Made by a program: the position numbers and the translations under genes. 59,780 bases of DNA, from contig DATAOI010000071.1 of NCBI GenBank assembly GCA_036265815.1, positions 1-59,780 of the forward strand, in the 5' to 3' direction. The number at the start of each line of letters is the position of its first letter. The stretch's first letter is position 1. This DNA is from Gemmatimonadales bacterium (GTDB lineage: Bacteria > Gemmatimonadota > Gemmatimonadetes > Gemmatimonadales > GWC2-71-9). The notes under the pieces are model-generated. The model did no database searches and was not told the origin of the DNA. It saw only the letters and a program-made list of their open reading frames with translations. This document shows, one piece after another, positions 1-59,780 of this stretch.

Positions 1-2132
1 GGCGGAAAGGCCGGCTCCAGCCCGTGCTCCCCCACACGCAGACCGGTCCAGCCGAAGATCAGCTGCTGCAGAAAGCCACCAGCCCCGGTCACGAAGTCCA
101 CCGCGTCGTTGGTGGGCGTCTCCGACAGCATGTGGAACGGGCCCTTGAGATGGCCCTGGTAGCTGTGAGGCAGGAGCGAGTCGATCATCCGCCGGTCGCC
201 CAGCTCCGCCGCGTCGACCGCCAGCAGGGTCGAGCCCATCATCGCGCCGGGCCCCTTCGCCAGGAGCTTGCGCGCGGCCTGCTCCAGTTGGGCCCGCTTG
301 GCCCGGGCGCTCATCGGGAGACCGAGCGGGTAGCTCAGCAGCGGGGTGACGTCGCCCAGGGTCGAATCGGGCGCGCCTTCGTAGGTGCGGAAGTACTGGC
401 TCGCCGAATCGTAGGGGAGATGAAGCCTGCTGGCGCGGTGGATCCAGCGTGGGTCGGGGGGCTTGCCGAGCCGTTTGGCAGCGGCCGCGGCGATCTGCAG
501 ATTGAGCCGCGCGACCGCGTTGGTGTACGCGTCATCGGTCACCCCGATCAAGCCCTCGGCCACCGATACCACGTTCTTGATATGGTATTGGTCGAGGGCC
601 CGGTCGTACACCGAGCGGCTCATCCAGAACTCGGCGGTCTGCCGGATCACCGGAAAGCCTTCGTTCGCCAGCCAGGCGGAGTCGCCAGTGGCCAGGTAGT
701 ACTGCCACTGGGCCAGGGCGACGTCGCCGGTCACGTGGATCTCGGAGCTGGCGTTCTGTGCGGCGAAGCGTGGCGTCGTCTCCTGGCCTCGCTCGTCCGC
801 TTCCCAGGGATACATCGCGCCGCGAAAGCCGTTCGCCCGCGCCCGGCTGCGCGCGGCGGCGAGGGTATGGGCGCGGAAGGCGACCATCGAGTGCGCGATA
901 TCCGGGTGGGTGAGGAGGAGCGAGGGGAACATCCAGGTGTCGGAGTCCCAGAAGATATGCCCGTAGTAGCCCGCGCTCGAGAGCCCCATCGGGGGGATGC
1001 CGAGGGCCGTGCCGGAGTCGGCGCTGCAGAGGAGATAGAACAGCATCGAGCGGGCGACCTGCTGCAGGGCGGGATCACCGTCGATCTCGATATCGCTTTC
1101 CCAGCGGCGGCGCCAGGCCCGCGCGTTGTCCGCGGCCAGGCTGTCATAGCCGCGCGACCTGGCCGTGTCGGCAGCGCGAGTGGCCTGGGCGAGCGCGGCT
1201 GCCCCATCGCTAGACGACAGCACGCTCACCGTCTGGGCGAACTGGTAGCTCGTGCCGGCGGAGGCATCGAAGGCGACCTCCAGCAGGGCCGAGTCCCCCG
1301 AGGCGACGGTCCTGGTCTTCGCCCCGGGCAGGTCGGCCGGCCAGGAGACCGCAGCCGCCTCCGCCACGGTGGTGGTGCGGCCCTCGGGAGTCGAGGTCAT
1401 GGAGAGTCGTCCGCCGCCAGGACCGGGAGCCGCGGCCCTGGAGCGAACGACCATGCGCCCCGGATACCAGAGGTCCGCCGGTCCCCAGCCCGGCTCGACC
1501 CGCTTGAGTCGGTCGAGGGCCAGCCGCCGCGGGGCTTTCCGCCCGGCGAGCGCGAATCGCACGCGCACCCGGCCCTGCTGGCGGGGTGTGAGCTCGAGCC
1601 GGGTTGCCGCAAGATGGGGGTTGGCGCGGGAGATGAACGTCTCGATCCGTACTCCCGTCCGCCGGGTCCCGTTCACCCAGTCGTAGCTGGTGCGCGCCGT
1701 TCCGGTGCGCATGTCCACGACCTGGTGGTAGCCGGGCAGGGCGCTGGCCGCCGGCGGGATCGCCTCGACCCATCGATTGCCGTGCACGGCACTGTCCGGC
1801 GGCGGAGTCGCCTCGAGCCACCCGTCGCCATCAAAGACGGCGATCGCATCCCAGACCGGAACCGCCGCAATGCGCGGCACGTCGCCCGGGGCGTGCTCGT
1901 AGACGCCTGCCAGGAAGGAGTTCGACTCACCCATCCCGAGCGCGGGCACCATCAGGCTCAGATGCCCGTTGCCCAGGAAGGGTGAGGGTAGCCGACTTGG
2001 ATCGTTGGTGCCGAGCAGGAAGGCGGAATCGGCCACCGCCTCCCCTCTCGTCATCTGCGCATCGAGGGGAGCGAAGGCGGGAGCGGCGATGCACCACAGC
2101 CCTGTCAGTGCCGCGACCGCTCTCGCCGTCAT
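1..2132 (-). CDS. Exported GH65-family glycoside hydrolase/phosphorylase, 3' end beyond window
   Basis: An open minus-strand frame runs from ATG 2132 off the left edge (about 710 residues visible). TGA lies three codons upstream of the ATG, so the start cannot move upstream in frame. The first ~25 residues form a short hydrophobic leader (ALTGLWCIAAPAFA), so export is likely. GH65 features are present: HIFWDSDTWMFP near residue 395 (the family's FWD motif), SSEIHVTGDVALA near 475, and VAEGLIGVTDDAYTN near 523. In the last of these a Glu lines up with the catalytic Glu of the family's PDEY...YTN segment. The visible part resembles the glucosylgalactosyl-hydroxylysine glucosidase (ATHL1) branch more than cytoplasmic maltose phosphorylases. 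It starts 34 bp after the TonB receptor stop, so they are probably co-transcribed. Expected role: releasing glucose from an alpha-linked disaccharide in the periplasm. Substrate and hydrolase-versus-phosphorylase mode cannot be told. Confidence 0.82.
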   Translation of the reverse strand, partial: MTARAVAALTGLWCIAAPAFAPLDAQMTRGEAVADSAFLLGTNDPSRLPSPFLGNGHLSLMVPALGMGESNSFLAGVYEHAPGDVPRIAAVPVWDAIAVFDGDGWLEATPPPDSAVHGNRWVEAIPPAASALPGYHQVVDMRTGTARTSYDWVNGTRRTGVRIETFISRANPHLAATRLELTPRQQGRVRVRFALAGRKAPRRLALDRLKRVEPGWGPADLWYPGRMVVRSRAAAPGPGGGRLSMTSTPEGRTTTVAEAAAVSWPADLPGAKTRTVASGDSALLEVAFDASAGTSYQFAQTVSVLSSSDGAAALAQATRAADTARSRGYDSLAADNARAWRRRWESDIEIDGDPALQQVARSMLFYLLCSADSGTALGIPPMGLSSAGYYGHIFWDSDTWMFPSLLLTHPDIAHSMVAFRAHTLAAARSRARANGFRGAMYPWEADERGQETTPRFAAQNASSEIHVTGDVALAQWQYYLATGDSAWLANEGFPVIRQTAEFWMSRSVYDRALDQYHIKNVVSVAEGLIGVTDDAYTNAVARLNLQIAAAAAKRLGKPPDPRWIHRASRLHLPYDSASQYFRTYEGAPDSTLGDVTPLLSYPLGLPMSARAKRAQLEQAARKLLAKGPGAMMGSTLLAVDAAELGDRRMIDSLLPHSYQGHLKGPFHMLSETPTNDAVDFVTGAGGFLQQLIFGWTGLRVGEHGLEPAFP

Positions 2133-2166
2133 CCGGCTTCACCCCGGACGCAACCTAAGGCTGCGG

Positions 2167-4887
2167 CTACCGTTGCGTTGGTCCGACTGCCCGTCCGAGG
2201 TCGTACGACACAGACACTTGGAACCGGCGAGGCAAGATGGGCCGGGCGAGAAAGACCGGGCCCGTGCTCACCAGCCTGGGGTTGCCTTCTTCCAGCCCCT
2301 TCCCCTGGAATGCGTTCAGCAGGTCGACGTTGATGGTCGTGCCGGTGCTGAGCGCATAGCCGGCCCCGAGGTTGAAATAGTTGTAGGACGGGAGTGAGAC
2401 GCCGGCCTTCACATCCACTGGTCGCCGGTCCACCCAGTGCCAGTCAGCCTTTAGTTGCAATCCGCGGATCGAGTACAGTGCCGCGGCGTTGGCGATGGAC
2501 GTGGGTACGCCGCTGATCCGGCTTCCGATGTCAGCGCCAGCGCCGGTGCCCAGCTTGGCCGTGAGGATCGTAGCGCTTCCCAGGAGCTGAAGGCCCCGGG
2601 CGGGAGTCGCAACCAGCTCAATCTCCGCGCCGTAGGATTTGTTCTGTGGGGAGGGGACGATGATCCACGACGATCCTCCGGTAACGGGGTCGATCACCAA
2701 ACCCTGGCTCACGATGTTCTTTAGCTTGGTCCAGAACCCGCCCACAGTGAATCCGAGCGGGCCTACAAAGCCCTTGACGCCGCCTTCGACCGACTGCACC
2801 TCTCTCGATGCGAACAGGTCGACCTGCTGCTCGGCCGTCGCGTTCAGGAACTCATCCAGCGCGGGCATCTTGTAGCCCCGCGCGCCGGCCGCGTAGAGCG
2901 AGAAGTTCGGCGTGAGCTTGTAGTTGAGGCCCAGGGATGCCGACCAATCTGAGATTCCCCGATCGAAGTGCCGGAAGCTGCCATTCCCGAACGTTTCGTT
3001 GTTAAAGGTCGTCGCTGGATTGTTGTCCAGATCGAAAGTAGAGGTTTGCTCCGCGGTCTGCACGTACTTCTCGTACTCCCCCCGCACGCCGAGGTCGGCC
3101 CGGAGCTGGTCGGTGAGCTGGATCTCGCCGCCCAGCACGCCAGAAATGACGCTGGTCTGACCGGACCCGTTGTTATAGCCGGACAGCTGGTTCACGAAGC
3201 CGTTCTTGGTCACGGTGTCCGGCGTGCCTCCCGGCGGGGTGACCACGGCATCGAGGAAATGCGTCTGGTCTCCGACGTCAGTGAGAATCTGCGTGAAGTT
3301 CCAATGATTGTCCTGTGTGTAGTTGGCAAAGTACGTGCCGAAGGACACTGTGTTCTTACCGAAGGTCCGCCGGAGCTGGAGCTGGTCCTGGAATGCCGTG
3401 AGAGGCTTCGAGACGTGCCACAGCTGCCCTGGTGCAACCAGGCCGTTGGGTGTGCTGAACGGGAGGTGCTGCTTGCCCGTCACGTCGTATACGTTGGTGT
3501 AGAACAGCTGGAGCGTGGTTCCGGCGGGGAAGCCCAGACCGCCCTGGCCCTTGGCTGTGGTAGCGAAGGTGCTCGCCGAAACAGCGCTGGACGGAACCAG
3601 GGCATTGTGCTCCTGATAATCCTGCATGTATTGGGCGGTATTCTGGATCCGCCAATTATCGGCCAGATCGAGCGCCACGTCGGCCGTGTACCACTGGCCC
3701 TGGGTCATGATCCCGTTATCAAGCGGAAGATTCAGATCACCAACCGGCGTTGGGACCCGAAGGTTCAGCGCCTCGGCGCTGTTGAAGGAGCCGTAGTCGC
3801 CGAAGCCAGAGACGAACTGCGGGTCGCCCGGGTTCACGAACGGCAGGTCGAGAATGAACTGGTTGCGGTCGTCGATGACCTTGGCTGACAGGCGCACGTA
3901 CCCGTTCGACAGGAGTCGGGTGATGCTGCCTTTGACTTGGCCGCCCCGCGTGCCGGGAAAGCCAGGGTCGCGCACGCCGTGGTCGTAGCGATAAAAGCCA
4001 CCGACGTTGAACCGCCAGTCCTGGCCCAGGGGCCCATTGGCGTTGAGGTCGAAACGAGCAAGGCCCTGAGTGGCGCCGGTTGCGCGCAAGGTACCGTCGA
4101 ACGCGTCCCCACCGGTCTTGTTGATCAGGTTGATCATGGCACCGGGCGTGTTGGACCCGAAGAGGGCGGACGCACCGCCCCGCACCACCTCCATCCGATC
4201 AACGTTCTCGTCGATTCGAAAGAGGTTGTCGGCATTCATGAAGGACGTGTGCATGGTGGGATAGACCGGGAGCCCATCCTCCAGGAAGTTCACGTACTCA
4301 ATACCAAGAATGCCGCGCACCGAGTAGTTCTCGTTGACCTCGCCGCCGGAGCTCTCGACCCGGGTGAAACCCGGGACATAGCGAAGGTACTCGGTCGTGC
4401 TCCGTGGCACCGCCCGCTGGATGTCCCGCGAGGTGAGCGAGGTGACGGCGACGCTGGCATCGAGATTCATCCGAGGGGTCTGGGTTCCCGTCACGACCAG
4501 GGTCTGCAGTTGCAGCGGATTCCTCGCGAGCGTGAAATCCTGGCTGGCTCGCTGCCCCTCGGCGACCGTCACGGTGGCCGAATCGGGCCGGAAACCCACC
4601 ATCCGCACTCGCACCGTCTGGCTGCCAACCGGGGCCCGGGCGATCACGTAGTCTCCACCGGTGCCGGTCTGCGCACCCGCGGTCGTCCCCGGGATGGCCA
4701 CCTGCGCGCCGGCGATCGGCGCCCCCTTGTCGTCCACCACCTTCCCGGCGATGCTGCCGGCCTGCGCCGCGCCCTGGGCAGCCGCGACCGACGGTCGGAC
4801 GAGGGGCACCGCCAGCGCCGCGGCGACCGCCACGGCGGCCAGGTGATTCATGAGTGAGGGTCGACCAGAACACAATCTCCGGATCAT
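2167..4887 (-). CDS. TonB-dependent outer-membrane receptor with N-terminal carboxypeptidase-regulatory-like domain
   Basis: This 906-residue outer-membrane receptor should take up a large or scarce ligand using TonB energy. After a signal peptide (cleavage near SVAAAQ) comes a CarboxypepD_reg-like beta-sandwich (SIAGKVVDDKGAPIAGAQV, roughly residues 45-125). The plug follows (TLVVTGTQTPRMN; VERMEVVRGG-type segment DRMEVVRGGASALFGSN), then a 22-strand-type barrel ending FQVSVSYDL. I chose ATG 4887 because GGAGG lies 9 nt upstream; an ATG at 4902 also exists but has a poorly placed ribosome site. The GH65 gene follows after 34 bp and the trehalase gene lies 363 bp upstream on the same strand. 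This resembles a SusC-like carbohydrate locus without a recognisable SusD. The ligand is probably an alpha-glucoside, by context only. Confidence 0.9.
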   Translation of the reverse strand: MIRRLCSGRPSLMNHLAAVAVAAALAVPLVRPSVAAAQGAAQAGSIAGKVVDDKGAPIAGAQVAIPGTTAGAQTGTGGDYVIARAPVGSQTVRVRMVGFRPDSATVTVAEGQRASQDFTLARNPLQLQTLVVTGTQTPRMNLDASVAVTSLTSRDIQRAVPRSTTEYLRYVPGFTRVESSGGEVNENYSVRGILGIEYVNFLEDGLPVYPTMHTSFMNADNLFRIDENVDRMEVVRGGASALFGSNTPGAMINLINKTGGDAFDGTLRATGATQGLARFDLNANGPLGQDWRFNVGGFYRYDHGVRDPGFPGTRGGQVKGSITRLLSNGYVRLSAKVIDDRNQFILDLPFVNPGDPQFVSGFGDYGSFNSAEALNLRVPTPVGDLNLPLDNGIMTQGQWYTADVALDLADNWRIQNTAQYMQDYQEHNALVPSSAVSASTFATTAKGQGGLGFPAGTTLQLFYTNVYDVTGKQHLPFSTPNGLVAPGQLWHVSKPLTAFQDQLQLRRTFGKNTVSFGTYFANYTQDNHWNFTQILTDVGDQTHFLDAVVTPPGGTPDTVTKNGFVNQLSGYNNGSGQTSVISGVLGGEIQLTDQLRADLGVRGEYEKYVQTAEQTSTFDLDNNPATTFNNETFGNGSFRHFDRGISDWSASLGLNYKLTPNFSLYAAGARGYKMPALDEFLNATAEQQVDLFASREVQSVEGGVKGFVGPLGFTVGGFWTKLKNIVSQGLVIDPVTGGSSWIIVPSPQNKSYGAEIELVATPARGLQLLGSATILTAKLGTGAGADIGSRISGVPTSIANAAALYSIRGLQLKADWHWVDRRPVDVKAGVSLPSYNYFNLGAGYALSTGTTINVDLLNAFQGKGLEEGNPRLVSTGPVFLARPILPRRFQVSVSYDLGRAVGPTQR

Positions 4888-5250
4888 AGCGGCATCCTCC
4901 ATCCTCTCAGGGGCTCCGCGATCGAGCGCACCGCACCAGCGTCAGGCAGGGGATATCGGGGCGGGTGATGGCGGAAGGGACCAACGAGGAACATCGAAAG
5001 GCAGCGGCGGGGGCGTGACGCACCCCCGGAAGGGGCCAGCGAGCCCCGCTCTCGCACTACTCGCATGGGCGGCCCCGAAGGGCAACACGCCCGCTCGAAT
5101 TAATCCACCGCATGCCTCGGACTCGAGCTTCGGCCGACGCGACACGCGCCGGTCAGCACCCACACTTCTACACATCTCCGGCGACACACGCAAGGGGCGG
5201 GACAGCTTGGCACCTGCTTCGGCGGCAGGGGCCCCGAACTGGTCTCTGCC
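4888..5250. other. Intergenic region between treA and the TonB receptor
   Basis: 363 bp with no convincing gene on either strand. It should carry either the promoter for the receptor-GH65 pair or an untranslated spacer of one long operon. A bulged hairpin of GGGGCGTG / CACCCCC type lies near 5011-5030. A TTCGG/CCGAA inverted repeat near 5216-5237 follows the trehalase stop but has no T tract. I saw no cobalamin-riboswitch-like core in this TonB receptor leader. Confidence 0.5.
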
Positions 5251-6921
5251 TCAGTCACAGTCTGGCCGGGCTCCCGCGGCGCCCGCCGGCGCCCGCGCGG
5301 CGCACTCCTCCACCGCCAGCGCGAGCGCGACGCCGTTGGACCAGCCGAACCCGTCCTGGGTGGGATACTCGCCTCCGCCGGCCGGCCGGCTCAGGTCCAC
5401 CACGTCGTACTTCTCGGTCATCTTGCGGGCCGAGCGATAGGTGCGGCGATTGAGTCCGAGCCAGCGCTCACGGGCCAGATCGGCCAGGTCCCCACGGCCA
5501 TATCGCCGGACCCCCTCGATCGTGAGCCACTCCAGCGGTGGCCAGCCATTGGGCGCGTCCCATTGCTGCCCGGAGGCAACCAGGGTGGTGACGAACCCGC
5601 CCGGCTTGAGGAAGTCGTGCTCGAGGCGCGCCGCCACGCCCCGACCCTGGTCCGGCGTCGCCAGGCCGAAGTAGAGGGGGACCACGGCGGCCAGGGTCGG
5701 CCGGTCGGTGACTCGCTCGCCCGTGCGCCAGCGGACATCGTAGAAGAACCCGGTCTCCGGGTCGTACGCCGCAGCCAGGAGCGCCCGACGGCGGGCCTCC
5801 GCCGCCTGGTCGAATCGTGCGGCCATCTGGGCGTCGCCCGTCCGCCCGCGGAGCCGCCTGAGCGCGGCAATGGTCCGCTCGGTGTGGTACAGCAGGCTGT
5901 TCAGGTCCACCGGCGCCAGCTCGGTCGTCTCCAGCGTGCGGAGGTCCTTCGGATCGCGCATCCAGCGGCTGGAGAAGTCCCATCCGCTCTCGGCCGACGC
6001 GCGAAGGTTACGGTAGAGCGCCGTTCGGCGTGCCTCCGGCACCGACTGGGCGAGGGTGAAATCCTCACGGTACGACTCGGGTCGCGGCTCGGGAATGTCG
6101 TCGAAGTAGCGGTTGAGCAGCGTCCCATCGCGCAGTCTGATGACCCGGCGGTTGGCCGTCCCGGGCACCAGCCGGCTGCCCCCCTCCATCCAGAACGCGT
6201 ACTCCGCCTCCAGCGCATCGAGGTAGATCAACGCCCTGGTACTGTCGGTTGCTTGGGCGTAGAGCCCGACCATGGCGCCAAAGTACGGCGGCTGGCTCCG
6301 GCCGAGATAGTAGGTCCGATTGCCGTTCGGAATGTGGCCGACCGTCCGGACCAGGTGAGCGAAGTTGTCCAGCATGCTGCGCACCAGATCCGTCCGTCCG
6401 CTCTCGACCAACCCGAGCATGGTGAAGTACGAATCCCAGTAGTAGACCTCGCGGAACCGGCCGCCCGGCACCACGTACGGATTCGGCAGCGGGATGAGCG
6501 ACGAATAGGGCTGGGGAGCGTCCGCTGGCCGGGTGAGCACGGGCCACAGCCGCCGGATGTGCTGCTCCATCGAGCTCGACGTATCGGCCGCGACGCCTTC
6601 ACCCGCCGGTCGGGGCGGCTCGAAGTGCTGGGCGACAAACGCTCGGAGGTCAAACCCCGGGCGCTCGCGCTGCCCGGCGTAGAGCCGCGCGATCTCCGAA
6701 GGCGCCTCCAGCGCGCGGGAATCGACGAACGTCTTGGAGTCGGGAAAGAGTCCTGCCATCTGCACGTCATGAAACAGCGGCCCGAGATCGTGGGCTGGAT
6801 CGTACTGCGAGGCGGGCGCCGCCGCCGGTGCTACACCCGGCGCGGCCGGCGGCGCGGTACGCTGACAGCCGGCACCGGCGAGGGCCAGCGTGAAGGCGAG
6901 GAGCAGGCGGCGGAAGATCAT
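5251..6921 (-). CDS. treA: Periplasmic lipoprotein trehalase (GH37)
   Basis: Hydrolyses alpha,alpha-trehalose to two glucose. It has 556 residues, close to the family norm. A lipoprotein signal ends LALAGAGC (Cys19), so the enzyme is membrane-anchored outside the cytoplasm. GH37 signature 1 is at residues 152-163 ([12 protein letters not shown]) and signature 2 at about 452-461 ([10 protein letters not shown]). The acid Asp segment [10 protein letters not shown] and the base Glu segment [17 protein letters not shown] are intact. The ATG overlaps the EIIBC stop by 4 bp (ATGA), so the trehalase is translationally coupled to a glucose permease. The coupling implies extracytoplasmic hydrolysis followed by PTS import of glucose, unlike the classic TreB/TreC route where trehalose itself is phosphorylated. 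Confidence 0.93.
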
Positions 6922-8717
6922 GGCGGGGAGAGCGCAGCCGGAGCGCGCAGCTCGTCCTCGATCGCTCCGGCCACTGCGGAGGCGCGGTCACCGAGCACCA
7001 GGTGCAACACCGACTCGGAGACCCGCAGCACGCCGGCGGCTCCTGCCGTCTCCAGAGCGCCCTCGTTCACCGCTCCGCGTCGGAGCTCGACCCGCACACG
7101 GGTGATCGCACGGCACTCGACCGCCGCGATATTCTCGGGGCCGCCGAGCGCGGCGATCAGCGCCTCCGCGAGCTGGCGGTCCTCCGAGGTGAACCGGGCG
7201 CTCACCTCGTCGGCAGGCGCAGGCGCAGGCGCAGGCGTGCCCGCGGCCCGGGCAGGTCCGACCGCCGGCGCCCCGCCGGCCCGCAGGTACTCATCCATAT
7301 CGGTCTTCAGGTTCTCCGAGCGGGTGCCGAAGATGGCCTGCATCCCGCCGCCGACCTGCAGTACGCCGGCCGCGCCCAGCGCCCGCAACGCGTCCGCGCT
7401 GGCCAGAGAGACATCGTTCAGCTCGAGCCGGAGGCGCGTGATGCACGCATCCAGACTCTTGATGTTTGCCCCGCCACCGAACGCGGCCACCAGCCGGGCG
7501 GCCATCGAGTCGCCCGTCTCCACTGCGGCGGCGGCCGTCGCGTCTTCCACTTCCCGGCCCGGCGTCTTGAGGTTGAACCGAACGATGAGGGTGCGGAACA
7601 GTGCGTAGTACATCACCGCCCAGAGCGGGCCCAGCACCAGAAGCCACAGCCCGCGCGAGGAGTGCGGAAAGAGCACGATGTAGTCGATGAGGCCGTGCGA
7701 AAAGGTCGTGCTGTGGCGGATCCCCAGCTCGATCGCGGTAAAGTAGGCGAGTCCGGCCAGCAGCGCGTGCAGGGCATAGAGCAGCGGCGCCACGAACAGG
7801 AAGGAGAACTCGATCGGCTCGGTGATGCCGGTGAGAAACGAGGTCAGGGCGGCGGAGACCATGATGCCGCCGACCTTCGCGCGATTCTCCGGCCGCGCGG
7901 TGCGCCAGATCGCCAGCGCGGCCGCGGGCAAGCCCCACATCTTGAACAGGTAGCCCCCGGCGAGGTTGCCCGCGGTGGGGTCCCCGGCCGTGAAGCGGTA
8001 GATCTCGCCCCGGATGATCTTGCCGCTGACGGGGTCGACGTATTGGCCGACCTCGAAGAAGAAGGGCACGTTCCAGATGTGATGCAGACCGAAGGGGATC
8101 AGCGAGCGCTCGACCACGCCATAGAGCGCGAAGGCGAGCGCCGGGTTCTCCGATGCGGCCCAGTGGGAGAAGTGATCGATCGCCCGGCCGATGGGCGGCC
8201 AGACCAGGCTCAACGCGATGCCGGCGAACACGGCGGCAAACGCCGTGAGAATCGGCACCGAGCGTTTGCCCGCGAAGAACCCCAGATACGCCGGGAGCTG
8301 GACCCGGTAGAATCGGTTGAACAGGATCGCGGCGACGGCGCCGATCAGGATGCCGCCGAACACCCCCGTCTCGATGGATGGGATGCCCATGATAGTGCGC
8401 GGCTCGTAGCCGACCAGCGGCGCCATCACCCCCATGGTCGCCACCATCACCGCGAACCCCACGACGGCGGCGAGCGCGGCGACCCCATCGTTGCCGGTGA
8501 GACCCAGGGCCACGCCGATCGCGAAGATGAGCGGCAGGTTGCCGAACACCGCGCCGCCCGCCTGCGCCATCACGTTGGACACGACCGGCGGCAGCCAGGT
8601 GAACTTGGCACTCCCGACGCCGAGCAGAATGCCCGCTACCGGCAGCACCGAGACCGGCAGCATCAGCGACTTGCCGATCTTCTGCAGCCAGCCGAAAGCC
8701 GTGCGTCCCAGTCTCAT
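6918..8717 (-). CDS. ptsG: PTS glucose-type permease EIIBC with two tandem EIIB domains
   Basis: A 599-residue inner-membrane permease that phosphorylates sugar during import. The EIIC part (residues ~1-390) is strikingly PtsG-like: [66 protein letters not shown] and [11 protein letters not shown]. The first EIIB domain keeps the phosphorylated Cys in [12 protein letters not shown] (codon 7443-7445). An Ala/Pro linker encoded by tandem gcaggc hexamers (about 7211-7233) leads to a second EIIB-like domain. There the Cys position reads [11 protein letters not shown], so the Cys is displaced two residues and replaced by Ala. The real start is ATG 8717, which overlaps the EI stop by 4 bp; a longer open frame upstream is a shadow of ptsI. 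The downstream trehalase also overlaps by 4 bp. Confidence 0.93.
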
Positions 8718-11263
8718 GCCGGCGCTCCCGCATGCCGCCCGGCCACCAGGGCCCGCACCTCCGCCCCATCGGCCGCCTCGAGAGCCTGCAGCGCCGTGAC
8801 CCGGCACTCCTCCAGCGAAAGGGCGCGCACCTGGGCCTTCACCGCGGGCACCAGGGGCACAGCCGCGCTCAGCTCGTCCACGCCCAGTCCCACCAGCACG
8901 GGCACTGCCTGCGGATCGCCGGCGGCCGCGCCGCAGACGCCGACCCACCGGCCATGCGCGTGCGCGCCCGCGACGGTCCGCTCGATCAGGCGCAGTACCG
9001 CCGGATGCAGCGCGTCGACCTGGGCCGCGAGGCCCGGATGGGTGCGATCCATCGCCAGTGTGTACTGGGTCAGATCGTTGGTCCCGACCGAGAAGAAATC
9101 CGCCTCCTGCGCGAAGTGGTCGGCCAGGAGCGCGGCGGACGCGGTCTCGATCATGATGCCGATCGGCACCGGCGGCGCCCCGAGGGTGAGACGCTGGAGC
9201 TCCACCAGCTCGCGCGCGGCACGCCACTCGGCCACGGTCGAGATCATGGGGAACATCAGGGCCAGCCTGCCGGCGCGTGACGCCCGCAGGATGGCCCGTA
9301 CCTGGACGGCGAAGACCTCGGGCCGGTTCAGCAGGAGGCGGATGCCGCGCTCGCCGAGGAACGGATTCGCCTCGGCGCTGACGGGCAGGTAGGACAGGGG
9401 CTTGTCGCCGCCCACATCCAGTGCCCGCACGACGACCAGGCGCTCGGGTCCGACTTCGCGCAGGATCGCTTCGTAGGCGGCGGCCTGCTCGTCTTCGGTC
9501 GGTGCTGTGTGGCGGTCCAGAAACAGGAACTCGGAGCGCAGCAGACCGACGCCTTCGCCTCCCACCGCGGCCACCCGGCGCGCCTCGTCCAGGCTACCGA
9601 CGTTGGCGCCGACCTCGACGCGATGGCCGTCGCTGGTGACCGCCGGCTGCCCGGCGACGGCGAGCTCCGCCGCGCGCACCCGCGCGGTGGAGGCCTGGCG
9701 CCGAGCGATCTCCGCTTCCTCCGCCGGCGACGGGTCGAGCCGGAGGGTGCCGGCGTCGCCGTCGAGCGCCACACGGGCGCCCGATGGAAGTTCGAGCACG
9801 CGTGGGTCGATGCCGGCGACCGCGGGGACGCCGAGCCCCCGGGCCAGGATGGCGACGTGGGAGGTGGCGCTGCCCGTGGTGGTACAGAAGCCGCGCACCC
9901 GGGTGCGATCCAGCGTCGCCGCATCGGAAGGCGCCAGGTCCTCGGCCACGACGATCGACTCCGCGGGAATTTCAGGCAGTGCGCCGTCGCGACCGACGAG
10001 CAGATGGAGCACGCGCCGGCCCACGTCGCGGAGGTCGGCGGCGCGGCCCGCCAGCAGCTCTGTGCGGAGCGCGAGCAGCCGGTCCGACTGCTCCAGGTAC
10101 GCTTTCCGCCACGCGTAGGCCGCTGTGGCTCCCTCCCGGATCTGCTCGGCGGCGGCGTCCAGCAGAGCGGGGTCTTCGAGCAGCTCCTGATGCGCGGCGA
10201 AGATCGCGCCCCGGTCGGCATCGCCTTCGGCGGCGAGCCGCCGCTCGAGCACCTTCAGCTGACGCTGCGCGTCCGCGATCGCGGTGTCGAGCGCACGCCG
10301 CTCGTGGCTGGGATCCGCGGCCCGCTCCTGCGGCACCTCGTCCGTGTGGCGCAGGTGGAACACGCGGCCGATCGCGACGCCGGGCGAGGCGGGCACACCG
10401 GCCAGCGGACCGCCAGGCGCTCCGCTGGGGCGCACCGGGGCCGCGGATGGCGCGGGGACCCCGACAGGCCGCTTCCGATCGGTCACTTGGGCAGCGGGGG
10501 ACGCCGGGGAAAGTGCCTGCACCACGGCATCCACCGCGGCAGCGGCGTCCTCACCCCGCGCTACGACGGTCACCGTGTCGCCCCGGCAGACCTCGAGCAT
10601 CATGATGGCCACGACGCTGCGGGCGTTGGCTTCGCGGCCCTGCTTGACCAGCCGAACGTCGGAGGCAAAACGGCGAGCCGCCGCGGCGACGGTCGCGGCG
10701 GGGCGCGCATGCAACCCATCTTCGATCGCGATTACAATCGGGGCCGAGTCGACCGAGCGTCCCTCCTCCCGGGCGGCCGGCTCAGCCCCGACAGTCGCGA
10801 GGCGCACCTCGAGGAGCGGATCCCGCGCTCGGGCGACCCGTCCGGTGCGTGGCTGCAGCGCTGCGACGCGATCCATGCTCACCACCAGGACCGGCGTGAT
10901 GAGGCTCTTGGCATGCCTGGCCACGTAGTCCGCATCGAAGGTCAGGAGCAGATCGCCCGCCCGCACCTCGTCACCTGCCTTGACGCGCGGCTCGAAGCCC
11001 TGCCCGTTCAGCGCCACGCTGTCGAGCCCGACGTGAATGAGGACCTCGAGGCCCGACACCGAAAGCGTGAGTGCGTGGCCCGCGCGATGCACATGACGCA
11101 CCCGCGCATCGCATGGCGCCACGAGCCGCTGGTCGAGCGGGTCGAGCGCGATGCCATCCCCGGCGAGCCGTCGCGCGAACGCGGGATCGGGCACTCGCTC
11201 GAGCGGCACAATGACGCCGGACAACGGTGCCAGCAGGGTCAGGCTGGTCGAGGGGGAGGTCAT
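8714..11263 (-). CDS. ptsI: Fused PTS phosphorelay protein EIIA(Glc)-HPr-Enzyme I
   Basis: An 849-residue cytoplasmic multiphosphoryl transfer protein joining three PTS components. EIIA-Glc (residues 1-130) has the phospho-His in LIHVGLD (His77) and the helper His at VRHVH. HPr (~174-252) has [10 protein letters not shown] (His185) and a Ser equivalent to Ser46 in [10 protein letters not shown] (Ser216). Enzyme I (~287-849) has the swivelling-domain His469 in [11 protein letters not shown], the PEP-binding barrel segment [17 protein letters not shown], and Cys777 in [10 protein letters not shown]. With the downstream EIIBC this makes a complete phosphorelay from PEP to sugar in two genes. It is the first gene of the minus-strand operon, divergent from deoC across 88 bp. 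Confidence 0.95.
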
Positions 11264-11334
11264 CGCACCTCTGCGGGGACCAAGGTGTGCGCGAAGCTTG
11301 CGAGTCTCAGGCAGGCTGCCCTGCTCTCAATCAG

Positions 11335-11348
11335 CCAAATAATATTGG
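11335..11348. promoter_or_regulatory. Candidate operator (CCAA-N6-TTGG palindrome) in divergent promoter region
   Basis: An A/T-rich palindrome CCAAATAATATTGG stands out in a very GC-rich 88-bp divergent region between the PTS operon and deoC. It sits 3 bp before the deoC ATG and 71 bp before the ptsI start. It could hold an operator or overlap the promoter elements of either side. No regulator gene is next to it. Confidence 0.3.
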
Positions 11349-11351
11349 GAC

Positions 11352-12071
11352 ATGTGTGATGCCGCCATGGAAGTCTCCCGGTTTGCCAAGTTGTTCGATC
11401 ACTCGATCGTCCGCCCCGACGCCACCCGCGCCGACGTGGCGCGATTTGCCGAGACGGCCGCCCGATTGGGGACCGCCACCCTCACCGTGCAGCCGCACTA
11501 CGTCCGGTTCGCCCGCGGCGTGCTGCGCGGCTCCGGCGTCCTCGTGGGCACGGTAGTCGGGTTCCCGCACGGGAACGAGACGCCTTCGATGAAGGACTAC
11601 CAGGTCCGGGAGGTCCTCGGGCTGGGCGCCCAGGAGATCGACATGGTGATGAACATCCCCGCCCTCAAGAACGGCGAGAGGCAGTTGTTCATCCGGGATG
11701 TGGCCGGGGTCGTCCAGGCCGCCGAGGGCCGGCGGGTGAAGGTCATCCTCGAGACCTGCTACCTAACGACAGAGGAGAAGCAACGCGCCTGCGAGTGGAT
11801 CATCGAGGCTGGGGCCCACTTCGTGAAAACATCCACCGCGTATGCCGACGGCGGGGCCACGCTGGACGACGTCCGCCTCATGTACCAGGTGGTGAAGGGC
11901 CGATGCCTGGTGAAGGCCGCGGGAGGCATCCGGGAGATCCCCGAAGTGCTGGCCTACCTGGAGGCCGGGGCGCGCCGGTTCGGCTCGACGCGGACCGAAC
12001 AGTTCGTGCAGGCGTTTCAGGAGCTGTCGCCGGGGGAACGCGCGGGCTTTGCGCCGTATCTGCCTGATTGA
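11352..12071 (+). CDS. deoC: Deoxyribose-phosphate aldolase (DERA, DeoC family)
   Basis: Cleaves 2-deoxy-D-ribose 5-phosphate to glyceraldehyde 3-phosphate and acetaldehyde by Schiff-base chemistry. It is a class I aldolase TIM barrel of 239 residues, usual for the family. Key segments are VVGFPHG, EIDMVMNIPALKNG, the Schiff-base Lys159 in HFVKTSTAYADGGAT, and the second Lys in CLVKAAGGIR. The family's common KTSTGF reads KTSTAY here. An internal ATG at 11367 (MEVSRF) is an alternative start; neither has a strong ribosome site. It is divergent from the PTS genes and not next to other nucleoside-salvage genes, so it may serve general deoxynucleoside or sugar-phosphate catabolism. Confidence 0.9.
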   Translation: MCDAAMEVSRFAKLFDHSIVRPDATRADVARFAETAARLGTATLTVQPHYVRFARGVLRGSGVLVGTVVGFPHGNETPSMKDYQVREVLGLGAQEIDMVMNIPALKNGERQLFIRDVAGVVQAAEGRRVKVILETCYLTTEEKQRACEWIIEAGAHFVKTSTAYADGGATLDDVRLMYQVVKGRCLVKAAGGIREIPEVLAYLEAGARRFGSTRTEQFVQAFQELSPGERAGFAPYLPD

Positions 12072-12159
12072 CTCCACGGGCGGCGCGGGGGCACCGCCGG
12101 TCGGCCTCCGTTGCGGCCGGCGGCGCCTCCACTGGTCCGACGCCTAGAGCGGAAAGAGC

Positions 12160-12480
12160 CTAATGCGAGCCGACCATGGACTCCTTGGTCACCAGCACCT
12201 CGCCCTCGATGATCTCGGGAGTTCCCAGCTGATCTTTCAGCGGATCGTTGCGGACGAATTCCGCGGACCGCCGGGTGGACTCCTTCGCCCCACTCTGGCT
12301 CTCGAAGATGGAGATGCTGACCAGGTCCTTCTCCCCGCGGAGCACATAATAACAGTGGAATCCCGGGACTTCCTGGGCGATCGGCAGGAATGTCTGCTCG
12401 ATCCGCTGCTGAAGCTCCTGGACCTTGTTCTTGGCGAGCGGCCCGCCCTTGGGGGTATACCGCCGAATCGTTGCGTACAT
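12160..12480 (-). CDS. ABM-like dimeric alpha/beta-barrel protein
   Basis: A 106-residue protein of the antibiotic-biosynthesis-monooxygenase-like ferredoxin fold: MYATIRRY opening, then IAQEVPGFHCYYVLRGEKDLVSISIFES and an acidic C-terminal strand. Such proteins are small oxidative or heme-degrading enzymes or uncharacterised stress proteins; no catalytic residues can be assigned. The start at 12480 has GGAGG 8-9 nt upstream; an in-frame start at 12519 would fall inside the upstream terminator and is rejected. A sigma70-type promoter and a terminator-bearing leader lie directly upstream. It is convergent with deoC. Confidence 0.75.
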   Translation of the reverse strand: MYATIRRYTPKGGPLAKNKVQELQQRIEQTFLPIAQEVPGFHCYYVLRGEKDLVSISIFESQSGAKESTRRSAEFVRNDPLKDQLGTPEIIEGEVLVTKESMVGSH

Positions 12481-12516
12481 GGGCGCCTCCATCGATATCG
12501 GTCTGATGTGGAAAAC

Positions 12517-12622
12517 CAAAAAGCCGGCCGAGCAGTACCTCGCTCAGCCGGTTTCGCGATTGGCTCCACCCGGTACCTGCGCGACCTCCACTCCTGCACC
12601 GGGCTTCTCTGCTTCTGAGAGT
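12517..12622 (-). ncRNA. Candidate structured leader RNA or small RNA ending in an intrinsic terminator
   Basis: About 105 nt predicted to be transcribed between the promoter at 12629-12656 and the terminator at 12518-12551, just before the ABM-like gene. On the plus strand the segments CCCGGT (12569-12574), CCACTC (12588-12593), ACCGGG (12598-12603) and GAGTGG (12619-12624) pair in interleaved order, which defines an H-type pseudoknot. I could not match it to a riboswitch consensus I know. It may be a regulated leader of the ABM-like gene or a free-standing small RNA. Confidence 0.5.
12518..12551 (-). terminator. Intrinsic terminator in the leader of the ABM-like gene
   Basis: On the minus strand a 10-bp stem (CCGGCTGAGC with GCTCGGCCGG, one G-U pair) and an 8-nt loop are followed by CTTTTTGGTTTT. 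It ends about 38 nt before the ATG at 12480, leaving the ribosome site downstream. Its placement inside a 5' leader, rather than after a gene, suggests attenuation. Confidence 0.75.
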
Positions 12623-12628
12623 GGCCCC

Positions 12629-12656
12629 AGTATAGGGGCTGTTCTCGGACCGTCAA
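12629..12656 (-). promoter_or_regulatory. Sigma70-type promoter for the ABM-like leader
   Basis: TTGACG (12651-12656) and TATACT (12629-12634) are separated by 16 bp, near the housekeeping consensus. Transcription would begin near 12622 and run leftward through the pseudoknot-capable leader. Confidence 0.7.
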
Positions 12657-12672
12657 GATGGCCGGACCCGGC

Positions 12673-12713
12673 AAGCAAAAAGGGGGGCGGCCGAAGCCGC
12701 CCCCCTTTTGCTT
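12673..12713 (-). terminator. Strong intrinsic terminator after the outer-membrane barrel gene
   Basis: A near-perfect inverted repeat with a CGAA loop (12692-12695): arms AAGCAAAAAGGGGGGCGGC and GCCGCCCCCCTTTTGCTT. It lies 11 bp after the minus-strand stop at 12725. The A/T outer arms make it usable in both directions. Confidence 0.88.
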
Positions 12714-12724
12714 ACCCCAATCGC

Positions 12725-13258
12725 CTAGTGGAGCGTAATGCCCAGCCCGAGATCGAACACATCGCTCGACCCGCCATCGAAGCTCCCGCGGAACCAATTG
12801 GCCACGGGGGTAATGGAGGTGTTGCGGCCGACGCGGATGTCGTAGCCCATACCGGCAAGGATCCCGAAGCCGTTGGCCGAGCCCGAGCCGAAGCCGGTGT
12901 CGGCGTGCAGCCGGGCGTAGCCGACGCCGCCCTTGGCGAAGAACCCGCTGTTGAGGGACGGGTACCAGTACGCGGCGCCGGTGAGGCTGCCCTGGGAGAG
13001 GCTCACACCGCTCTCGCTCTTGTACCAGCCGTTCGTTTCGACACCGAGCAGCAGGTGCGGATTCAGGGTGCCGCCGAGCTTGACGTAGCCGCTGGCGCCG
13101 CCGGTGCGGTCACCACCGCAACCCTCGCAGCCCAGCGAGCCGAAGCCCAGGCCCGCGCCGAACCAGAAGCCCTCACGAGTCTGCGCGTGCTGGGCGGCCA
13201 GAGGAGCAGCGCCGATAGACATGAGAAGCGCAAGCGTGGCAAGCAGTCGGGTACGCAT
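12725..13258 (-). CDS. Small outer-membrane beta-barrel protein
   Basis: 177 residues. A signal peptide (MRTRLLATLALLMSIGAAPLAAQ) is followed by alternating hydrophobic, Gly/aromatic-rich strands (FWFGAGLGFGSLG, GILAGMGYDIRVG, VFDLGLGITLH) typical of an 8-stranded OMP barrel. Two Cys (GCEGCGG) sit in an early loop and may form a disulfide. The ATG at 13258 has GAGG upstream; a TTG four codons earlier is less likely. A strong terminator follows. The precise role is unknown; the family includes adhesion and membrane-stability proteins. Confidence 0.8.
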   Translation of the reverse strand: MRTRLLATLALLMSIGAAPLAAQHAQTREGFWFGAGLGFGSLGCEGCGGDRTGGASGYVKLGGTLNPHLLLGVETNGWYKSESGVSLSQGSLTGAAYWYPSLNSGFFAKGGVGYARLHADTGFGSGSANGFGILAGMGYDIRVGRNTSITPVANWFRGSFDGGSSDVFDLGLGITLH

Positions 13259-13442
13259 GGTGCCTCGCAAAAACGGGTTGGTTGCCGAAGGCCGGCATGG
13301 TCCGGCGTGCGCCCGAGTGGGCCTGGAGGAAGCTGCCGGATGTTGTGAGAGAGTTCGCCAGCGGGTGGGGCAACCAGCATACCCCCGGGGGCGGGACCTG
13401 CCGAGCTGGTGGTAAGTTCATGTGTCACATCGGGAAAGCCAG

Positions 13443-13488
13443 CCCGGGTCCGCCCAGACTGCAGAGAGTTGCAGGGCAAAGACCCGGG
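13443..13488. repeat. Inverted repeat between the TPR lipoprotein and the barrel gene
   Basis: CCCGGGTC (13443-13450) and GACCCGGG (13481-13488) enclose a smaller GCCC/GGGC pair. It sits 42 bp after the TPR gene stop on the minus strand. There is no T tract, so it may be only a weak terminator or an mRNA 3'-end hairpin. Confidence 0.4.
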
Positions 13489-13529
13489 GAATCTGGCGAT
13501 CGGCAAGCCTGGCGGTTACCCGCCGGAGA

Positions 13530-15032
13530 TCATCCGATCTTCTTCGCCTCGGTGCGGATCGAGACGTAGTTCAGCGTGGGCAGGATGTTCGCGTTCGCCG
13601 CCTTCCCGGCAAGCTCCTTGGCCCTGGCCTTGTCGCCCTTGCCCTGATACGCCAACGCCGTCGAGTAGACCACGTAGGGGTCCTGCTGGCTGGCCTGTCC
13701 CAGCTCGCTGATGGCCTGATCGAACTGTTTCTCCGCCAGCGCGATGGTGCCCGCCAGCTCGTGCGCCTGCCGGATCCGGAACGAGTTGTGCCTCGCCTCG
13801 GCACCCTTCAGATACTCGGCGGCCTCCGACTTGGCCGTCGCCAGATCCTTCCTGGCCAGCGCGACCCGCCCGCCGAAATAGTGGCCGGCCAGCTTGGTGT
13901 CCTCCTTCACGTCGGCCGACTGGCTGGACGCCATGATCAGATCGACCGCGCGGGTGAAGTGCTTCTGCGCCTCGTCCGATTTCCAGGCGTCGAGCATGAT
14001 GTTTCCCATCGCGACCTCGTCAGCCGACATGTTGGCCGTGTCGGCGATCTTGAGGGCCACGGCGTGCTCCTGTTGCATCGCCTCCATCGCCTTGGCGGTC
14101 TTTCCGGCGTCGACATAGATCAGCGCCTGGGTGAATTTGGCCAAACGCCGGTCGCCGTCATCCCGGGCGGCATCGAAGAGCTTCTGCGCTTCCGCGACCG
14201 CCTGGTCGTGCTTGCCCTGATACATGAGATTCGAGGCGATCGCGAAGTACGAGTTGCTGAAGTGGGGATCGATCGAGAGCGCCTTCCGGTACTGCGCGAT
14301 CGACTCGTCGAACCGCCCCGTCTTCATCAGCAGCTCGGCATAGGAGTCGTACGGATTGGGATCGTCCGGGACCAGCTCGATGTACTTCTTGAAGGCCTTC
14401 TCCGCGTCGGCGTACTTCTCCAGCGGCCGGTAGGCGTAGCCCAGGGTGTTGTACGCCGGCGAGAAACTCGGGTTGATCGCGATCGACTGCTTCAGCTCAT
14501 CGATGGCTTTCTCGAACTCCTGCTGGCCGAGATACTGCCCGGCCAGAGTGAAGTGCGCGCGCTCGTCGCGGGGATACTTGGCCGCCAGCTCCTCCGCGTA
14601 GGCCAGCGCCTTGGTGGGGTCCGCATCGCTCCCCGCCTTCAGTGCGAGGATCAGCAACCGCTCTCCTTCGGAGACTTTTTCCGAGAGGGCGACCGCCTCA
14701 TTCAGATGCTGCAAAAAGTCCTTGGCGGTGGCAGAGCTCAGGGCGAGGCTGTAGTGCGCGAGAGCGAACGAGGGATCCTTCGCGACGGCCTGCCCGAACA
14801 GCTGGCGGGCATCGTGCAGCTTGAGCTGGTCGGCCAGGGCTCGACCCTTGGTATAGAGCGTCCGCGCCTCATCGGAGGCGGTGGTGATCGCGATCTTTTC
14901 GCTGGTGGTGGGGGTAGCGGCGCCGACGGACGCGGTTTCGGTATCTGGCTTCTTCGTGTCGCAGCCGGCGAGGAGGGCGAGCAGCCCGCAGGCGCTGAGC
15001 CAGACCGGTGGCGAGGACAATGAGCGTTTCAC
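13530..15032 (-). CDS. TPR-repeat lipoprotein
   Basis: A 500-residue lipoprotein: signal ending LLALLAGC, then at least seven tetratricopeptide repeats, for example FALAHYSLALSSA, FSPAYNTLGYAYRPLEKYADAEKAF, PYDSYAELLMKTGRFDESIAQYRKAL and HFSNSYFAIASNLMYQGK. TPRs bind other proteins, so this is a likely envelope scaffold rather than an enzyme. The start is GTG 15032, supported by AGGAGG with a 7-nt spacer. It is monocistronic, divergent from the HAD phosphatase. No partner can be named from context. Confidence 0.85.
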   Translation of the reverse strand: MKRSLSSPPVWLSACGLLALLAGCDTKKPDTETASVGAATPTTSEKIAITTASDEARTLYTKGRALADQLKLHDARQLFGQAVAKDPSFALAHYSLALSSATAKDFLQHLNEAVALSEKVSEGERLLILALKAGSDADPTKALAYAEELAAKYPRDERAHFTLAGQYLGQQEFEKAIDELKQSIAINPSFSPAYNTLGYAYRPLEKYADAEKAFKKYIELVPDDPNPYDSYAELLMKTGRFDESIAQYRKALSIDPHFSNSYFAIASNLMYQGKHDQAVAEAQKLFDAARDDGDRRLAKFTQALIYVDAGKTAKAMEAMQQEHAVALKIADTANMSADEVAMGNIMLDAWKSDEAQKHFTRAVDLIMASSQSADVKEDTKLAGHYFGGRVALARKDLATAKSEAAEYLKGAEARHNSFRIRQAHELAGTIALAEKQFDQAISELGQASQQDPYVVYSTALAYQGKGDKARAKELAGKAANANILPTLNYVSIRTEAKKIG

Positions 15033-15302
15033 TTTGATCCTCCTGGTCCTTCATGGTTGTCGTGGTGGGCATTAGGCCCTACGCCCGGCCCACATGCCGG
15101 TTTCACCACGGCCACCCAGCTGCGACAAGAATGTCGGAGGGAACCGCCTCGGGATGCAGGATTGTTACCCGACCGCGCCACTCACGGCGGCCGCCGCCAT
15201 TACCCTTCGTGCTCGCCGCCACGCGGCGTACGGGGGACGTGACTTGTCAGGCTCGACCCCGACCCCGCATGACCCGACGGACCAGGAGAGAGGGAGAGAC
15301 GC

Positions 15303-16103
15303 ATGAAAAAGTTTCTGCTGGCCAGCGACTTCGACCAGACGCTGAGCTTCAACGATTCCGGTCTGGTGCTGAGCGAGATGCTCGGCATCGGCGACTTCGC
15401 CGAGAAGACGGCGGGGCTCTCGGAGATTCACCTGGTGCAGCAGGGGGCCGAGCTGGCCTATCTGCTGCTGCACGACCCCGAGTATCGCCGGGTCCGGAGA
15501 GAAGATCTGGTGGAGGTCGGGAAGCGGATCCGGCTCAAGCAGAATCTGGGACTCCTGTCCCGCCTGCTGGAGGCGATCGATGGCCACCACTTCGCCTTCT
15601 ACGTGATCTCGGCCGCCCCCGAGGAAGTGATCCGCTCCGCCCTGGAAGGTCTCGTTCCGGAGAGCCACATCTTCGGCACCCGGTTCCGCTACGCGCCCGA
15701 CACCGGGGAGATCGAGTCGATCGTGCGGGTGCCCGCCGGGTACGGCAAGGTGGCGGTGCTGGAGGAGCTGCGTCGAACGCTGGGGGTGAGCTACGACCGG
15801 GTGGTGTATGTGGGCGACGGCAGCTCAGACGTGCACATCATGCTGCACTTGAACCGGCTGGACGGATTGACCATCGCGGTGTCGGAGAACCGCTATCTCA
15901 CTCCCATCGCCCGGCGCACCATCCTGAGCGACGACGGGTTGAGCGTGATGATTCCCATCCTGGAGGAGATCGCCGGCTGGGACAGCGGCCGGATCCGCTC
16001 GCTGTTCGCCACCCATGGGTTGGTGCTGCAGGACTGGGATAAAGTCCGCACCGACTCGCTCACCATCCGTGATCTCGCGGCGGCCCCCAAGGCCGTCGCG
16101 TGA
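15303..16103 (+). CDS. HAD-superfamily phosphatase (phosphoserine-phosphatase-like)
   Basis: 266 residues with HAD motifs in order: motif I DFDQTLS (nucleophile Asp9, acid Asp11), motif [10 protein letters not shown] near residue 100, a Lys in [11 protein letters not shown], and motif [19 protein letters not shown] near 178. The helical cap between motifs I and II is the HAD-IB type shared with SerB and MtnX. The substrate is a small phosphomonoester, unknown. GGAGAGAGGGAGAG precedes the ATG. It is convergent with ndvB, with 5 bp between the stop codons. Confidence 0.82.
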
Positions 16104-16108
16104 TGAGC

Positions 16109-19100
16109 TCATCCACGCGCTCCAGGTGGTGGTGGCGAATCTGATCGTGGCGGGCGGGGCGCTCTACTCGTCGCTCGCACGGTCACCGCGTGACGCTGGC
16201 CATCATCCACCAGCGGAATCCCGCCTCCCGGCGTCACCCGCCCATCGATAGCCACTTCGGTCACGCCCGCCTCCGTGGCTTCCTCCTGGCGCACCACGAT
16301 GACATAGAGGCTCTGGCCATGGCGGTACTCGATGGTGTACTCCCGCCACGCGGCCGGCGCGCGGGGCTCGATGAACAGGGTATCGCCCCGCTTGGTAAAG
16401 CCCAGGATCCCTTCCAGCCCGACCCGGTACATCCAGCTCGCTGAGCCGGTGTACCAGGTCCAGCCGCCGCGGCCCAGCTGGCCTTCCGCCGTGTACACGT
16501 CCGCGGCCACAACGTAGGGCTCCACCTTGTAGGTCTCGACCTCCTCCGGCGTTTGCGCATGGGTCAGCGGGTTGAGCATCTGAAAGAGCTCGAACGCCCG
16601 GTCCCCCTTTCCCCTGAGCGCGGTGGCCAGGACCGCCCAGAGCGCGGCGTGGGTGTATTGCGCGCCGTTCTCCCGGACGCCGGGCAGATAACCCTTGATG
16701 TAGCCCGGGTCCTGGGCCGTGGTGTCGAAGGGCGGCGTGAGCAGCATCAGCAGCCGCCCGTCCTCCCGTACCAGGTACCTCTCCAGCGAGTCCATGGCTT
16801 GCACCTGCCGGGCCGGATCGCCCGCGCCCGAGATGACGCTCCAGCTCTGGGCGATGGAGTCGATGCGACACTCGTCGCTGCCCAGCGATCCTAGCGGCGT
16901 GCCATCGTCGAAGTACGCCCGACGATACCAGGCCCCGTCCCACCCGTGCTTCTCCACCGCCGCGAGGTAATCATCGGCCTGCCGCCGGAGCTCGGCGGCC
17001 ACCGCGACTTCGCCCCGCGTCTCACTCCGTTCGGCGAAAGATCTGAGCGTGGCGATGAGGAACCAGGCCAGCCATACGCTCTCCCCCCGGCCCTCGACTC
17101 CCACCCGGTTCATGCCGTCGTTCCAGTCGCCGGTCCCGATCAACGGCAGCCCGTGGCCGCCGGTGGTACACGCCCGCCGGAGGGCGCGGAGGCAGTGCTG
17201 ATACACGCTGGCGCGCTCCGGGCTGACCTCGGGCAGATCGTAGACCTCATGCTCCTCCGGCCCCAGGGCCCGCATGCTGAGGAAGGGAACGTACTCGTCG
17301 AGCACCGAGGCGTCACCGGTGACCCGGACGTAGTGATCGACCACGTACGGCAGCCAGGCCAGGTCGTCGGAGATTCGGGTCCGCACCCCGCGCCCGCTCT
17401 GCGGGTGCCACCAATGCTGCACGTCGCCCTCCACGAACTGGCGGCCAGCCGCGCGCAGGATGTGCTCCCGCGCGAGCGCCGGCTCCGCGTAGACGAATGC
17501 CATCACGTCCTGCAGCTGATCGCGGAAGCCGTAGGCGCCGCTGCTCTGGTAGATCGCCGAGCGGGCCCACATGCGGCAGGCGAGCGCCTGGTAGAGGGTC
17601 CACCGGTTCAGCATCGCGTCGAAGGAGGGCTCCGGCGTCCGGACGGTCACGACCGAGAGGCGCTCCCGCCACCGGTCGCCGGCCCGGACGAGAGTGGCAC
17701 GGGCGCGGGGCACGTCGCGGTACTCGGCGAGCGCCGCCTGTGCGGCGGCCCGATCGGTGCCGGCCCCGGTGAGGATCACGATCTCGCGGGTTTCCCACGG
17801 CGCCAGCTCGATCAGGCACTGCAGCGCCGCGCAGGGATCGTGACCGGCGCCCGTCGTGCCGCGGAGCGCCTCGCCCCGGAGGGCCGCCGGGTCGCTCACG
17901 GCGCCGTTTCGGCCGAGAAACTCTCGCCGGTTGCCGGAGTAGGCGAGGACCGGCTCGGTGAACGCGTGGAACGCCACCTGGCCGGCGAACTGCGGGTCGA
18001 AGAAGTTCTGCGCCAGGATGGCGCCATGCTCGGAGTCGAACGCGGTGCACACCTGGTGCTGGGTATGCTCCCGGAGCACGCCCAGCGTCCATTCCACGTA
18101 GCTCGTCAGCGTCAGCCGCCGGGCGCGCGACTCCTGGTTGGTCACCCGCAACAGCGCGAGCTTGACCGGCGCGTCATCCGCCATGCCCAGCGTGAGCCGG
18201 GTGCCGATGCCGCCGCGCTGATGCTCGAATGACGACGATCCCGCGCCGTGGCGCACGGTGTACGCCCCGCCGGAGCGGACCGGGCCGGGTGTGGGGCACC
18301 ACAGCTCGCCGTTTTCCATGTCCTGCAGGTACAGCACCTCGCCGGGCGGATCGCTCACCGGATCGTTGTGCCAGGGCGTGAGCCGGAAGAAGTAGCTGTT
18401 CACGGTCCAGCAGAAGCCGCCGCCTCGCTCAGTGATCACGAACCCGCCATGCGGGGTTGCGATCACGTTGGCCCAGGGCGCGGGCGGCAGCCGGTCGCCG
18501 ACGATGCTGATCTCGTACTCGCCGTCGGGCCCGAGCTGGCCGAACCCGTTGAGCGATGCCACCGGCGGGAGCTCTCCCTCGCGGGTCGGCCGTGCGGTCC
18601 GGGTCGAGGGGCCCGCGCCCAGATGGGAGGTCAGCAGCCCGGGCAGCGCCCCGATCCTCCGCACCACCTTCGCCACCGCGGAGTCGCTCCGGGCCGGCGC
18701 GCGGGGAGGGACGTTGGAGCTGTCCCGCTGCTCCACCGGCGGCTCCACCGGCGCCGGCGCCATGGCCGCGCTCAGCACTCGGCCAAGCGGTCGGCCGTCG
18801 CAGGGCACGTGCACCCGGGCCGTGGCCCGGAGCATCAGGAGATCCTCGGCACCCAGCAGGTCCCGGCGCCGGATGAACACCCCGCCCGAGCGGTCGATGG
18901 CGCCGGGATCGCTCAGCGCATAGGCGGCGGCCGTGATCCGGTCGTCCAGATCCTGGATGTAGCTGGATGCGCTCGCGCTGACCACCACGAGGTCCACCAT
19001 CATCCCGCGGCGGTGCCAGTACCGGTGTGCCGCCAGCAGTTGCCGGAGCGTCGGCAGGCCCTCGGCGTTCTCGATGGTGGCAAGCAGGATGGGCCAGTCG

Positions 19101-22100
19101 CCCGAGATCCCATGGGCCCACAGAAGCGGCTGGGAGCCCTGGTTTCGGCGCAGCTCGCTCTGCGGCGCACGCAGGGCCGGCGAGCCGTAGAGCAGGAGCC
19201 CGGCGATCTCCTGAAACACCGCCGCATCTATCGGAGAGATGTTGAGCTCGCGGAGCTCCACCTGGCTGGAGGTCCAGGCCAGGTCGAGCGCCCGCTGCGC
19301 CGCGTGCGGATCATGGTAGCGATCGGCCAGCTCGAACGCCCGCTCGCGGCTGGTGGCCACGAGCGTCGTGTACGCGACCGAGGCGGACTGGCCCGGGTCC
19401 AGCCTGACCCTCGTGCGGAGCGCGAAGATCGGATCCAGCACCGGGCCGGTCGTGCCCGACAGCGCCCCGTCGGTTTCCAGGGCGACCGGGTCGCGGGTGG
19501 TGCGGCCCCGGCCGAGGAAGCGGGCCCGATCGGTCTCGCAACTGACCGCCCCGACCCGCTCCTTGCCGCTGTCGACCACGTGCACGCACCAGAGCTCACG
19601 CTCCCCGGCCGAGCGCGGCCGCCGGGTGGCGGTGATCGCGCTACACCAGTCGTGCCACTCGGTCTCGACGAACAGGTTACCGAACGCGGGGTGGATCCGG
19701 TCCGCCTCCGGCGGGCCGAGCACGATCTCGCCGTAGCTGGTGAGCTCGAGCTCCCGGACCTGATCGCCGTTGTTGGTCACCGTCACCCGCCGCACCTCGG
19801 CCGAGTCCTCGGGAACCACCGCGATCTCGGTGCGGGTCTCGATCTCGCCGTCGAAGCGCTCGAAGGTGACCCGGTCGGTGGCCAGGAGGGCGCGATATCG
19901 GTCGGCCGGGGCGCACACCGGCTGATGCGCCGCCGACCAGAGGCGGCCGGTGGCAGGATCCTTGACGTAGCAGAACTGCCCGGTGGCGTCGCTGGTCCCA
20001 TCCGAGCGCCAACGAGTCACCGCGAGCCCCTCGAAGCGACTGTAGCCCGAGCCGCCGTGACTGACCATGATGGTGTACGGCAGGTGGCCCAGCAGGGCGA
20101 CATGCGGCTGCGGCGTGTCCACGGTATCGAACTGACGTACGGTCGGCCGGTAGAGATCCGCTTCGGGTCTCGCTTGGTCCAGCCGATCGTCCTGCGGTTC
20201 CTGCAGTACCAGCCTGCGGGGGATCCGCTCGTGCAGCAACAGCTCCGCCGAGCGCACCACCGGGTCGGCGTGAAACCGGCGCTGCCACACGTGGGCGGTC
20301 ATGGCGTTGGTCAGGGCCACCAGTCCCATTCCCAGATGATGCGCCATGTAGGTGTGGACCAAGGCATAGCGGCGAGCGGGATCGGGACGGGTATAGTCCA
20401 GTGCGTCGCGGAAACCGTAGGGGCCGAGGGCGCCCTTGCTCTCCAGCAGCGTGAGGTTGGCGAGCGCTCGCTGGGGGTCGATCATCATGGCCAGCACTGT
20501 GGCGTACGGCGCCACCACCAGCTCGCGTCCCAGGCCGCGCTTGAGCGCCAGATCGGGCACGCCGAAGGCGCGGTACTGATAGGTGTGGTGCCGGTCGCGC
20601 AGGTTGTACGCGCTCTCGCTAACGCCCCACGGGACACCGCGCTCGCCGCCATAAGCGACGTGCCGGCTCACGGCGCCCTGGCAGGTCTGCGCCAGCAGCG
20701 TATAGGGGAACGAGCGCATGACCAGCATCGGCATCAGATACTCGAACATGCTCCCGCTCCACGACACCAGCGCCGGCGCTCCCGCCGCGTAGGTCAGGGT
20801 GCGGCCGAGATGGAACCAGTGGTCCACCGGCGCGTCGTCCTTGGCCACGGCGAGGAAGCTCGCCAGCCGCGCCTCGGAGGCGAGCAGGTCGTAGTTGGAG
20901 CTGTCCAGGGCGTGCGCGCTCTGCTGGAACCCGATGGCGAACAGCTTCCGCTTCTCATCGAAGAGGCAGCGGAAATCCATCCCCATGGCGTAATCCCGGG
21001 CCCGCTCGGCGATCACCTCCAGCCGCGAGATCAGCTGCGCGGCCTCTGGCGAGTGGGGCGCGAGCTCCCGCAGGCTGGCGAAGGGCCTGGCATCGAGCCT
21101 CGCCGTCCAGTCGCAGTGCGTCGTGATCAGCCTGCGGGTCCAGGAGATCCAGTCGAGCGCCGGCTCGACCAGGTCGCGCGGCAGCCCGACCCCGCCCAGC
21201 ACCGCTGCCGCGCGCTCCAGCGGCTCGGCCACGCGGGAGAGGGCCGCCGTGGAGGCCGGCTCCCGCCGGGAGGCGACCAGAGCGGCGCGCGCGGCACGAA
21301 GCGGCTCCCGGGCGCCCGACGCCTGGGGCACCGCCGAGGTCCGTTCCTCGACCAGGGCCAGCGCCGTATCGAGGGCGCGCCAGATGCGCGAGTCGAACGC
21401 CGAGTCGTCCGGCAGCTCCAGACAGGCCTGCCTCAGCGCGATGAGGTGCCCTGCGAGATTGCCGCTGTCGACGGTGGAGATGTACGCCGGCTCCAGCACG
21501 CTCAGGTCCCGCAGGTCGTACCAGTTGTAGAAGTGTCCTCGGAATCGGCGCATCCCCTCGAGCGAGCGGAGCACCAGCTCCAGACGGCGAACCAGGTCGT
21601 CGAGCGGGATGAAGCCCAGGTCCCAGGCGCTCACGGTGGCCAGCAGCTGGAGACCGATGTTGGTGGGCGACGTGCGCAGGGCCACCACCGGCCCGGGATC
21701 CTCCTGGAAGTTGTCCGGTGCCAGCCACTGGGTCTCAGCGGTGACGAAGCGGTCGAAGAAGTGCCAGTGGAGCAGGGCGTAGCGAAGCGCCTGGCGCCGG
21801 CTGTCGGGCGGCAGCCGGTGCTCCCGGGGCAGCGCGGGCGCGCCCAGGGCGTGAGCCACCGCGGGCGAGACCAGCCACGCCAGCGCCAGCGGGAGCACGG
21901 CGATGCCCCATTGCCAGAGGGGGATCGGCGAGACCGGGCCATGCCCGCTGGCCCGCCCCATCACCAGCAGCAGCACCACGCCGGCGAGTCCCACCGCCGG
22001 CCACATGCTCCGCCAGTAGGTCCGGAACGAGTCCGACATGCCGCGCTCGGTCTGGGAGGCCGTCCGCCACTCCAGCAGGTGGCGCCGGGTCACCAGCAGG

Positions 22101-24733
22101 CGGATCAGGGTGCGGACGATGGCATCGGCGGACACCCACGCCTGGTGCGGCAGGAAGACGATGGCGAGCGTTACCTGCTGGGCGCTGGTAACCGCGTCGC
22201 GTGCCACCGCCGCGTAGTAGGGCCGCCAGGACTTGTCCAGCGGGGGCCGCAGCAGCGCCAGGAGCAGCGACACGATCCAGGGAGCGGCGATCGCGCCGAG
22301 GCCGAGCAGGGTCCAGCGGAGCGCCCCGCCCGGCAGGACGATCCAGCCGGCCAGCAGGAACGCCAGCTGGGCCAGCTCGATCGTGCTGCGTCGGAGGTTA
22401 TCGATGATCTTCCAGCGGGACAGGAGCGAGAGCCGGTTGGGCTCGGCGCCGTCCGGGCCGGGCACCCGGCGCATGAGCCACGGCAGCAGCTGCCAATCGC
22501 CCCGAATCCAGCGGTGCTTGCGGCTGGTGAACGTCAGGTAGCGGGTCGGGTATTCGTCGTAGACGATGACGTCGGTGGCGAGACCGGCCCGGGCGTAGCT
22601 GCCCTCGATCAGGTCGTGGGAGAGCAGGGTGTTCTCCGGGAAGCGTCCGTGGGTCGCCTGCTCGAACGCGTCGACATCGTAGACCCCCTTGCCGGTGAAG
22701 CTCCCCTCGCCATACAGATCCTGGTAGACGTCGGACACCGCCGTGGTGTACGGATCGACCCCCGGATGGCCCGAATGGATGGAGGCGAACACCGACCGGT
22801 GGGCGCTGGGAAGCGACACGCCGACCCGCGGCTGGAGGATGCCGTAGCCGTGCACCACTCGGCCGAGGGCCGGGTCGTAAACCGCGTGATTGAGGGGATG
22901 GGCCAGCGCGCCGACCAGCAGCGGAGCCGCGTCCGGCGGCAGCACGGTGTCGGCGTCCAGCGTGATCACATACCGGACCGCGCGAAGCGGCTCCATGTCT
23001 CCCACCGTCACCAGGAACGCACCCTTGGCGCCGCCCCGGATGAACCGGTTGAACTCGGCCAGCTTTCCCCGTTTTCGCTCCCAGCCCATCCAGACGCCTT
23101 CAGCGGGATTCCATCGCCTCGGCCGATGGAGGAGGTAGAACGCGTCCTCCCGTCCGCCGCCGTAGCGGGCGTTGAGTGCCCGCACGCCGTCGACCGCGGC
23201 CTCGACGATCGCCGCGTCGCCCTCGCGGGTTTCGGCTGGCGCGTCGGTGAAGTCGCTCAGTACGGCGAAATGGAGGTGGGCTTCCCGGTTGGCCAGGAAC
23301 TGGACCTCCAGGTTCTCCAGTGCCTCACGGACCGCGTCCACACTGCCGAACAGCGTCGGGATCACCACGGCGGTGCGGAACTCGGGGGGAACCCCGTGCT
23401 CGTGCAGGTCCAGCTTGGGAAGCGGCCGGGGCGGCAGGAATGCCGTGACCAGCTGGTTCACCAGGTTGACGGCGATGTCGTTGGCGGGGATCAGGCCGAG
23501 GAGGAGGACGGCGACCCAGGCCTGGCGGGCCGGCGGTCCGCCCAGCCACAGCACCGCGGCCAGCGCGCCGAGCGTGGCCGCGAGCACCCCGCCCACGAAC
23601 ACGACGTTGGGATGCTGCCGCACCCAGCGGTCCACCGCCTGGGCAGGTGTCGGGCGATAGCCGGTGATCCTCTCCAGCTCGAGCAGCCCGGGGCCGATCA
23701 GGTAGTAGCCCACGTGTCTCCGCCGCGGTTCTCCCGGATCCGGCTCGCCGGCGGTGCGGGCGCACTGGAGCGCGGCCCGCGCCACGGCCTCCTCCGCGCG
23801 TCCGGTGCGCTTGGCGATGCGCTCCACCTCGTGGCGATATCGATCGCGGGTCGCGAACGTCATCCGAGGGTAGAAGCCGGACGGGTCCTCCCGGAGGATC
23901 GGCTCCATCCGGCTCTGCTCCTCGACGAGCGCGCGCCAGTTCATCCGGGCGATCGCGCGGAGGCTGGTGATGCTGTTGGCCATCCCCACCTGGGTGAGCG
24001 CCAGCCGCTGGGTGGCCCGGACGGTGGCCTCCTCTGCTCCCAGCGCCTCCTCCGCAATCCACTGCTCCAGGCGCACGACGGCGGGAAGCGCGCCGCCCTC
24101 GATGCGGAGCTGCTGCAGGAAGCGGGAGACGAACGTCGGCGTGAGCGGCGGGGGATGAGAGGCGAAGCGGGTGAGCGCCTCGTCGAGAGCGTCGCGGTCG
24201 GTCTCGCCCGCGCGGGCGATCCGCGCGGCGGCGGCATCCGCGGCGGCCAGCTCGTCGAGCCGCAGCACCGCGCGCAGCGCCATACGGCGGACGTTCTCGA
24301 TCAGGCCCAGCCGCAGCATCGCGGGGACGGCCCAGAGCTCGCCGATGGTGAGCGGGGTCGCCCGCTGGAACGCCGCGACGAAGCCGCTCACGTTGTCCAG
24401 GTCGACCCGGCCCTCGCTGTGCGAGATCAGAACGATCGCCAGCTCGTAGACTCGGGGATAGCCGGCCAGCGGTCCGCTCGCCAACTCGGGCAGCTCCCGG
24501 TAGTAGCCTCGAGGCAGGCTCTCCCGGACCTCGCCGACGTGCTCCTGGATGACATGGTAGTTGTCCAGCAGCCATTCGCCGGCGGGCCCGATGTCCTCGC
24601 CTCCATCGGAGGCCGCGGTCAGCCGCGCGTGGGCATCCTCCAGGATTCGGCGGGTCTGGTTGAGCCGCGCCAGCAGGGGCGTGCGCCGACGTCCGGGCCG
24701 CCGGACGCCGGTGAGCCGCTGCTCCGCCGCCAC
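16109..24733 (-). CDS. ndvB: Cyclic beta-1,2-glucan synthase (GT84-GH94, NdvB/ChvB type)
   Basis: A giant inner-membrane enzyme (2874 residues from GTG 24733) that polymerises UDP-glucose into beta-1,2-glucan, trims it by phosphorolysis and cyclises it. The order fits the family: an N-terminal helical region; membrane helices near 375-430, 775-815 and 905-955; a GT84 glycosyltransferase with VVIPTLFGSVD (~458), ITLDADT (~593) and HRWIRGDWQLLPW (~739); a glucoamylase-like domain (FRCLFDEKRKLFAIGFQ, ~1255); carbohydrate-binding/GH94 modules; and the GH94 catalytic Asp in GTGDWNDGMNRVG (~2536). Conserved-looking coding sequence (GPIRGELLGAEHLGERAQ) continues upstream of the GTG in the same frame without any ATG, GTG or TTG. 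The annotated start is therefore probably not the true one. The product should be an osmoprotective periplasmic glucan. Confidence 0.9.
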   Translation of the reverse strand: MAAEQRLTGVRRPGRRRTPLLARLNQTRRILEDAHARLTAASDGGEDIGPAGEWLLDNYHVIQEHVGEVRESLPRGYYRELPELASGPLAGYPRVYELAIVLISHSEGRVDLDNVSGFVAAFQRATPLTIGELWAVPAMLRLGLIENVRRMALRAVLRLDELAAADAAAARIARAGETDRDALDEALTRFASHPPPLTPTFVSRFLQQLRIEGGALPAVVRLEQWIAEEALGAEEATVRATQRLALTQVGMANSITSLRAIARMNWRALVEEQSRMEPILREDPSGFYPRMTFATRDRYRHEVERIAKRTGRAEEAVARAALQCARTAGEPDPGEPRRRHVGYYLIGPGLLELERITGYRPTPAQAVDRWVRQHPNVVFVGGVLAATLGALAAVLWLGGPPARQAWVAVLLLGLIPANDIAVNLVNQLVTAFLPPRPLPKLDLHEHGVPPEFRTAVVIPTLFGSVDAVREALENLEVQFLANREAHLHFAVLSDFTDAPAETREGDAAIVEAAVDGVRALNARYGGGREDAFYLLHRPRRWNPAEGVWMGWERKRGKLAEFNRFIRGGAKGAFLVTVGDMEPLRAVRYVITLDADTVLPPDAAPLLVGALAHPLNHAVYDPALGRVVHGYGILQPRVGVSLPSAHRSVFASIHSGHPGVDPYTTAVSDVYQDLYGEGSFTGKGVYDVDAFEQATHGRFPENTLLSHDLIEGSYARAGLATDVIVYDEYPTRYLTFTSRKHRWIRGDWQLLPWLMRRVPGPDGAEPNRLSLLSRWKIIDNLRRSTIELAQLAFLLAGWIVLPGGALRWTLLGLGAIAAPWIVSLLLALLRPPLDKSWRPYYAAVARDAVTSAQQVTLAIVFLPHQAWVSADAIVRTLIRLLVTRRHLLEWRTASQTERGMSDSFRTYWRSMWPAVGLAGVVLLLVMGRASGHGPVSPIPLWQWGIAVLPLALAWLVSPAVAHALGAPALPREHRLPPDSRRQALRYALLHWHFFDRFVTAETQWLAPDNFQEDPGPVVALRTSPTNIGLQLLATVSAWDLGFIPLDDLVRRLELVLRSLEGMRRFRGHFYNWYDLRDLSVLEPAYISTVDSGNLAGHLIALRQACLELPDDSAFDSRIWRALDTALALVEERTSAVPQASGAREPLRAARAALVASRREPASTAALSRVAEPLERAAAVLGGVGLPRDLVEPALDWISWTRRLITTHCDWTARLDARPFASLRELAPHSPEAAQLISRLEVIAERARDYAMGMDFRCLFDEKRKLFAIGFQQSAHALDSSNYDLLASEARLASFLAVAKDDAPVDHWFHLGRTLTYAAGAPALVSWSGSMFEYLMPMLVMRSFPYTLLAQTCQGAVSRHVAYGGERGVPWGVSESAYNLRDRHHTYQYRAFGVPDLALKRGLGRELVVAPYATVLAMMIDPQRALANLTLLESKGALGPYGFRDALDYTRPDPARRYALVHTYMAHHLGMGLVALTNAMTAHVWQRRFHADPVVRSAELLLHERIPRRLVLQEPQDDRLDQARPEADLYRPTVRQFDTVDTPQPHVALLGHLPYTIMVSHGGSGYSRFEGLAVTRWRSDGTSDATGQFCYVKDPATGRLWSAAHQPVCAPADRYRALLATDRVTFERFDGEIETRTEIAVVPEDSAEVRRVTVTNNGDQVRELELTSYGEIVLGPPEADRIHPAFGNLFVETEWHDWCSAITATRRPRSAGERELWCVHVVDSGKERVGAVSCETDRARFLGRGRTTRDPVALETDGALSGTTGPVLDPIFALRTRVRLDPGQSASVAYTTLVATSRERAFELADRYHDPHAAQRALDLAWTSSQVELRELNISPIDAAVFQEIAGLLLYGSPALRAPQSELRRNQGSQPLLWAHGISGDWPILLATIENAEGLPTLRQLLAAHRYWHRRGMMVDLVVVSASASSYIQDLDDRITAAAYALSDPGAIDRSGGVFIRRRDLLGAEDLLMLRATARVHVPCDGRPLGRVLSAAMAPAPVEPPVEQRDSSNVPPRAPARSDSAVAKVVRRIGALPGLLTSHLGAGPSTRTARPTREGELPPVASLNGFGQLGPDGEYEISIVGDRLPPAPWANVIATPHGGFVITERGGGFCWTVNSYFFRLTPWHNDPVSDPPGEVLYLQDMENGELWCPTPGPVRSGGAYTVRHGAGSSSFEHQRGGIGTRLTLGMADDAPVKLALLRVTNQESRARRLTLTSYVEWTLGVLREHTQHQVCTAFDSEHGAILAQNFFDPQFAGQVAFHAFTEPVLAYSGNRREFLGRNGAVSDPAALRGEALRGTTGAGHDPCAALQCLIELAPWETREIVILTGAGTDRAAAQAALAEYRDVPRARATLVRAGDRWRERLSVVTVRTPEPSFDAMLNRWTLYQALACRMWARSAIYQSSGAYGFRDQLQDVMAFVYAEPALAREHILRAAGRQFVEGDVQHWWHPQSGRGVRTRISDDLAWLPYVVDHYVRVTGDASVLDEYVPFLSMRALGPEEHEVYDLPEVSPERASVYQHCLRALRRACTTGGHGLPLIGTGDWNDGMNRVGVEGRGESVWLAWFLIATLRSFAERSETRGEVAVAAELRRQADDYLAAVEKHGWDGAWYRRAYFDDGTPLGSLGSDECRIDSIAQSWSVISGAGDPARQVQAMDSLERYLVREDGRLLMLLTPPFDTTAQDPGYIKGYLPGVRENGAQYTHAALWAVLATALRGKGDRAFELFQMLNPLTHAQTPEEVETYKVEPYVVAADVYTAEGQLGRGGWTWYTGSASWMYRVGLEGILGFTKRGDTLFIEPRAPAAWREYTIEYRHGQSLYVIVVRQEEATEAGVTEVAIDGRVTPGGGIPLVDDGQRHAVTVRATSRAPRPPRSDSPPPPGARG

Positions 24734-24852
24734 CGCCTGGGCGCGCTCGCCCAGGTGCTCTGCGCCCAGCAGCTCGCCTCGGATCGGCCCGGTGAGCAGG
24801 TCCTCACGGGTGTCCGGGCGGCGGACGATCAGGCGGGAAAGGAGGCGCGGGT

Positions 24853-24948
24853 TCAGCGACGGGATGGGATGAACCCCGGGGTGCTGGCCGGCGGGCCCGC
24901 GCCCCCGGGAGGCTCGATGAGGAACAGCGGGTCGGTCGGTAGGCGCAT
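24853..24948 (-). pseudogene. Short frame with probable true ndvB start, frame-disrupted
   Basis: ATG 24948 opens a 31-codon frame (MRLPTDPLFLIEPPGG...) that ends at TGA 24853, one frame off from the ndvB reading frame, which is open and family-like from about 24860 on. A one-base shift inside the ATCCCATCCCGTC stretch (about 24858-24875) would join the two. Either this is a sequencing or assembly indel, a real frameshift mutation, or programmed frameshifting. Confidence 0.5.
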
Positions 24949-24954
24949 GAGCGC

Positions 24955-24960
24955 AGTATA
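24955..24960 (-). promoter_or_regulatory. TATACT -10 element 6 nt before an ATG (possible leaderless ndvB transcript)
   Basis: A perfect-looking TATACT lies 6 nt upstream of ATG 24948, so transcription would start at or next to the ATG. I see no good -35 hexamer and no ribosome site. This supports ATG 24948 as the biological start of ndvB. Confidence 0.5.
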
Positions 24961-24991
24961 ACCGAAGCGCGGTAAAGCGACCCTGTCTTTG

Positions 24992-25873
24992 CTATTCCAC
25001 CTTGAATTGTTTGATCATCCCGTGCGCGAGGTGAGGTTTGCCATCCTTCACGTCGGGTACGAAGCAGATGAGCCCGTAGTCACCGGGCGTGAGATCAGTC
25101 ATGAAGACGCCGCTGGCATCCTTGTTGATAAAACCGACGCCCCCCATCGGCATCGCCGGCGGTGGTCCCTTCATCCCCTCCATGGCCCACTTGCCGAAAT
25201 CACCGACCGATCTTCCCGGGACGAGCTTGAGGAGCACCAATTCGTGGGGTTGCGGACCCGTGTTCTCCACCCGAATCGTGTGATGCCCCGGGGTGAGCGG
25301 TTGGGAGGGCTCGAAGCTGTAGTCCGCCAGCTTTATGGTGACGTCGGCGGCCGGAAGCTCAGCCGCCGCGGCGCCGCTCGCGCCCGTGACCTCGAACGGC
25401 TGGATCATCCCCTTCATGACGTGAGGGACGCCGTCGAGTCCGGGAATGAAACACAGCACCGCGTAATGACCCGGGGTCAACACGGTCGCCGTGTTGCCGT
25501 CCGTACCAGGGGCGATGCCGTTGGGACCCCCGACGAACTTCACCCAGGAGGGTGGAGGGCCGTTCTCCTTCATCGCCTTGGAGAAATCCGCCACCGTTTT
25601 GCCATCGTCCAACCGGATGATCTGGGCCTGATGAAGCTCCTTGCCACGATTGACGAGATGCAGGGTTACCGCACCCGCCGGGATCTGCGCCGGGAGATCC
25701 AGCTTGAACTCGCTCGCGGTTACCGTCACGGTCGCTGGGACGGAGGGGGTGGCCGCGGACGGGGCCGGTGCAGCCGGGGATCGGGTGGTCTCGGTGACCG
25801 GCCGGTCGGATTTGCAGGCCGCGAGCAGACTCGCCAGGAGGAGCAGGGCCCCGGGCAGGGGGTGGCAACGCAT
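24992..25873 (-). CDS. Lipoprotein with two cupredoxin-like domains
   Basis: 293 residues. The lipobox is LLASLLAAC (Cys20). Two homologous domains of about 115 residues follow, each with an early His (KELHQAQII; PQPHELVLL), a Cys (AVLCFIPGLDG; GLICFVPDVKDG) and a following His and Met (PHVMKGM; PHLAHGM). That order (His, Cys, His, Met) is the ligand order of type-1 copper sites, though the Cys-to-His spacing is longer than in plastocyanin. Expected role: periplasmic copper binding or electron transfer. ATG 25873 has AAGGAG 7 nt upstream; an upstream in-frame start at 26026 overlaps the msrA promoter and is rejected. It is divergent from msrA. Confidence 0.78.
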   Translation of the reverse strand: MRCHPLPGALLLLASLLAACKSDRPVTETTRSPAAPAPSAATPSVPATVTVTASEFKLDLPAQIPAGAVTLHLVNRGKELHQAQIIRLDDGKTVADFSKAMKENGPPPSWVKFVGGPNGIAPGTDGNTATVLTPGHYAVLCFIPGLDGVPHVMKGMIQPFEVTGASGAAAAELPAADVTIKLADYSFEPSQPLTPGHHTIRVENTGPQPHELVLLKLVPGRSVGDFGKWAMEGMKGPPPAMPMGGVGFINKDASGVFMTDLTPGDYGLICFVPDVKDGKPHLAHGMIKQFKVE

Positions 25874-26024
25874 GGTAACTCCTTGCAATGGCTGGGACAT
25901 GGGGACGAGCAGCGGCGGCAAGATGCAACCATCGCCGCTGCGCCGCCAGATGGGCCGCTGAGGAGGGATCCAAAAGTACATCGCAGGCGTTATTGTGGTG
26001 TCTCTATATCGGAGCGTCGCACCC

Positions 26025-26708
26025 ATGCGTCATCGTTCGTACCTCACCGGCATCGCCGCCGTCGGACTCATCGGGCTCTCCATCCTCGGCTTCCGGCTCT
26101 CCGGGGCGGGGCCCGCGGGTGATCGGCTCGCTCGTGCGCCGCTCCCGGTCCCGACTGCCAGGCAGCGGCTGGCCACCTTCGCCGGCGGGTGCTTCTGGTC
26201 GATGCAGAAGGCGTTCGACGGTGTCGCGGGCGTGGTCAAGACCACTGCCGGCTATGCCGGCGGCAAGAAGGCCAATCCAGCCTACGAGGATGTGGAGACG
26301 GGGGAGACGGGCCACGCCGAATCGGTGCAACTGGTCTACGATCCGGCCAAGATCTCCTACGAGAAGCTGCTCGATATCTATTGGCACCACATCGATCCGC
26401 TGACGCCCAACGCGGCGTTCTGCGATCGCGGACCCCAGTACCGCTCCATCATCTTCTATCACGACTCAACGCAGCAGCGGCTGGCCGAGGCGTCGAAGCG
26501 GGCCCTGGACGAGTCGCACCGATTCGCCACGCCGATCGTGACGGCCATCCAGCCGGCGACGCCGTTCTACCCGGCGGAGGAATACCACCAGCTCTTCTAC
26601 AAGAAGAACCCGGCCCGCTACGAGGCGTACCGGATCGGGTGCGGGCGGGATCAGCGGACCCGGGAGCTCTGGGGCGACCTGGCAGTCTCGAAGGGAGGCG
26701 GCCAGTGA
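26025..26708 (+). CDS. msrA: Exported peptide methionine sulfoxide reductase A
   Basis: Reduces methionine S-sulfoxide in oxidised proteins. 227 residues. An N-terminal hydrophobic segment ([18 protein letters not shown]) anchors or exports it. The catalytic Cys56 is in [13 protein letters not shown]. Family segments include [48 protein letters not shown] and the C-terminal RIGCGRDQ (likely resolving Cys). ATG 26025 has GGAG 10 nt upstream. The stop overlaps the msrB GTG start, so the pair is translationally coupled. Confidence 0.92.
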
Positions 26709-27247
26709 GACTCGCTCTGATCTTCGCCTTGGCCGCGGCGGCGCTGGCATCGACCGGCGGCACCGCGGCGGCGCAGGCCCAACCCATTGGATGGAACCCG
26801 ATGACCTTCAAGAAGCCGAGCGATGCCGAGCTCAAACGTCAGCTCACGTCGGAGCAGTACACCGTGACCCAGCACGAGGGGACCGAGCGGCCGTTCCACA
26901 ATGCCTACTGGGACAACCACGCGGCGGGGATCTACGTCGACGTGGTCTCCGGCGAGCCGCTGTTCAGCTCGCTCGACAAGTACGAATCGGGTACCGGGTG
27001 GCCCAGCTTCGTCCGGCCGATGGAGCCGGCCAATCTCCAGACCAAAAGTGACCACCGGCTGCTGGAAGACCGGACCGAAGTGCGCTCGGCCCACGCCGAC
27101 TCCCATCTGGGGCATGTGTTCGACGACGGCCCTCCGCCGACCGGGAAACGCTACTGCATGAACTCCGCGGCGCTCCGGTTCGTCCCGGTTGACCGGCTGG
27201 AGGCGGAGGGGTACGGCAAGTACCTGCAGCTGTTCAAGCCGCGCTAG
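26705..27247 (+). CDS. msrB: Exported peptide methionine-R-sulfoxide reductase B
   Basis: Reduces methionine R-sulfoxide, complementing MsrA. 180 residues. A signal peptide ([24 protein letters not shown]) is followed by the MsrB fold: [34 protein letters not shown] and the catalytic Cys in [11 protein letters not shown] (~151). The two CxxC zinc pairs of many MsrB proteins are absent ([25 protein letters not shown]), so this is a zinc-free form. The start is GTG 26705, inside the msrA stop, with GGGAGG upstream. A longer open frame running back to 26189 is a shadow of msrA. Confidence 0.92.
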
Positions 27248-27269
27248 GGTCAGAGGGCAGCTGTCGTCC

Positions 27270-27299
27270 GAGCGTCGGGTGGATGACAACCCGGCGCTC
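27270..27299. terminator. Hairpin between convergent msrB and doxX-like genes
   Basis: An 11-bp stem GAGCGTCGGGT / ACCCGGCGCTC (one T-G pair) with the 8-nt loop GGATGACA. It sits between convergent stop codons 27247 and 27326. There is no T tract on either side, so termination strength is uncertain. Confidence 0.45.
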
Positions 27300-27325
27300 C
27301 CGCTCCTCGGGATGACCGGCCCCGC

Positions 27326-27715
27326 TCACACGAGCACATACCGCCCGCCCCCCGTCGTCGCGATCACCAGGTTCATCGCCACGAAGAGGAGATCGTAGTG
27401 CCAGCCGTCGCTATGCTCTCCCCAGAATCCGGTATGCCAGACGAAGAGCTTTTTCTGGATCGCGCCGAGCATGATGAGAATGAGCCCCAGCGCGGCCACC
27501 TGGGGCAGCACGCCCAGCGCCACGCCCAGCCCGCCCGCCACCTCCGCGACGCCGAGAATGCGGGTGAACCCCGGGCTCGCCCCGATGCTCTTGCCCCGGG
27601 CGACGGGGTCTTTCACGTGACTCCGTCCGCTGGTGATGAACACCAGGCCCACCAGCAGCCTCATGAAGAGGAGCGCCGGGTCACTGAACTGGAGCAGCCA
27701 AGGAATTTTCGCCAT
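27326..27715 (-). CDS. DoxX-family membrane protein
   Basis: 129 residues with four predicted transmembrane helices: LLFMRLLVGLVFITSG, GFTRILGVAEVAGGLGVALG, VAALGLILIMLGAI and LLFVAMNLVIATTG. The DoxX family includes subunits of quinone-linked redox systems and many uncharacterised membrane proteins. GGAGGG lies 8 nt before ATG 27715. It is divergent from the GH15 gene and convergent with msrB. Its closeness to msrAB is suggestive of an envelope redox role but not proof. Confidence 0.82.
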   Translation of the reverse strand: MAKIPWLLQFSDPALLFMRLLVGLVFITSGRSHVKDPVARGKSIGASPGFTRILGVAEVAGGLGVALGVLPQVAALGLILIMLGAIQKKLFVWHTGFWGEHSDGWHYDLLFVAMNLVIATTGGGRYVLV

Positions 27716-27774
27716 ATTGGGGCCCTCCGCTCGGGGGGTGCGCCGATCTTTCCTCCAGGAACCTGCCTAGGGCG

Positions 27775-29586
27775 ATGAGTCGGCAGCCCATCGCCGAGTA
27801 CGCCCTGCTGTCCGACTGCCGCTCCGCCGCGCTGCTGCACCGCGCGGGGTCGGTGGACTGGCTCTGCTTTCCGCGCTACGACGCGCCCTCGGTCTTCGGC
27901 CGGCTGCTGGATGAGCGGGCGGGGCACTGGTCCATCGCCGTGCCCGGTGCCACGGACATCCGCCGCCGCTATCTCGACGGCACCCTGGTCCTGGAGACCC
28001 GCTACGAGACCCCGACCGGACGGGTCACGCTCACCGATGCGCTCGCAGTAGGTGCCAACGAGCGAGACCATCAGCTGGCCACCCAATCGCCCCACGTGCT
28101 GCTCAGACGGGCGGAATGTACCGCCGGGAGCGTCGAGCTGGAGATGGAATATGCGCCCCGGCCGGACTACGGGCGCGCGGGGCACGATCCCGCTGGCGCC
28201 TCGGACCTGGTCTTCTCCTCACCGGTGCCGCACGCGAGCGGGGACGGGGCCGCGCGGGCCCGGATCACCCTCCACGCGGGCGAGTCGCGGGCCTTCGCGC
28301 TGCAGTTTCAGCCCGACGGTGGGCAGGATGCCTGCTGGACCGAGCAGGAGGTGACCGATCGCCTGCGGGAGACGATCGCCGCGTGGCAGAGCTGGTCCAG
28401 CCATCACCAGCGCTATGACGGTCCCTGGCCGGAGCTGGTGAAGGGCAGCGGCGTGGTGCTGCAGGGCCTCACCTATCAGCCGACCGGCGCCATCGTCGCC
28501 GCGGCCACCACGTCGCTGCCCGAGGTGGTGGGAGGGGAGCGCAACTGGGACTACCGCTACACCTGGATCCGCGACGCGAGCCTGACGCTGGAAGCGCTCT
28601 GGGTCGCGGCCTGCCCGGACGAGGCGATCCAGTTCTTCGACTTCATCGCCCGCACCGCCGTCCGCCAGCTTCACGAGGAAGGCGACCTGCAGATCATGTT
28701 CGGGGTGGGCGGCGAGCGCGACCTCTCGGAGCGCGAGCTCTCCCACCTGTCCGGCTGGCGTGACAGCCGGCCGGTCCGGGTCGGCAATGCCGCCTGGAGC
28801 CAGCGCCAGGTCGACGTCTATGGCGAGCTCCTGAGCGCGGTGCACCGGCTGCGCGGTCAGCTGGGAACGCTCGCGCCCACCACCGCCGGCTTCCTGGCCG
28901 ACGTGGCCGACGCGGCACTTCGCCGCTGGCGAGAGCCGGACCACGGCATCTGGGAGATCCGGGACCAGCCCAGGCACTTCGTGCATTCCAAGCTGCTCTG
29001 CTGGGTGGCGCTCGACCGTGGGGTCGAGCTGGCCGATCTCCTCGGCGCCGAGCCGGAGCGGGTGGGTCGATGGACCAGCGGGCGCGAGGAGATCCGCCGG
29101 GCGATTCTGGAGCGCGGCTGGAGCGACCGCGCGGGCGCGTTCACCCAGACGTTCGATGGCGACGCGTTGGACGCCTCCACCCTGCTGATCCCGATCATGG
29201 GCCTGCTGCCGGGTGACGATCCCAAGGTGCGCGCCACCGTGAACGCGATCGCCACCCGGCTCACCGACCCCCGAGGTCTGGTCTACCGCTACCGGGTGGA
29301 GGACGGCCTGGAGGGAAGGGAGGGGGCGTTCCTGCTCTGCACCTTCTGGCTGGCCCACGCGCTCGCGCTGAGTGGGGAGACGGCGCGGGCCCGGGAGGTG
29401 TTCGGCCGGGCGGCGGCGTTCGTCAACGACGTCGGTCTTCTCTCGGAGGAGGCCGACGGCGCCACCGGCGAGCTGCTGGGCAACTTTCCCCAGGCGTTCA
29501 GCCACGTCGGTCTGGTGAACGCGGCGTGGGCGATCCAGCAGGCCGAGCGGGGCCGCGCGGCGCCCAGCACGCAGCCGCTGGAGTGA
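27775..29586 (+). CDS. GH15-family glucoamylase/trehalase-like enzyme
   Basis: 603 residues, cytoplasmic (no signal peptide). The N-terminal beta-sandwich is the type seen in bacterial GH15 proteins (IAEYALLSDCRSAALL; SVDWLCFPRYDAPSVFGRLLD). The (alpha/alpha)6 barrel has GERNWDYRYTWIRDASLTL near residue 257, HSKLLCWVALDRG near 405 and GLLSEEADGATGELLGNFPQAFSH near 567. Members hydrolyse maltooligosaccharides or trehalose with inversion. Which substrate applies cannot be told, but the window also has a periplasmic trehalase. It ends 3 bp before the convergent antiporter stop. Confidence 0.88.
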   Translation: MSRQPIAEYALLSDCRSAALLHRAGSVDWLCFPRYDAPSVFGRLLDERAGHWSIAVPGATDIRRRYLDGTLVLETRYETPTGRVTLTDALAVGANERDHQLATQSPHVLLRRAECTAGSVELEMEYAPRPDYGRAGHDPAGASDLVFSSPVPHASGDGAARARITLHAGESRAFALQFQPDGGQDACWTEQEVTDRLRETIAAWQSWSSHHQRYDGPWPELVKGSGVVLQGLTYQPTGAIVAAATTSLPEVVGGERNWDYRYTWIRDASLTLEALWVAACPDEAIQFFDFIARTAVRQLHEEGDLQIMFGVGGERDLSERELSHLSGWRDSRPVRVGNAAWSQRQVDVYGELLSAVHRLRGQLGTLAPTTAGFLADVADAALRRWREPDHGIWEIRDQPRHFVHSKLLCWVALDRGVELADLLGAEPERVGRWTSGREEIRRAILERGWSDRAGAFTQTFDGDALDASTLLIPIMGLLPGDDPKVRATVNAIATRLTDPRGLVYRYRVEDGLEGREGAFLLCTFWLAHALALSGETARAREVFGRAAAFVNDVGLLSEEADGATGELLGNFPQAFSHVGLVNAAWAIQQAERGRAAPSTQPLE

Positions 29587-29589
29587 CAC

Positions 29590-31140
29590 CTACTCTCCCC
29601 GGGTCATCGCCTCCGCGTTCATCTCGGCAAAGTCCAGCTCCTCCTCCACCCGGTGGAAGGCGTCATCCCCGATCACCCCCCGCGACCGTAGATCCGAGAG
29701 CCGGCGCCGCTCCGCCTGCTGGGCTCGGCGCACCGCGCCCCAGTAGTCCGCTCCCCGACCGTCGTCAGGGGCCGCCGCCCCGCCGGATTCGGCCCGATCC
29801 ACCCGCGCCTGGTATTTCTGCTGCAGCAGCCGCACCATCTCGTTTCCACTCGCCACGCCGTCCATGGCCGCCAGCCCGGCCCGCGCCGTCTCCGCCCGGG
29901 CCAGCCGGACCTCGCGCTCGACCGTATGGTCGTCCTGCAGCCGAAGCGTGCGCATGAGCGGACTCACCGTCATCCCCTGAACCACCAGCGTGGCGAGCAC
30001 CACCGAGAACGCGGTGAAGAGAATGAGGTCGCGGTAGGGAAACCGCGCGGGCAGCGCCAGCGCCGCGGCCAGCGTGACGATGCCCCGCATGCCGCACCAG
30101 GCGATCACCGTCGCCGTCCGGAACGAGGGATACCGCCGGCTGCCGGGACGGACCAGCCAGCGACCGACTGCGGCGTAGCCCATCACCCACACGATACGCA
30201 CCAGCACCACCGCCGCCGTGACCGCCGCCGCCACTCCCAGGTAGGTGATCAACTCGGCGTGTCCCAGCCGCTGCAGGATCGGCTTGAGCTGGAGGCCCAC
30301 CAGGATGAATGCCAGCACGTTCAGCACGAAGACGGCGACTTCCCAGACCGCGTACGAGGGAATCCGGAGCCGGGCCGGGAACTGGTCGGGCGCCGTACGG
30401 GCCACCAGGATCGCGTAGACCACCATCGTGATGATGCCGGAGAGCCCGAGCCCCTCGGCGATCATCCACACGGCGAAGGTGGACACGAACTGCGAGATGA
30501 CGGCCGTGGACAGGTCGTCGATCCGGGAGTTGAGGAAGAGCGAGGCCCGACAGAGCACCGCCGCCAGCAGGATGCTGCCGGCGGTCACCACCGCCAGCAT
30601 CGGGATGGCGCTCCATCCGGAGAAGGTGCCGGTGAGCGCTGCCGCCACCGCCAGCCGGTAGGTCAGGAGCGCGGTCGCATCGTTGAACAGGCTTTCGCCC
30701 TCGAGAATCACGAAGACGTTGTGCGGCGCCCGGAGCTGGCGGAGCACGGCGGTGGCCGCGGCGGCATCGGGCGGCGCCACGATGGCGCCGAGCGCGATCG
30801 CGGCTGGCCAGGAGAGCTCCGGAACCATCCACCGCGCTACCACCGCCACCGCCACCACCGTGAGTCCCACCGCGACCAGCGCGAGGCCGGTCACCGCCCG
30901 CCAATTCTGTTTGAGGTCGCGCGGGGAGGAGTCGAAAGCGGCGTCGAGCAGCACCGGGGCCACGAACAGGGTCAGGGCCAGCCGGGGATCCAGCATCACG
31001 CTGGGCACGTTGGGCAGCAGCGCGAGCACCGCGCCCGCCAGCGCCAGCAGCGCGGGGTAGGGCGCGTTCATCCGGCGGGCGAACGCCGCGAGGACGGCGC
31101 CGACTAGAAGCAAGGTGATGACCAGCTCGAAGACGGGCAT
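29590..31140 (-). CDS. CPA1-family Na+/H+ antiporter (NhaP-like)
   Basis: 516 residues with about 12 predicted membrane helices followed by a charged cytoplasmic tail of ~130 residues. The ion-binding core is visible as AIVAPPDAAAATAVLRQLR, and the EGESLFNDATALLTYRLAV helix after it is diagnostic of the CPA1 superfamily. Exchanges Na+ or K+ for H+ at the inner membrane and helps hold pH and salt balance. The tail (HTVEREVRLARAETARAGL...) is helical and probably regulatory. It lies 74 bp downstream of the MFS gene on the same strand, and may be co-transcribed with it. Confidence 0.92.
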   Translation of the reverse strand: MPVFELVITLLLVGAVLAAFARRMNAPYPALLALAGAVLALLPNVPSVMLDPRLALTLFVAPVLLDAAFDSSPRDLKQNWRAVTGLALVAVGLTVVAVAVVARWMVPELSWPAAIALGAIVAPPDAAAATAVLRQLRAPHNVFVILEGESLFNDATALLTYRLAVAAALTGTFSGWSAIPMLAVVTAGSILLAAVLCRASLFLNSRIDDLSTAVISQFVSTFAVWMIAEGLGLSGIITMVVYAILVARTAPDQFPARLRIPSYAVWEVAVFVLNVLAFILVGLQLKPILQRLGHAELITYLGVAAAVTAAVVLVRIVWVMGYAAVGRWLVRPGSRRYPSFRTATVIAWCGMRGIVTLAAALALPARFPYRDLILFTAFSVVLATLVVQGMTVSPLMRTLRLQDDHTVEREVRLARAETARAGLAAMDGVASGNEMVRLLQQKYQARVDRAESGGAAAPDDGRGADYWGAVRRAQQAERRRLSDLRSRGVIGDDAFHRVEEELDFAEMNAEAMTRGE

Positions 31141-31214
31141 GAGACCCGAGTGGATGCGTCGGGGTACGATAGCAGGGAGGCGGGAAACGCGGGAAGAGGG
31201 CCCGCGGCCCGCGG

Positions 31215-32546
31215 TCAGCGCGGGCGCGCCGCCTGGAACTCCTGGGTCATCCGGTGCCGGGCGGTTCCGGGCAAGAGGAGCGCGCCGAGAAAGGTGACCG
31301 TCGCCGCCAGCGCGAGATAGATCCCGGGCGCCAGGTTCACCTGGGTGCGCGCCACCAGCCAGGCGGCGATCATCGGCGTGGTCCCGCCAAGCAGGGCGAG
31401 CGACACGTTGTATCCCACGGACAGCACGGTACAGCGGACCCGCCAGGGCGCCAGCTCCGCCATGGCGGCCGGAAGCACAGCGCCGGTCGTGCCGACCAGC
31501 AGGGCGAGCCCCATCTGACCTCCGAGAATGGCCAGCGGAGTGCCGTGGGCCATCAGTGCCATGAGCGGCCAGGCCAGCAGTGCGAGTCCTCCCGCCGCCC
31601 AGGCCAGCACGACGCGCCGTCCCAGACGGTCACTCGCGAGCCCGGCCACCGGAGTGATCACCAGCAGCAGCATCATGGCGATCGTGTTGAGCTCGAACGC
31701 CCTGATGGCCGGCACCTGGGCCACCTGCTGGAGCCAGATGGCGGAATAGACGAACGTGGTGTAGAACCCGACGCTGATCCCCGCCGTCAGGGCCACCAGG
31801 TGCGCCATCGTCCGCCAGTGCGCGCGCAATGCCTCGCTCAGCGGGGACTTGGCTGGCGCCTGCTGGGGCACCCGTTCGACGTAGTGCCGCCGGATCGCCA
31901 GGCCGCCGAGCCCGACCAAGAGCCCCACCAGAAACGGGATCCGCCAGCCGTAGTCATTCACCGCCTCGGGCGACATGCTCGCGTTCACCAGCCAGCCCGC
32001 CGCCGAGCCGAGCAGAGTCCCGGACGCCGCGCCGAACGGCCCCCAGCTCCCCATCCAGCCACGGTGGCCCGGCGCCGAGCCCTCCACCAGAAACACCGCG
32101 GACGCCATGTACTCGCCGCCGACCGACACCCCCTGGAGCATGCGAAATAGCACCAGCAGGATGGGCGCCGCCAGACCGATCGTCGCCGCGCCGGGCAGGA
32201 GCCCGATGAAGAATGAGGGGAACGCCATGGCGAGCACCGACCCGACCAGCGCCTCCTTGCGGCCGAAGCGGTCCCCGATCCAGCCGAACAGCGCCCCGCC
32301 CACCGGCCGCATGAGGAAGCCGGCCGCGAACGTGCCGAACGCTGCCAGCAGCGATGCGGTCGGATTTCCGGCGGGAAAGAAATGGGTGCCGATCTGCCGG
32401 GCGAAGAACCCGAAGAGGGCGAAGTCGTACCACTCGAGCATGTTCCCCACCACCCCGGCGATGACGCCCCGGCGCACGCTGGCGGGAGTATGGAACTCCT
32501 GGGTGTGGACGAACGCGGGAGTGAGCGGGGTGGCGGTCGCGGTCAT
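31215..32546 (-). CDS. MFS metabolite:H+ symporter (MHS family)
   Basis: 443 residues with 12 predicted helices. MHS-family hallmarks: GNMLEWYDFALFGFFA in helix 1, GFLMRPVGGALFGWIGDRFGRKEAL covering helix 2 and the loop, and GEYMASAVFLVEGSAPGHRGWMGSW in helix 4-5. Relatives import citrate, alpha-ketoglutarate, shikimate or proline/betaine with protons. The substrate is not predictable here. It is divergent from the orphan exported protein at 32694. Confidence 0.9.
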   Translation of the reverse strand: MTATATPLTPAFVHTQEFHTPASVRRGVIAGVVGNMLEWYDFALFGFFARQIGTHFFPAGNPTASLLAAFGTFAAGFLMRPVGGALFGWIGDRFGRKEALVGSVLAMAFPSFFIGLLPGAATIGLAAPILLVLFRMLQGVSVGGEYMASAVFLVEGSAPGHRGWMGSWGPFGAASGTLLGSAAGWLVNASMSPEAVNDYGWRIPFLVGLLVGLGGLAIRRHYVERVPQQAPAKSPLSEALRAHWRTMAHLVALTAGISVGFYTTFVYSAIWLQQVAQVPAIRAFELNTIAMMLLLVITPVAGLASDRLGRRVVLAWAAGGLALLAWPLMALMAHGTPLAILGGQMGLALLVGTTGAVLPAAMAELAPWRVRCTVLSVGYNVSLALLGGTTPMIAAWLVARTQVNLAPGIYLALAATVTFLGALLLPGTARHRMTQEFQAARPR

Positions 32547-32693
32547 GGAGATACCGGGGCTGAGCCTCGCGTCCGCAGTCGCCGCGCAATCCGCTCAGAG
32601 CTGACGCGGAGATCGGCCTGGGGAGCCGAGGGGTCTATGAGAGAGTCCGGGAAGGCTCTAGCATACTCATACCCGGAGGGAGGGGCTAGAGCC

Positions 32694-33665
32694 ATGTGGC
32701 GGGGATCGTTGGCAGTGCGCCTTGGCACAGTGTGGATCGCCTCGACGGCAGGTGCGGCCGCGGCGCCGGTGTGCGCCTGGGGCCAGCACGCCGCGGACGG
32801 CAGGGTGCAGGCCCGGATGGGTCACGTCGACTTCCATATCGATTCGAGCGTGGTGCTGCGGATCCACTCGCTCCGCGGTGCGCTCCTCCGCGCCGCGCCC
32901 GAGCACCTGCCCTATCTGGACGACAAGCACTCCTTCATCCTGGCCATCGACACGGCCAGGATCGGGATTACCCCGGCGTCCCTCAGCGGCCTGCTCAACC
33001 GTTACACCTTCGCCTATCGCGGGTCACCGCTGCGCAAGCTGACCGTCACGGTGAAGGAGGGGCATGTCGAGCAACGCGGCCTGATGAAGGGAATCTCGTT
33101 CACCATGGTGGCCGATCTCACCATCACTCCCGAGGGCGACCTCCGGCTGCACCCGACGTCCATCAAGGCGGTGGGGATCAAGGTAGGGGGCTTGATGAAG
33201 TTCTTCGGCCTCAACCTGGAGAAGATGGTGAACACCAGCGGGGCCCGCGGCGTCCGGATCGAGGGCAACGACTTTCTGCTCTCGCCCACGGGGCTGCTGC
33301 CGCCACCCAAGGTGCAGGGGCGGGTGGTCGCCGTCGAGGTGACCGACACGGAGCTGGTGCAGGTGTTCGGGCCCAGGCCCGAGTCGGAGGCGCATCCGCG
33401 CGCTCCTCCCGAGCCCAAGGCGCCGAATTACATGTTTTTCCGTGGCGGGGTGCTGCGCTTCGGGAAGCTCACCATGACCGACACCGACCTGCTCATCGTC
33501 GACGCCGAGCCGAAGGATCGCTTCGACTTCTTCCTGGATCACTACAACGAACAGCTGGTCGCGGGCTATTCCAGGAACACCCCCGATCACGGGCTCATCG
33601 TGACCATGCCCGATTACGCGGCGCTCAAGTCGGACCGCCGGTTGCCTCCGCCGGCGGTCCGCTAG
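32694..33665 (+). CDS. Uncharacterised exported protein
   Basis: 323 residues, not recognised. The N-terminus (MWRGSLAVRLGTVWIASTAGAAAAPVCAWG) looks like a signal peptide. The rest is mixed alpha/beta with repeated strand-rich segments: VQARMGHVDFHIDSSVVLRI, LTVTVKEGHVEQRGLM, ISFTMVADLTITPEGDLRL and ARGVRIEGNDFLLSPTG. This pattern suggests a lipid-binding or barrel-associated periplasmic protein, but that is speculation. ATG 32694 has GGAGGGAGGGG upstream; an in-frame ATG at 32637 is possible. No conserved partner is nearby. Confidence 0.7.
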   Translation: MWRGSLAVRLGTVWIASTAGAAAAPVCAWGQHAADGRVQARMGHVDFHIDSSVVLRIHSLRGALLRAAPEHLPYLDDKHSFILAIDTARIGITPASLSGLLNRYTFAYRGSPLRKLTVTVKEGHVEQRGLMKGISFTMVADLTITPEGDLRLHPTSIKAVGIKVGGLMKFFGLNLEKMVNTSGARGVRIEGNDFLLSPTGLLPPPKVQGRVVAVEVTDTELVQVFGPRPESEAHPRAPPEPKAPNYMFFRGGVLRFGKLTMTDTDLLIVDAEPKDRFDFFLDHYNEQLVAGYSRNTPDHGLIVTMPDYAALKSDRRLPPPAVR

Positions 33666-33688
33666 CGGCGTGCCGGCCCCGGACCGAG

Positions 33689-34204
33689 CTACTTGAGCTC
33701 AGACTCGCTGCCGACGGATGCTGCCGCCTGGTTGATGCCGCTCTCGCCGATCTGGGTGAGTTTCTGGTCGGCGGCCTCCTCCTCCTCGAGGGTCTGTTGC
33801 AGCAGCCTCTCCGCATCTGAGTAGCCCAGGAGCTGGGCGTAGGTCCGCAGACAGCCGTAGGCGGCCATCTCGTAGTGCTCGACCCGTTGAGCTGCGGCGA
33901 TCAGGGCCGCGTCGATCACGGCGCCTTCGCCCTCCTGCTCCAGGATCTCCTTACCTTCCTCCAATAGACCTTCCATGCCCTTGCACTTCTTGCCGCGGGC
34001 CGTCTGCTCGAGGGCCTTGAAGATCTGCTCCAGGCGCTGCACGTGGCCCTGCGTCTGCTTGAGATGGTGCGTGAAGGCCTGTTGCAAGTCCTGCGACTCC
34101 GCGGCCTTAGCCATGCGGGGCAGGGCACGCACGATTTGCTTCTCGGCGCTGTAAATGTCCTTCAGCTCTTCCAGAAAGAGCTTGTCGAGGGAATCGAGAC
34201 TCAT
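33689..34204 (-). CDS. DUF892 (YciF-like) ferritin-like protein
   Basis: 171 residues forming a four-helix ferritin-like bundle: LFLEELKDIYSAEKQIVRALPRMAKAA, FTHHLKQTQGHVQRLEQIF, AAAQRVEHYEMAAYGCLRTYAQ and LLQQTLEEEEAADQKLTQI. Conserved Glu and His at EELKDIY, HHLKQTQGH and EHYEMAAY would bind a di-metal centre. YciF-type proteins are stress-induced. ATG 34204 has GGAG 7 nt upstream and is preferred over GTG 34219. The C-terminal ~15 residues are Ser/Glu-rich. It is divergent from the toxin-antitoxin pair. Confidence 0.88.
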   Translation of the reverse strand: MSLDSLDKLFLEELKDIYSAEKQIVRALPRMAKAAESQDLQQAFTHHLKQTQGHVQRLEQIFKALEQTARGKKCKGMEGLLEEGKEILEQEGEGAVIDAALIAAAQRVEHYEMAAYGCLRTYAQLLGYSDAERLLQQTLEEEEAADQKLTQIGESGINQAAASVGSESELK

Positions 34205-34234
34205 GGGATGCTCCGACACCTGAGGAAAAAAGTC

Positions 34235-34257
34235 GTGTCACACTCCGCGTGTCACAC
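34235..34257. repeat. Direct repeat GTGTCACAC x2 in the divergent DUF892 / antitoxin promoter region
   Basis: Two identical copies of GTGTCACAC (34235-34243 and 34249-34257), 14 bp start to start, in the 208-bp region between divergent genes. Placement fits an operator for autoregulation by the ParS/Xre-type antitoxin or for DUF892 control. Confidence 0.4.
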
Positions 34258-34412
34258 AGTGGCGGCCCATGATATTGTGCAATCCGAGCCCGGGATGTGA
34301 TGGTGCTCTCACTGGCGGGGTATCGGCCGCTCGGCCCGAACGGGCGGCTGGCGCCAGCCCACCTGGGCTGCTATTTTGCTCATGTGGGCAACCCCTCGAG
34401 CGGGAGGCGACG

Positions 34413-34856
34413 GTGTCGAGCTACCCCGATGTCGGCAGAGTCGTGCAGCACCTGGGCGGGCGGAAGGTGCTGCGGGAGCACCTCGCCAGCGTGGCGGATG
34501 TGGAGCGCGCCGTGGGAAAGGGGCTGCCGTACGCGTCGCTCACCCATGTGATCCGAGGCTATCCCGAGCGGCAGCAGCGCCACGTACAGGAGATCGTGCT
34601 GCCCCGCTCCACCCTGCAGCGCCGGGAAGGAGAGGGTCGCCTCAAGCCGGCGGAGAGCGAGCGGTTGGAGCGCATCGCCCGGCTCACGGCGCTGGCCGAG
34701 CAGGTGTGGGAGTCGCCGGAGGAGGCGCAGCGGTTTCTGACCACGGACCATCCGATGCTCGAGGGCCAGGCCCCGCTGGACCTCGCCGCCACCGACCTCG
34801 GCACGCGCCGGGTGGAAGCGCTGCTCTGGAAGCTCGAGTACAGTCTCCCGGTGTGA
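34413..34856 (+). CDS. ParS/Xre-family antitoxin (DUF2384) of a RES-type toxin-antitoxin pair
   Basis: 147 residues. The N-terminal ~75 residues are helical, with a probable helix-turn-helix (ASVADVERAVGKGLPYASLTHVI). The C-terminal DUF2384 domain (residues ~85-147: RIARLTALAEQVWESPEEAQRFL, AATDLGTRRVEALLWKLEY) is the toxin-capping part of MbcA/ParS antitoxins. The start is GTG 34413 with GGGAGG 5 nt upstream; the frame is open further upstream but without a ribosome site. The toxin gene follows after 10 bp in the usual antitoxin-first order. Confidence 0.87.
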   Translation: MSSYPDVGRVVQHLGGRKVLREHLASVADVERAVGKGLPYASLTHVIRGYPERQQRHVQEIVLPRSTLQRREGEGRLKPAESERLERIARLTALAEQVWESPEEAQRFLTTDHPMLEGQAPLDLAATDLGTRRVEALLWKLEYSLPV

Positions 34857-34866
34857 GGCCCCGCCG

Positions 34867-35340
34867 ATGACGGTCTACCGGGTGGCCAAGCGGAGGTATC
34901 CGGTGTACGACGGCAGCGGGGCCGCGCTCGAAGGCGGCAGATGGAACTCGCCCGGGCGGACCCTGATCTACACATCGGAGCATTACGCCACCGCCATCCT
35001 GGAAAAGCTGGTGCATGGGGGACGCACGCGCCTTCCCGGCCGGCATCATGCGGCGGCGATTCACCTGCCCGACGATCTGCCGATGGAGCGGTTCGATCCG
35101 GCACGTCATTCAGGCTGGGATCATGAAGACTCCCCCGTGGCCAGGAATTTCGGGGACGCCTGGCACAGCGAGGCCCGGACCGCCGTCCTGTTCGTGCCAT
35201 CCCTCGCGGGCCAGCCGGTGGAGTGGAACGCCATCATCAACCCCGCGCACCCCGATGCGGGTCGGCTGACCGTGATGCCCGTGTTCGACGTGATCTGGGA
35301 CGGACGGCTCTTCGGGCCGGCCCCGTTCCGCGAATCTTGA
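34867..35340 (+). CDS. RES-domain toxin (NAD+-degrading/ADP-ribosyl-type)
   Basis: 157 residues. RES toxins (MbcT, ParT, Res) cleave NAD+ or ADP-ribosylate a target such as Prs. Motif residues are present in order: Arg in MTVYRVAKRRY, GGRWNSPGR, Tyr in LIYTSEHYATAILEKL (with the Glu of that helix) and Ser in VLFVPSLAG. The C-terminus (PVFDVIWDGRLFG) matches the family's FDPRLFG-type end. The toxin is intact and should be neutralised by the upstream protein. Confidence 0.9.
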   Translation: MTVYRVAKRRYPVYDGSGAALEGGRWNSPGRTLIYTSEHYATAILEKLVHGGRTRLPGRHHAAAIHLPDDLPMERFDPARHSGWDHEDSPVARNFGDAWHSEARTAVLFVPSLAGQPVEWNAIINPAHPDAGRLTVMPVFDVIWDGRLFGPAPFRES

Positions 35341-35401
35341 GCCTGCCTGCTCCGTAGGACAGATTTCAGACCCTTCCCCCCTCTGCCCCGTGGGATGTCT
35401 C

Positions 35402-37468
35402 ATGCCACCCAGAACCCTCGTGCATGTCGTGCGTCTGGCCATGCTCTCGGGGGGTGTCCTCTTTTCTATTGGATGCCACCACGGCGGCGGACCGGCGAGC
35501 GCCCCCGTGGGAGCGGATTTCCTCGCCGACGACATGAACCCGTCCGTCGATCCGGGCGTGGATTTCTTTGAGTACGCCAACGGCGGCTGGCTCGACCGAA
35601 ACCCCATTCCACCATCCGAATCGAACTGGGGCATCGGGCAGGTGGTCCGGGAGCAGCTCTACCTCAATCTCCGCCGGATCAACGAGCGGTCCGCATCCGC
35701 CGCACACCCCGCGGGCAGCGACGAGCAGAAGATCGGAGATTTCTGGGCGACGGCCATGGACACGGCCAAGGCGGAACGCCTGGGCGTCCACCCGCTCGAC
35801 GCGGAGCTCGCCAGGATCGACGGCATCACCGGCCCCCGCGAGGCACTCGATGTCGCCTTCGCCCTGCAGCCACTCGGGGTCGGCGCGTTCTTCGGCGTCT
35901 CCGTGGGCCAGGACGAGAAGGCGAGCGATGTCATGGCCGTCCATCTGTATCAAGGTGGGCTCGGGCTGCCCGATCGCGATTACTACATCAACCCCGACAC
36001 GGGGGTGGCGCGGACCCGCGAGGAGTACGTCGCCCACCTGGCGCGGACGCTCGAGCTGCTCGGCCGCGACGCCGCCGGTGCGCGGAGCGCGGCGGCGAGG
36101 ATCATGGCGTTCGAGAGCTCACTGGCCAGGGCTTCCCGCAAGTTGGAGGATCTGCGGGACCCGCAGGCGAACTACCACAAGATGACGCCGGCCGAGCTGA
36201 CATCGAAGCACACGCCCTCGATCGACTGGGCGGAGCGGCTCGGCGCATGGAAGCTCCGCCCGGAGTTCGTCATCGTGGGCCAGCCGGAGTTCTTCTCCGC
36301 CCTGGACAGCCTGCTGGCGCGGACCCCGGCGCCGGTACTCCAGGACTATCTCCGCTTCCGTCTGGTCTCGAGCTACTCGGAGTATCTGAGCAAGGCGTTC
36401 GACGAGGAGCACTTCAGGTTCTACCATCAGGTGCTCGCCGGGCAGGAGGAGCCTCGGCTCCGCTGGAAGCGCGTGCTCGACGCGCAAGGCGACGCGATGG
36501 GCATGGTACTCGGCCGCCGCTTCGTGAAGGAGTACTTTCCCCCCGCCGCCAAGCGGCGCTATACCGCGATGGTGGAGGCGATTCGCGCCGCCTACCGCGA
36601 GCGCATCCACCGGCTCGACTGGATGAGCGGCGCGACCAAGGCCAGGGCATTACAGAAGCTCGCCGGCATCACCCCCAAGGTGGGCTACCCGGACAAGTGG
36701 AAGGACTATTCGGCGCTGGTGATCGGCCGCGAGTCGTATGCCGCCAACATGATGAACGGGGCCCGCTGGCAGTTCGACGACATGATCTCCAAGTACGGCA
36801 AGCCGGTCGACCGGACCGAATGGGGCATGACGCCGCAGACGTACAACGCCTACTACAGTGCCGCGAACAACGAGATCGTGCTGCCGGCCGCGATCTTCAC
36901 CATCATGGGCCTGGCGGACGATCAGATCGACGACGCGGTGGCCTACGGCTACGTCGGTGCCTCGACCATCGGTCACGAGATCACCCATGGCTTCGACGAT
37001 GAGGGACGCCAGTTCGACGCGGCGGGGAATCTCACCGATTGGTGGACTAAGGAAGACGCCGAGCGGTTCCGCCAGCGCGCCGAGGTGATGGTAAAGCAGT
37101 TCGACGCGTATCAGCCCTTGCCTGGCCTGCACATCAATGGCAAGGCCAGCCTGGGAGAGAACATCGCGGATTATGGCGGCATCCTGCTCGGCCTCGATGC
37201 CTTCAGGCACACCGAGCAGTACCGGAGCGGCAAGAAGATCGGTGGACTTACGCCGGTGCAGCGCTACTTCATGGGATACGCGCTCGGCTGGCTCTCCCGG
37301 GATCGAGACGCCTACCTGAGGAGCCTGCTGTTGAGCAACGTCCACGCGCCGGCCAAATGGCGCGTGCTGGGTCCGATGGCGAACATCCCCGAATTCTACG
37401 CGGCATTCGGGGTCAAGCCCGGCCAGCCGATGTGGCGGCCGGAGGCCGAGCGGGTGCGGATCTGGTGA
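35402..37468 (+). CDS. M13-family zinc metallopeptidase (PepO/neprilysin-like) lipoprotein
   Basis: 688 residues. A lipoprotein signal (LAMLSGGVLFSIGC) places it on the membrane facing the periplasm. It has the M13 N-terminal helical domain (SVDPGVDFFEYANGGWL; IGDFWATAMDTA) and the gluzincin core: HEITH in TIGHEITHGFDDEGRQFD (near 524), ENIADYGG with the third zinc ligand Glu (near 586), and the C-terminal NIPEFYAAFGVKPGQPMW with the usual M13 ending. It cleaves oligopeptides. ATG 35402 is chosen over GTG 35390; neither has a strong ribosome site. Confidence 0.93.
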   Translation: MPPRTLVHVVRLAMLSGGVLFSIGCHHGGGPASAPVGADFLADDMNPSVDPGVDFFEYANGGWLDRNPIPPSESNWGIGQVVREQLYLNLRRINERSASAAHPAGSDEQKIGDFWATAMDTAKAERLGVHPLDAELARIDGITGPREALDVAFALQPLGVGAFFGVSVGQDEKASDVMAVHLYQGGLGLPDRDYYINPDTGVARTREEYVAHLARTLELLGRDAAGARSAAARIMAFESSLARASRKLEDLRDPQANYHKMTPAELTSKHTPSIDWAERLGAWKLRPEFVIVGQPEFFSALDSLLARTPAPVLQDYLRFRLVSSYSEYLSKAFDEEHFRFYHQVLAGQEEPRLRWKRVLDAQGDAMGMVLGRRFVKEYFPPAAKRRYTAMVEAIRAAYRERIHRLDWMSGATKARALQKLAGITPKVGYPDKWKDYSALVIGRESYAANMMNGARWQFDDMISKYGKPVDRTEWGMTPQTYNAYYSAANNEIVLPAAIFTIMGLADDQIDDAVAYGYVGASTIGHEITHGFDDEGRQFDAAGNLTDWWTKEDAERFRQRAEVMVKQFDAYQPLPGLHINGKASLGENIADYGGILLGLDAFRHTEQYRSGKKIGGLTPVQRYFMGYALGWLSRDRDAYLRSLLLSNVHAPAKWRVLGPMANIPEFYAAFGVKPGQPMWRPEAERVRIW

Positions 37469-37778
37469 GGTTCACCGTAGCGCCCGCCGCGTACCAGCGA
37501 GCATGGAATTGCATGTGAGCATGGAGTTGCACCGAGATCACGACTTCCTGCACTCTTGGCCAATTCCGGCCACCTGACCACCCGGTACCTGCTGTGGCAT
37601 CACCACAGCCGTGCCACAAACGACCTTCCGGATCGCTCCGCGTAACTCATACTGCGCGGCCCCGTTAGACCCTGGCCAGCGTTCCTGGCCCCCAGCCTGC
37701 CTCCCTCTCCCAGCGTTACCGGAGCCGTTGCAATCAGCCCTTGGCCGGTAGCTCACCCGAGCACTCGCGGGAGGTGAT
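37469..37778. other. Intergenic region with direct repeats and alternative hairpins
   Basis: 310 bp without a gene. A 15-bp direct repeat (GAGCATGGAATTGCA at 37499-37513 and GAGCATGGAGTTGCA at 37517-37531, period 18) is followed by two mutually exclusive hairpins: GCTGTGG/CCACAGC (37591-37609) and GTGGCA/TGCCAC (37594-37617). A GGGAGGTGAT ribosome site lies before the SLT gene. Confidence 0.5.
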
Positions 37779-38495
37779 ATGCAGTCGATCATCGCTCGTT
37801 CGATCGTGGTTGCTGTTCGTGCCCGTGTCGAGATGTGTGCGGTGGTTTGCCTGTCCGCCTTTCCCGCCGGGCAGCCGAAGGAGCCCGCGCCGGCACCCCG
37901 GAGCGCGGCGCCCGAGGCGCCGGCCTTGCCGGTGTCCGCCGAGGATAGTGCGATGGCCGAAGGGCGACTCACGGCACTGCAGCTGCGCCGGCCGTTGCAG
38001 GATTATTTCGCGCGCTTCAGCGACGATCGGGTGCTGGTGCGCCGGGTGGCACGCGCCGTCGCGCTGGAAGCCAAGCGCCAGAATGTGGCGGCATCACTGA
38101 TCGCGGCCGTGGTGGTCACCGAGAACACCACCCTCACGCCCGAGGCGGAGAGCTCGGTCGGCGCACGCGGACTCATGCAGGTGATGCCGATGCATGCCGG
38201 CCGGCTGGGCTGCCAGTCGGACGACCTCGATGAGGTCGAGAGCAACATCTGCCACGGGACCAAGATCCTGTCCCGGAACCTGCGCACCACCAACTCATCG
38301 TTCGTGGCCCTGCTGCGCTACAACGGCTGTGTGAAGGGCACCAACACCCCGAACTGCCGGATGTACCCGGTCCGAGTGCTGGCCCGGGCTGGGCGGGTGC
38401 GTCAGCAGATGCTGGCGGCCTACGCCGAGCAGCCGGTGCCCGCAGTGGGAGCCGGAGCGGACGCGGCTCGCGTCATCCAGCTGGCGCAGCGCTGA
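37779..38495 (+). CDS. Lytic transglycosylase (SLT domain)
   Basis: 238 residues. Cleaves the MurNAc-GlcNAc bond of peptidoglycan to give anhydro products. A hydrophobic N-terminus and Pro/Ala-rich linker (to ~60) suggest export. The SLT domain (~80-215) has the catalytic Glu115 in VVVTENTTLTPEAESSVGARGLMQVMP. Typical are the RGLMQVMP turn and LLRYNGC near the end of the fold. Four Cys (CQSDD, NICHG, NGCVK, NCRMY) probably form two disulfides. A strong GGGAGG site precedes the ATG. Confidence 0.9.
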   Translation: MQSIIARSIVVAVRARVEMCAVVCLSAFPAGQPKEPAPAPRSAAPEAPALPVSAEDSAMAEGRLTALQLRRPLQDYFARFSDDRVLVRRVARAVALEAKRQNVAASLIAAVVVTENTTLTPEAESSVGARGLMQVMPMHAGRLGCQSDDLDEVESNICHGTKILSRNLRTTNSSFVALLRYNGCVKGTNTPNCRMYPVRVLARAGRVRQQMLAAYAEQPVPAVGAGADAARVIQLAQR

Positions 38496-38504
38496 GCTGC
38501 TCGG

Positions 38505-40127
38505 TCAGACCTCGGGCGGCCCCACGCCCGTCTGCCGCCGCCAGATCTCCCGCAGTGTGTCCATCGTATCCGCCTCGGCCGCGGACTTGTCCGGCCGGTA
38601 GCCCTTGATCCGCGCGAATCGGAGCGCCAGGCCGCCAGGGTATTGCGGGCTGCTCTGGAGATCGTTGAACGCCACCTCCACCACCAGCTCGGGCCGCACG
38701 TACACGGTGTGCCCGTCGCGTGAGACCTCGAGCTCCTGCAGCCGCTCTGTCTGCCAGGCGAGCATCTCGTCCGTCATCCCCTTGAACGTCTTGCCCAGCA
38801 TCACGAAGCCACCGTGCTCGCTGTCGCGCGCGCCGAGGTGCAGGTTGCTGAGCCAGCCGCGCCGGCGGCCGTGGCCCCACTCGGCGGCCAGGACCACCAG
38901 GTCCAGCGTGCGGACCGGCTTCACCTTGAGCCACCGGCGGCCGCGGCGCCCCGCCTCGTAGACCGAGTCGACCGCTTTGGCCATGATGCCCTCGTGACCC
39001 CGCCCGAGTGACGCGGCGAGAAACTCACGCGCCTCCTCGACCGACGCGGTCACCAGCCGCGGCACCAGGAACTCGGCCGGCACGGCCTTCACCAGCTCGG
39101 CGGAGCGGCGGTAGAGCGGCTCGTCGATGAGGGGAACGCCGTCGAGATAGAGCAGATCGAAGAGGAAGAGCGTGAGCGGCGTCGTCCCACGCGTCCGCTC
39201 GACCTCGAGCCGGCGGCCGAACCGGCTCATGGTCGTCTGGAACGGGTGCGGCGTGCCGTCTGGGCGGAGGGCGATCGACTCGCCCTCCAGGATCAGCTCG
39301 CGGGCGGGCATGGCGCGGGCGGCCTCCACCAACTCTGGCACCGCCGGCGTGACCTCGTTGAGCCGGCGGGAGTAGACCCGGATCTCGTCGCCGGCCTTGT
39401 GAATCTGCACCCGCGCGCCGTCCAGCTTGTATTCCAGCGCCGCCTCGCCCAGCTCGCCCAGTGCCTCGGCTTCGCTCTCCGCGGTCCCGGCAAGCATCGG
39501 GAGCACCGGCCGAAAGAGCTGCACGGCGAAGGCGGCCAGGCCACCTAGCCCCTCCACCAGGGCCGCCTTGGCCACCCGGGGAACGTCCCCCGCCATCATG
39601 ACCGCCCGGCGCACGTCCGTCGCCGGCACGCCGGCGGCGTGCGCGACGGCCTCGATCACCAACCCCTCGACCGCGCCCTGGCGAAGCTCGCCCATGATGA
39701 GCCCGAAGAAGAACTGCTGCTCGTCGGCTGTCATCCGCCCGAGCAGCTCCCGGAGGAGTCGCTGCTTCGTTTCCGCCGATCCTTTTCCACTGGCCCGGGC
39801 GATGAGCTCGAGGGTGGCGTCCACTTCGGCGAGCACCACCGTGGACGACTCTACCGCCGGACCGGATGCGGCCGCCTGAAGCGCGGCCCAGCCGACGCCG
39901 AGCTTGTCCTGCCGGACGGCGCCGGAGAGGTAGGCGGTGGCGATCTCGATCTCCGGCGGCGGCACCGTTGTGAGCAGCGCGGCCAGCAGGCCGATCTTGT
40001 CGCGGCGACCGCTGGCCTCCGCCACCCGGCGGGAGGTCTCGACCAGGGAGGCGAGCTTCAGGGGGACGTCCGAGCTCGAGTCATTCAGCTCGATGAATCG
40101 CGCCGGAGCCCAATCCCCCCATCGCAC
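38505..40127 (-). CDS. ATP-dependent DNA ligase
   Basis: Seals nicks using ATP, and has the three-domain layout of archaeal/bacterial LigB-type ligases. The N-terminal domain begins LASLVETSRRVAEASG. The adenylated Lys is in LEYKLDGARVQI. Other motifs are ILEGESIAL (III), FLFDLLYLDG (IIIa), HEGIMAKAVDSVYEAG (IV) and WLKVKPVRTLDLVV (V), followed by an OB-fold C-terminus. The start is unclear: family N-termini align with LKLASLVETS, whose codon is CTG at 40061-40059. The only usual start codons in frame are GTG 40127 and GTG 40151, both inside an oxidoreductase remnant. Confidence 0.9.
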   Translation of the reverse strand: MRWGDWAPARFIELNDSSSDVPLKLASLVETSRRVAEASGRRDKIGLLAALLTTVPPPEIEIATAYLSGAVRQDKLGVGWAALQAAASGPAVESSTVVLAEVDATLELIARASGKGSAETKQRLLRELLGRMTADEQQFFFGLIMGELRQGAVEGLVIEAVAHAAGVPATDVRRAVMMAGDVPRVAKAALVEGLGGLAAFAVQLFRPVLPMLAGTAESEAEALGELGEAALEYKLDGARVQIHKAGDEIRVYSRRLNEVTPAVPELVEAARAMPARELILEGESIALRPDGTPHPFQTTMSRFGRRLEVERTRGTTPLTLFLFDLLYLDGVPLIDEPLYRRSAELVKAVPAEFLVPRLVTASVEEAREFLAASLGRGHEGIMAKAVDSVYEAGRRGRRWLKVKPVRTLDLVVLAAEWGHGRRRGWLSNLHLGARDSEHGGFVMLGKTFKGMTDEMLAWQTERLQELEVSRDGHTVYVRPELVVEVAFNDLQSSPQYPGGLALRFARIKGYRPDKSAAEADTMDTLREIWRRQTGVGPPEV

Positions 40128-40191
40128 CGTCCTCGCCGAACCAGGCCACACCCGAGCCCATGCTGCCCAGGCCGATGAATCCGATTTTCAT
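40081..40191 (-). pseudogene. Truncated N-terminus of a Rossmann-fold dehydrogenase (6PGDH/HIBADH-like)
   Basis: A 36-codon frame opens MKIGFIGLGSMGSGVA. This is the dinucleotide-binding start (GxGxxG) of 3-hydroxyisobutyrate or 6-phosphogluconate dehydrogenase-like proteins, where ~290 residues are normal. It stops after 36 and its last 20 residues do not look like the family. It overlaps the out-of-frame 5' extension of the ligase. It is best read as a remnant left by a deletion or insertion that placed the ligase here. It begins 10 bp after the stop of the small exported protein upstream. Confidence 0.6.
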
Positions 40192-40201
40192 GACGGTTCA
40201 C

Positions 40202-40474
40202 TCAGCTCCGGTGATGCCGGCCGCCCTCCGGGAAGGAAAATATCCCGCGGTGCTTCCCGCTCTCTGTTCGGGCGTGCCAAGGCTTGAGCATCTCATCGAC
40301 GCTTTTTGGCAGCGGCCACGGGTTCTCTGCCTTGGGAGACGGGTCCGGCGCGAAGACCCGCGGTCTGGGCCCCGCCGCGGTCGGTGCATCCTCCTGCTGT
40401 CGACAGGGGCCGATGCCGAGGACGAGCAGGATGCCGAGGACGAGCGCCAGGCGCGAGAGGAGGGTGCGGAGCAT
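40202..40474 (-). CDS. Small exported hypothetical protein
   Basis: 90 residues, not recognised. A hydrophobic signal (MLRTLLSRLALVLGILLVLGIGPC) is followed by a Pro- and charge-rich mature part (APDPSPKAENPWPLPKSVDEMLKPWHAR). The Cys after LGIGP could be a lipidation site. A TATACT lies 9 nt before the ATG, so the message may be leaderless. It may form an operon with the dehydrogenase remnant 10 bp downstream. Confidence 0.5.
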   Translation of the reverse strand: MLRTLLSRLALVLGILLVLGIGPCRQQEDAPTAAGPRPRVFAPDPSPKAENPWPLPKSVDEMLKPWHARTESGKHRGIFSFPEGGRHHRS

Positions 40475-40776
40475 GGGTAGGCAAGTATACGTCGATTGAG
40501 CGGGTTTGCGGTGGTGGACATCACGACTGCCATTGCGCTTCTCCGCGCCCCTTTGCATCACGCCCTGCATGCCTTGGCAGAGTGCCCCGAACAAGCCCCG
40601 AGCCAAGCCTCGGTCGGTGACTGCGCCACACGGCTAAGCTCAGGCCCCCCCAGGGCTTTCTCTCCCCCGTCCAGTTCTGAACCGTCCCGTGGCAGCCCCT
40701 TTGCTCACCCCCACCTGCGGACGACCCCATTCGTCCTTCCACGCCTCGCTTCATTCACCAGCAAGAGGGACAACCC
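40475..40776. other. Divergent intergenic region
   Basis: 302 bp. It holds TATACT on the minus strand (40484-40489) for the small exported protein and, at the right end, the AGAGGG ribosome site of the outer-membrane barrel gene. I see no RNA gene or repeat in the rest. Confidence 0.4.
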
Positions 40777-41352
40777 ATGATGCGTAGCATGATTCGCGGT
40801 GCCGCAGCTGGTCTCGCTCTGGTTCTGGTTGCTCAGGCCGCACACGCCCAGGCCGGTCTCAGCCTCGGGCTCGGGGGCGGCGCCGTGCTGCCCAGCGGCA
40901 CGATGGCCAATGGCCTCCAGACCGGCTGGAACGGCATGATCGTGGCCCGGGTGAAGCCCGCGCTCAGCCCGGTGGGCCTTCAGCTCGACGGCTTCTACGA
41001 CCGCTTCGCGCTCGAGGGCGGCATCGACGGTCACAGCAGCATGCTCGGCGCCACGGCGAACGTGGTCTTCGCCATGCCGAGCGCGATGGTGGCTCACCCG
41101 TACCTGCTGGGCGGCGTCGGGGTGTACAACGGGAAGACCTCGATCGATGGCGTAGGGTCGTCCCCGTCGCAGACCAAGTTCGGTCTGAATGCCGGAGCCG
41201 GGCTCGACTTCGCCTTCGGGAGCAGCGCCCGACTGTTCGCCGAGGGGCGGTTCCATGCGATCCTCAAAGGGGTGACCGACCCGACGACCGCGCAGGAGAA
41301 GACCGGGTACATGATCCCGCTCACCGTCGGCCTGCGCTGGGCGATGCGCTAA
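40777..41352 (+). CDS. Small outer-membrane beta-barrel protein
   Basis: 191 residues. A signal peptide (GAAAGLALVLVAQAAHAQA) and eight predicted strands follow the 'signal, Gly-rich turn, aromatic strand end' pattern (LSLGLGGGAVLPSG; GLQLDGFYDRFAL; VAHPYLLGGVGVYNG; IPLTVGLRWAMR). It resembles the barrel at 12725 in size and design but not closely in sequence. AGAGGG precedes the ATG and a clean intrinsic terminator follows, so it is monocistronic and probably well expressed. Function unknown. Confidence 0.8.
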   Translation: MMRSMIRGAAAGLALVLVAQAAHAQAGLSLGLGGGAVLPSGTMANGLQTGWNGMIVARVKPALSPVGLQLDGFYDRFALEGGIDGHSSMLGATANVVFAMPSAMVAHPYLLGGVGVYNGKTSIDGVGSSPSQTKFGLNAGAGLDFAFGSSARLFAEGRFHAILKGVTDPTTAQEKTGYMIPLTVGLRWAMR

Positions 41353-41377
41353 GCGATTCAACTCCTGCCGTAGACAG

Positions 41378-41407
41378 CCGCCTCGCCTTCGGGCGAGGCG
41401 GTTTTGT
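41378..41407 (+). terminator. Intrinsic terminator of the barrel gene
   Basis: A perfect 10-bp stem CCGCCTCGCC / GGCGAGGCGG closed by a TTCG tetraloop and followed by TTTTGTCTTT, 26 bp after the stop codon. Confidence 0.93.
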
Positions 41408-41629
41408 CTTTCCCGCCCGGCCGATCGCTGCGGCGGCGCAGCCACACTGTGCTCGGGCCAGACCTGAGCGCCGTCCGGCCCACCACCCGGAAGTACAACC
41501 ATCTCAACCTGTTGGGTCCCGGAGCATCGGCGGGCCCACCGCGTGCGTAATCCCGCTCCGTAAGAGAGCCGACTCCTCGGCTTCTCTGCACTCCCCTGCA
41601 CCCGCTCTAGCCGACAACCAGAGGGTACC

Positions 41630-42742
41630 GTGTCGCGCTTTGTGCTTCTCGTCGCCGCGTGCGCCGGTGTGGCGCTGGCGGGCTGCGCTCCAGCAACGCA
41701 AGCGGTCCGGCTCTCGGACGGCCCCCAGCCGGTCGAGCTGCGAATGCGCACCGCGATGCTCCTGGCGGACCAGCCGACCGAGATCGTGGTAGAGAGTCCC
41801 GGCTCGGACAGCATCGCGATCGAGTCGGACAATGGGCTCGATCGCTACTGGAGCGCCGGCCCGGTCCTCCACGCGAAGCTCACCCCGACCTTCGGTGACA
41901 CGGCGGGGACTACGCTCGAGGCGGTGCGCTGGCACGGACAGCTGCTCGACCGGCTGAAAAAGCCCGCCAGGATCTCCGCCTGCAGGGAAGGCCGCTGCCG
42001 CGAGTTCTATCACGAGTTCCCCCGCCAGCTCCTGGAGCACAACCGGCGCACCGTGGCACTCACCGCCGGGTGGAGCACGGTCTTCGCCCAGCGGTCCATC
42101 ACCGGGACCGACCGGAGCGTGCTGTTCGAGAAGGCGCTGAGCAATTCGATCTGGTCATTTCAGGCGGAGCTGGCGGAGCGGAGCTGGAGCGCACTGGCTC
42201 AGGGCTTCGTCGGCGCCGACCAGCGCGGCGCCTCGCTCGATCTCTCCCGCGTGATCAAGCCGGCCGGCGACGGCCTTCGCTACGGGCTTGCCATGCACTT
42301 GGGCCTGACCCACTCGACATGGCTGCCGGAGCAACAGAGTCCGCTGCTGGCCGACCGGACGGTCTACCAGCTCAGCGCGGGTCCCAGCATCATGATCAAA
42401 GGCATCACGGCGAGCACCCAGATCGGGGTGCACACCGACGGGGTCGAGACGCTGCAGGTGCTCAGCACCCGCGTGTCCCTCAACGGGAACCTCACCGCCG
42501 TCCGAAGCCCGGTCACCCTGTCCGCCGAGAAGACCTTCTCCTTCGGCGGCGGCGCGATCATCTCTCGCCGGCGGGACGCCCTCGAGAGCCTCGGCGGCGC
42601 CGTCCATCTGTTCGACGATTTCGCGGTGACTGCCGGCGTGACCACCCACCGGATCGCCTGGCCCAACGAACGTTCGGCCGACGACCTGCGGGGCACGGAG
42701 ACGCTGATCAGGCTGGGAGGGGAGTATGCGGTGAGTTGGTAA
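41630..42742 (+). CDS. Uncharacterised lipoprotein with barrel-like strands
   Basis: 370 residues, not recognised. The lipobox is ACAGVALAGC. The first ~110 residues look like a small periplasmic sandwich with a Cys pair (SACREGRCREFYHEF). From ~130 to the end there are regular amphipathic strands (TVALTAGWSTVFAQ, LRYGLAMHLGLTHS, SIMIKGITASTQIGV, FAVTAGVTTHRIAW, IRLGGEYAVSW), like an outer-membrane barrel. Lipidation plus a barrel would be unusual. The start is GTG 41630 with GAGGG upstream. Its stop lies inside the inverted repeat cassette that follows. Confidence 0.72.
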   Translation: MSRFVLLVAACAGVALAGCAPATQAVRLSDGPQPVELRMRTAMLLADQPTEIVVESPGSDSIAIESDNGLDRYWSAGPVLHAKLTPTFGDTAGTTLEAVRWHGQLLDRLKKPARISACREGRCREFYHEFPRQLLEHNRRTVALTAGWSTVFAQRSITGTDRSVLFEKALSNSIWSFQAELAERSWSALAQGFVGADQRGASLDLSRVIKPAGDGLRYGLAMHLGLTHSTWLPEQQSPLLADRTVYQLSAGPSIMIKGITASTQIGVHTDGVETLQVLSTRVSLNGNLTAVRSPVTLSAEKTFSFGGGAIISRRRDALESLGGAVHLFDDFAVTAGVTTHRIAWPNERSADDLRGTETLIRLGGEYAVSW

Positions 42743-42840
42743 GGTGGACAAGGTGAGGCAGGGTGGGGCAAGGTATCACTAACCCTGCATCCTTCCCCTT
42801 GCCCCACTCTGCCTCACCCTGCCCCACCTCGCCTCACTTT
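42741..42840. repeat. Inverted cassette of 10-nt G-rich tandem units between convergent genes
   Basis: The left arm (to ~42772) carries two to three copies of a unit like GTGAGGCAGG / GTGGGGCAAG. The right arm (from ~42794) carries four copies of the complement (TGCCCCAC / TGCCTCAC types). A spacer of about 21 nt separates them. The stop codons of both flanking genes fall inside the arms. A long hairpin could form in either transcript. It resembles the cassette near 48.05 kb in architecture but not in unit sequence. Confidence 0.7.
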
Positions 42841-43436
42841 CCCAGACTCACCAATATCTCGAACGTCCTCGTCTTGTAGCTCGTGCTGCTGGTCACCGTG
42901 GAGACGTCGAGGTTGCGCAAACCGTAGATGTAGCGACCCTCGATGCCGAGGCCGGCGGACGAGCTGCCGAAACGCAATCCGGCCCCCACCACACCAGCGT
43001 AATCGGTCTTCTTCCGAGGGGAGTTGGCGGCGCACTCGGCGCCCGCGGCGGTCCTGCAGCGCACCTCGAAGGAGATCTGCGGTCCAGCATAGACGAAGGG
43101 TTGGATGCCTCCAGCGGGAATCATTGCCTTCACATACACCGGCACGTCGATGAAGTCGAGCTTGGTCTCGGCGGTGGCGAAGCTCTCGTCGGAGCGGGCA
43201 CCGCGCTGGGCATAGAGTCCCTCGACGTCGAAGCCGAGGACCGCGGCGCGATAGCCGGCGTAGAGGCCACCGGTGAACCCGGTGCGAGTCTTGAGGTCGC
43301 CGGGGAGCACGCCCTTGTTGGAGATGTTGCCGAAGGAGACCCCTGCCTTCACCCCGAATTCGCCTTGGGCGAGAGTGATCGAGGGCATTGCCGGGGCGAG
43401 CAGGACGAGGAGCAGCAGGGAGCGCAGGGAACGCAT
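42834..43436 (-). CDS. Outer-membrane beta-barrel protein (PorT/OMP_b-brl-like)
   Basis: 200 residues. A signal peptide (LRSLLLLVLLAPAMPSITLAQ) precedes a barrel with the common opening GEFGVKAGVSFGNIS, then GGLYAGYRAAVLGFDVEGLYAQRG, FIDVPVYVKAMIPAGGIQPFVYAGPQISFEV and the closing FEILVSLGK. The turn 'LDFIDVPVYVK' is typical of PorT-like eight-strand barrels. Two Cys (VRCRTAAGAECAA) lie in one loop. ATG 43436 has GGAG 7 nt upstream; an upstream in-frame start is unlikely. Function unknown. Confidence 0.83.
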   Translation of the reverse strand: MRSLRSLLLLVLLAPAMPSITLAQGEFGVKAGVSFGNISNKGVLPGDLKTRTGFTGGLYAGYRAAVLGFDVEGLYAQRGARSDESFATAETKLDFIDVPVYVKAMIPAGGIQPFVYAGPQISFEVRCRTAAGAECAANSPRKKTDYAGVVGAGLRFGSSSAGLGIEGRYIYGLRNLDVSTVTSSTSYKTRTFEILVSLGK

Positions 43437-43687
43437 GGTGTCTCCGGATTCTCGAGGGGCTGAGTCGTCACGAGTGTCAACGCAGCATGCCACTCACAGT
43501 CGGCTTCCCGCCATGAGCCAGGACACAGAGCGATAGCTCTGCGGGTCGGTCGAGGTGTCGCTCGAGGGCGACCACGCAACACCCGCGTGACCCACGTTAC
43601 CGCGCCGCGTCCAACTCGTCCCAGATTCAAGAGTTGCGGGCGTAGTCTGCCGGCGTGTCCAGACCCACACGAGCCCAGAGGAAACAA

Positions 43688-44038
43688 ATGGCCAGGAATC
43701 GGAAACCTGCGAAGGCCTCAAAGCGGAAGGCCGCGACCCGGAAACCTGCGGCGCGCAAGTCGACCACACGCAAGTCGGCGACGCGCAGCGGGTCGAGTCG
43801 ATCAGCCGCGACACGTAAGTCGTCGGGCAGGAGAGGTAGCGCTCGGAAGACGACCGGCAAGGCAAAGCGGACCAAGTCGGTCACCACGAGGGCGGCGGCA
43901 ATGGCGAAGGGCCTGAAGGACAAGGCTCTCCAGGGTATGGACGCGGTCAGAGGTACGGGCGAGCGTGCCTGGGACGCCCTCAAATCAACCACCGGCACGG
44001 TGGTCGAAGGTGTGAAGGAGCGAGTCGGCTCTAGTTAG
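43688..44038 (+). CDS. Histone-H1-like basic nucleoid protein
   Basis: 116 residues. The first ~75 are almost all Lys, Arg, Ala, Ser and Thr, with short repeated motifs (KPAARKSTTRKSATR; RKSSGRRGSARKTTGKAK), like eukaryotic H1 tails and bacterial HctB/AlgP-type proteins. The C-terminal ~40 residues form an amphipathic helix (AMAKGLKDKALQGMDAVRG). It probably binds and compacts DNA non-specifically. ATG 43688 is preceded by AGAGGA; an in-frame GTG at 43655 is less likely. Its 3' end overlaps the convergent hydrolase gene by 8 bp. Confidence 0.78.
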   Translation: MARNRKPAKASKRKAATRKPAARKSTTRKSATRSGSSRSAATRKSSGRRGSARKTTGKAKRTKSVTTRAAAMAKGLKDKALQGMDAVRGTGERAWDALKSTTGTVVEGVKERVGSS

Positions 44039-45311
44039 GTGCCGGCCCGAGCGGCTGGCCGGTCACCGCCTGGACCAGCGCGCCGAACGCCCCGAGCACC
44101 TCGGCCGCGGTGAAGGTACAGTGCCCGAACCGGTCCACCGGGATCTGCGCCACCAGGAAGTCGCTGGTGCCGGCCGCCTCCACCCTGGCCCGGTAGGCTG
44201 CCTCATGCCACGACGGAATGATCGGATCCACCGTGTTGAACAGGGTCACCAGCGGTGACGTGAGCCGACCGGACGTCTCGTACATGGCGGCGAGATGGCT
44301 CAATGCCGGCTGGCCCGCCGAGTAGGATGGGACCGCCAGCCCGTCGATGGGGCGCGGGTAGTCGGTCGGCCTGACGTTGTCGTAGGGCGCGCCACCGAGG
44401 ACGTCCGCGGCGTTGTTACCGAAGAGAATACTGTACCCCAGCAGGCGGAGGACGACATCCACCACCACCGCCTGGTCCGAGGCGTCGAGCTGCAGCGGGA
44501 TTCCCGCCCGCGCCAGCAGCTCGTTGGTGAGCGCCGGATTGCTCACCACTACCTGCGCGATCAGCTGCGCCAGCGGCCCCGGCTGAGTGGGCGTGCCGAA
44601 GAGCTGGGTCACCTGCGCCGGCACCGCATCCAGCGGGCCGAGGCTGGTGAGGCCGAGCTGCGGAAGCAGGGGTGCCAGCACCGGTCCGAACAGCAGATCG
44701 AAGACCAGCCGGACGTCACCGTAGTAGTTGAGCTGCCGCTGGAAGTCGCCGATCGGGCCGCACGCGGCCAGGGCGCCGTCGAAGAGCTGAGTATGCCGCT
44801 CCGTCGCCAGGACCATGACTTGTGCCCCTTCGGAGACCCCGACGCCGTACGTATGTCCTCCGAGCGGTCCATACAGCTCACGGAACTGGGCCGCGAGTCG
44901 CTGCAGGTCCCGGGTACCCTCTACGATGATCAGCCCGTTCTCCCGGTAGCTGGTGGTGGCGAACCCGAAACCGAGCCCGGTGATGAGCTGGGAGACTCGC
45001 TGGCCGCCGATCTCGTCGTCCCGGATGAACAGAGGGAGCTGAGGCGGAACCGAGCCGGGGGCGTAGATCACCAGGTTGCCGGTGGCGGCGTCGAATCCCG
45101 GTGGCACACAGATGAGGTAAAGGGTTCCGCTGCCGGGGAGCGATCCGCTGGCACCTGTGGTGCCGGCCGGGCACCCTTCCGGGGTACCGGTCGGCACACT
45201 CAGAGGCTCCGATCCCGTCGCCGGCGCGCCGAGGTTCGAGGAGGTCGGGGGGTCGCTGCAAGCGGCGAGGGCGATCAGCAGGGCGGGGAGGGCGCGGACG
45301 GCGGTCGTCAT
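44031..45311 (-). CDS. Lipoprotein alpha/beta-hydrolase
   Basis: 426 residues. Lipobox ALLIALAAC. An alpha/beta-hydrolase core: nucleophile elbow YGVGVSEGAQVMV (Ser near 160), acid in TLFNTVDPIIPSWHE (near 375) and His in DRFGHCTF (near 400). An insert of about 130 residues between strands 6 and 7 (rich in Leu, Pro and Gln) forms a lid. The N-terminal segment (PAGTTGASGSLPGSGTLYLICVPPGFD) resembles secreted esterase/tannase-type enzymes. Likely an envelope esterase; substrate unknown. AAGGAG lies 8 nt before ATG 45311. Confidence 0.8.
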   Translation of the reverse strand: MTTAVRALPALLIALAACSDPPTSSNLGAPATGSEPLSVPTGTPEGCPAGTTGASGSLPGSGTLYLICVPPGFDAATGNLVIYAPGSVPPQLPLFIRDDEIGGQRVSQLITGLGFGFATTSYRENGLIIVEGTRDLQRLAAQFRELYGPLGGHTYGVGVSEGAQVMVLATERHTQLFDGALAACGPIGDFQRQLNYYGDVRLVFDLLFGPVLAPLLPQLGLTSLGPLDAVPAQVTQLFGTPTQPGPLAQLIAQVVVSNPALTNELLARAGIPLQLDASDQAVVVDVVLRLLGYSILFGNNAADVLGGAPYDNVRPTDYPRPIDGLAVPSYSAGQPALSHLAAMYETSGRLTSPLVTLFNTVDPIIPSWHEAAYRARVEAAGTSDFLVAQIPVDRFGHCTFTAAEVLGAFGALVQAVTGQPLGPAPN

Positions 45312-45514
45312 CGGGGCTGCTCCTTGGGGAACGATGGCGCCTCAATCTGGGATACCGTGAGCGGATAGGCCAGGGGCCGGCCGGGAGCGTCGGAAGTCGC
45401 TCAGGTGATAGATTTCTTTCCTGGAACCGTGTCTTTGCCGCGAACCTGAGTCAGGATGTCAGTCCGCACTATCGCTCCACGTCTGCGCCTCGCGCCAGCC
45501 CGCCGGTGTTCAGC

Positions 45515-47044
45515 ATGACCGGCGGACTTCCGGGGACCACCCTGCCTGGTGGGCTTCGTCTCCTGGACCAGCTGAGCCTCACGCCCGAAGGGCCACTCTA
45601 TCGCGCCCAGCTCCCGGACGGGCGTGAGCTCGTGGTCCTGCTCCTCCAACCCGATCAGCTGGGCGGCGACCCTGCCGTGCGTACGCACCTGCGGGACTGG
45701 TACCGCCAGGCGTTGCGGATCCGGCATCCCAATGTCGCCGCGGTTCGTGACGTGGGTGAGACGGAGACCGGTCAGATCTACGTGGTTTCCGAGTGCCTCA
45801 CCGGCGAGCTGCTGTCCGAGCTGCTCGCGAGCTCCGGCGCCCTGGCGCCCGCCGACGCCATGCGTATTTACCGGCAGGTCGTGTCCGGTCTGCAGGCGGC
45901 TCACCGAGTCGGCTGGACGCACGGGAACCTGTCGCCCGATACCATCCTGCTGACCCAGACCCCGGACGGCACATCAGGAGTCAAGCTCATCCACTTCACC
46001 CTGCCGTTCGCCCCGGCGGAAGCCGGCGCCGATCGGGCAGACAATCTGATTGCAGGCCGGGAGTACGCCAGCCCGGAACGACTCGCCGGGCAGCCGCCCA
46101 CGGAAGCGGGTGACGTGTTCAGTCTGGGAGCGGTGCTGCATCACCTCCTCACCGGCGCCCCGCCGGGTTCGAAGGCCAGGAAGGCCACCATTCCCCGGGC
46201 CATGCGCGCTGTGATCGGTCGGGCGCTGGCGCCGGTGCCGGCCCAGCGGTTTCGGACGATTGCGGAGCTCGCCGCGGCGGTGGAAGCCGCGGTCACGGCC
46301 GCGGCAGAGGCTGAACGCAGGAGGGCAAGTGCCGGCGGCCCAGGTCCACTCCGAGTGGCCGCGGCTGTCGTCGCGGTCGTGGCGACGGGAGTCTGGTTGC
46401 GCGGGAGCCTGGAGCAGCCGGTGGAGAGCGCATTGCTGCGGGTCTCGGAGGCTGCCAGCACCCCTCCTCCTCCCAAGCCGCCTGTGGCTCCGTCGCCGAT
46501 ACGCCCCTCGGCGCCTGCCAAGCATGAAACCAAGCCGCCCATTCCGCCACCAGCTCCGCGGCGGACTCGCGCCGCGGAGCGCGCACCGGAGCGCGCAGCT
46601 GAGCCGCCACCGGTCTCACCCCGCGCTGCAGACAGTGCCGTGAGCTCCCCCGACACTGGCCAGGGAGGTGCGCGGGAGGATGCGCGGGAGGACGCGCCCC
46701 GCACGCTGGACCAACGGGCGCAGGTCTATCTGCGCATCGGGCTGGACGAGGCCGCGCGGCAGCTGGGCGGGCCGGTTCATGGCATTGAAGGAATGTCGCC
46801 GGTGTTCATCGGGCTGGCGCAGCGTCCGCTGCTGGCGGGCGCGGACTCGATCCAGCCGGTGGTCCGGGCGGTGTATCTCGATCCGAATGGCCGTCTGATC
46901 CTGCTCGACCAGCAGCGGATCAGCGCGAGAGCAAGCGTTCCCAAGGCCACAGGGGATCGCTGGCCGATCGGAAGCGTCATGATGTACCTGCACGGGGAGA
47001 CCTCGCCCCAGACGATCAGGAATCTCAGGGCGCGAGTGCGCTAG
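45515..47044 (+). CDS. Membrane-bound pseudokinase with Pro-rich linker and C-terminal periplasmic domain
   Basis: 509 residues. The N-terminal ~260 follow the Ser/Thr kinase fold but lack catalytic residues. The beta3 Lys is gone (ELVVLLLQP, 38-46), HRD reads HGN (THGNLSPDTILL, ~135-147), and DFG reads IHF (VKLIHFTLPF, ~156-165). The activation-loop end (YASPERL, ~184) and helix-F Asp (GDVFSLGAV, ~199) survive, so the fold is kept but phosphotransfer should be lost. One transmembrane helix (LRVAAAVVAVVATGVWL, ~300) precedes a Pro/Ala-rich linker and a compact C-terminal domain (~395-509). It is convergent with the PP2C phosphatase, whose stop is 2 bp away. ATG 45515 is preferred over GTG 45506, weakly. 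Confidence 0.85.
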   Translation: MTGGLPGTTLPGGLRLLDQLSLTPEGPLYRAQLPDGRELVVLLLQPDQLGGDPAVRTHLRDWYRQALRIRHPNVAAVRDVGETETGQIYVVSECLTGELLSELLASSGALAPADAMRIYRQVVSGLQAAHRVGWTHGNLSPDTILLTQTPDGTSGVKLIHFTLPFAPAEAGADRADNLIAGREYASPERLAGQPPTEAGDVFSLGAVLHHLLTGAPPGSKARKATIPRAMRAVIGRALAPVPAQRFRTIAELAAAVEAAVTAAAEAERRRASAGGPGPLRVAAAVVAVVATGVWLRGSLEQPVESALLRVSEAASTPPPPKPPVAPSPIRPSAPAKHETKPPIPPPAPRRTRAAERAPERAAEPPPVSPRAADSAVSSPDTGQGGAREDAREDAPRTLDQRAQVYLRIGLDEAARQLGGPVHGIEGMSPVFIGLAQRPLLAGADSIQPVVRAVYLDPNGRLILLDQQRISARASVPKATGDRWPIGSVMMYLHGETSPQTIRNLRARVR

Positions 47045-47046
47045 CT

Positions 47047-47925
47047 CTATTGGGGCACGGCCCTCCGGACGATCAGGGTGATGTTGTCGCTCCCACCGCC
47101 GTCCAGCGCGTCCTGCACCAGGTCTTCGCACACTTGCTGGCTGGAGGTCATCGAGCGGAGTCGCTCGCGGATCCGTTCGTCGGGGACGTGGCGGGTGAGT
47201 CCGTCGCTGCAGAGGAGGACCACCGTCTCCCACGCCAGGTCGAGCCGGGTGACGACCGGGGCGGTCTGCCGTCCGCCGATCGAGCTGGAGAGCGTGTGGG
47301 TGTACCGGGTGCCCGGCGCGTCCGCGGGGTTGAGCACGCCGAGATCGATCAGCTCCTGCGCCATGGTCTGGTCGCGGGTGAGCTGGGTCAGCTCCCCGTT
47401 CCGGAGCAGGTAGCAGCGGCTGTCGCCCACCTGGAGCAGGTAGGCCCGGGGCCAGACGCCGAGGTACAGCGTGAGTGTCGTGGCCATGCCGCGGTATGCG
47501 GGATCGTCCTGGCCCCGTTGTACCAGCTCCTCGTGACACCGGAGCGCCCCCTCCTGCAGCGCGTCGGAGAACTCCTTATCCTCGGCCGATCCGGCGGCAT
47601 AGTAGCAGCGCATGCTGTGGGAGACGTAGCGGCTCACGGCCTCGAGCGCGCTCCGGCTGGCCTCCTCGCCCTTGGTGCCGCCGCCCACGCCGTCGGCCAC
47701 CATCATGAGGAGCGCGAGCCGCTGACTTCCCGCGATGAGGTGATCGGCCTGAGGCAGACTGGTCTGCTGCACCGCCACCTGCTGGCGCAGGGAGCAGATG
47801 AGGAAGTGATCCTGGTTCTCGTTCCGGACTCGTCCCGGATGGGTGAGGCCGTACACGTCCATCTCATCGTCGCGCGGCTTGCGGTCGGGTGTAGCTGGAG
47901 GGGCGGTCGTCTCGCGCGCTGGCAT
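47047..47925 (-). CDS. PP2C-family (PPM) protein serine/threonine phosphatase
   Basis: 292 residues, cytoplasmic. All metal-binding motifs are present: GRVRNENQDHF, MMVADGVGGGTKGEEAS, MATTLTLYLG, LLQVGDSRCYLLRNG, LLCSDGLTRHV and GGSDNITLIV. Bacterial PP2Cs of this type counteract Hanks-type kinases. An active one is at 50334 in this window and a kinase-dead one is directly convergent. GAGG lies 6 nt before ATG 47925. The PP2C start faces the inverted tandem-unit cassette at about 48.05 kb. Confidence 0.93.
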   Translation of the reverse strand: MPARETTAPPATPDRKPRDDEMDVYGLTHPGRVRNENQDHFLICSLRQQVAVQQTSLPQADHLIAGSQRLALLMMVADGVGGGTKGEEASRSALEAVSRYVSHSMRCYYAAGSAEDKEFSDALQEGALRCHEELVQRGQDDPAYRGMATTLTLYLGVWPRAYLLQVGDSRCYLLRNGELTQLTRDQTMAQELIDLGVLNPADAPGTRYTHTLSSSIGGRQTAPVVTRLDLAWETVVLLCSDGLTRHVPDERIRERLRSMTSSQQVCEDLVQDALDGGGSDNITLIVRRAVPQ

Positions 47926-47985
47926 GGGGACCTCGGGGTCGACGCAGGGGATGGCTCCAATGTGGCGGATCGTACCGGAAGGGGC

Positions 47986-48143
47986 TAGGGCGGGAGGGGC
48001 GGGAGGGGCAGGAAGGGCGGTAAGGGCGGTAAAGACGGTAAGGGCGGTAAGGTGATTTTCCGGAAACGAGAACTACTGTTCAGCGATGGTCTTTACGCCC
48101 GACCGTCCTTACCGCCCTTACCGCCCTTACCACCGCCGCCCCT
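47986..48143. repeat. Inverted cassette of 9-nt GGGCGGTAA tandem units in a divergent promoter region
   Basis: Left arm (about 48016-48052): four tandem GGGCGGTAA-type units (one reads AGACGGTAA), preceded by GGCGGGAGG-like units. Right arm (about 48103-48132): three tandem units of the complement (TTACCGCCC). A spacer of about 50 nt lies between. It lies between the divergent PP2C and CocE-type hydrolase genes, so both 5' regions contain it. It could form a long cruciform, or G-quadruplexes from the G-rich strand. Confidence 0.75.
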
Positions 48144-48155
48144 GGAGACCTCTTC

Positions 48156-49994
48156 TTGCCGCCCCTTCGTCCGATCACCCTCGCCGCGGTCCTGACTGCG
48201 GCCGTCCTGTCCCCCGGTTTCGCCCAGGCCCCCGCCGCCTTCACCTGCCGCTTCGTCCAGATCCCGATGCGCGACAAGGTCGAGCTCAACACCAGCATCT
48301 GCGAGCCCGCCCGCCCGCACGATTCGCTGCCGATCCTGCTCACCCGGACGCCGTACGGGATCGCCGGCGACACCGTGGTGGGCGACGACTACCGCTTCCT
48401 CGCTGCGGAGGGATACGTCTTCGTCTACCAGGACATCCGGGGGCGGTTCGGGAGCGGTGGCGAGTTTGTCATGAACCGCCCGCTGCATGATCCGGCCGAC
48501 CGCAACGGGGTGGACGAGAGCACCGACGCGTACGACACGGTCGACTGGCTGATCCATCACCTCACCGGCACCAACGGCCGCGTGGGTGTGCTCGGCGTCT
48601 CCTACCCCGGGTTCCTGGCCACCATGGCGGGCATCCACCCGCATCCGGCGGTCCGGGCGGTGTCGCCGCAGGCGCCGATGACCGACACCTGGATGGGCGA
48701 CGACTTCTTTCACCAGGGCGCGTTCCGGCTCTCCTACGGGTTCGAGTACTCCGGCTCGCTGGAGCTGAGCAAGGACCTGTCGGTGCCGCTGCCGATCGGA
48801 GAGTGGGACACCTACGACTGGTATCGCGAGCTGGGGCCGCTGTCGAACGTGGACGCGAAGTATTTCCATGGAAAGGTGCCGACCTGGGAGGCATTCGTTG
48901 CGCACCCCACCTACGACGCGCGCTGGCGCGCCCGGGCGGTGCAGCGCGGGTTGCGGACGCCGGCCGTCCCGACGCTGGTGGTCGGCGGATGGTGGGACCA
49001 GGAGGATCGGTACGGGCCGCTCGCCACCTACAAGGCGCTGGAGCGCGGCGACTCCGGCCACAAGAACTTCCTGGTGATGGGGCCGTGGAACCACGGCGGG
49101 TGGCGGCGCGAGGACAGAAAGATGCCGGTGGTGGACCCCGGCACCTCCGAGGGATACCTGCGCGACGTCGAGGCGCCCTGGTTCGCCTACTGGCTCAAGG
49201 ACAAGGGCAAGCTGGCTGAGCCGGATGCCTATCTGTACGACGCGGGGGCCCGGGAGTGGCGGTCGTTCTCGACCTGGCCGGATACGTCAGGCACGAGCAG
49301 GAAGAGTCTCTACCTGCACGCGGGCGGCCGGCTCTCCTTCGATCCGCCCAAGCCCGGCGAGGCGGCGTTCGACGAGTACACCTCCGATCCGGCACACCCG
49401 GTGCCGTACCGCTCCAGGCCGATCGAGCAGACCTACGACAAGCGCGGATCGAGGTGGCGGAACTGGGAGACGGAGGACCAGCGCTTCGTGGATGGGCGCC
49501 CCGACGTGGCCACCTGGACCTCCGAGCCGCTCACCGAGGACGTGCGGATCGCGGGCGACGTGACGGCGAAGCTGGTCGCGTCCACCACCGGTTCCGACGC
49601 GGACTGGGTGGTGAAGCTCATCGACGTGCAGCCCGACAGCGTGCCCGGCGACTGGGAAATGGGAGGCTACGAGCTGATGGTGGCGCACGAGATCATGCGC
49701 GGCCGCTACCGCAAGAGCTTCTCGGCGCCAGAGCGGCTCGCGCCGAATACGCCGCTCGGTTTCACGGTGGACCTGCACCAGCAGGTCTATTCGTTCAAGA
49801 AGGGGCACCGGATCATGGTGCAGGTGCAGAGCACCTGGTTCCCGGTGTACGACCGGAATCCGCAGACCTGGGTGCCCAACATCTTCCAGGCGAAGGCGGG
49901 GGACTTCAAGGCGCAGCGGCACCGGGTGTGGCACACGGTGGGGCGGGCGTCGAGGGTGGAGGTGTGGGTGGGGCGGACTACTGGCTCGCGGTAA
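48156..49994 (+). CDS. CocE/NonD-family exported hydrolase (X-Pro dipeptidyl-peptidase S15-like)
   Basis: 612 residues. A signal peptide (LAAVLTAAVLSPGFAQA) indicates export. The alpha/beta-hydrolase domain has the nucleophile in VGVLGVSYPGFLA (Ser149), the oxyanion Tyr in TRTPYG, the acid region GWWDQEDRYG and the catalytic His in GPWNHGGWRRE. The C-terminal jelly-roll (from ~370) is the S15/CocE type. These enzymes cleave esters, N-acyl amides or X-Pro peptides; which one cannot be told. The start is TTG 48156 with GGAG 8 nt upstream. Confidence 0.87.
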   Translation: MPPLRPITLAAVLTAAVLSPGFAQAPAAFTCRFVQIPMRDKVELNTSICEPARPHDSLPILLTRTPYGIAGDTVVGDDYRFLAAEGYVFVYQDIRGRFGSGGEFVMNRPLHDPADRNGVDESTDAYDTVDWLIHHLTGTNGRVGVLGVSYPGFLATMAGIHPHPAVRAVSPQAPMTDTWMGDDFFHQGAFRLSYGFEYSGSLELSKDLSVPLPIGEWDTYDWYRELGPLSNVDAKYFHGKVPTWEAFVAHPTYDARWRARAVQRGLRTPAVPTLVVGGWWDQEDRYGPLATYKALERGDSGHKNFLVMGPWNHGGWRREDRKMPVVDPGTSEGYLRDVEAPWFAYWLKDKGKLAEPDAYLYDAGAREWRSFSTWPDTSGTSRKSLYLHAGGRLSFDPPKPGEAAFDEYTSDPAHPVPYRSRPIEQTYDKRGSRWRNWETEDQRFVDGRPDVATWTSEPLTEDVRIAGDVTAKLVASTTGSDADWVVKLIDVQPDSVPGDWEMGGYELMVAHEIMRGRYRKSFSAPERLAPNTPLGFTVDLHQQVYSFKKGHRIMVQVQSTWFPVYDRNPQTWVPNIFQAKAGDFKAQRHRVWHTVGRASRVEVWVGRTTGSR

Positions 49995-50333
49995 ACAACT
50001 CGCAACGATGTCAGTAGCCCTGTGCCGCTCAGCATCAATGATGGGCTCCGCCAACGAAGCGAGTCACGCGTGGCACCTCCTCAACTTACCCCTAAGAGAT
50101 CCTTGGGGACGCTGCCTAACGGCCCGCAGCTGTACGCGCGGGCTACACCGCACTGGCCCGCTTCTGCACACCAGTGAGTCGAGGCCGCTATGAGAGCCAA
50201 CTTGGCGCGTTCGAAGTCGTCGACGGACTGAACGCCGACCGCTCGGGGTCATACGGCGTGTCCCGATGCGACCGGATTCGCCCGGCGAAGCGATAACCAT
50301 GACCTGTGTGGCGGCGTGCCACCTGACAATATG
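49995..50333. other. Intergenic region between convergent hydrolase and kinase genes
   Basis: 339 bp without a convincing gene. It holds GCCTAAC (50114-50120) followed by two hairpins: GCCCGC/GCGGGC (about 50122-50143) and CACTGG/CCAGTG (50151-50156 with 50171-50176). The first heptamer resembles one end of an integron attC site, but no matching GTTRRRY partner is seen. Confidence 0.4.
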
Positions 50334-52592
50334 TCACACGGCAAGCGGGAAGCCTGCTGAGCTGGGCGCGATCGCGCCAACCCGACGTACTATGGAGTCG
50401 AAGCGCGGGTCACCGCGGAAAGGGTCGAAGGCGGGCTCACACGAGATGAAAATCATAAAGCCGGCTCGATCCTCGTACCCACGCTCGAGGTACTCAAATG
50501 CACGGTCCATCTGACCGAGCCGGGCGTAAGCCCACGCGATACCTACAGGCCAGACGTATTCCGTCGACTCTCGCGAATGGATCTCCCGCAGGAGCTCGTA
50601 CGCCTCTGTGGTCTGGCCGGCCGCCGCGAGGCCCCAGGCGAGCAGTGTCGCATACGACATGATCGGCGCGCGCTTGACCAATTCGCGTAAGGGAGCGATC
50701 GCCTCTGATGCTCGGCCGAGCGCGATCAATACGGCTCCGTGCGTCCAGAGTATAAAGACGTCCTCTGGCAGCTGCGACTCAGCGGCAATTATCTCAGCGA
50801 GTGCTTCGTCGTAGCGTCGTGCCCAGTAGTTGAACCACATCGCATTGTCGCGCACTGCCGGCGCGGCGGGGTCGAGCTCCACGCCGCGCTGTCCGGCGTC
50901 AACTGCTTCAGCCAACCTGCCCACGGCAGCGAGATGGAAGCCGTAGACAATGTGGCCCCACGCGTAGTTCGGATTCAGTGCAAGCGCTCGCTCAAAGCGT
51001 GCCTCGGCAGCGTTCCAGTCGAAGTGAATCCACTCTTCGAACTTGCCCAGTATGACATGCGCTTCGGCGACGTCTGGGTCGAGCTCGAGCGCCTTTGACG
51101 CGACTACGGTGGCCTTTCCATACCCGTCACGCGGGCGCATGCCGAAGTAGCCGGCACCATACCAGCCATAGGCGATCGCGAGGCCTCCATACGCCCTTGC
51201 GAAGCGGGGATCCAGGTCGATGGCACGCTCAAAATACTCGATCGCCTTCGCAAGCCCGTCCGGTTTGGCTTGGTTTTGTTGCCGGGCAAGCAGATAGAGG
51301 TTGTAGGCTTCCATATCTTCCGTGGGGCGATGCCCGAAGCGGCGGCGCTCCTCCGGAGAGAGCCGCGTCCGGAGCGCGCCCGTTATCCGCTCTGCCACGT
51401 CACTTTGTATCGCGAACACGTCCGTCAGGTCGCGATCAAACGTCTCCGACCATAGGTGCTCGTCGCTTCGCGCCTCGATGAGCTGGGCAACGATTCGCAG
51501 GCGAGTCCCGGCACGGCGCACGCTCCCTTCCACGACATGTGACGCATGTAGCTCTTCCGCTATGTCCACGAGCGACCGCTGTAGCCCCTTGTAACGCATC
51601 GCGGTGGTTCGCGAGATGACTCTCAGCCCACGCACAAGCGAGAGCTGGGCGATGATGTCCTCGGTCATCCCGTCGCTGAAGTACTCGTCGTCCGAGCTAG
51701 CATTCATGTTGACAAGCGGCAGCACGATGATCGTCGGTCGCTCGGGTGCCGCGACGCTGGCGATCGCAGGTCTCGATTGTGTCTCCAGCGTCTGAGCGAA
51801 TTCCGAGCTGCTGGTGAATCGGTCCGAAGGCTCGACTGCGAGCGCCCTTCTGAACACCTGCTGCATCGAGACAGAGATGGATCCCGGCCAGGCTTCGAAA
51901 GGGATCGGCCGGAAACGCTGTAGCAGAACCGCTTGAGGGGTCGGCCCCGAAAAGAGCGGTGACCCTGTCAGCATCTCAAACGTCACGCAGGCGAGACTGT
52001 ACTGGTCGGAACGACCGTCCACTTCCCCGCCGGCGCCCTGTTCCGGACTCATGTATGCCGGCGTACCCACAAGAAGGCCGGTCTGGGTCAGCCCAGCATG
52101 AGTCGCGACACTAACTCCCTTGGCGATTCCGAAGTCGGCTACATGCGCATGGCCCTCAGCGAGCAGAATGTTTTCAGGCTTGATGTCTCGGTGAACAAGC
52201 CCGTGCCGATGAGCGTAGTCCAGCGCGTCTGCCACCTCACCAGTGATGCGGCATCCTTCCTCTAGGCTGAGCCGCCCATTGCGGCGAAGTCGGTCACGAA
52301 GGCTCTCCCCATCGACGTACGGCATGACGTAGTAGAGAGCGCCTTCGGCATCGCCGGAGTCATGGAGTTGAAGAATGTGGGGGTGGTGTAGCCCAGCCGC
52401 GGCCTTGATCTCACGGAGAAACCGTTCGGGCCCCAGGGCGGCGCCCAAGTCCGGGTGCAGGACCTTGAGGGCGACCTTGCGGTCGTGCTTCACGTCGTGT
52501 GCCAGGTAGACCGTAGCCATGCCGCCGCGGCCGAGCTCGCGCTCGAGCAGGTAGCGATCGCGGAGGGCGTCGGCAAACGTGGAGGCCGTCAC
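50334..52592 (-). CDS. Hanks-type Ser/Thr protein kinase with FlgO-like domain and TPRs
   Basis: 752 residues from GTG 52592. The kinase domain is complete: GRGGMATVY glycine loop, VALKVLHP Lys, HRDIKPENILL catalytic loop, ADFGIAKG metal site and MSPEQ. No transmembrane helix follows, unusual for this class. A FlgO/TolB-N-like domain comes next (TIIVLPLVNMNASSDDEYFSDGM, GLRVISRTTAMRYKG, HVVEGSVRRAGTRLRI), then at least five TPRs (for example FARAYGGLAIAYGWYGAG and YAWGHIVYGFHLAAVGR). The frame extends to TTG 52685, but the family usually begins at the GTG (DALRDRYLLERELGRGG). The gene looks more A/T-rich at third codon positions than its neighbours. Confidence 0.9.
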   Translation of the reverse strand: MTASTFADALRDRYLLERELGRGGMATVYLAHDVKHDRKVALKVLHPDLGAALGPERFLREIKAAAGLHHPHILQLHDSGDAEGALYYVMPYVDGESLRDRLRRNGRLSLEEGCRITGEVADALDYAHRHGLVHRDIKPENILLAEGHAHVADFGIAKGVSVATHAGLTQTGLLVGTPAYMSPEQGAGGEVDGRSDQYSLACVTFEMLTGSPLFSGPTPQAVLLQRFRPIPFEAWPGSISVSMQQVFRRALAVEPSDRFTSSSEFAQTLETQSRPAIASVAAPERPTIIVLPLVNMNASSDDEYFSDGMTEDIIAQLSLVRGLRVISRTTAMRYKGLQRSLVDIAEELHASHVVEGSVRRAGTRLRIVAQLIEARSDEHLWSETFDRDLTDVFAIQSDVAERITGALRTRLSPEERRRFGHRPTEDMEAYNLYLLARQQNQAKPDGLAKAIEYFERAIDLDPRFARAYGGLAIAYGWYGAGYFGMRPRDGYGKATVVASKALELDPDVAEAHVILGKFEEWIHFDWNAAEARFERALALNPNYAWGHIVYGFHLAAVGRLAEAVDAGQRGVELDPAAPAVRDNAMWFNYWARRYDEALAEIIAAESQLPEDVFILWTHGAVLIALGRASEAIAPLRELVKRAPIMSYATLLAWGLAAAGQTTEAYELLREIHSRESTEYVWPVGIAWAYARLGQMDRAFEYLERGYEDRAGFMIFISCEPAFDPFRGDPRFDSIVRRVGAIAPSSAGFPLAV

Positions 52593-52742
52593 GTCGCGGC
52601 CAAGCCTTTGGGAGGGGATACGGAAAATGTGTCTTCGGCAACGTAGGATCGCCAGTGCTGGGGCCGGACGAGTGACACTGATCAAACCGCTTTGAGCCCA
52701 CTGACGATTGTCTTTATACCTCCGTCGACCCCATGCGCTGGC

Positions 52743-53093
52743 TCAGGCGGCTCGCCCCGTGTGCGCGGCAATGGCCGTACTCAGCTGCGCCGTAGTCTGG
52801 TGCACCTCAGCCCATTCCGGGTGGCTTGCGTCCACCTGGCCCGCGCCCAGTTCCTCGGTCAGGCTGCGACAAAACTCGGCCGCGCGGCGCAGCCGGAAGC
52901 GCTCCGCCGTGGCCCGCGGAGCCTCTGCACCTGCCGCAGTGAGCAAGGCCCACACCCGAAGCCGGATGTCGTCCACCAGGCTCTTGAATTCCGGCAGGCC
53001 TTCAGGCGAGACCTCTCCAGCATCGAGCCGGCTCTCCAAGTCCTGAAGGATGATACGCATTCGAGCGAGTTCCTCTTTCACGCTGGGGGCCAT
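52743..53093 (-). CDS. Small helical hypothetical protein
   Basis: 116 residues, not recognised. Almost entirely alpha-helical and charged (APSVKEELARMRIILQDLESRL; LPEFKSLVDDIRLRVWALLTAAG; AERFRLRRAAEFCRSLTEELGAG), likely a coiled-coil or four-helix bundle, cytoplasmic. GAGGAG lies upstream of ATG 53093. The stop of an Arg/Gly-rich frame (53078) overlaps its start, which would couple them if that frame is real. Confidence 0.65.
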   Translation of the reverse strand: MAPSVKEELARMRIILQDLESRLDAGEVSPEGLPEFKSLVDDIRLRVWALLTAAGAEAPRATAERFRLRRAAEFCRSLTEELGAGQVDASHPEWAEVHQTTAQLSTAIAAHTGRAA

Positions 53094-53524
53094 GGGCGAA
53101 TCTCCTCGCATGAGTACGTAAGCACTGAACCGGCGAGCTGGATACGGACGTCGGCAGTCGTTCCGACCCGGATGCATCGAATGTGCTTGTAACACAGGGC
53201 GATCGCTAGTTCGAGGTGCGATTCCCTCGAAGGCTGGGTCGGCCCCCGCGCCCTTGCCCATCGGACCGCGGTTCTGCCGCCGCGCCCGAGACCTCGGTGT
53301 CCGCGCCCGCGCCTCCGCCCGCCGGACCGTGACGCGTGCCGCCCGGCGCGGAGCTCTGTCGCGGCTGCGCGCCCTTCGTCCCGGCCGCCCGCGCTCCGTC
53401 CCGGCTGCCCGAGCTTCCGATGACCTGGCGCGGCTCCCTGTCCGCCGCGCGCGGCCGCAGTTCCGGGCCGCCCGAGCGCCCTGCCGATCCGCCCAAGCCT
53501 CCGAACGGCGCGCCCGCGGGTCAT
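53078..53524 (-). CDS. Doubtful Arg/Gly-rich basic open frame
   Basis: 148 residues, very rich in Arg, Gly and Ala for the first ~100 (TRGRAVRRLGRIGRALGR; RSGGRRRGRGHRGLG), then an ordinary-looking tail (ELAIALCYKHIRCIRVGTT). In its favour: ATG 53524 has GGGAGG 5 nt upstream, and it overlaps the next gene by 16 bp. Against: the region is GC-extreme and open in several frames on both strands, and the composition could be an artefact of that. If real it would be a nucleic-acid-binding protein. Confidence 0.3.
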   Translation of the reverse strand: MTRGRAVRRLGRIGRALGRPGTAAARGGQGAAPGHRKLGQPGRSAGGRDEGRAAATELRAGRHASRSGGRRRGRGHRGLGRGGRTAVRWARARGPTQPSRESHLELAIALCYKHIRCIRVGTTADVRIQLAGSVLTYSCEEIRPWPPA

Positions 53525-53660
53525 TTCATCCTCCCGCCGCCCCGTTTCTGCCCGTCGTCATCCGGTTTGGCCCGCCCGCTTCTCGGTGATATGTTCCGCG
53601 GTCCCCCCATCCTGAGCCCATGCTCCTGACGAGCTGCACGAGCAATTCGCTGCCGCGCCC
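53094..53660. other. GC-extreme low-complexity region
   Basis: About 570 bp between the helical protein and the FAD monooxygenase. The 53240-53520 part repeats short CCG/CCCG-containing words on the plus strand and is open in several frames. The only candidate gene is the doubtful Arg/Gly-rich frame on the minus strand. The promoter for the plus-strand monooxygenase-DacB pair should lie near 53560-53640. Confidence 0.4.
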
Positions 53661-55229
53661 GTGGACACTGACGTCCTGATCGTCGGCGCCGGCCCCACGG
53701 GGCTGATGCTGGCCAATCAGCTCGCCCGCCACGGCGTGCGCGCGCTGCTCATCGACCGTACCGCCGGACCGGCACGCGAGACCCGCGCCCTCGGCGTCCA
53801 GGCCCGCACCCTCGAGATCTATTCCCACCTCGGCATCGCGGAGCGGGCGGTGGAGTTGGGGAAGCGTGCCACCGGCGCCAATCTGTGGGCCCAGGGGAGG
53901 CCGACCGCGCGGGTACCGCTGGGCGACATCGGGCGGAGCTTGAGCCCCTATCCCTTTCTCCTGATCCTGGGGCAGGACGACAACGAACGGCTGCTGGGCG
54001 AGGCGCTCGCCACCCGCGGCCAGACGGTGCAGTGGAGCACGGAGCTGGTCGGGCTTTCGCAGGAAACCGATCGGGTGGTGGCCCGGCTCCGGCAGCCGGA
54101 CGGTAGCACCCGGGAGATCACGGCCGCCTGGACGGCCGGGTGCGACGGCGCGCGCAGCAGCGTGCGCGAGATGAGCGGGATCGCCTTCGTCGGCGCGCCG
54201 TACGAGCACGTGTTCTTCGTCGCCGACACCCAGGTCACCGGACCGATGGTGCGCGACGAGCTCAACGTCTTCCTCTGGCGCGACGGCTTTCACCTCTTCT
54301 TCCCCATGCGCGGGGCCGATCACTGGCGCATCGTCGGCATCCTGCCCGCAGCACTGCGCGGGCGCGACGACGTGACCCTCGACGACGTGGTTCCTTCCAT
54401 CCGGCATGAGGCGCCCGGCGTTGCGGTCCAGGCATGCACCTGGTTCTCCACCTACCGCATCCATCACCGACGCGCCGAGCGGTTTCGCCAGGGCCGCTGG
54501 TTCCTCCTGGGCGACGCGGCGCATATTCACAGTCCGGTCGGCGCGCAGGGGATGAACACGGGCCTGCAGGACGCGTACAACCTGGGCTGGAAGCTGGCAC
54601 TGGTGGTCTCGGGCCGTGCGGGAGCTTCGTTGCTCGATTCGTACGAAGCCGAGCGGATCCCGGTGGCCGAGCGGCTGCTCGGCACGACCGACCGGCTGTT
54701 CTCACTCGCCGTGTCGGCCAACTGGATGGTGGGATTCATCCGGAGCAAGGTGTTCGCCCGGATGCTGGCCCTCGCCATGGGAGTGGAGAGGATCCGGACG
54801 CTCGGGTTCCGCACCATCTCCCAGATCGGGATTCGCTACCCGCGCAGTCCGCTCTCAAGCACGCTGCCCGAGCTGCCCCGCTCGGCGCCTCGCGCGGGCG
54901 ATCGCTTTCCCTGGCTCCGGCTTCGGCTGAGCCCAAACGGCCCGGCAGAGGACCTGTTCCAACGACTGGACGACACTCGATTCACTCTGGTCGTGGTCGG
55001 ACAGCCCGCGCCGCCGCAGGGTTCCGGGCTGCAGGATCTCCTGGCCACCTTGGAGGTTCCCCTCGATCCCGCCAATGAAGCTGCCCTATCGCGTGTCGGG
55101 ATTCCCCGTCGCGCGTTCTACCTGGTGCGGCCGGACGGATACGTCGGCCTCGCGGGGACCAGCCTGGTCGGCGCGGCGCTGATGGATTACTTCTCCGAGC
55201 GGCTGGGCATAGGGGTCGCCCGCGCGTGA
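53661..55229 (+). CDS. FAD-dependent aromatic-ring hydroxylase-type monooxygenase
   Basis: 522 residues of the PheA/TfdB FAD monooxygenase group. The dinucleotide-binding motif is VLIVGAGPTGLMLA (Gly9, 11, 14), the DG motif is GCDGARSSVREM, and the GD motif is WFLLGDAAHIHSPVGAQGMNTGLQDAYNL near 284. The thioredoxin-like C-terminal domain (~390-522) is shortened but recognisable. It uses NAD(P)H and O2 to hydroxylate a phenol-like or polyketide substrate. The start is GTG 53661 without a clear ribosome site. Its stop overlaps the dacB GTG by 3 bp, an unexpected pairing of an oxidase and a cell-wall enzyme. Confidence 0.87.
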   Translation: MDTDVLIVGAGPTGLMLANQLARHGVRALLIDRTAGPARETRALGVQARTLEIYSHLGIAERAVELGKRATGANLWAQGRPTARVPLGDIGRSLSPYPFLLILGQDDNERLLGEALATRGQTVQWSTELVGLSQETDRVVARLRQPDGSTREITAAWTAGCDGARSSVREMSGIAFVGAPYEHVFFVADTQVTGPMVRDELNVFLWRDGFHLFFPMRGADHWRIVGILPAALRGRDDVTLDDVVPSIRHEAPGVAVQACTWFSTYRIHHRRAERFRQGRWFLLGDAAHIHSPVGAQGMNTGLQDAYNLGWKLALVVSGRAGASLLDSYEAERIPVAERLLGTTDRLFSLAVSANWMVGFIRSKVFARMLALAMGVERIRTLGFRTISQIGIRYPRSPLSSTLPELPRSAPRAGDRFPWLRLRLSPNGPAEDLFQRLDDTRFTLVVVGQPAPPQGSGLQDLLATLEVPLDPANEAALSRVGIPRRAFYLVRPDGYVGLAGTSLVGAALMDYFSERLGIGVARA

Positions 55230-56863
55230 AGCATTCTCAAATGACAACAACCTGGAATACCCCTGTGAGTCTTCAGCGTCGACCCGCGCGGCTCCTCGCG
55301 CTTGCCCTCGCCCTCGCCCTGTCCGGTCCTGCGCTGCACGCCCAGGCCTCCCCCCGCGGCCTGGCGCAGCGGATCGAGCGGATCACCTCCCGCCCGGAGT
55401 TTCGCCACGCGCTCTGGGGCATCGAGGTCTATTCGCTCGACACCCGCCGACCGCTCTATACAGTGAACGCCGACAAGCTCTTCGTCCCCGGCTCCACCAC
55501 CAAGCTGCTGACCGAGGGCAGCGCCCTGGGCCTGCTCGGCGCCGACCACCGGTTCCACACTCCGGTCTATCGCACCGGGCCGATCGCGCCGGACGGGACG
55601 CTCGATGGCGACCTGGTGCTGGTGGCCAGCGGCGATCCCAACCTGTCGGGCCGGATCACCCACGACAGCATCCTCGCGTTCGAGAATCACGACCACAGCT
55701 ACGGCGGCGACACCGCGACCCGCGCCGTCCCCGGCGATCCCCTGCTGGTGGTGCGCGCCCTCGCGCGGCAGGTGAGCGGGAAGGGAATCAAGCGGGTGCT
55801 GGGCCGGGTCATCGTGGATGCGTCGCTGTTCCCCGAAGGCGAGCGGGAGCTGGGCACCGGCGTGGTGATCTCACCGATCGTGGTGAACGACAACGTCATC
55901 GACGTGACCGTGACGCCCGGCGCCGACAGCGGGGCCCCGGCCGCCGTTCAGCGCGCGCCGATTACCGCCTACGCGCGCTTCGTGAACCAGGCCAAAACCG
56001 GCGCTCCCGGATCGCGATCCAGCATCGACTGGACCGCCGACAGCACCGCGCCGGATGGCACCCACATCGTGACCATCGGCGGCACCATCCCGGCGCGGAG
56101 CAAGCCGCTGCTCTACTCCTACGCGGTGCCGTCGCCCAGCAAGTTTGCGGAAGTGGTGCTCACCGAGGCGCTGAGGGAAGTGGGCGTGCAGGTGCAGACC
56201 TGGGAGGCGGGCGCCGGCCCCGGCGGCACGACGTCGATGTACACGCCCGATCACCTCGTCGCCGAGCACGTGTCACCGCCCTTGCGGGAGGAGATCAAGG
56301 TCACCCTCAAGGTGAGCCAGAACCTTCATGCCAGCGAGACGCCGCTGCTGCTCGGCGCGGTGGTCGGAAAGGGCGACACGGCGCGAACCGGATTTGACCT
56401 CGAGCGGGAGTTCCTCACTCGGGCCAAGCTCGATCTCACGGGGGCGCAGCAGGGCGACGGGGCGGGTGGGAACGCGCACTTCACGCCCGCGTTCATGGTG
56501 AGCTACCTGGCGTACATGGCCTCGCGTCCCGACTACCGTCTGTTTCTGGCGGCGCTCCCGGTGCTCGGCCGGGATGGGACGTTGTCCGACATTCAGCCTC
56601 ACGCGGCGGCGGCCGGGCATGTGTTCGCCAAGACCGGCACCTACTTCGTCGGCGACCCGCTCAATCGTCGCGGCCTGGTGACCGGGAAGGGATTGGCCGG
56701 CTACGTCACCACTCCAGCCGGCCACCACCTGGCGTTTGCCGCGTACATCAATAACGTCTCGGTGGCGGACGAGCCGGATGCGATCAAGCAGGTGGCGGGT
56801 CAGGCGCTGGGAGAGGTCGCCGCGGCGATCTATGATGCGGGGGACGGGGCCACCGGGCGGTGA
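55226..56863 (+). CDS. dacB: D-alanyl-D-alanine carboxypeptidase/endopeptidase (PBP4, S13)
   Basis: 545 residues. Removes the terminal D-Ala of peptidoglycan stems or cuts cross-links in the periplasm. A signal peptide (LLALALALALSGPALHAQ) is followed by the penicillin-binding motifs: SxxK PGSTTKLL (Ser90, Lys93), SxN KVSQNLHAS (near 362) and KTG FAKTGTYF (near 470). A ~150-residue insert between the first two motifs is typical of the S13 class. The GTG start overlaps the monooxygenase stop, so the two are coupled. An in-frame ATG six codons later (MTTTW) is an alternative start. Confidence 0.92.
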   Translation: MKHSQMTTTWNTPVSLQRRPARLLALALALALSGPALHAQASPRGLAQRIERITSRPEFRHALWGIEVYSLDTRRPLYTVNADKLFVPGSTTKLLTEGSALGLLGADHRFHTPVYRTGPIAPDGTLDGDLVLVASGDPNLSGRITHDSILAFENHDHSYGGDTATRAVPGDPLLVVRALARQVSGKGIKRVLGRVIVDASLFPEGERELGTGVVISPIVVNDNVIDVTVTPGADSGAPAAVQRAPITAYARFVNQAKTGAPGSRSSIDWTADSTAPDGTHIVTIGGTIPARSKPLLYSYAVPSPSKFAEVVLTEALREVGVQVQTWEAGAGPGGTTSMYTPDHLVAEHVSPPLREEIKVTLKVSQNLHASETPLLLGAVVGKGDTARTGFDLEREFLTRAKLDLTGAQQGDGAGGNAHFTPAFMVSYLAYMASRPDYRLFLAALPVLGRDGTLSDIQPHAAAAGHVFAKTGTYFVGDPLNRRGLVTGKGLAGYVTTPAGHHLAFAAYINNVSVADEPDAIKQVAGQALGEVAAAIYDAGDGATGR

Positions 56864-56920
56864 GCAGGGACGGTCCTCAGGATGACCTCAGGCGCTAACC
56901 GGGTGCTCCGCGCGACTACT

Positions 56921-59665
56921 TCAGCGCCCCACAGCTACCCTCACCCCACGGCTCCGCACCCCGTCCGATAGCAATAGGTCGAGCTCCCCGGTTCCCGTGG
57001 CCAGCTCCGTCTGGCCGCCGCGCGCGAAGGAGAGCACTTCTCCCGTCCGCGCATCCCGCACCACGATCATCGGATGGGCCGCGGCTTCCCAGTGCAGCGC
57101 GACTCCTCCTGCGACTCGCCGGGCGACCACGGAGTCCGCGTCCGCCGGTGCCCCGAACGCGGCCACCGCCCGCGATGTGGCGACCGCTCCGCCGCCGGGC
57201 CCTGCGAGATGCAAGCTCTCGAGTCGGGCTGCGCGGAGGTGATCGAGCGGCACCGCGAAGGCGAAGTTTCGCCCCCCGCGCGGATCGTCCGGCACCGCCG
57301 CCGCCTCGAAGGAGAACCCGAACATCCGCGCCCCATCGGCCGCAGTGCCCTCGACCGAGTAGGGTCCGGATCCCTTCGGCATGCTGGGTCGCGTCACCAC
57401 CTCGAAGGCCGGCTCCAGCATGGGCTGCCCGTTCACGATACGCCCCCAGACCAGCAGGCATGGCTGTACGCCCGCGGCCGGGGTCCTCGCCGCTTGCGCC
57501 AGCTGCGCCGCCCGGAACGCCTCGATCGCCCGATAGTTGTAATCACTGATCCAGGGGTTGCTGCAGTACCCCATGATGTCCGGAAGCGACGGGTCCTTGA
57601 GGATCGCATTGGCGACGTCCACGCCGAAGACACCGATCTTGCCGCCGGCGTAGGGATAGTCCGGGTCGATACCCGCTGGCTGCCCGCACGGTGAATGGAA
57701 CCGGCCCCAGGTGTGGCCCAGCTCGTGTGCCATGACGCGGGGACCATCCTGCCGATCGTCATATCCGATAGCGGTCGGCACGCCGATGAAGCCGATCCCG
57801 GCGATGCCCGTCGTGTAGTCGATCCGCACCACGCCGTAATAGGTGGCCTCAGTCCCCTCGATGATACGCAGCGCATCGAGCTGGCTCAGGACGGTGCCCC
57901 AGGCGTCGTTCGTGTTTTTTGGTTCCAGCGCGGGGGTGCCGGAGTCGGTGGTGAAGAGAGCGTGGACATGGGCGTCGATCTCCGACAGCGGATGCATTCG
58001 CCGGGTCAGATCGAGGAACCGCGGCTTGTTGGATTCGGAGACGTCTCCCTGCAGACCATTGGCCACCTGCTTGACCGGCACGAGTGCGAGCTTGAAGGTT
58101 GGCGCGGTCGCCACGGTTTCCGCCTGCGGGGTCCCGGACTCGGATGAGGTGTTGTCACTCTCGTTCTTTTCGGGGATGGCGTTGTCGGGGTCCACGTCGA
58201 CCAGAATCCCGAGGCCGTTCTGGATGAGCGAGCCAGGAAGCGTGACGTTCCAGGACTTCTCGAGCGTGCTCTCGTCCCTGCTGGTGGGCGTCGAGCTGCC
58301 GGGCGCCGCTATGGTGAGCGTCGACATCAGCACGCGGTCGTGGTAGACCCGTACCCGCACCTTGGGTGCGGCCGAGTTCGCCTGGTTGGCCACGGCGAAC
58401 ACCCGCAGGAATGCGTCCCGTCCTTTCACCAGCGGGATGTCGTCGTCCGCCGTTTGCGTGCTCTGGGTGAGCTGCCACCCGGCGATCCTCAGGTTGAGCG
58501 TCGGAGCCACCGCGGCGTAGGTGACCGTCACGCCGGCCGTGTCGCCCGCCGCGACTGTTGCCGTCCTGGTCTTCGGGCTCGGCGTGTAGTTGATCGTGCC
58601 GTTGGCGACGTCGGCGGCTGTCGCGAGATAGTCGCCCGGCGCCAGGCCGGCCAGCGTTCGTGTCTCGGTTATCTGCTGGGTGTACCCGGCCGGACCGGTG
58701 ACGGTGACGTCCGCGCCGGTGCCGCTGGGGAGGCCGACGATGGTGAGCGTGAGACTGCCGGTCGTGGCGCTGCAGGAGACGGTGAACGCCACGGCCACTT
58801 CGCCCCCTTCAGGCACCGACACGTTTCGGGGATTGTTCCCGACGCTGCAGTTGGCCGCGACCCCGGTGAGCCGCACGCGGTGACTGCCGGCGACAAGGCT
58901 CGCGATGCTCAGCGTCGCGTTGAGCCCGATCGGCTGAGCGGTGCCGTCGTCCACGCCGATGCCGTAGCCGTCCGCGTCCTGGTTCGTGCCGCTGGTGGTG
59001 GTGGTGACCTCGAGCGTCCCGGTGGCCGGTGGCGGCGCGGCGCAGGTCACGCTGATTGCGGCCGTGGCGGTCTGGCCCGCGGTGACCGTCAGACCCTGGG
59101 GGTCATTGCCCTGGACCTCGCAATTCTGGGCGACCCCGCCGAGCCCCAGGGTGTGTGGTCCGGGCGCGAGGCCGGGGAGAGTGACCGTATCGCTGACCGA
59201 GACCGCCTGGGCGTCAGCGCCATCGAGAAGCAGTTCGTAGCCGTCCGGGTCCGCGGGCGCTCCGGTGGAGGCGATAGTGACCTGGATGCTGCCCATGGTG
59301 GGCGCGCACTGGACCACGAACGCGGCGGGCACGACGGTATTGGCCGTGATGCGGACGGTGAGCGAGGTGCCACCGGCTACCGTGCAGTTCGGGGCCAGCC
59401 CGGAGAGCACCACCGTGTGGTTCCCCACCGGCAGCCCAGCGCGTCGCGACGTCGCGTTGGTCCCGATGCCCTCCGGCGCGGCACCGTCGACGCTGGCCGC
59501 GTAGCCGTCCGGGTCCGGCTCGGGGCCCGAGGTCGTGGTCGTGATCTCCAGCGTTCCCAGCTCGGGCCCGACCACCACGTCGGCGCCGCCGCCGCACCCC
59601 AGCCACATGGCCGCGGGAACGAGCATGGCAAACACGAGCACACGGGAACCGCGGCGAGCACGCAT
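56921..59665 (-). CDS. Large lipoprotein with repeated Cys-containing modules and a metzincin-like protease domain
   Basis: 914 residues. Signal and lipobox AMWLGC. Four similar beta-sandwich modules follow (~35-385). Three of them share an opening of the GTLEITTTTSGPEPDPDGY kind and a Cys pair (NCTVAGG...QC; NCEVQGN...TC; NCSVGNN...SC). A CARDB-like module comes next (~390-500: VRVRVYHDRVLMSTL; NGLGILVDVDPDNAIPEKNESDN). The catalytic domain has AHELGHTWGRFH (near 643, HExxHxxxxxH zinc site) and a Met-turn DIMGYCSNPW (near 697). The C-terminal ~130 residues are strand-rich. It is probably a surface or periplasmic metalloprotease. Its stop lies 57 bp from the convergent dacB stop. Confidence 0.85.
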   Translation of the reverse strand: MRARRGSRVLVFAMLVPAAMWLGCGGGADVVVGPELGTLEITTTTSGPEPDPDGYAASVDGAAPEGIGTNATSRRAGLPVGNHTVVLSGLAPNCTVAGGTSLTVRITANTVVPAAFVVQCAPTMGSIQVTIASTGAPADPDGYELLLDGADAQAVSVSDTVTLPGLAPGPHTLGLGGVAQNCEVQGNDPQGLTVTAGQTATAAISVTCAAPPPATGTLEVTTTTSGTNQDADGYGIGVDDGTAQPIGLNATLSIASLVAGSHRVRLTGVAANCSVGNNPRNVSVPEGGEVAVAFTVSCSATTGSLTLTIVGLPSGTGADVTVTGPAGYTQQITETRTLAGLAPGDYLATAADVANGTINYTPSPKTRTATVAAGDTAGVTVTYAAVAPTLNLRIAGWQLTQSTQTADDDIPLVKGRDAFLRVFAVANQANSAAPKVRVRVYHDRVLMSTLTIAAPGSSTPTSRDESTLEKSWNVTLPGSLIQNGLGILVDVDPDNAIPEKNESDNTSSESGTPQAETVATAPTFKLALVPVKQVANGLQGDVSESNKPRFLDLTRRMHPLSEIDAHVHALFTTDSGTPALEPKNTNDAWGTVLSQLDALRIIEGTEATYYGVVRIDYTTGIAGIGFIGVPTAIGYDDRQDGPRVMAHELGHTWGRFHSPCGQPAGIDPDYPYAGGKIGVFGVDVANAILKDPSLPDIMGYCSNPWISDYNYRAIEAFRAAQLAQAARTPAAGVQPCLLVWGRIVNGQPMLEPAFEVVTRPSMPKGSGPYSVEGTAADGARMFGFSFEAAAVPDDPRGGRNFAFAVPLDHLRAARLESLHLAGPGGGAVATSRAVAAFGAPADADSVVARRVAGGVALHWEAAAHPMIVVRDARTGEVLSFARGGQTELATGTGELDLLLSDGVRSRGVRVAVGR

Positions 59666-59780
59666 AGACCAGTCCCCACGGGGGTGGAAGGGGGCGGAAC
59701 TGGAGCGGATCGTTGGAACGGGGGGAGGGGTGGCAGGAATCTGGTGGCGGAAACGGGGGAAGGCAAGCCGGGGGGCGGTA
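59666..59780. other. Upstream region at right edge
   Basis: 115 bp before the metzincin-like gene. G-rich on the plus strand with no convincing ribosome site (GGGGACT) or promoter hexamers. No gene is seen before the edge. Confidence 0.3.

Follow-up and report, generated by a model that had tools for sequence, protein, structure and literature searches.

The leader RNA that precedes a gene for a small ABM-fold protein, within the 59,780 nt of Gemmatimonadales DNA analysed here (the window), is by its sequence another member of a riboswitch family that already has a name, c-di-GMP-II-GAG, and very probably acts on transcription termination as an ON switch. The initial annotation had presented it as a possible new structured RNA, to which no known riboswitch consensus could be matched. 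Both statements have to be withdrawn, given that the leader lies above the curated cut-off of RF03169, and the candidate "new RNA" is thus resolved by naming it. The layout that had been recognised, that of a riboswitch or attenuator ahead of an ABM-like gene, was right, and so were its parts, namely the promoter, the intrinsic terminator, the ribosome site with its 106-residue open reading frame (ORF) and a unit size of about 105 nt. The features of the unit are listed in Table 1.

Table 1. Positions in the window of the riboswitch, its helices, its signals and the predicted target gene.
Feature	Positions	Strand	Basis
c-di-GMP-II-GAG riboswitch aptamer	12537..12625	-	RF03169, 43.1 bits, model 1-86; RF01786, 40.4 bits
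P1 5' strand CUCAG, partner 12547-12543	12615..12619	-	99.1% of cells paired; double changes in 3/5 pairs (48 homologues)
P1 3' strand CUGAG, also in terminator 5' arm	12543..12547	-	homologue alignment
P2 5' strand CCCGGU, partner 12574-12569	12598..12603	-	90.6% of cells paired; double changes in 5/6 pairs
P2 3' strand ACCGGG	12569..12574	-	homologue alignment
Pseudoknot 5' strand GGUCGC, in P2 loop	12581..12586	-	Rfam alignment; 88.9% of cells paired
Pseudoknot 3' strand GCGA-AA-CC	12550..12557	-	inserted AA (12553-12552), equivalent to A69 and A70 among the ligand contacts in PDB 3Q3Z
Sigma-70-type promoter TTGACG-16-TATACT	12629..12656	-	10/12 consensus matches; similar promoter in G005
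Intrinsic terminator hairpin, then CTTTTTGGTTTT	12524..12551	-	5' arm 12551-12542; T-run in homologues
ABM-fold protein, 106 aa, sole controlled gene (predicted)	12163..12480	-	Pfam ABM via homologues; AlphaFold2 model; Foldseek

Family identity and helices of the leader RNA

An Rfam 15 scan of the complete window, a check that the initial annotation had itself proposed, returned RF03169 as the sole match (43.1 bits, with a gathering score of 40; window-wide E = 4e-05), in an alignment that spans the whole model and clears the cut-off by just 3 bits. The sister family, RF01786 (c-di-GMP-II), overlaps the same stretch with 40.4 bits, under its own cut-off of 53.5. The GAG subtype, which is said to go back to Weinberg et al. 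(2017, PNAS), is kept separate from class II in Rfam and has a divergent consensus. Apart from the full-length match, the leader shares with RF03169 the layout of P1, P2 and pseudoknot and the GAG-type scaffold around GGAGC and GCGA, and differs from it in the pocket, which reads GCGA-AA-CCG here and GCGA-GA-CCG in the family. Searches of the rest of the organism's own genome with RF03169, RF01786 or a lineage model (R1) gave no second copy.

Further Rfam matches, to CsrC, mir-373, PrrB_RsmZ, psaA and others, were weak and far under their respective cut-offs, and those at 12670-12720 stem from the C-rich terminator hairpin of the upstream gene. This strong terminator-like hairpin (GGGGGGCGGCTTCGGCCGCCCCCC, then TTTTT; 12670-12716, minus strand) stands at the end of an outer-membrane beta-barrel gene, from which it would insulate the riboswitch unit. 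A plus-strand reading was rejected, since it is the minus strand that carries the Rfam match, promoter and terminator; the sole folding-energy test, made for the plus strand only, gave an unremarkable fold (z -1.4).

The helices were assessed in 48 homologous copies gathered from relatives of the same order, Gemmatimonadales, and aligned with MAFFT without structure fitting. Across these copies 93.3% of the aptamer cells are paired, with eight pairs showing changes on both sides, and the covariation score amounts to 0.114, compared with 0.059 in shuffles, none of 500 of which scores as high. When the partners are slid out of register, pairing falls to 33-46%. Compensatory changes, which the initial annotation had named as the thing to look for in homologous leaders, are therefore present, and both P1 and P2 covary. 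The pairs of the pseudoknot are conserved and show no covariation, one of them being mostly unpaired in relatives; as the pseudoknot is too conserved to covary, its support comes from conservation and from the family model. P1, P2 and the P2-loop pseudoknot of RF03169 are in this manner all backed by the homologues. The transcript as predicted would have only a short P1, a point that counts against the riboswitch reading.

Two interleaved 6-bp pairings had originally been combined into a pseudoknot, and they fared differently in the alignment. CCCGGT/ACCGGG stands, as P2 of the Rfam alignment, in which CUCAG/CUGAG is the P1 core and the other pairing has no place. CCACTC (12624-12619) and GAGTGG (12593-12588) are likewise perfect complements in this single sequence, but they pair in only about 30% of homologue cells (79/246), and the 5' end of CCACTC falls no later than the point where transcription probably starts. 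The leader does hold a pseudoknot, formed by other partners (Table 1). A new RNA class built on the two original pairings, for which their perfect complementarity in one sequence would speak, is refuted by the homologue alignment and opposed by the match to RF03169, and its probability is negligible.

Ligand pocket and the base at position 69

In the solved class II RNA (PDB 3Q3Z), the ligand is contacted by A13, A14, U37, G39, U60, A61, C68, A69, A70, C71, C72, G73 and A74 (PMC7288161). Its pocket sequence CAACCG (68-73) aligns with AAACCG in the leader, where the equivalents of A69, A70, C71, C72 and G73 are all present and identical, so that the leader shares these ligand-contact bases with RF01786, as well as its fold and clan. 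None of the 48 copies departs from C71, C72 or G73, and 46 of them have A70. The leader differs from class II, in addition to its score under the family cut-off, in its GC-rich stems, in position 68, where C is replaced by an A that is here paired with U, and in position 74, which is G here and A in 3Q3Z; the changes at 68 and 74 count against the correspondence.

The equivalent of position 69 is A in 41 of the 48 copies, including the window copy, and G in the other seven, as in the Rfam GAG consensus. By our reading of the subtype consensus, and of the name "GAG", G is the base expected at this position, where the window copy has A. Because position 69 is A here, and because the seven copies with G include orthologues of A-type copies, membership is claimed by the Rfam score and not as a subtype of distinct specificity. 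The exchange is seen between the orthologous riboswitches L010 (G69) and L059 (A69), which lie before TPR lipoprotein genes with 80% identical products, and between L005 (A69) and L048 (G69), which precede the same gene and share 86% DNA identity across riboswitch and gene start. Both types even occur within one genome, G345 (G in L048, L061 and L064; A in L059 and L062). The simplest reading of these comparisons suggests that the A69/G69 exchange leaves the ligand unchanged; it is very unlikely that orthologues in front of the same gene truly respond to different cyclic dinucleotides.

The natural ligand of this aptamer fold could nevertheless be another cyclic dinucleotide, such as 3',3'-cGAMP. 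The GAG subtype has a divergent consensus and an Rfam entry separate from class II, and it has reportedly been suggested that its specificity may be altered; in class I riboswitches the preference for a dinucleotide is altered by single base changes. The window copy, however, departs from the GAG consensus at position 69, where it has the A of class II, and orthologues would hardly be expected to differ at a base that determined the ligand. The GGDEF domains of the organism also argue against it: its genome has 12 GGDEF matches, at least five of which retain the canonical Asp of GHxxGD, as canonical diguanylate cyclases do, whereas the Hypr enzymes that make cGAMP have Ser or Thr in its place. 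As the exchange at position 69 seems neutral and at least five of the GGDEF domains keep their Asp, c-di-GMP is the likely natural ligand, and only a slight chance is left to a different one.

Terminator, predicted switching and predicted target gene

The promoter has a counterpart (TTGACA ... TATAGT) in the corresponding position ahead of the aptamer in a congener, G005; sites of this quality are expected 0.3 times in shuffled sequence, and transcription would start near 12622. Downstream, the 5' arm of the terminator (12551-12542) includes the whole 3' strand of P1 (12547-12543) and the last two bases of the pseudoknot (12551-12550), and these shared bases couple the expression platform to the aptamer. 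The homologues retain the terminator helix, with 91.7% of its cells paired, and 45 of the 48 have at least five T within 10 bases past the hairpin. By nearest-neighbour energies, a model that leaves out pseudoknot and ligand, P2 with the terminator reaches -29.4 kcal/mol and the aptamer helices without the pseudoknot -10.3 kcal/mol, which makes the terminator the stronger structure in the ligand-free state.

As the aptamer supplies its 3' strand as the 5' arm of the terminator, a bound ligand and termination would be mutually exclusive, and an ON switch is predicted from this anatomy. The nascent RNA would first fold P2. In the presence of bound c-di-GMP, formation of the pseudoknot in the P2 loop and of the short P1 would occupy the 5' arm, blocking the terminator, so that RNA polymerase would read through into the ABM gene; in the absence of ligand, the 10-bp terminator would win and transcription would stop at about 105 nt. 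The class II riboswitches of Clostridioides difficile are ON switches, and in one of them, Cdi-2-4 (pilA1), the ligand prevents formation of an intrinsic terminator (PMC6366702). The likeness lies in this mode of action, with the polarity being predicted for the leader described here; the C. difficile switch belongs to a different phylum and governs type IV pili, not an ABM-fold protein.

The ORF begins after a ribosome site, GGAGG, and comprises 106 codons. The next gene, DeoC-like (11352-12068), is convergent, which leaves the ABM gene alone under the riboswitch. The 106-aa protein itself gave no direct Pfam or PDB sequence match. Among six of its aligned homologues, four match Pfam ABM (PF03992; best 1.7e-05), and an AlphaFold2 model of the protein (pLDDT 84.7) retrieves with Foldseek the ABM-fold structures TT1380, NE2512, SnoaB, YgiN and LsrG (E 3.5e-05). 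The modelled fold is thus that of ABM proteins, a dimeric alpha/beta-barrel family. Cofactor-independent oxygenases and haem degraders are among the proteins with this fold. Elsewhere on the minus strand, the window holds a 2874-codon ORF (16109-24733) that by eye resembles a cyclic beta-glucan synthase (glycosyltransferase and glycoside phosphorylase), and two overlapping ORFs (6918-11263) that by eye resemble a sugar phosphotransferase system, made of an EIIA-HPr-EI fusion and an EIIBC transporter.

Distribution and significance

Only two of the ten genomes of the genus carry the riboswitch, that of the window and G005, where the gene behind it is again the ABM orthologue (59% identity) and the arrangement of promoter and gene is conserved. 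An ABM orthologue in another member of the Gemmatimonadales (L026 in G008) has a promoter and no riboswitch. In a further genome, G013, what comes after the promoter of the ABM orthologue is CCTCAGACGCCAT, and the ribosome site adjoins it (within the 32 bases before position 1501 of L035). This short sequence agrees with the start of the G005 aptamer in 12 of 13 bases, a likeness equalled by 27 of 5000 shuffles, and is suggestive of a riboswitch that has been largely deleted; the deletion, if true, would free the ABM gene from control.

These ABM orthologues without the element make it appear dispensable, and together with the leader's own promoter and strong terminator they would suit an attenuator or a small RNA of about 105 nt that has no ligand control and resembles a riboswitch only as a relic. 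What makes this most improbable is that the pocket bases are conserved amid variable surrounding sequence, and that in two species the ribosome site and gene follow directly after the element. A c-di-GMP-responsive riboswitch is the reading retained here.

In other members of the family, up to seven copies are found per genome, often before genes that start like those of exported proteins or lipoproteins. The downstream genes encode TPR lipoproteins, PAP2, M29-type peptidases, SusD-like, Big_2, PD40, VWA and HSP20 proteins, and at some loci the gene is not immediately adjacent to the riboswitch (HSP20 in L055, for instance). One locus (L006) has a second, degraded aptamer at 1644-1729, about 55 bases past the first (52 bits with model R1), in a tandem c-di-GMP-II arrangement; its P1 is damaged and its pocket reads GCAAGACCG. 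In the window, a TPR lipoprotein (13533-15032, minus strand) is encoded two genes upstream of the riboswitch and is 48% identical to the riboswitch-controlled one of L010; a riboswitch was looked for before this gene, and none was found.

No relevant paper on c-di-GMP riboswitches in this phylum was found in the open-access library searched. The class itself is already known, and the points to keep are the ABM target and the natural exchange of A69 and G69. The pairs L010/L059 and L005/L048 form a clean natural experiment on whether any ligand besides c-di-GMP is sensed by the Rfam GAG subtype. An ABM-fold protein, in turn, is added to the apparent targets of c-di-GMP riboswitches: in this organism, a small enzyme-like protein of this fold is probably switched on when cyclic di-GMP is abundant, and it may serve the high-c-di-GMP state, that is, a sessile, biofilm-type way of life.
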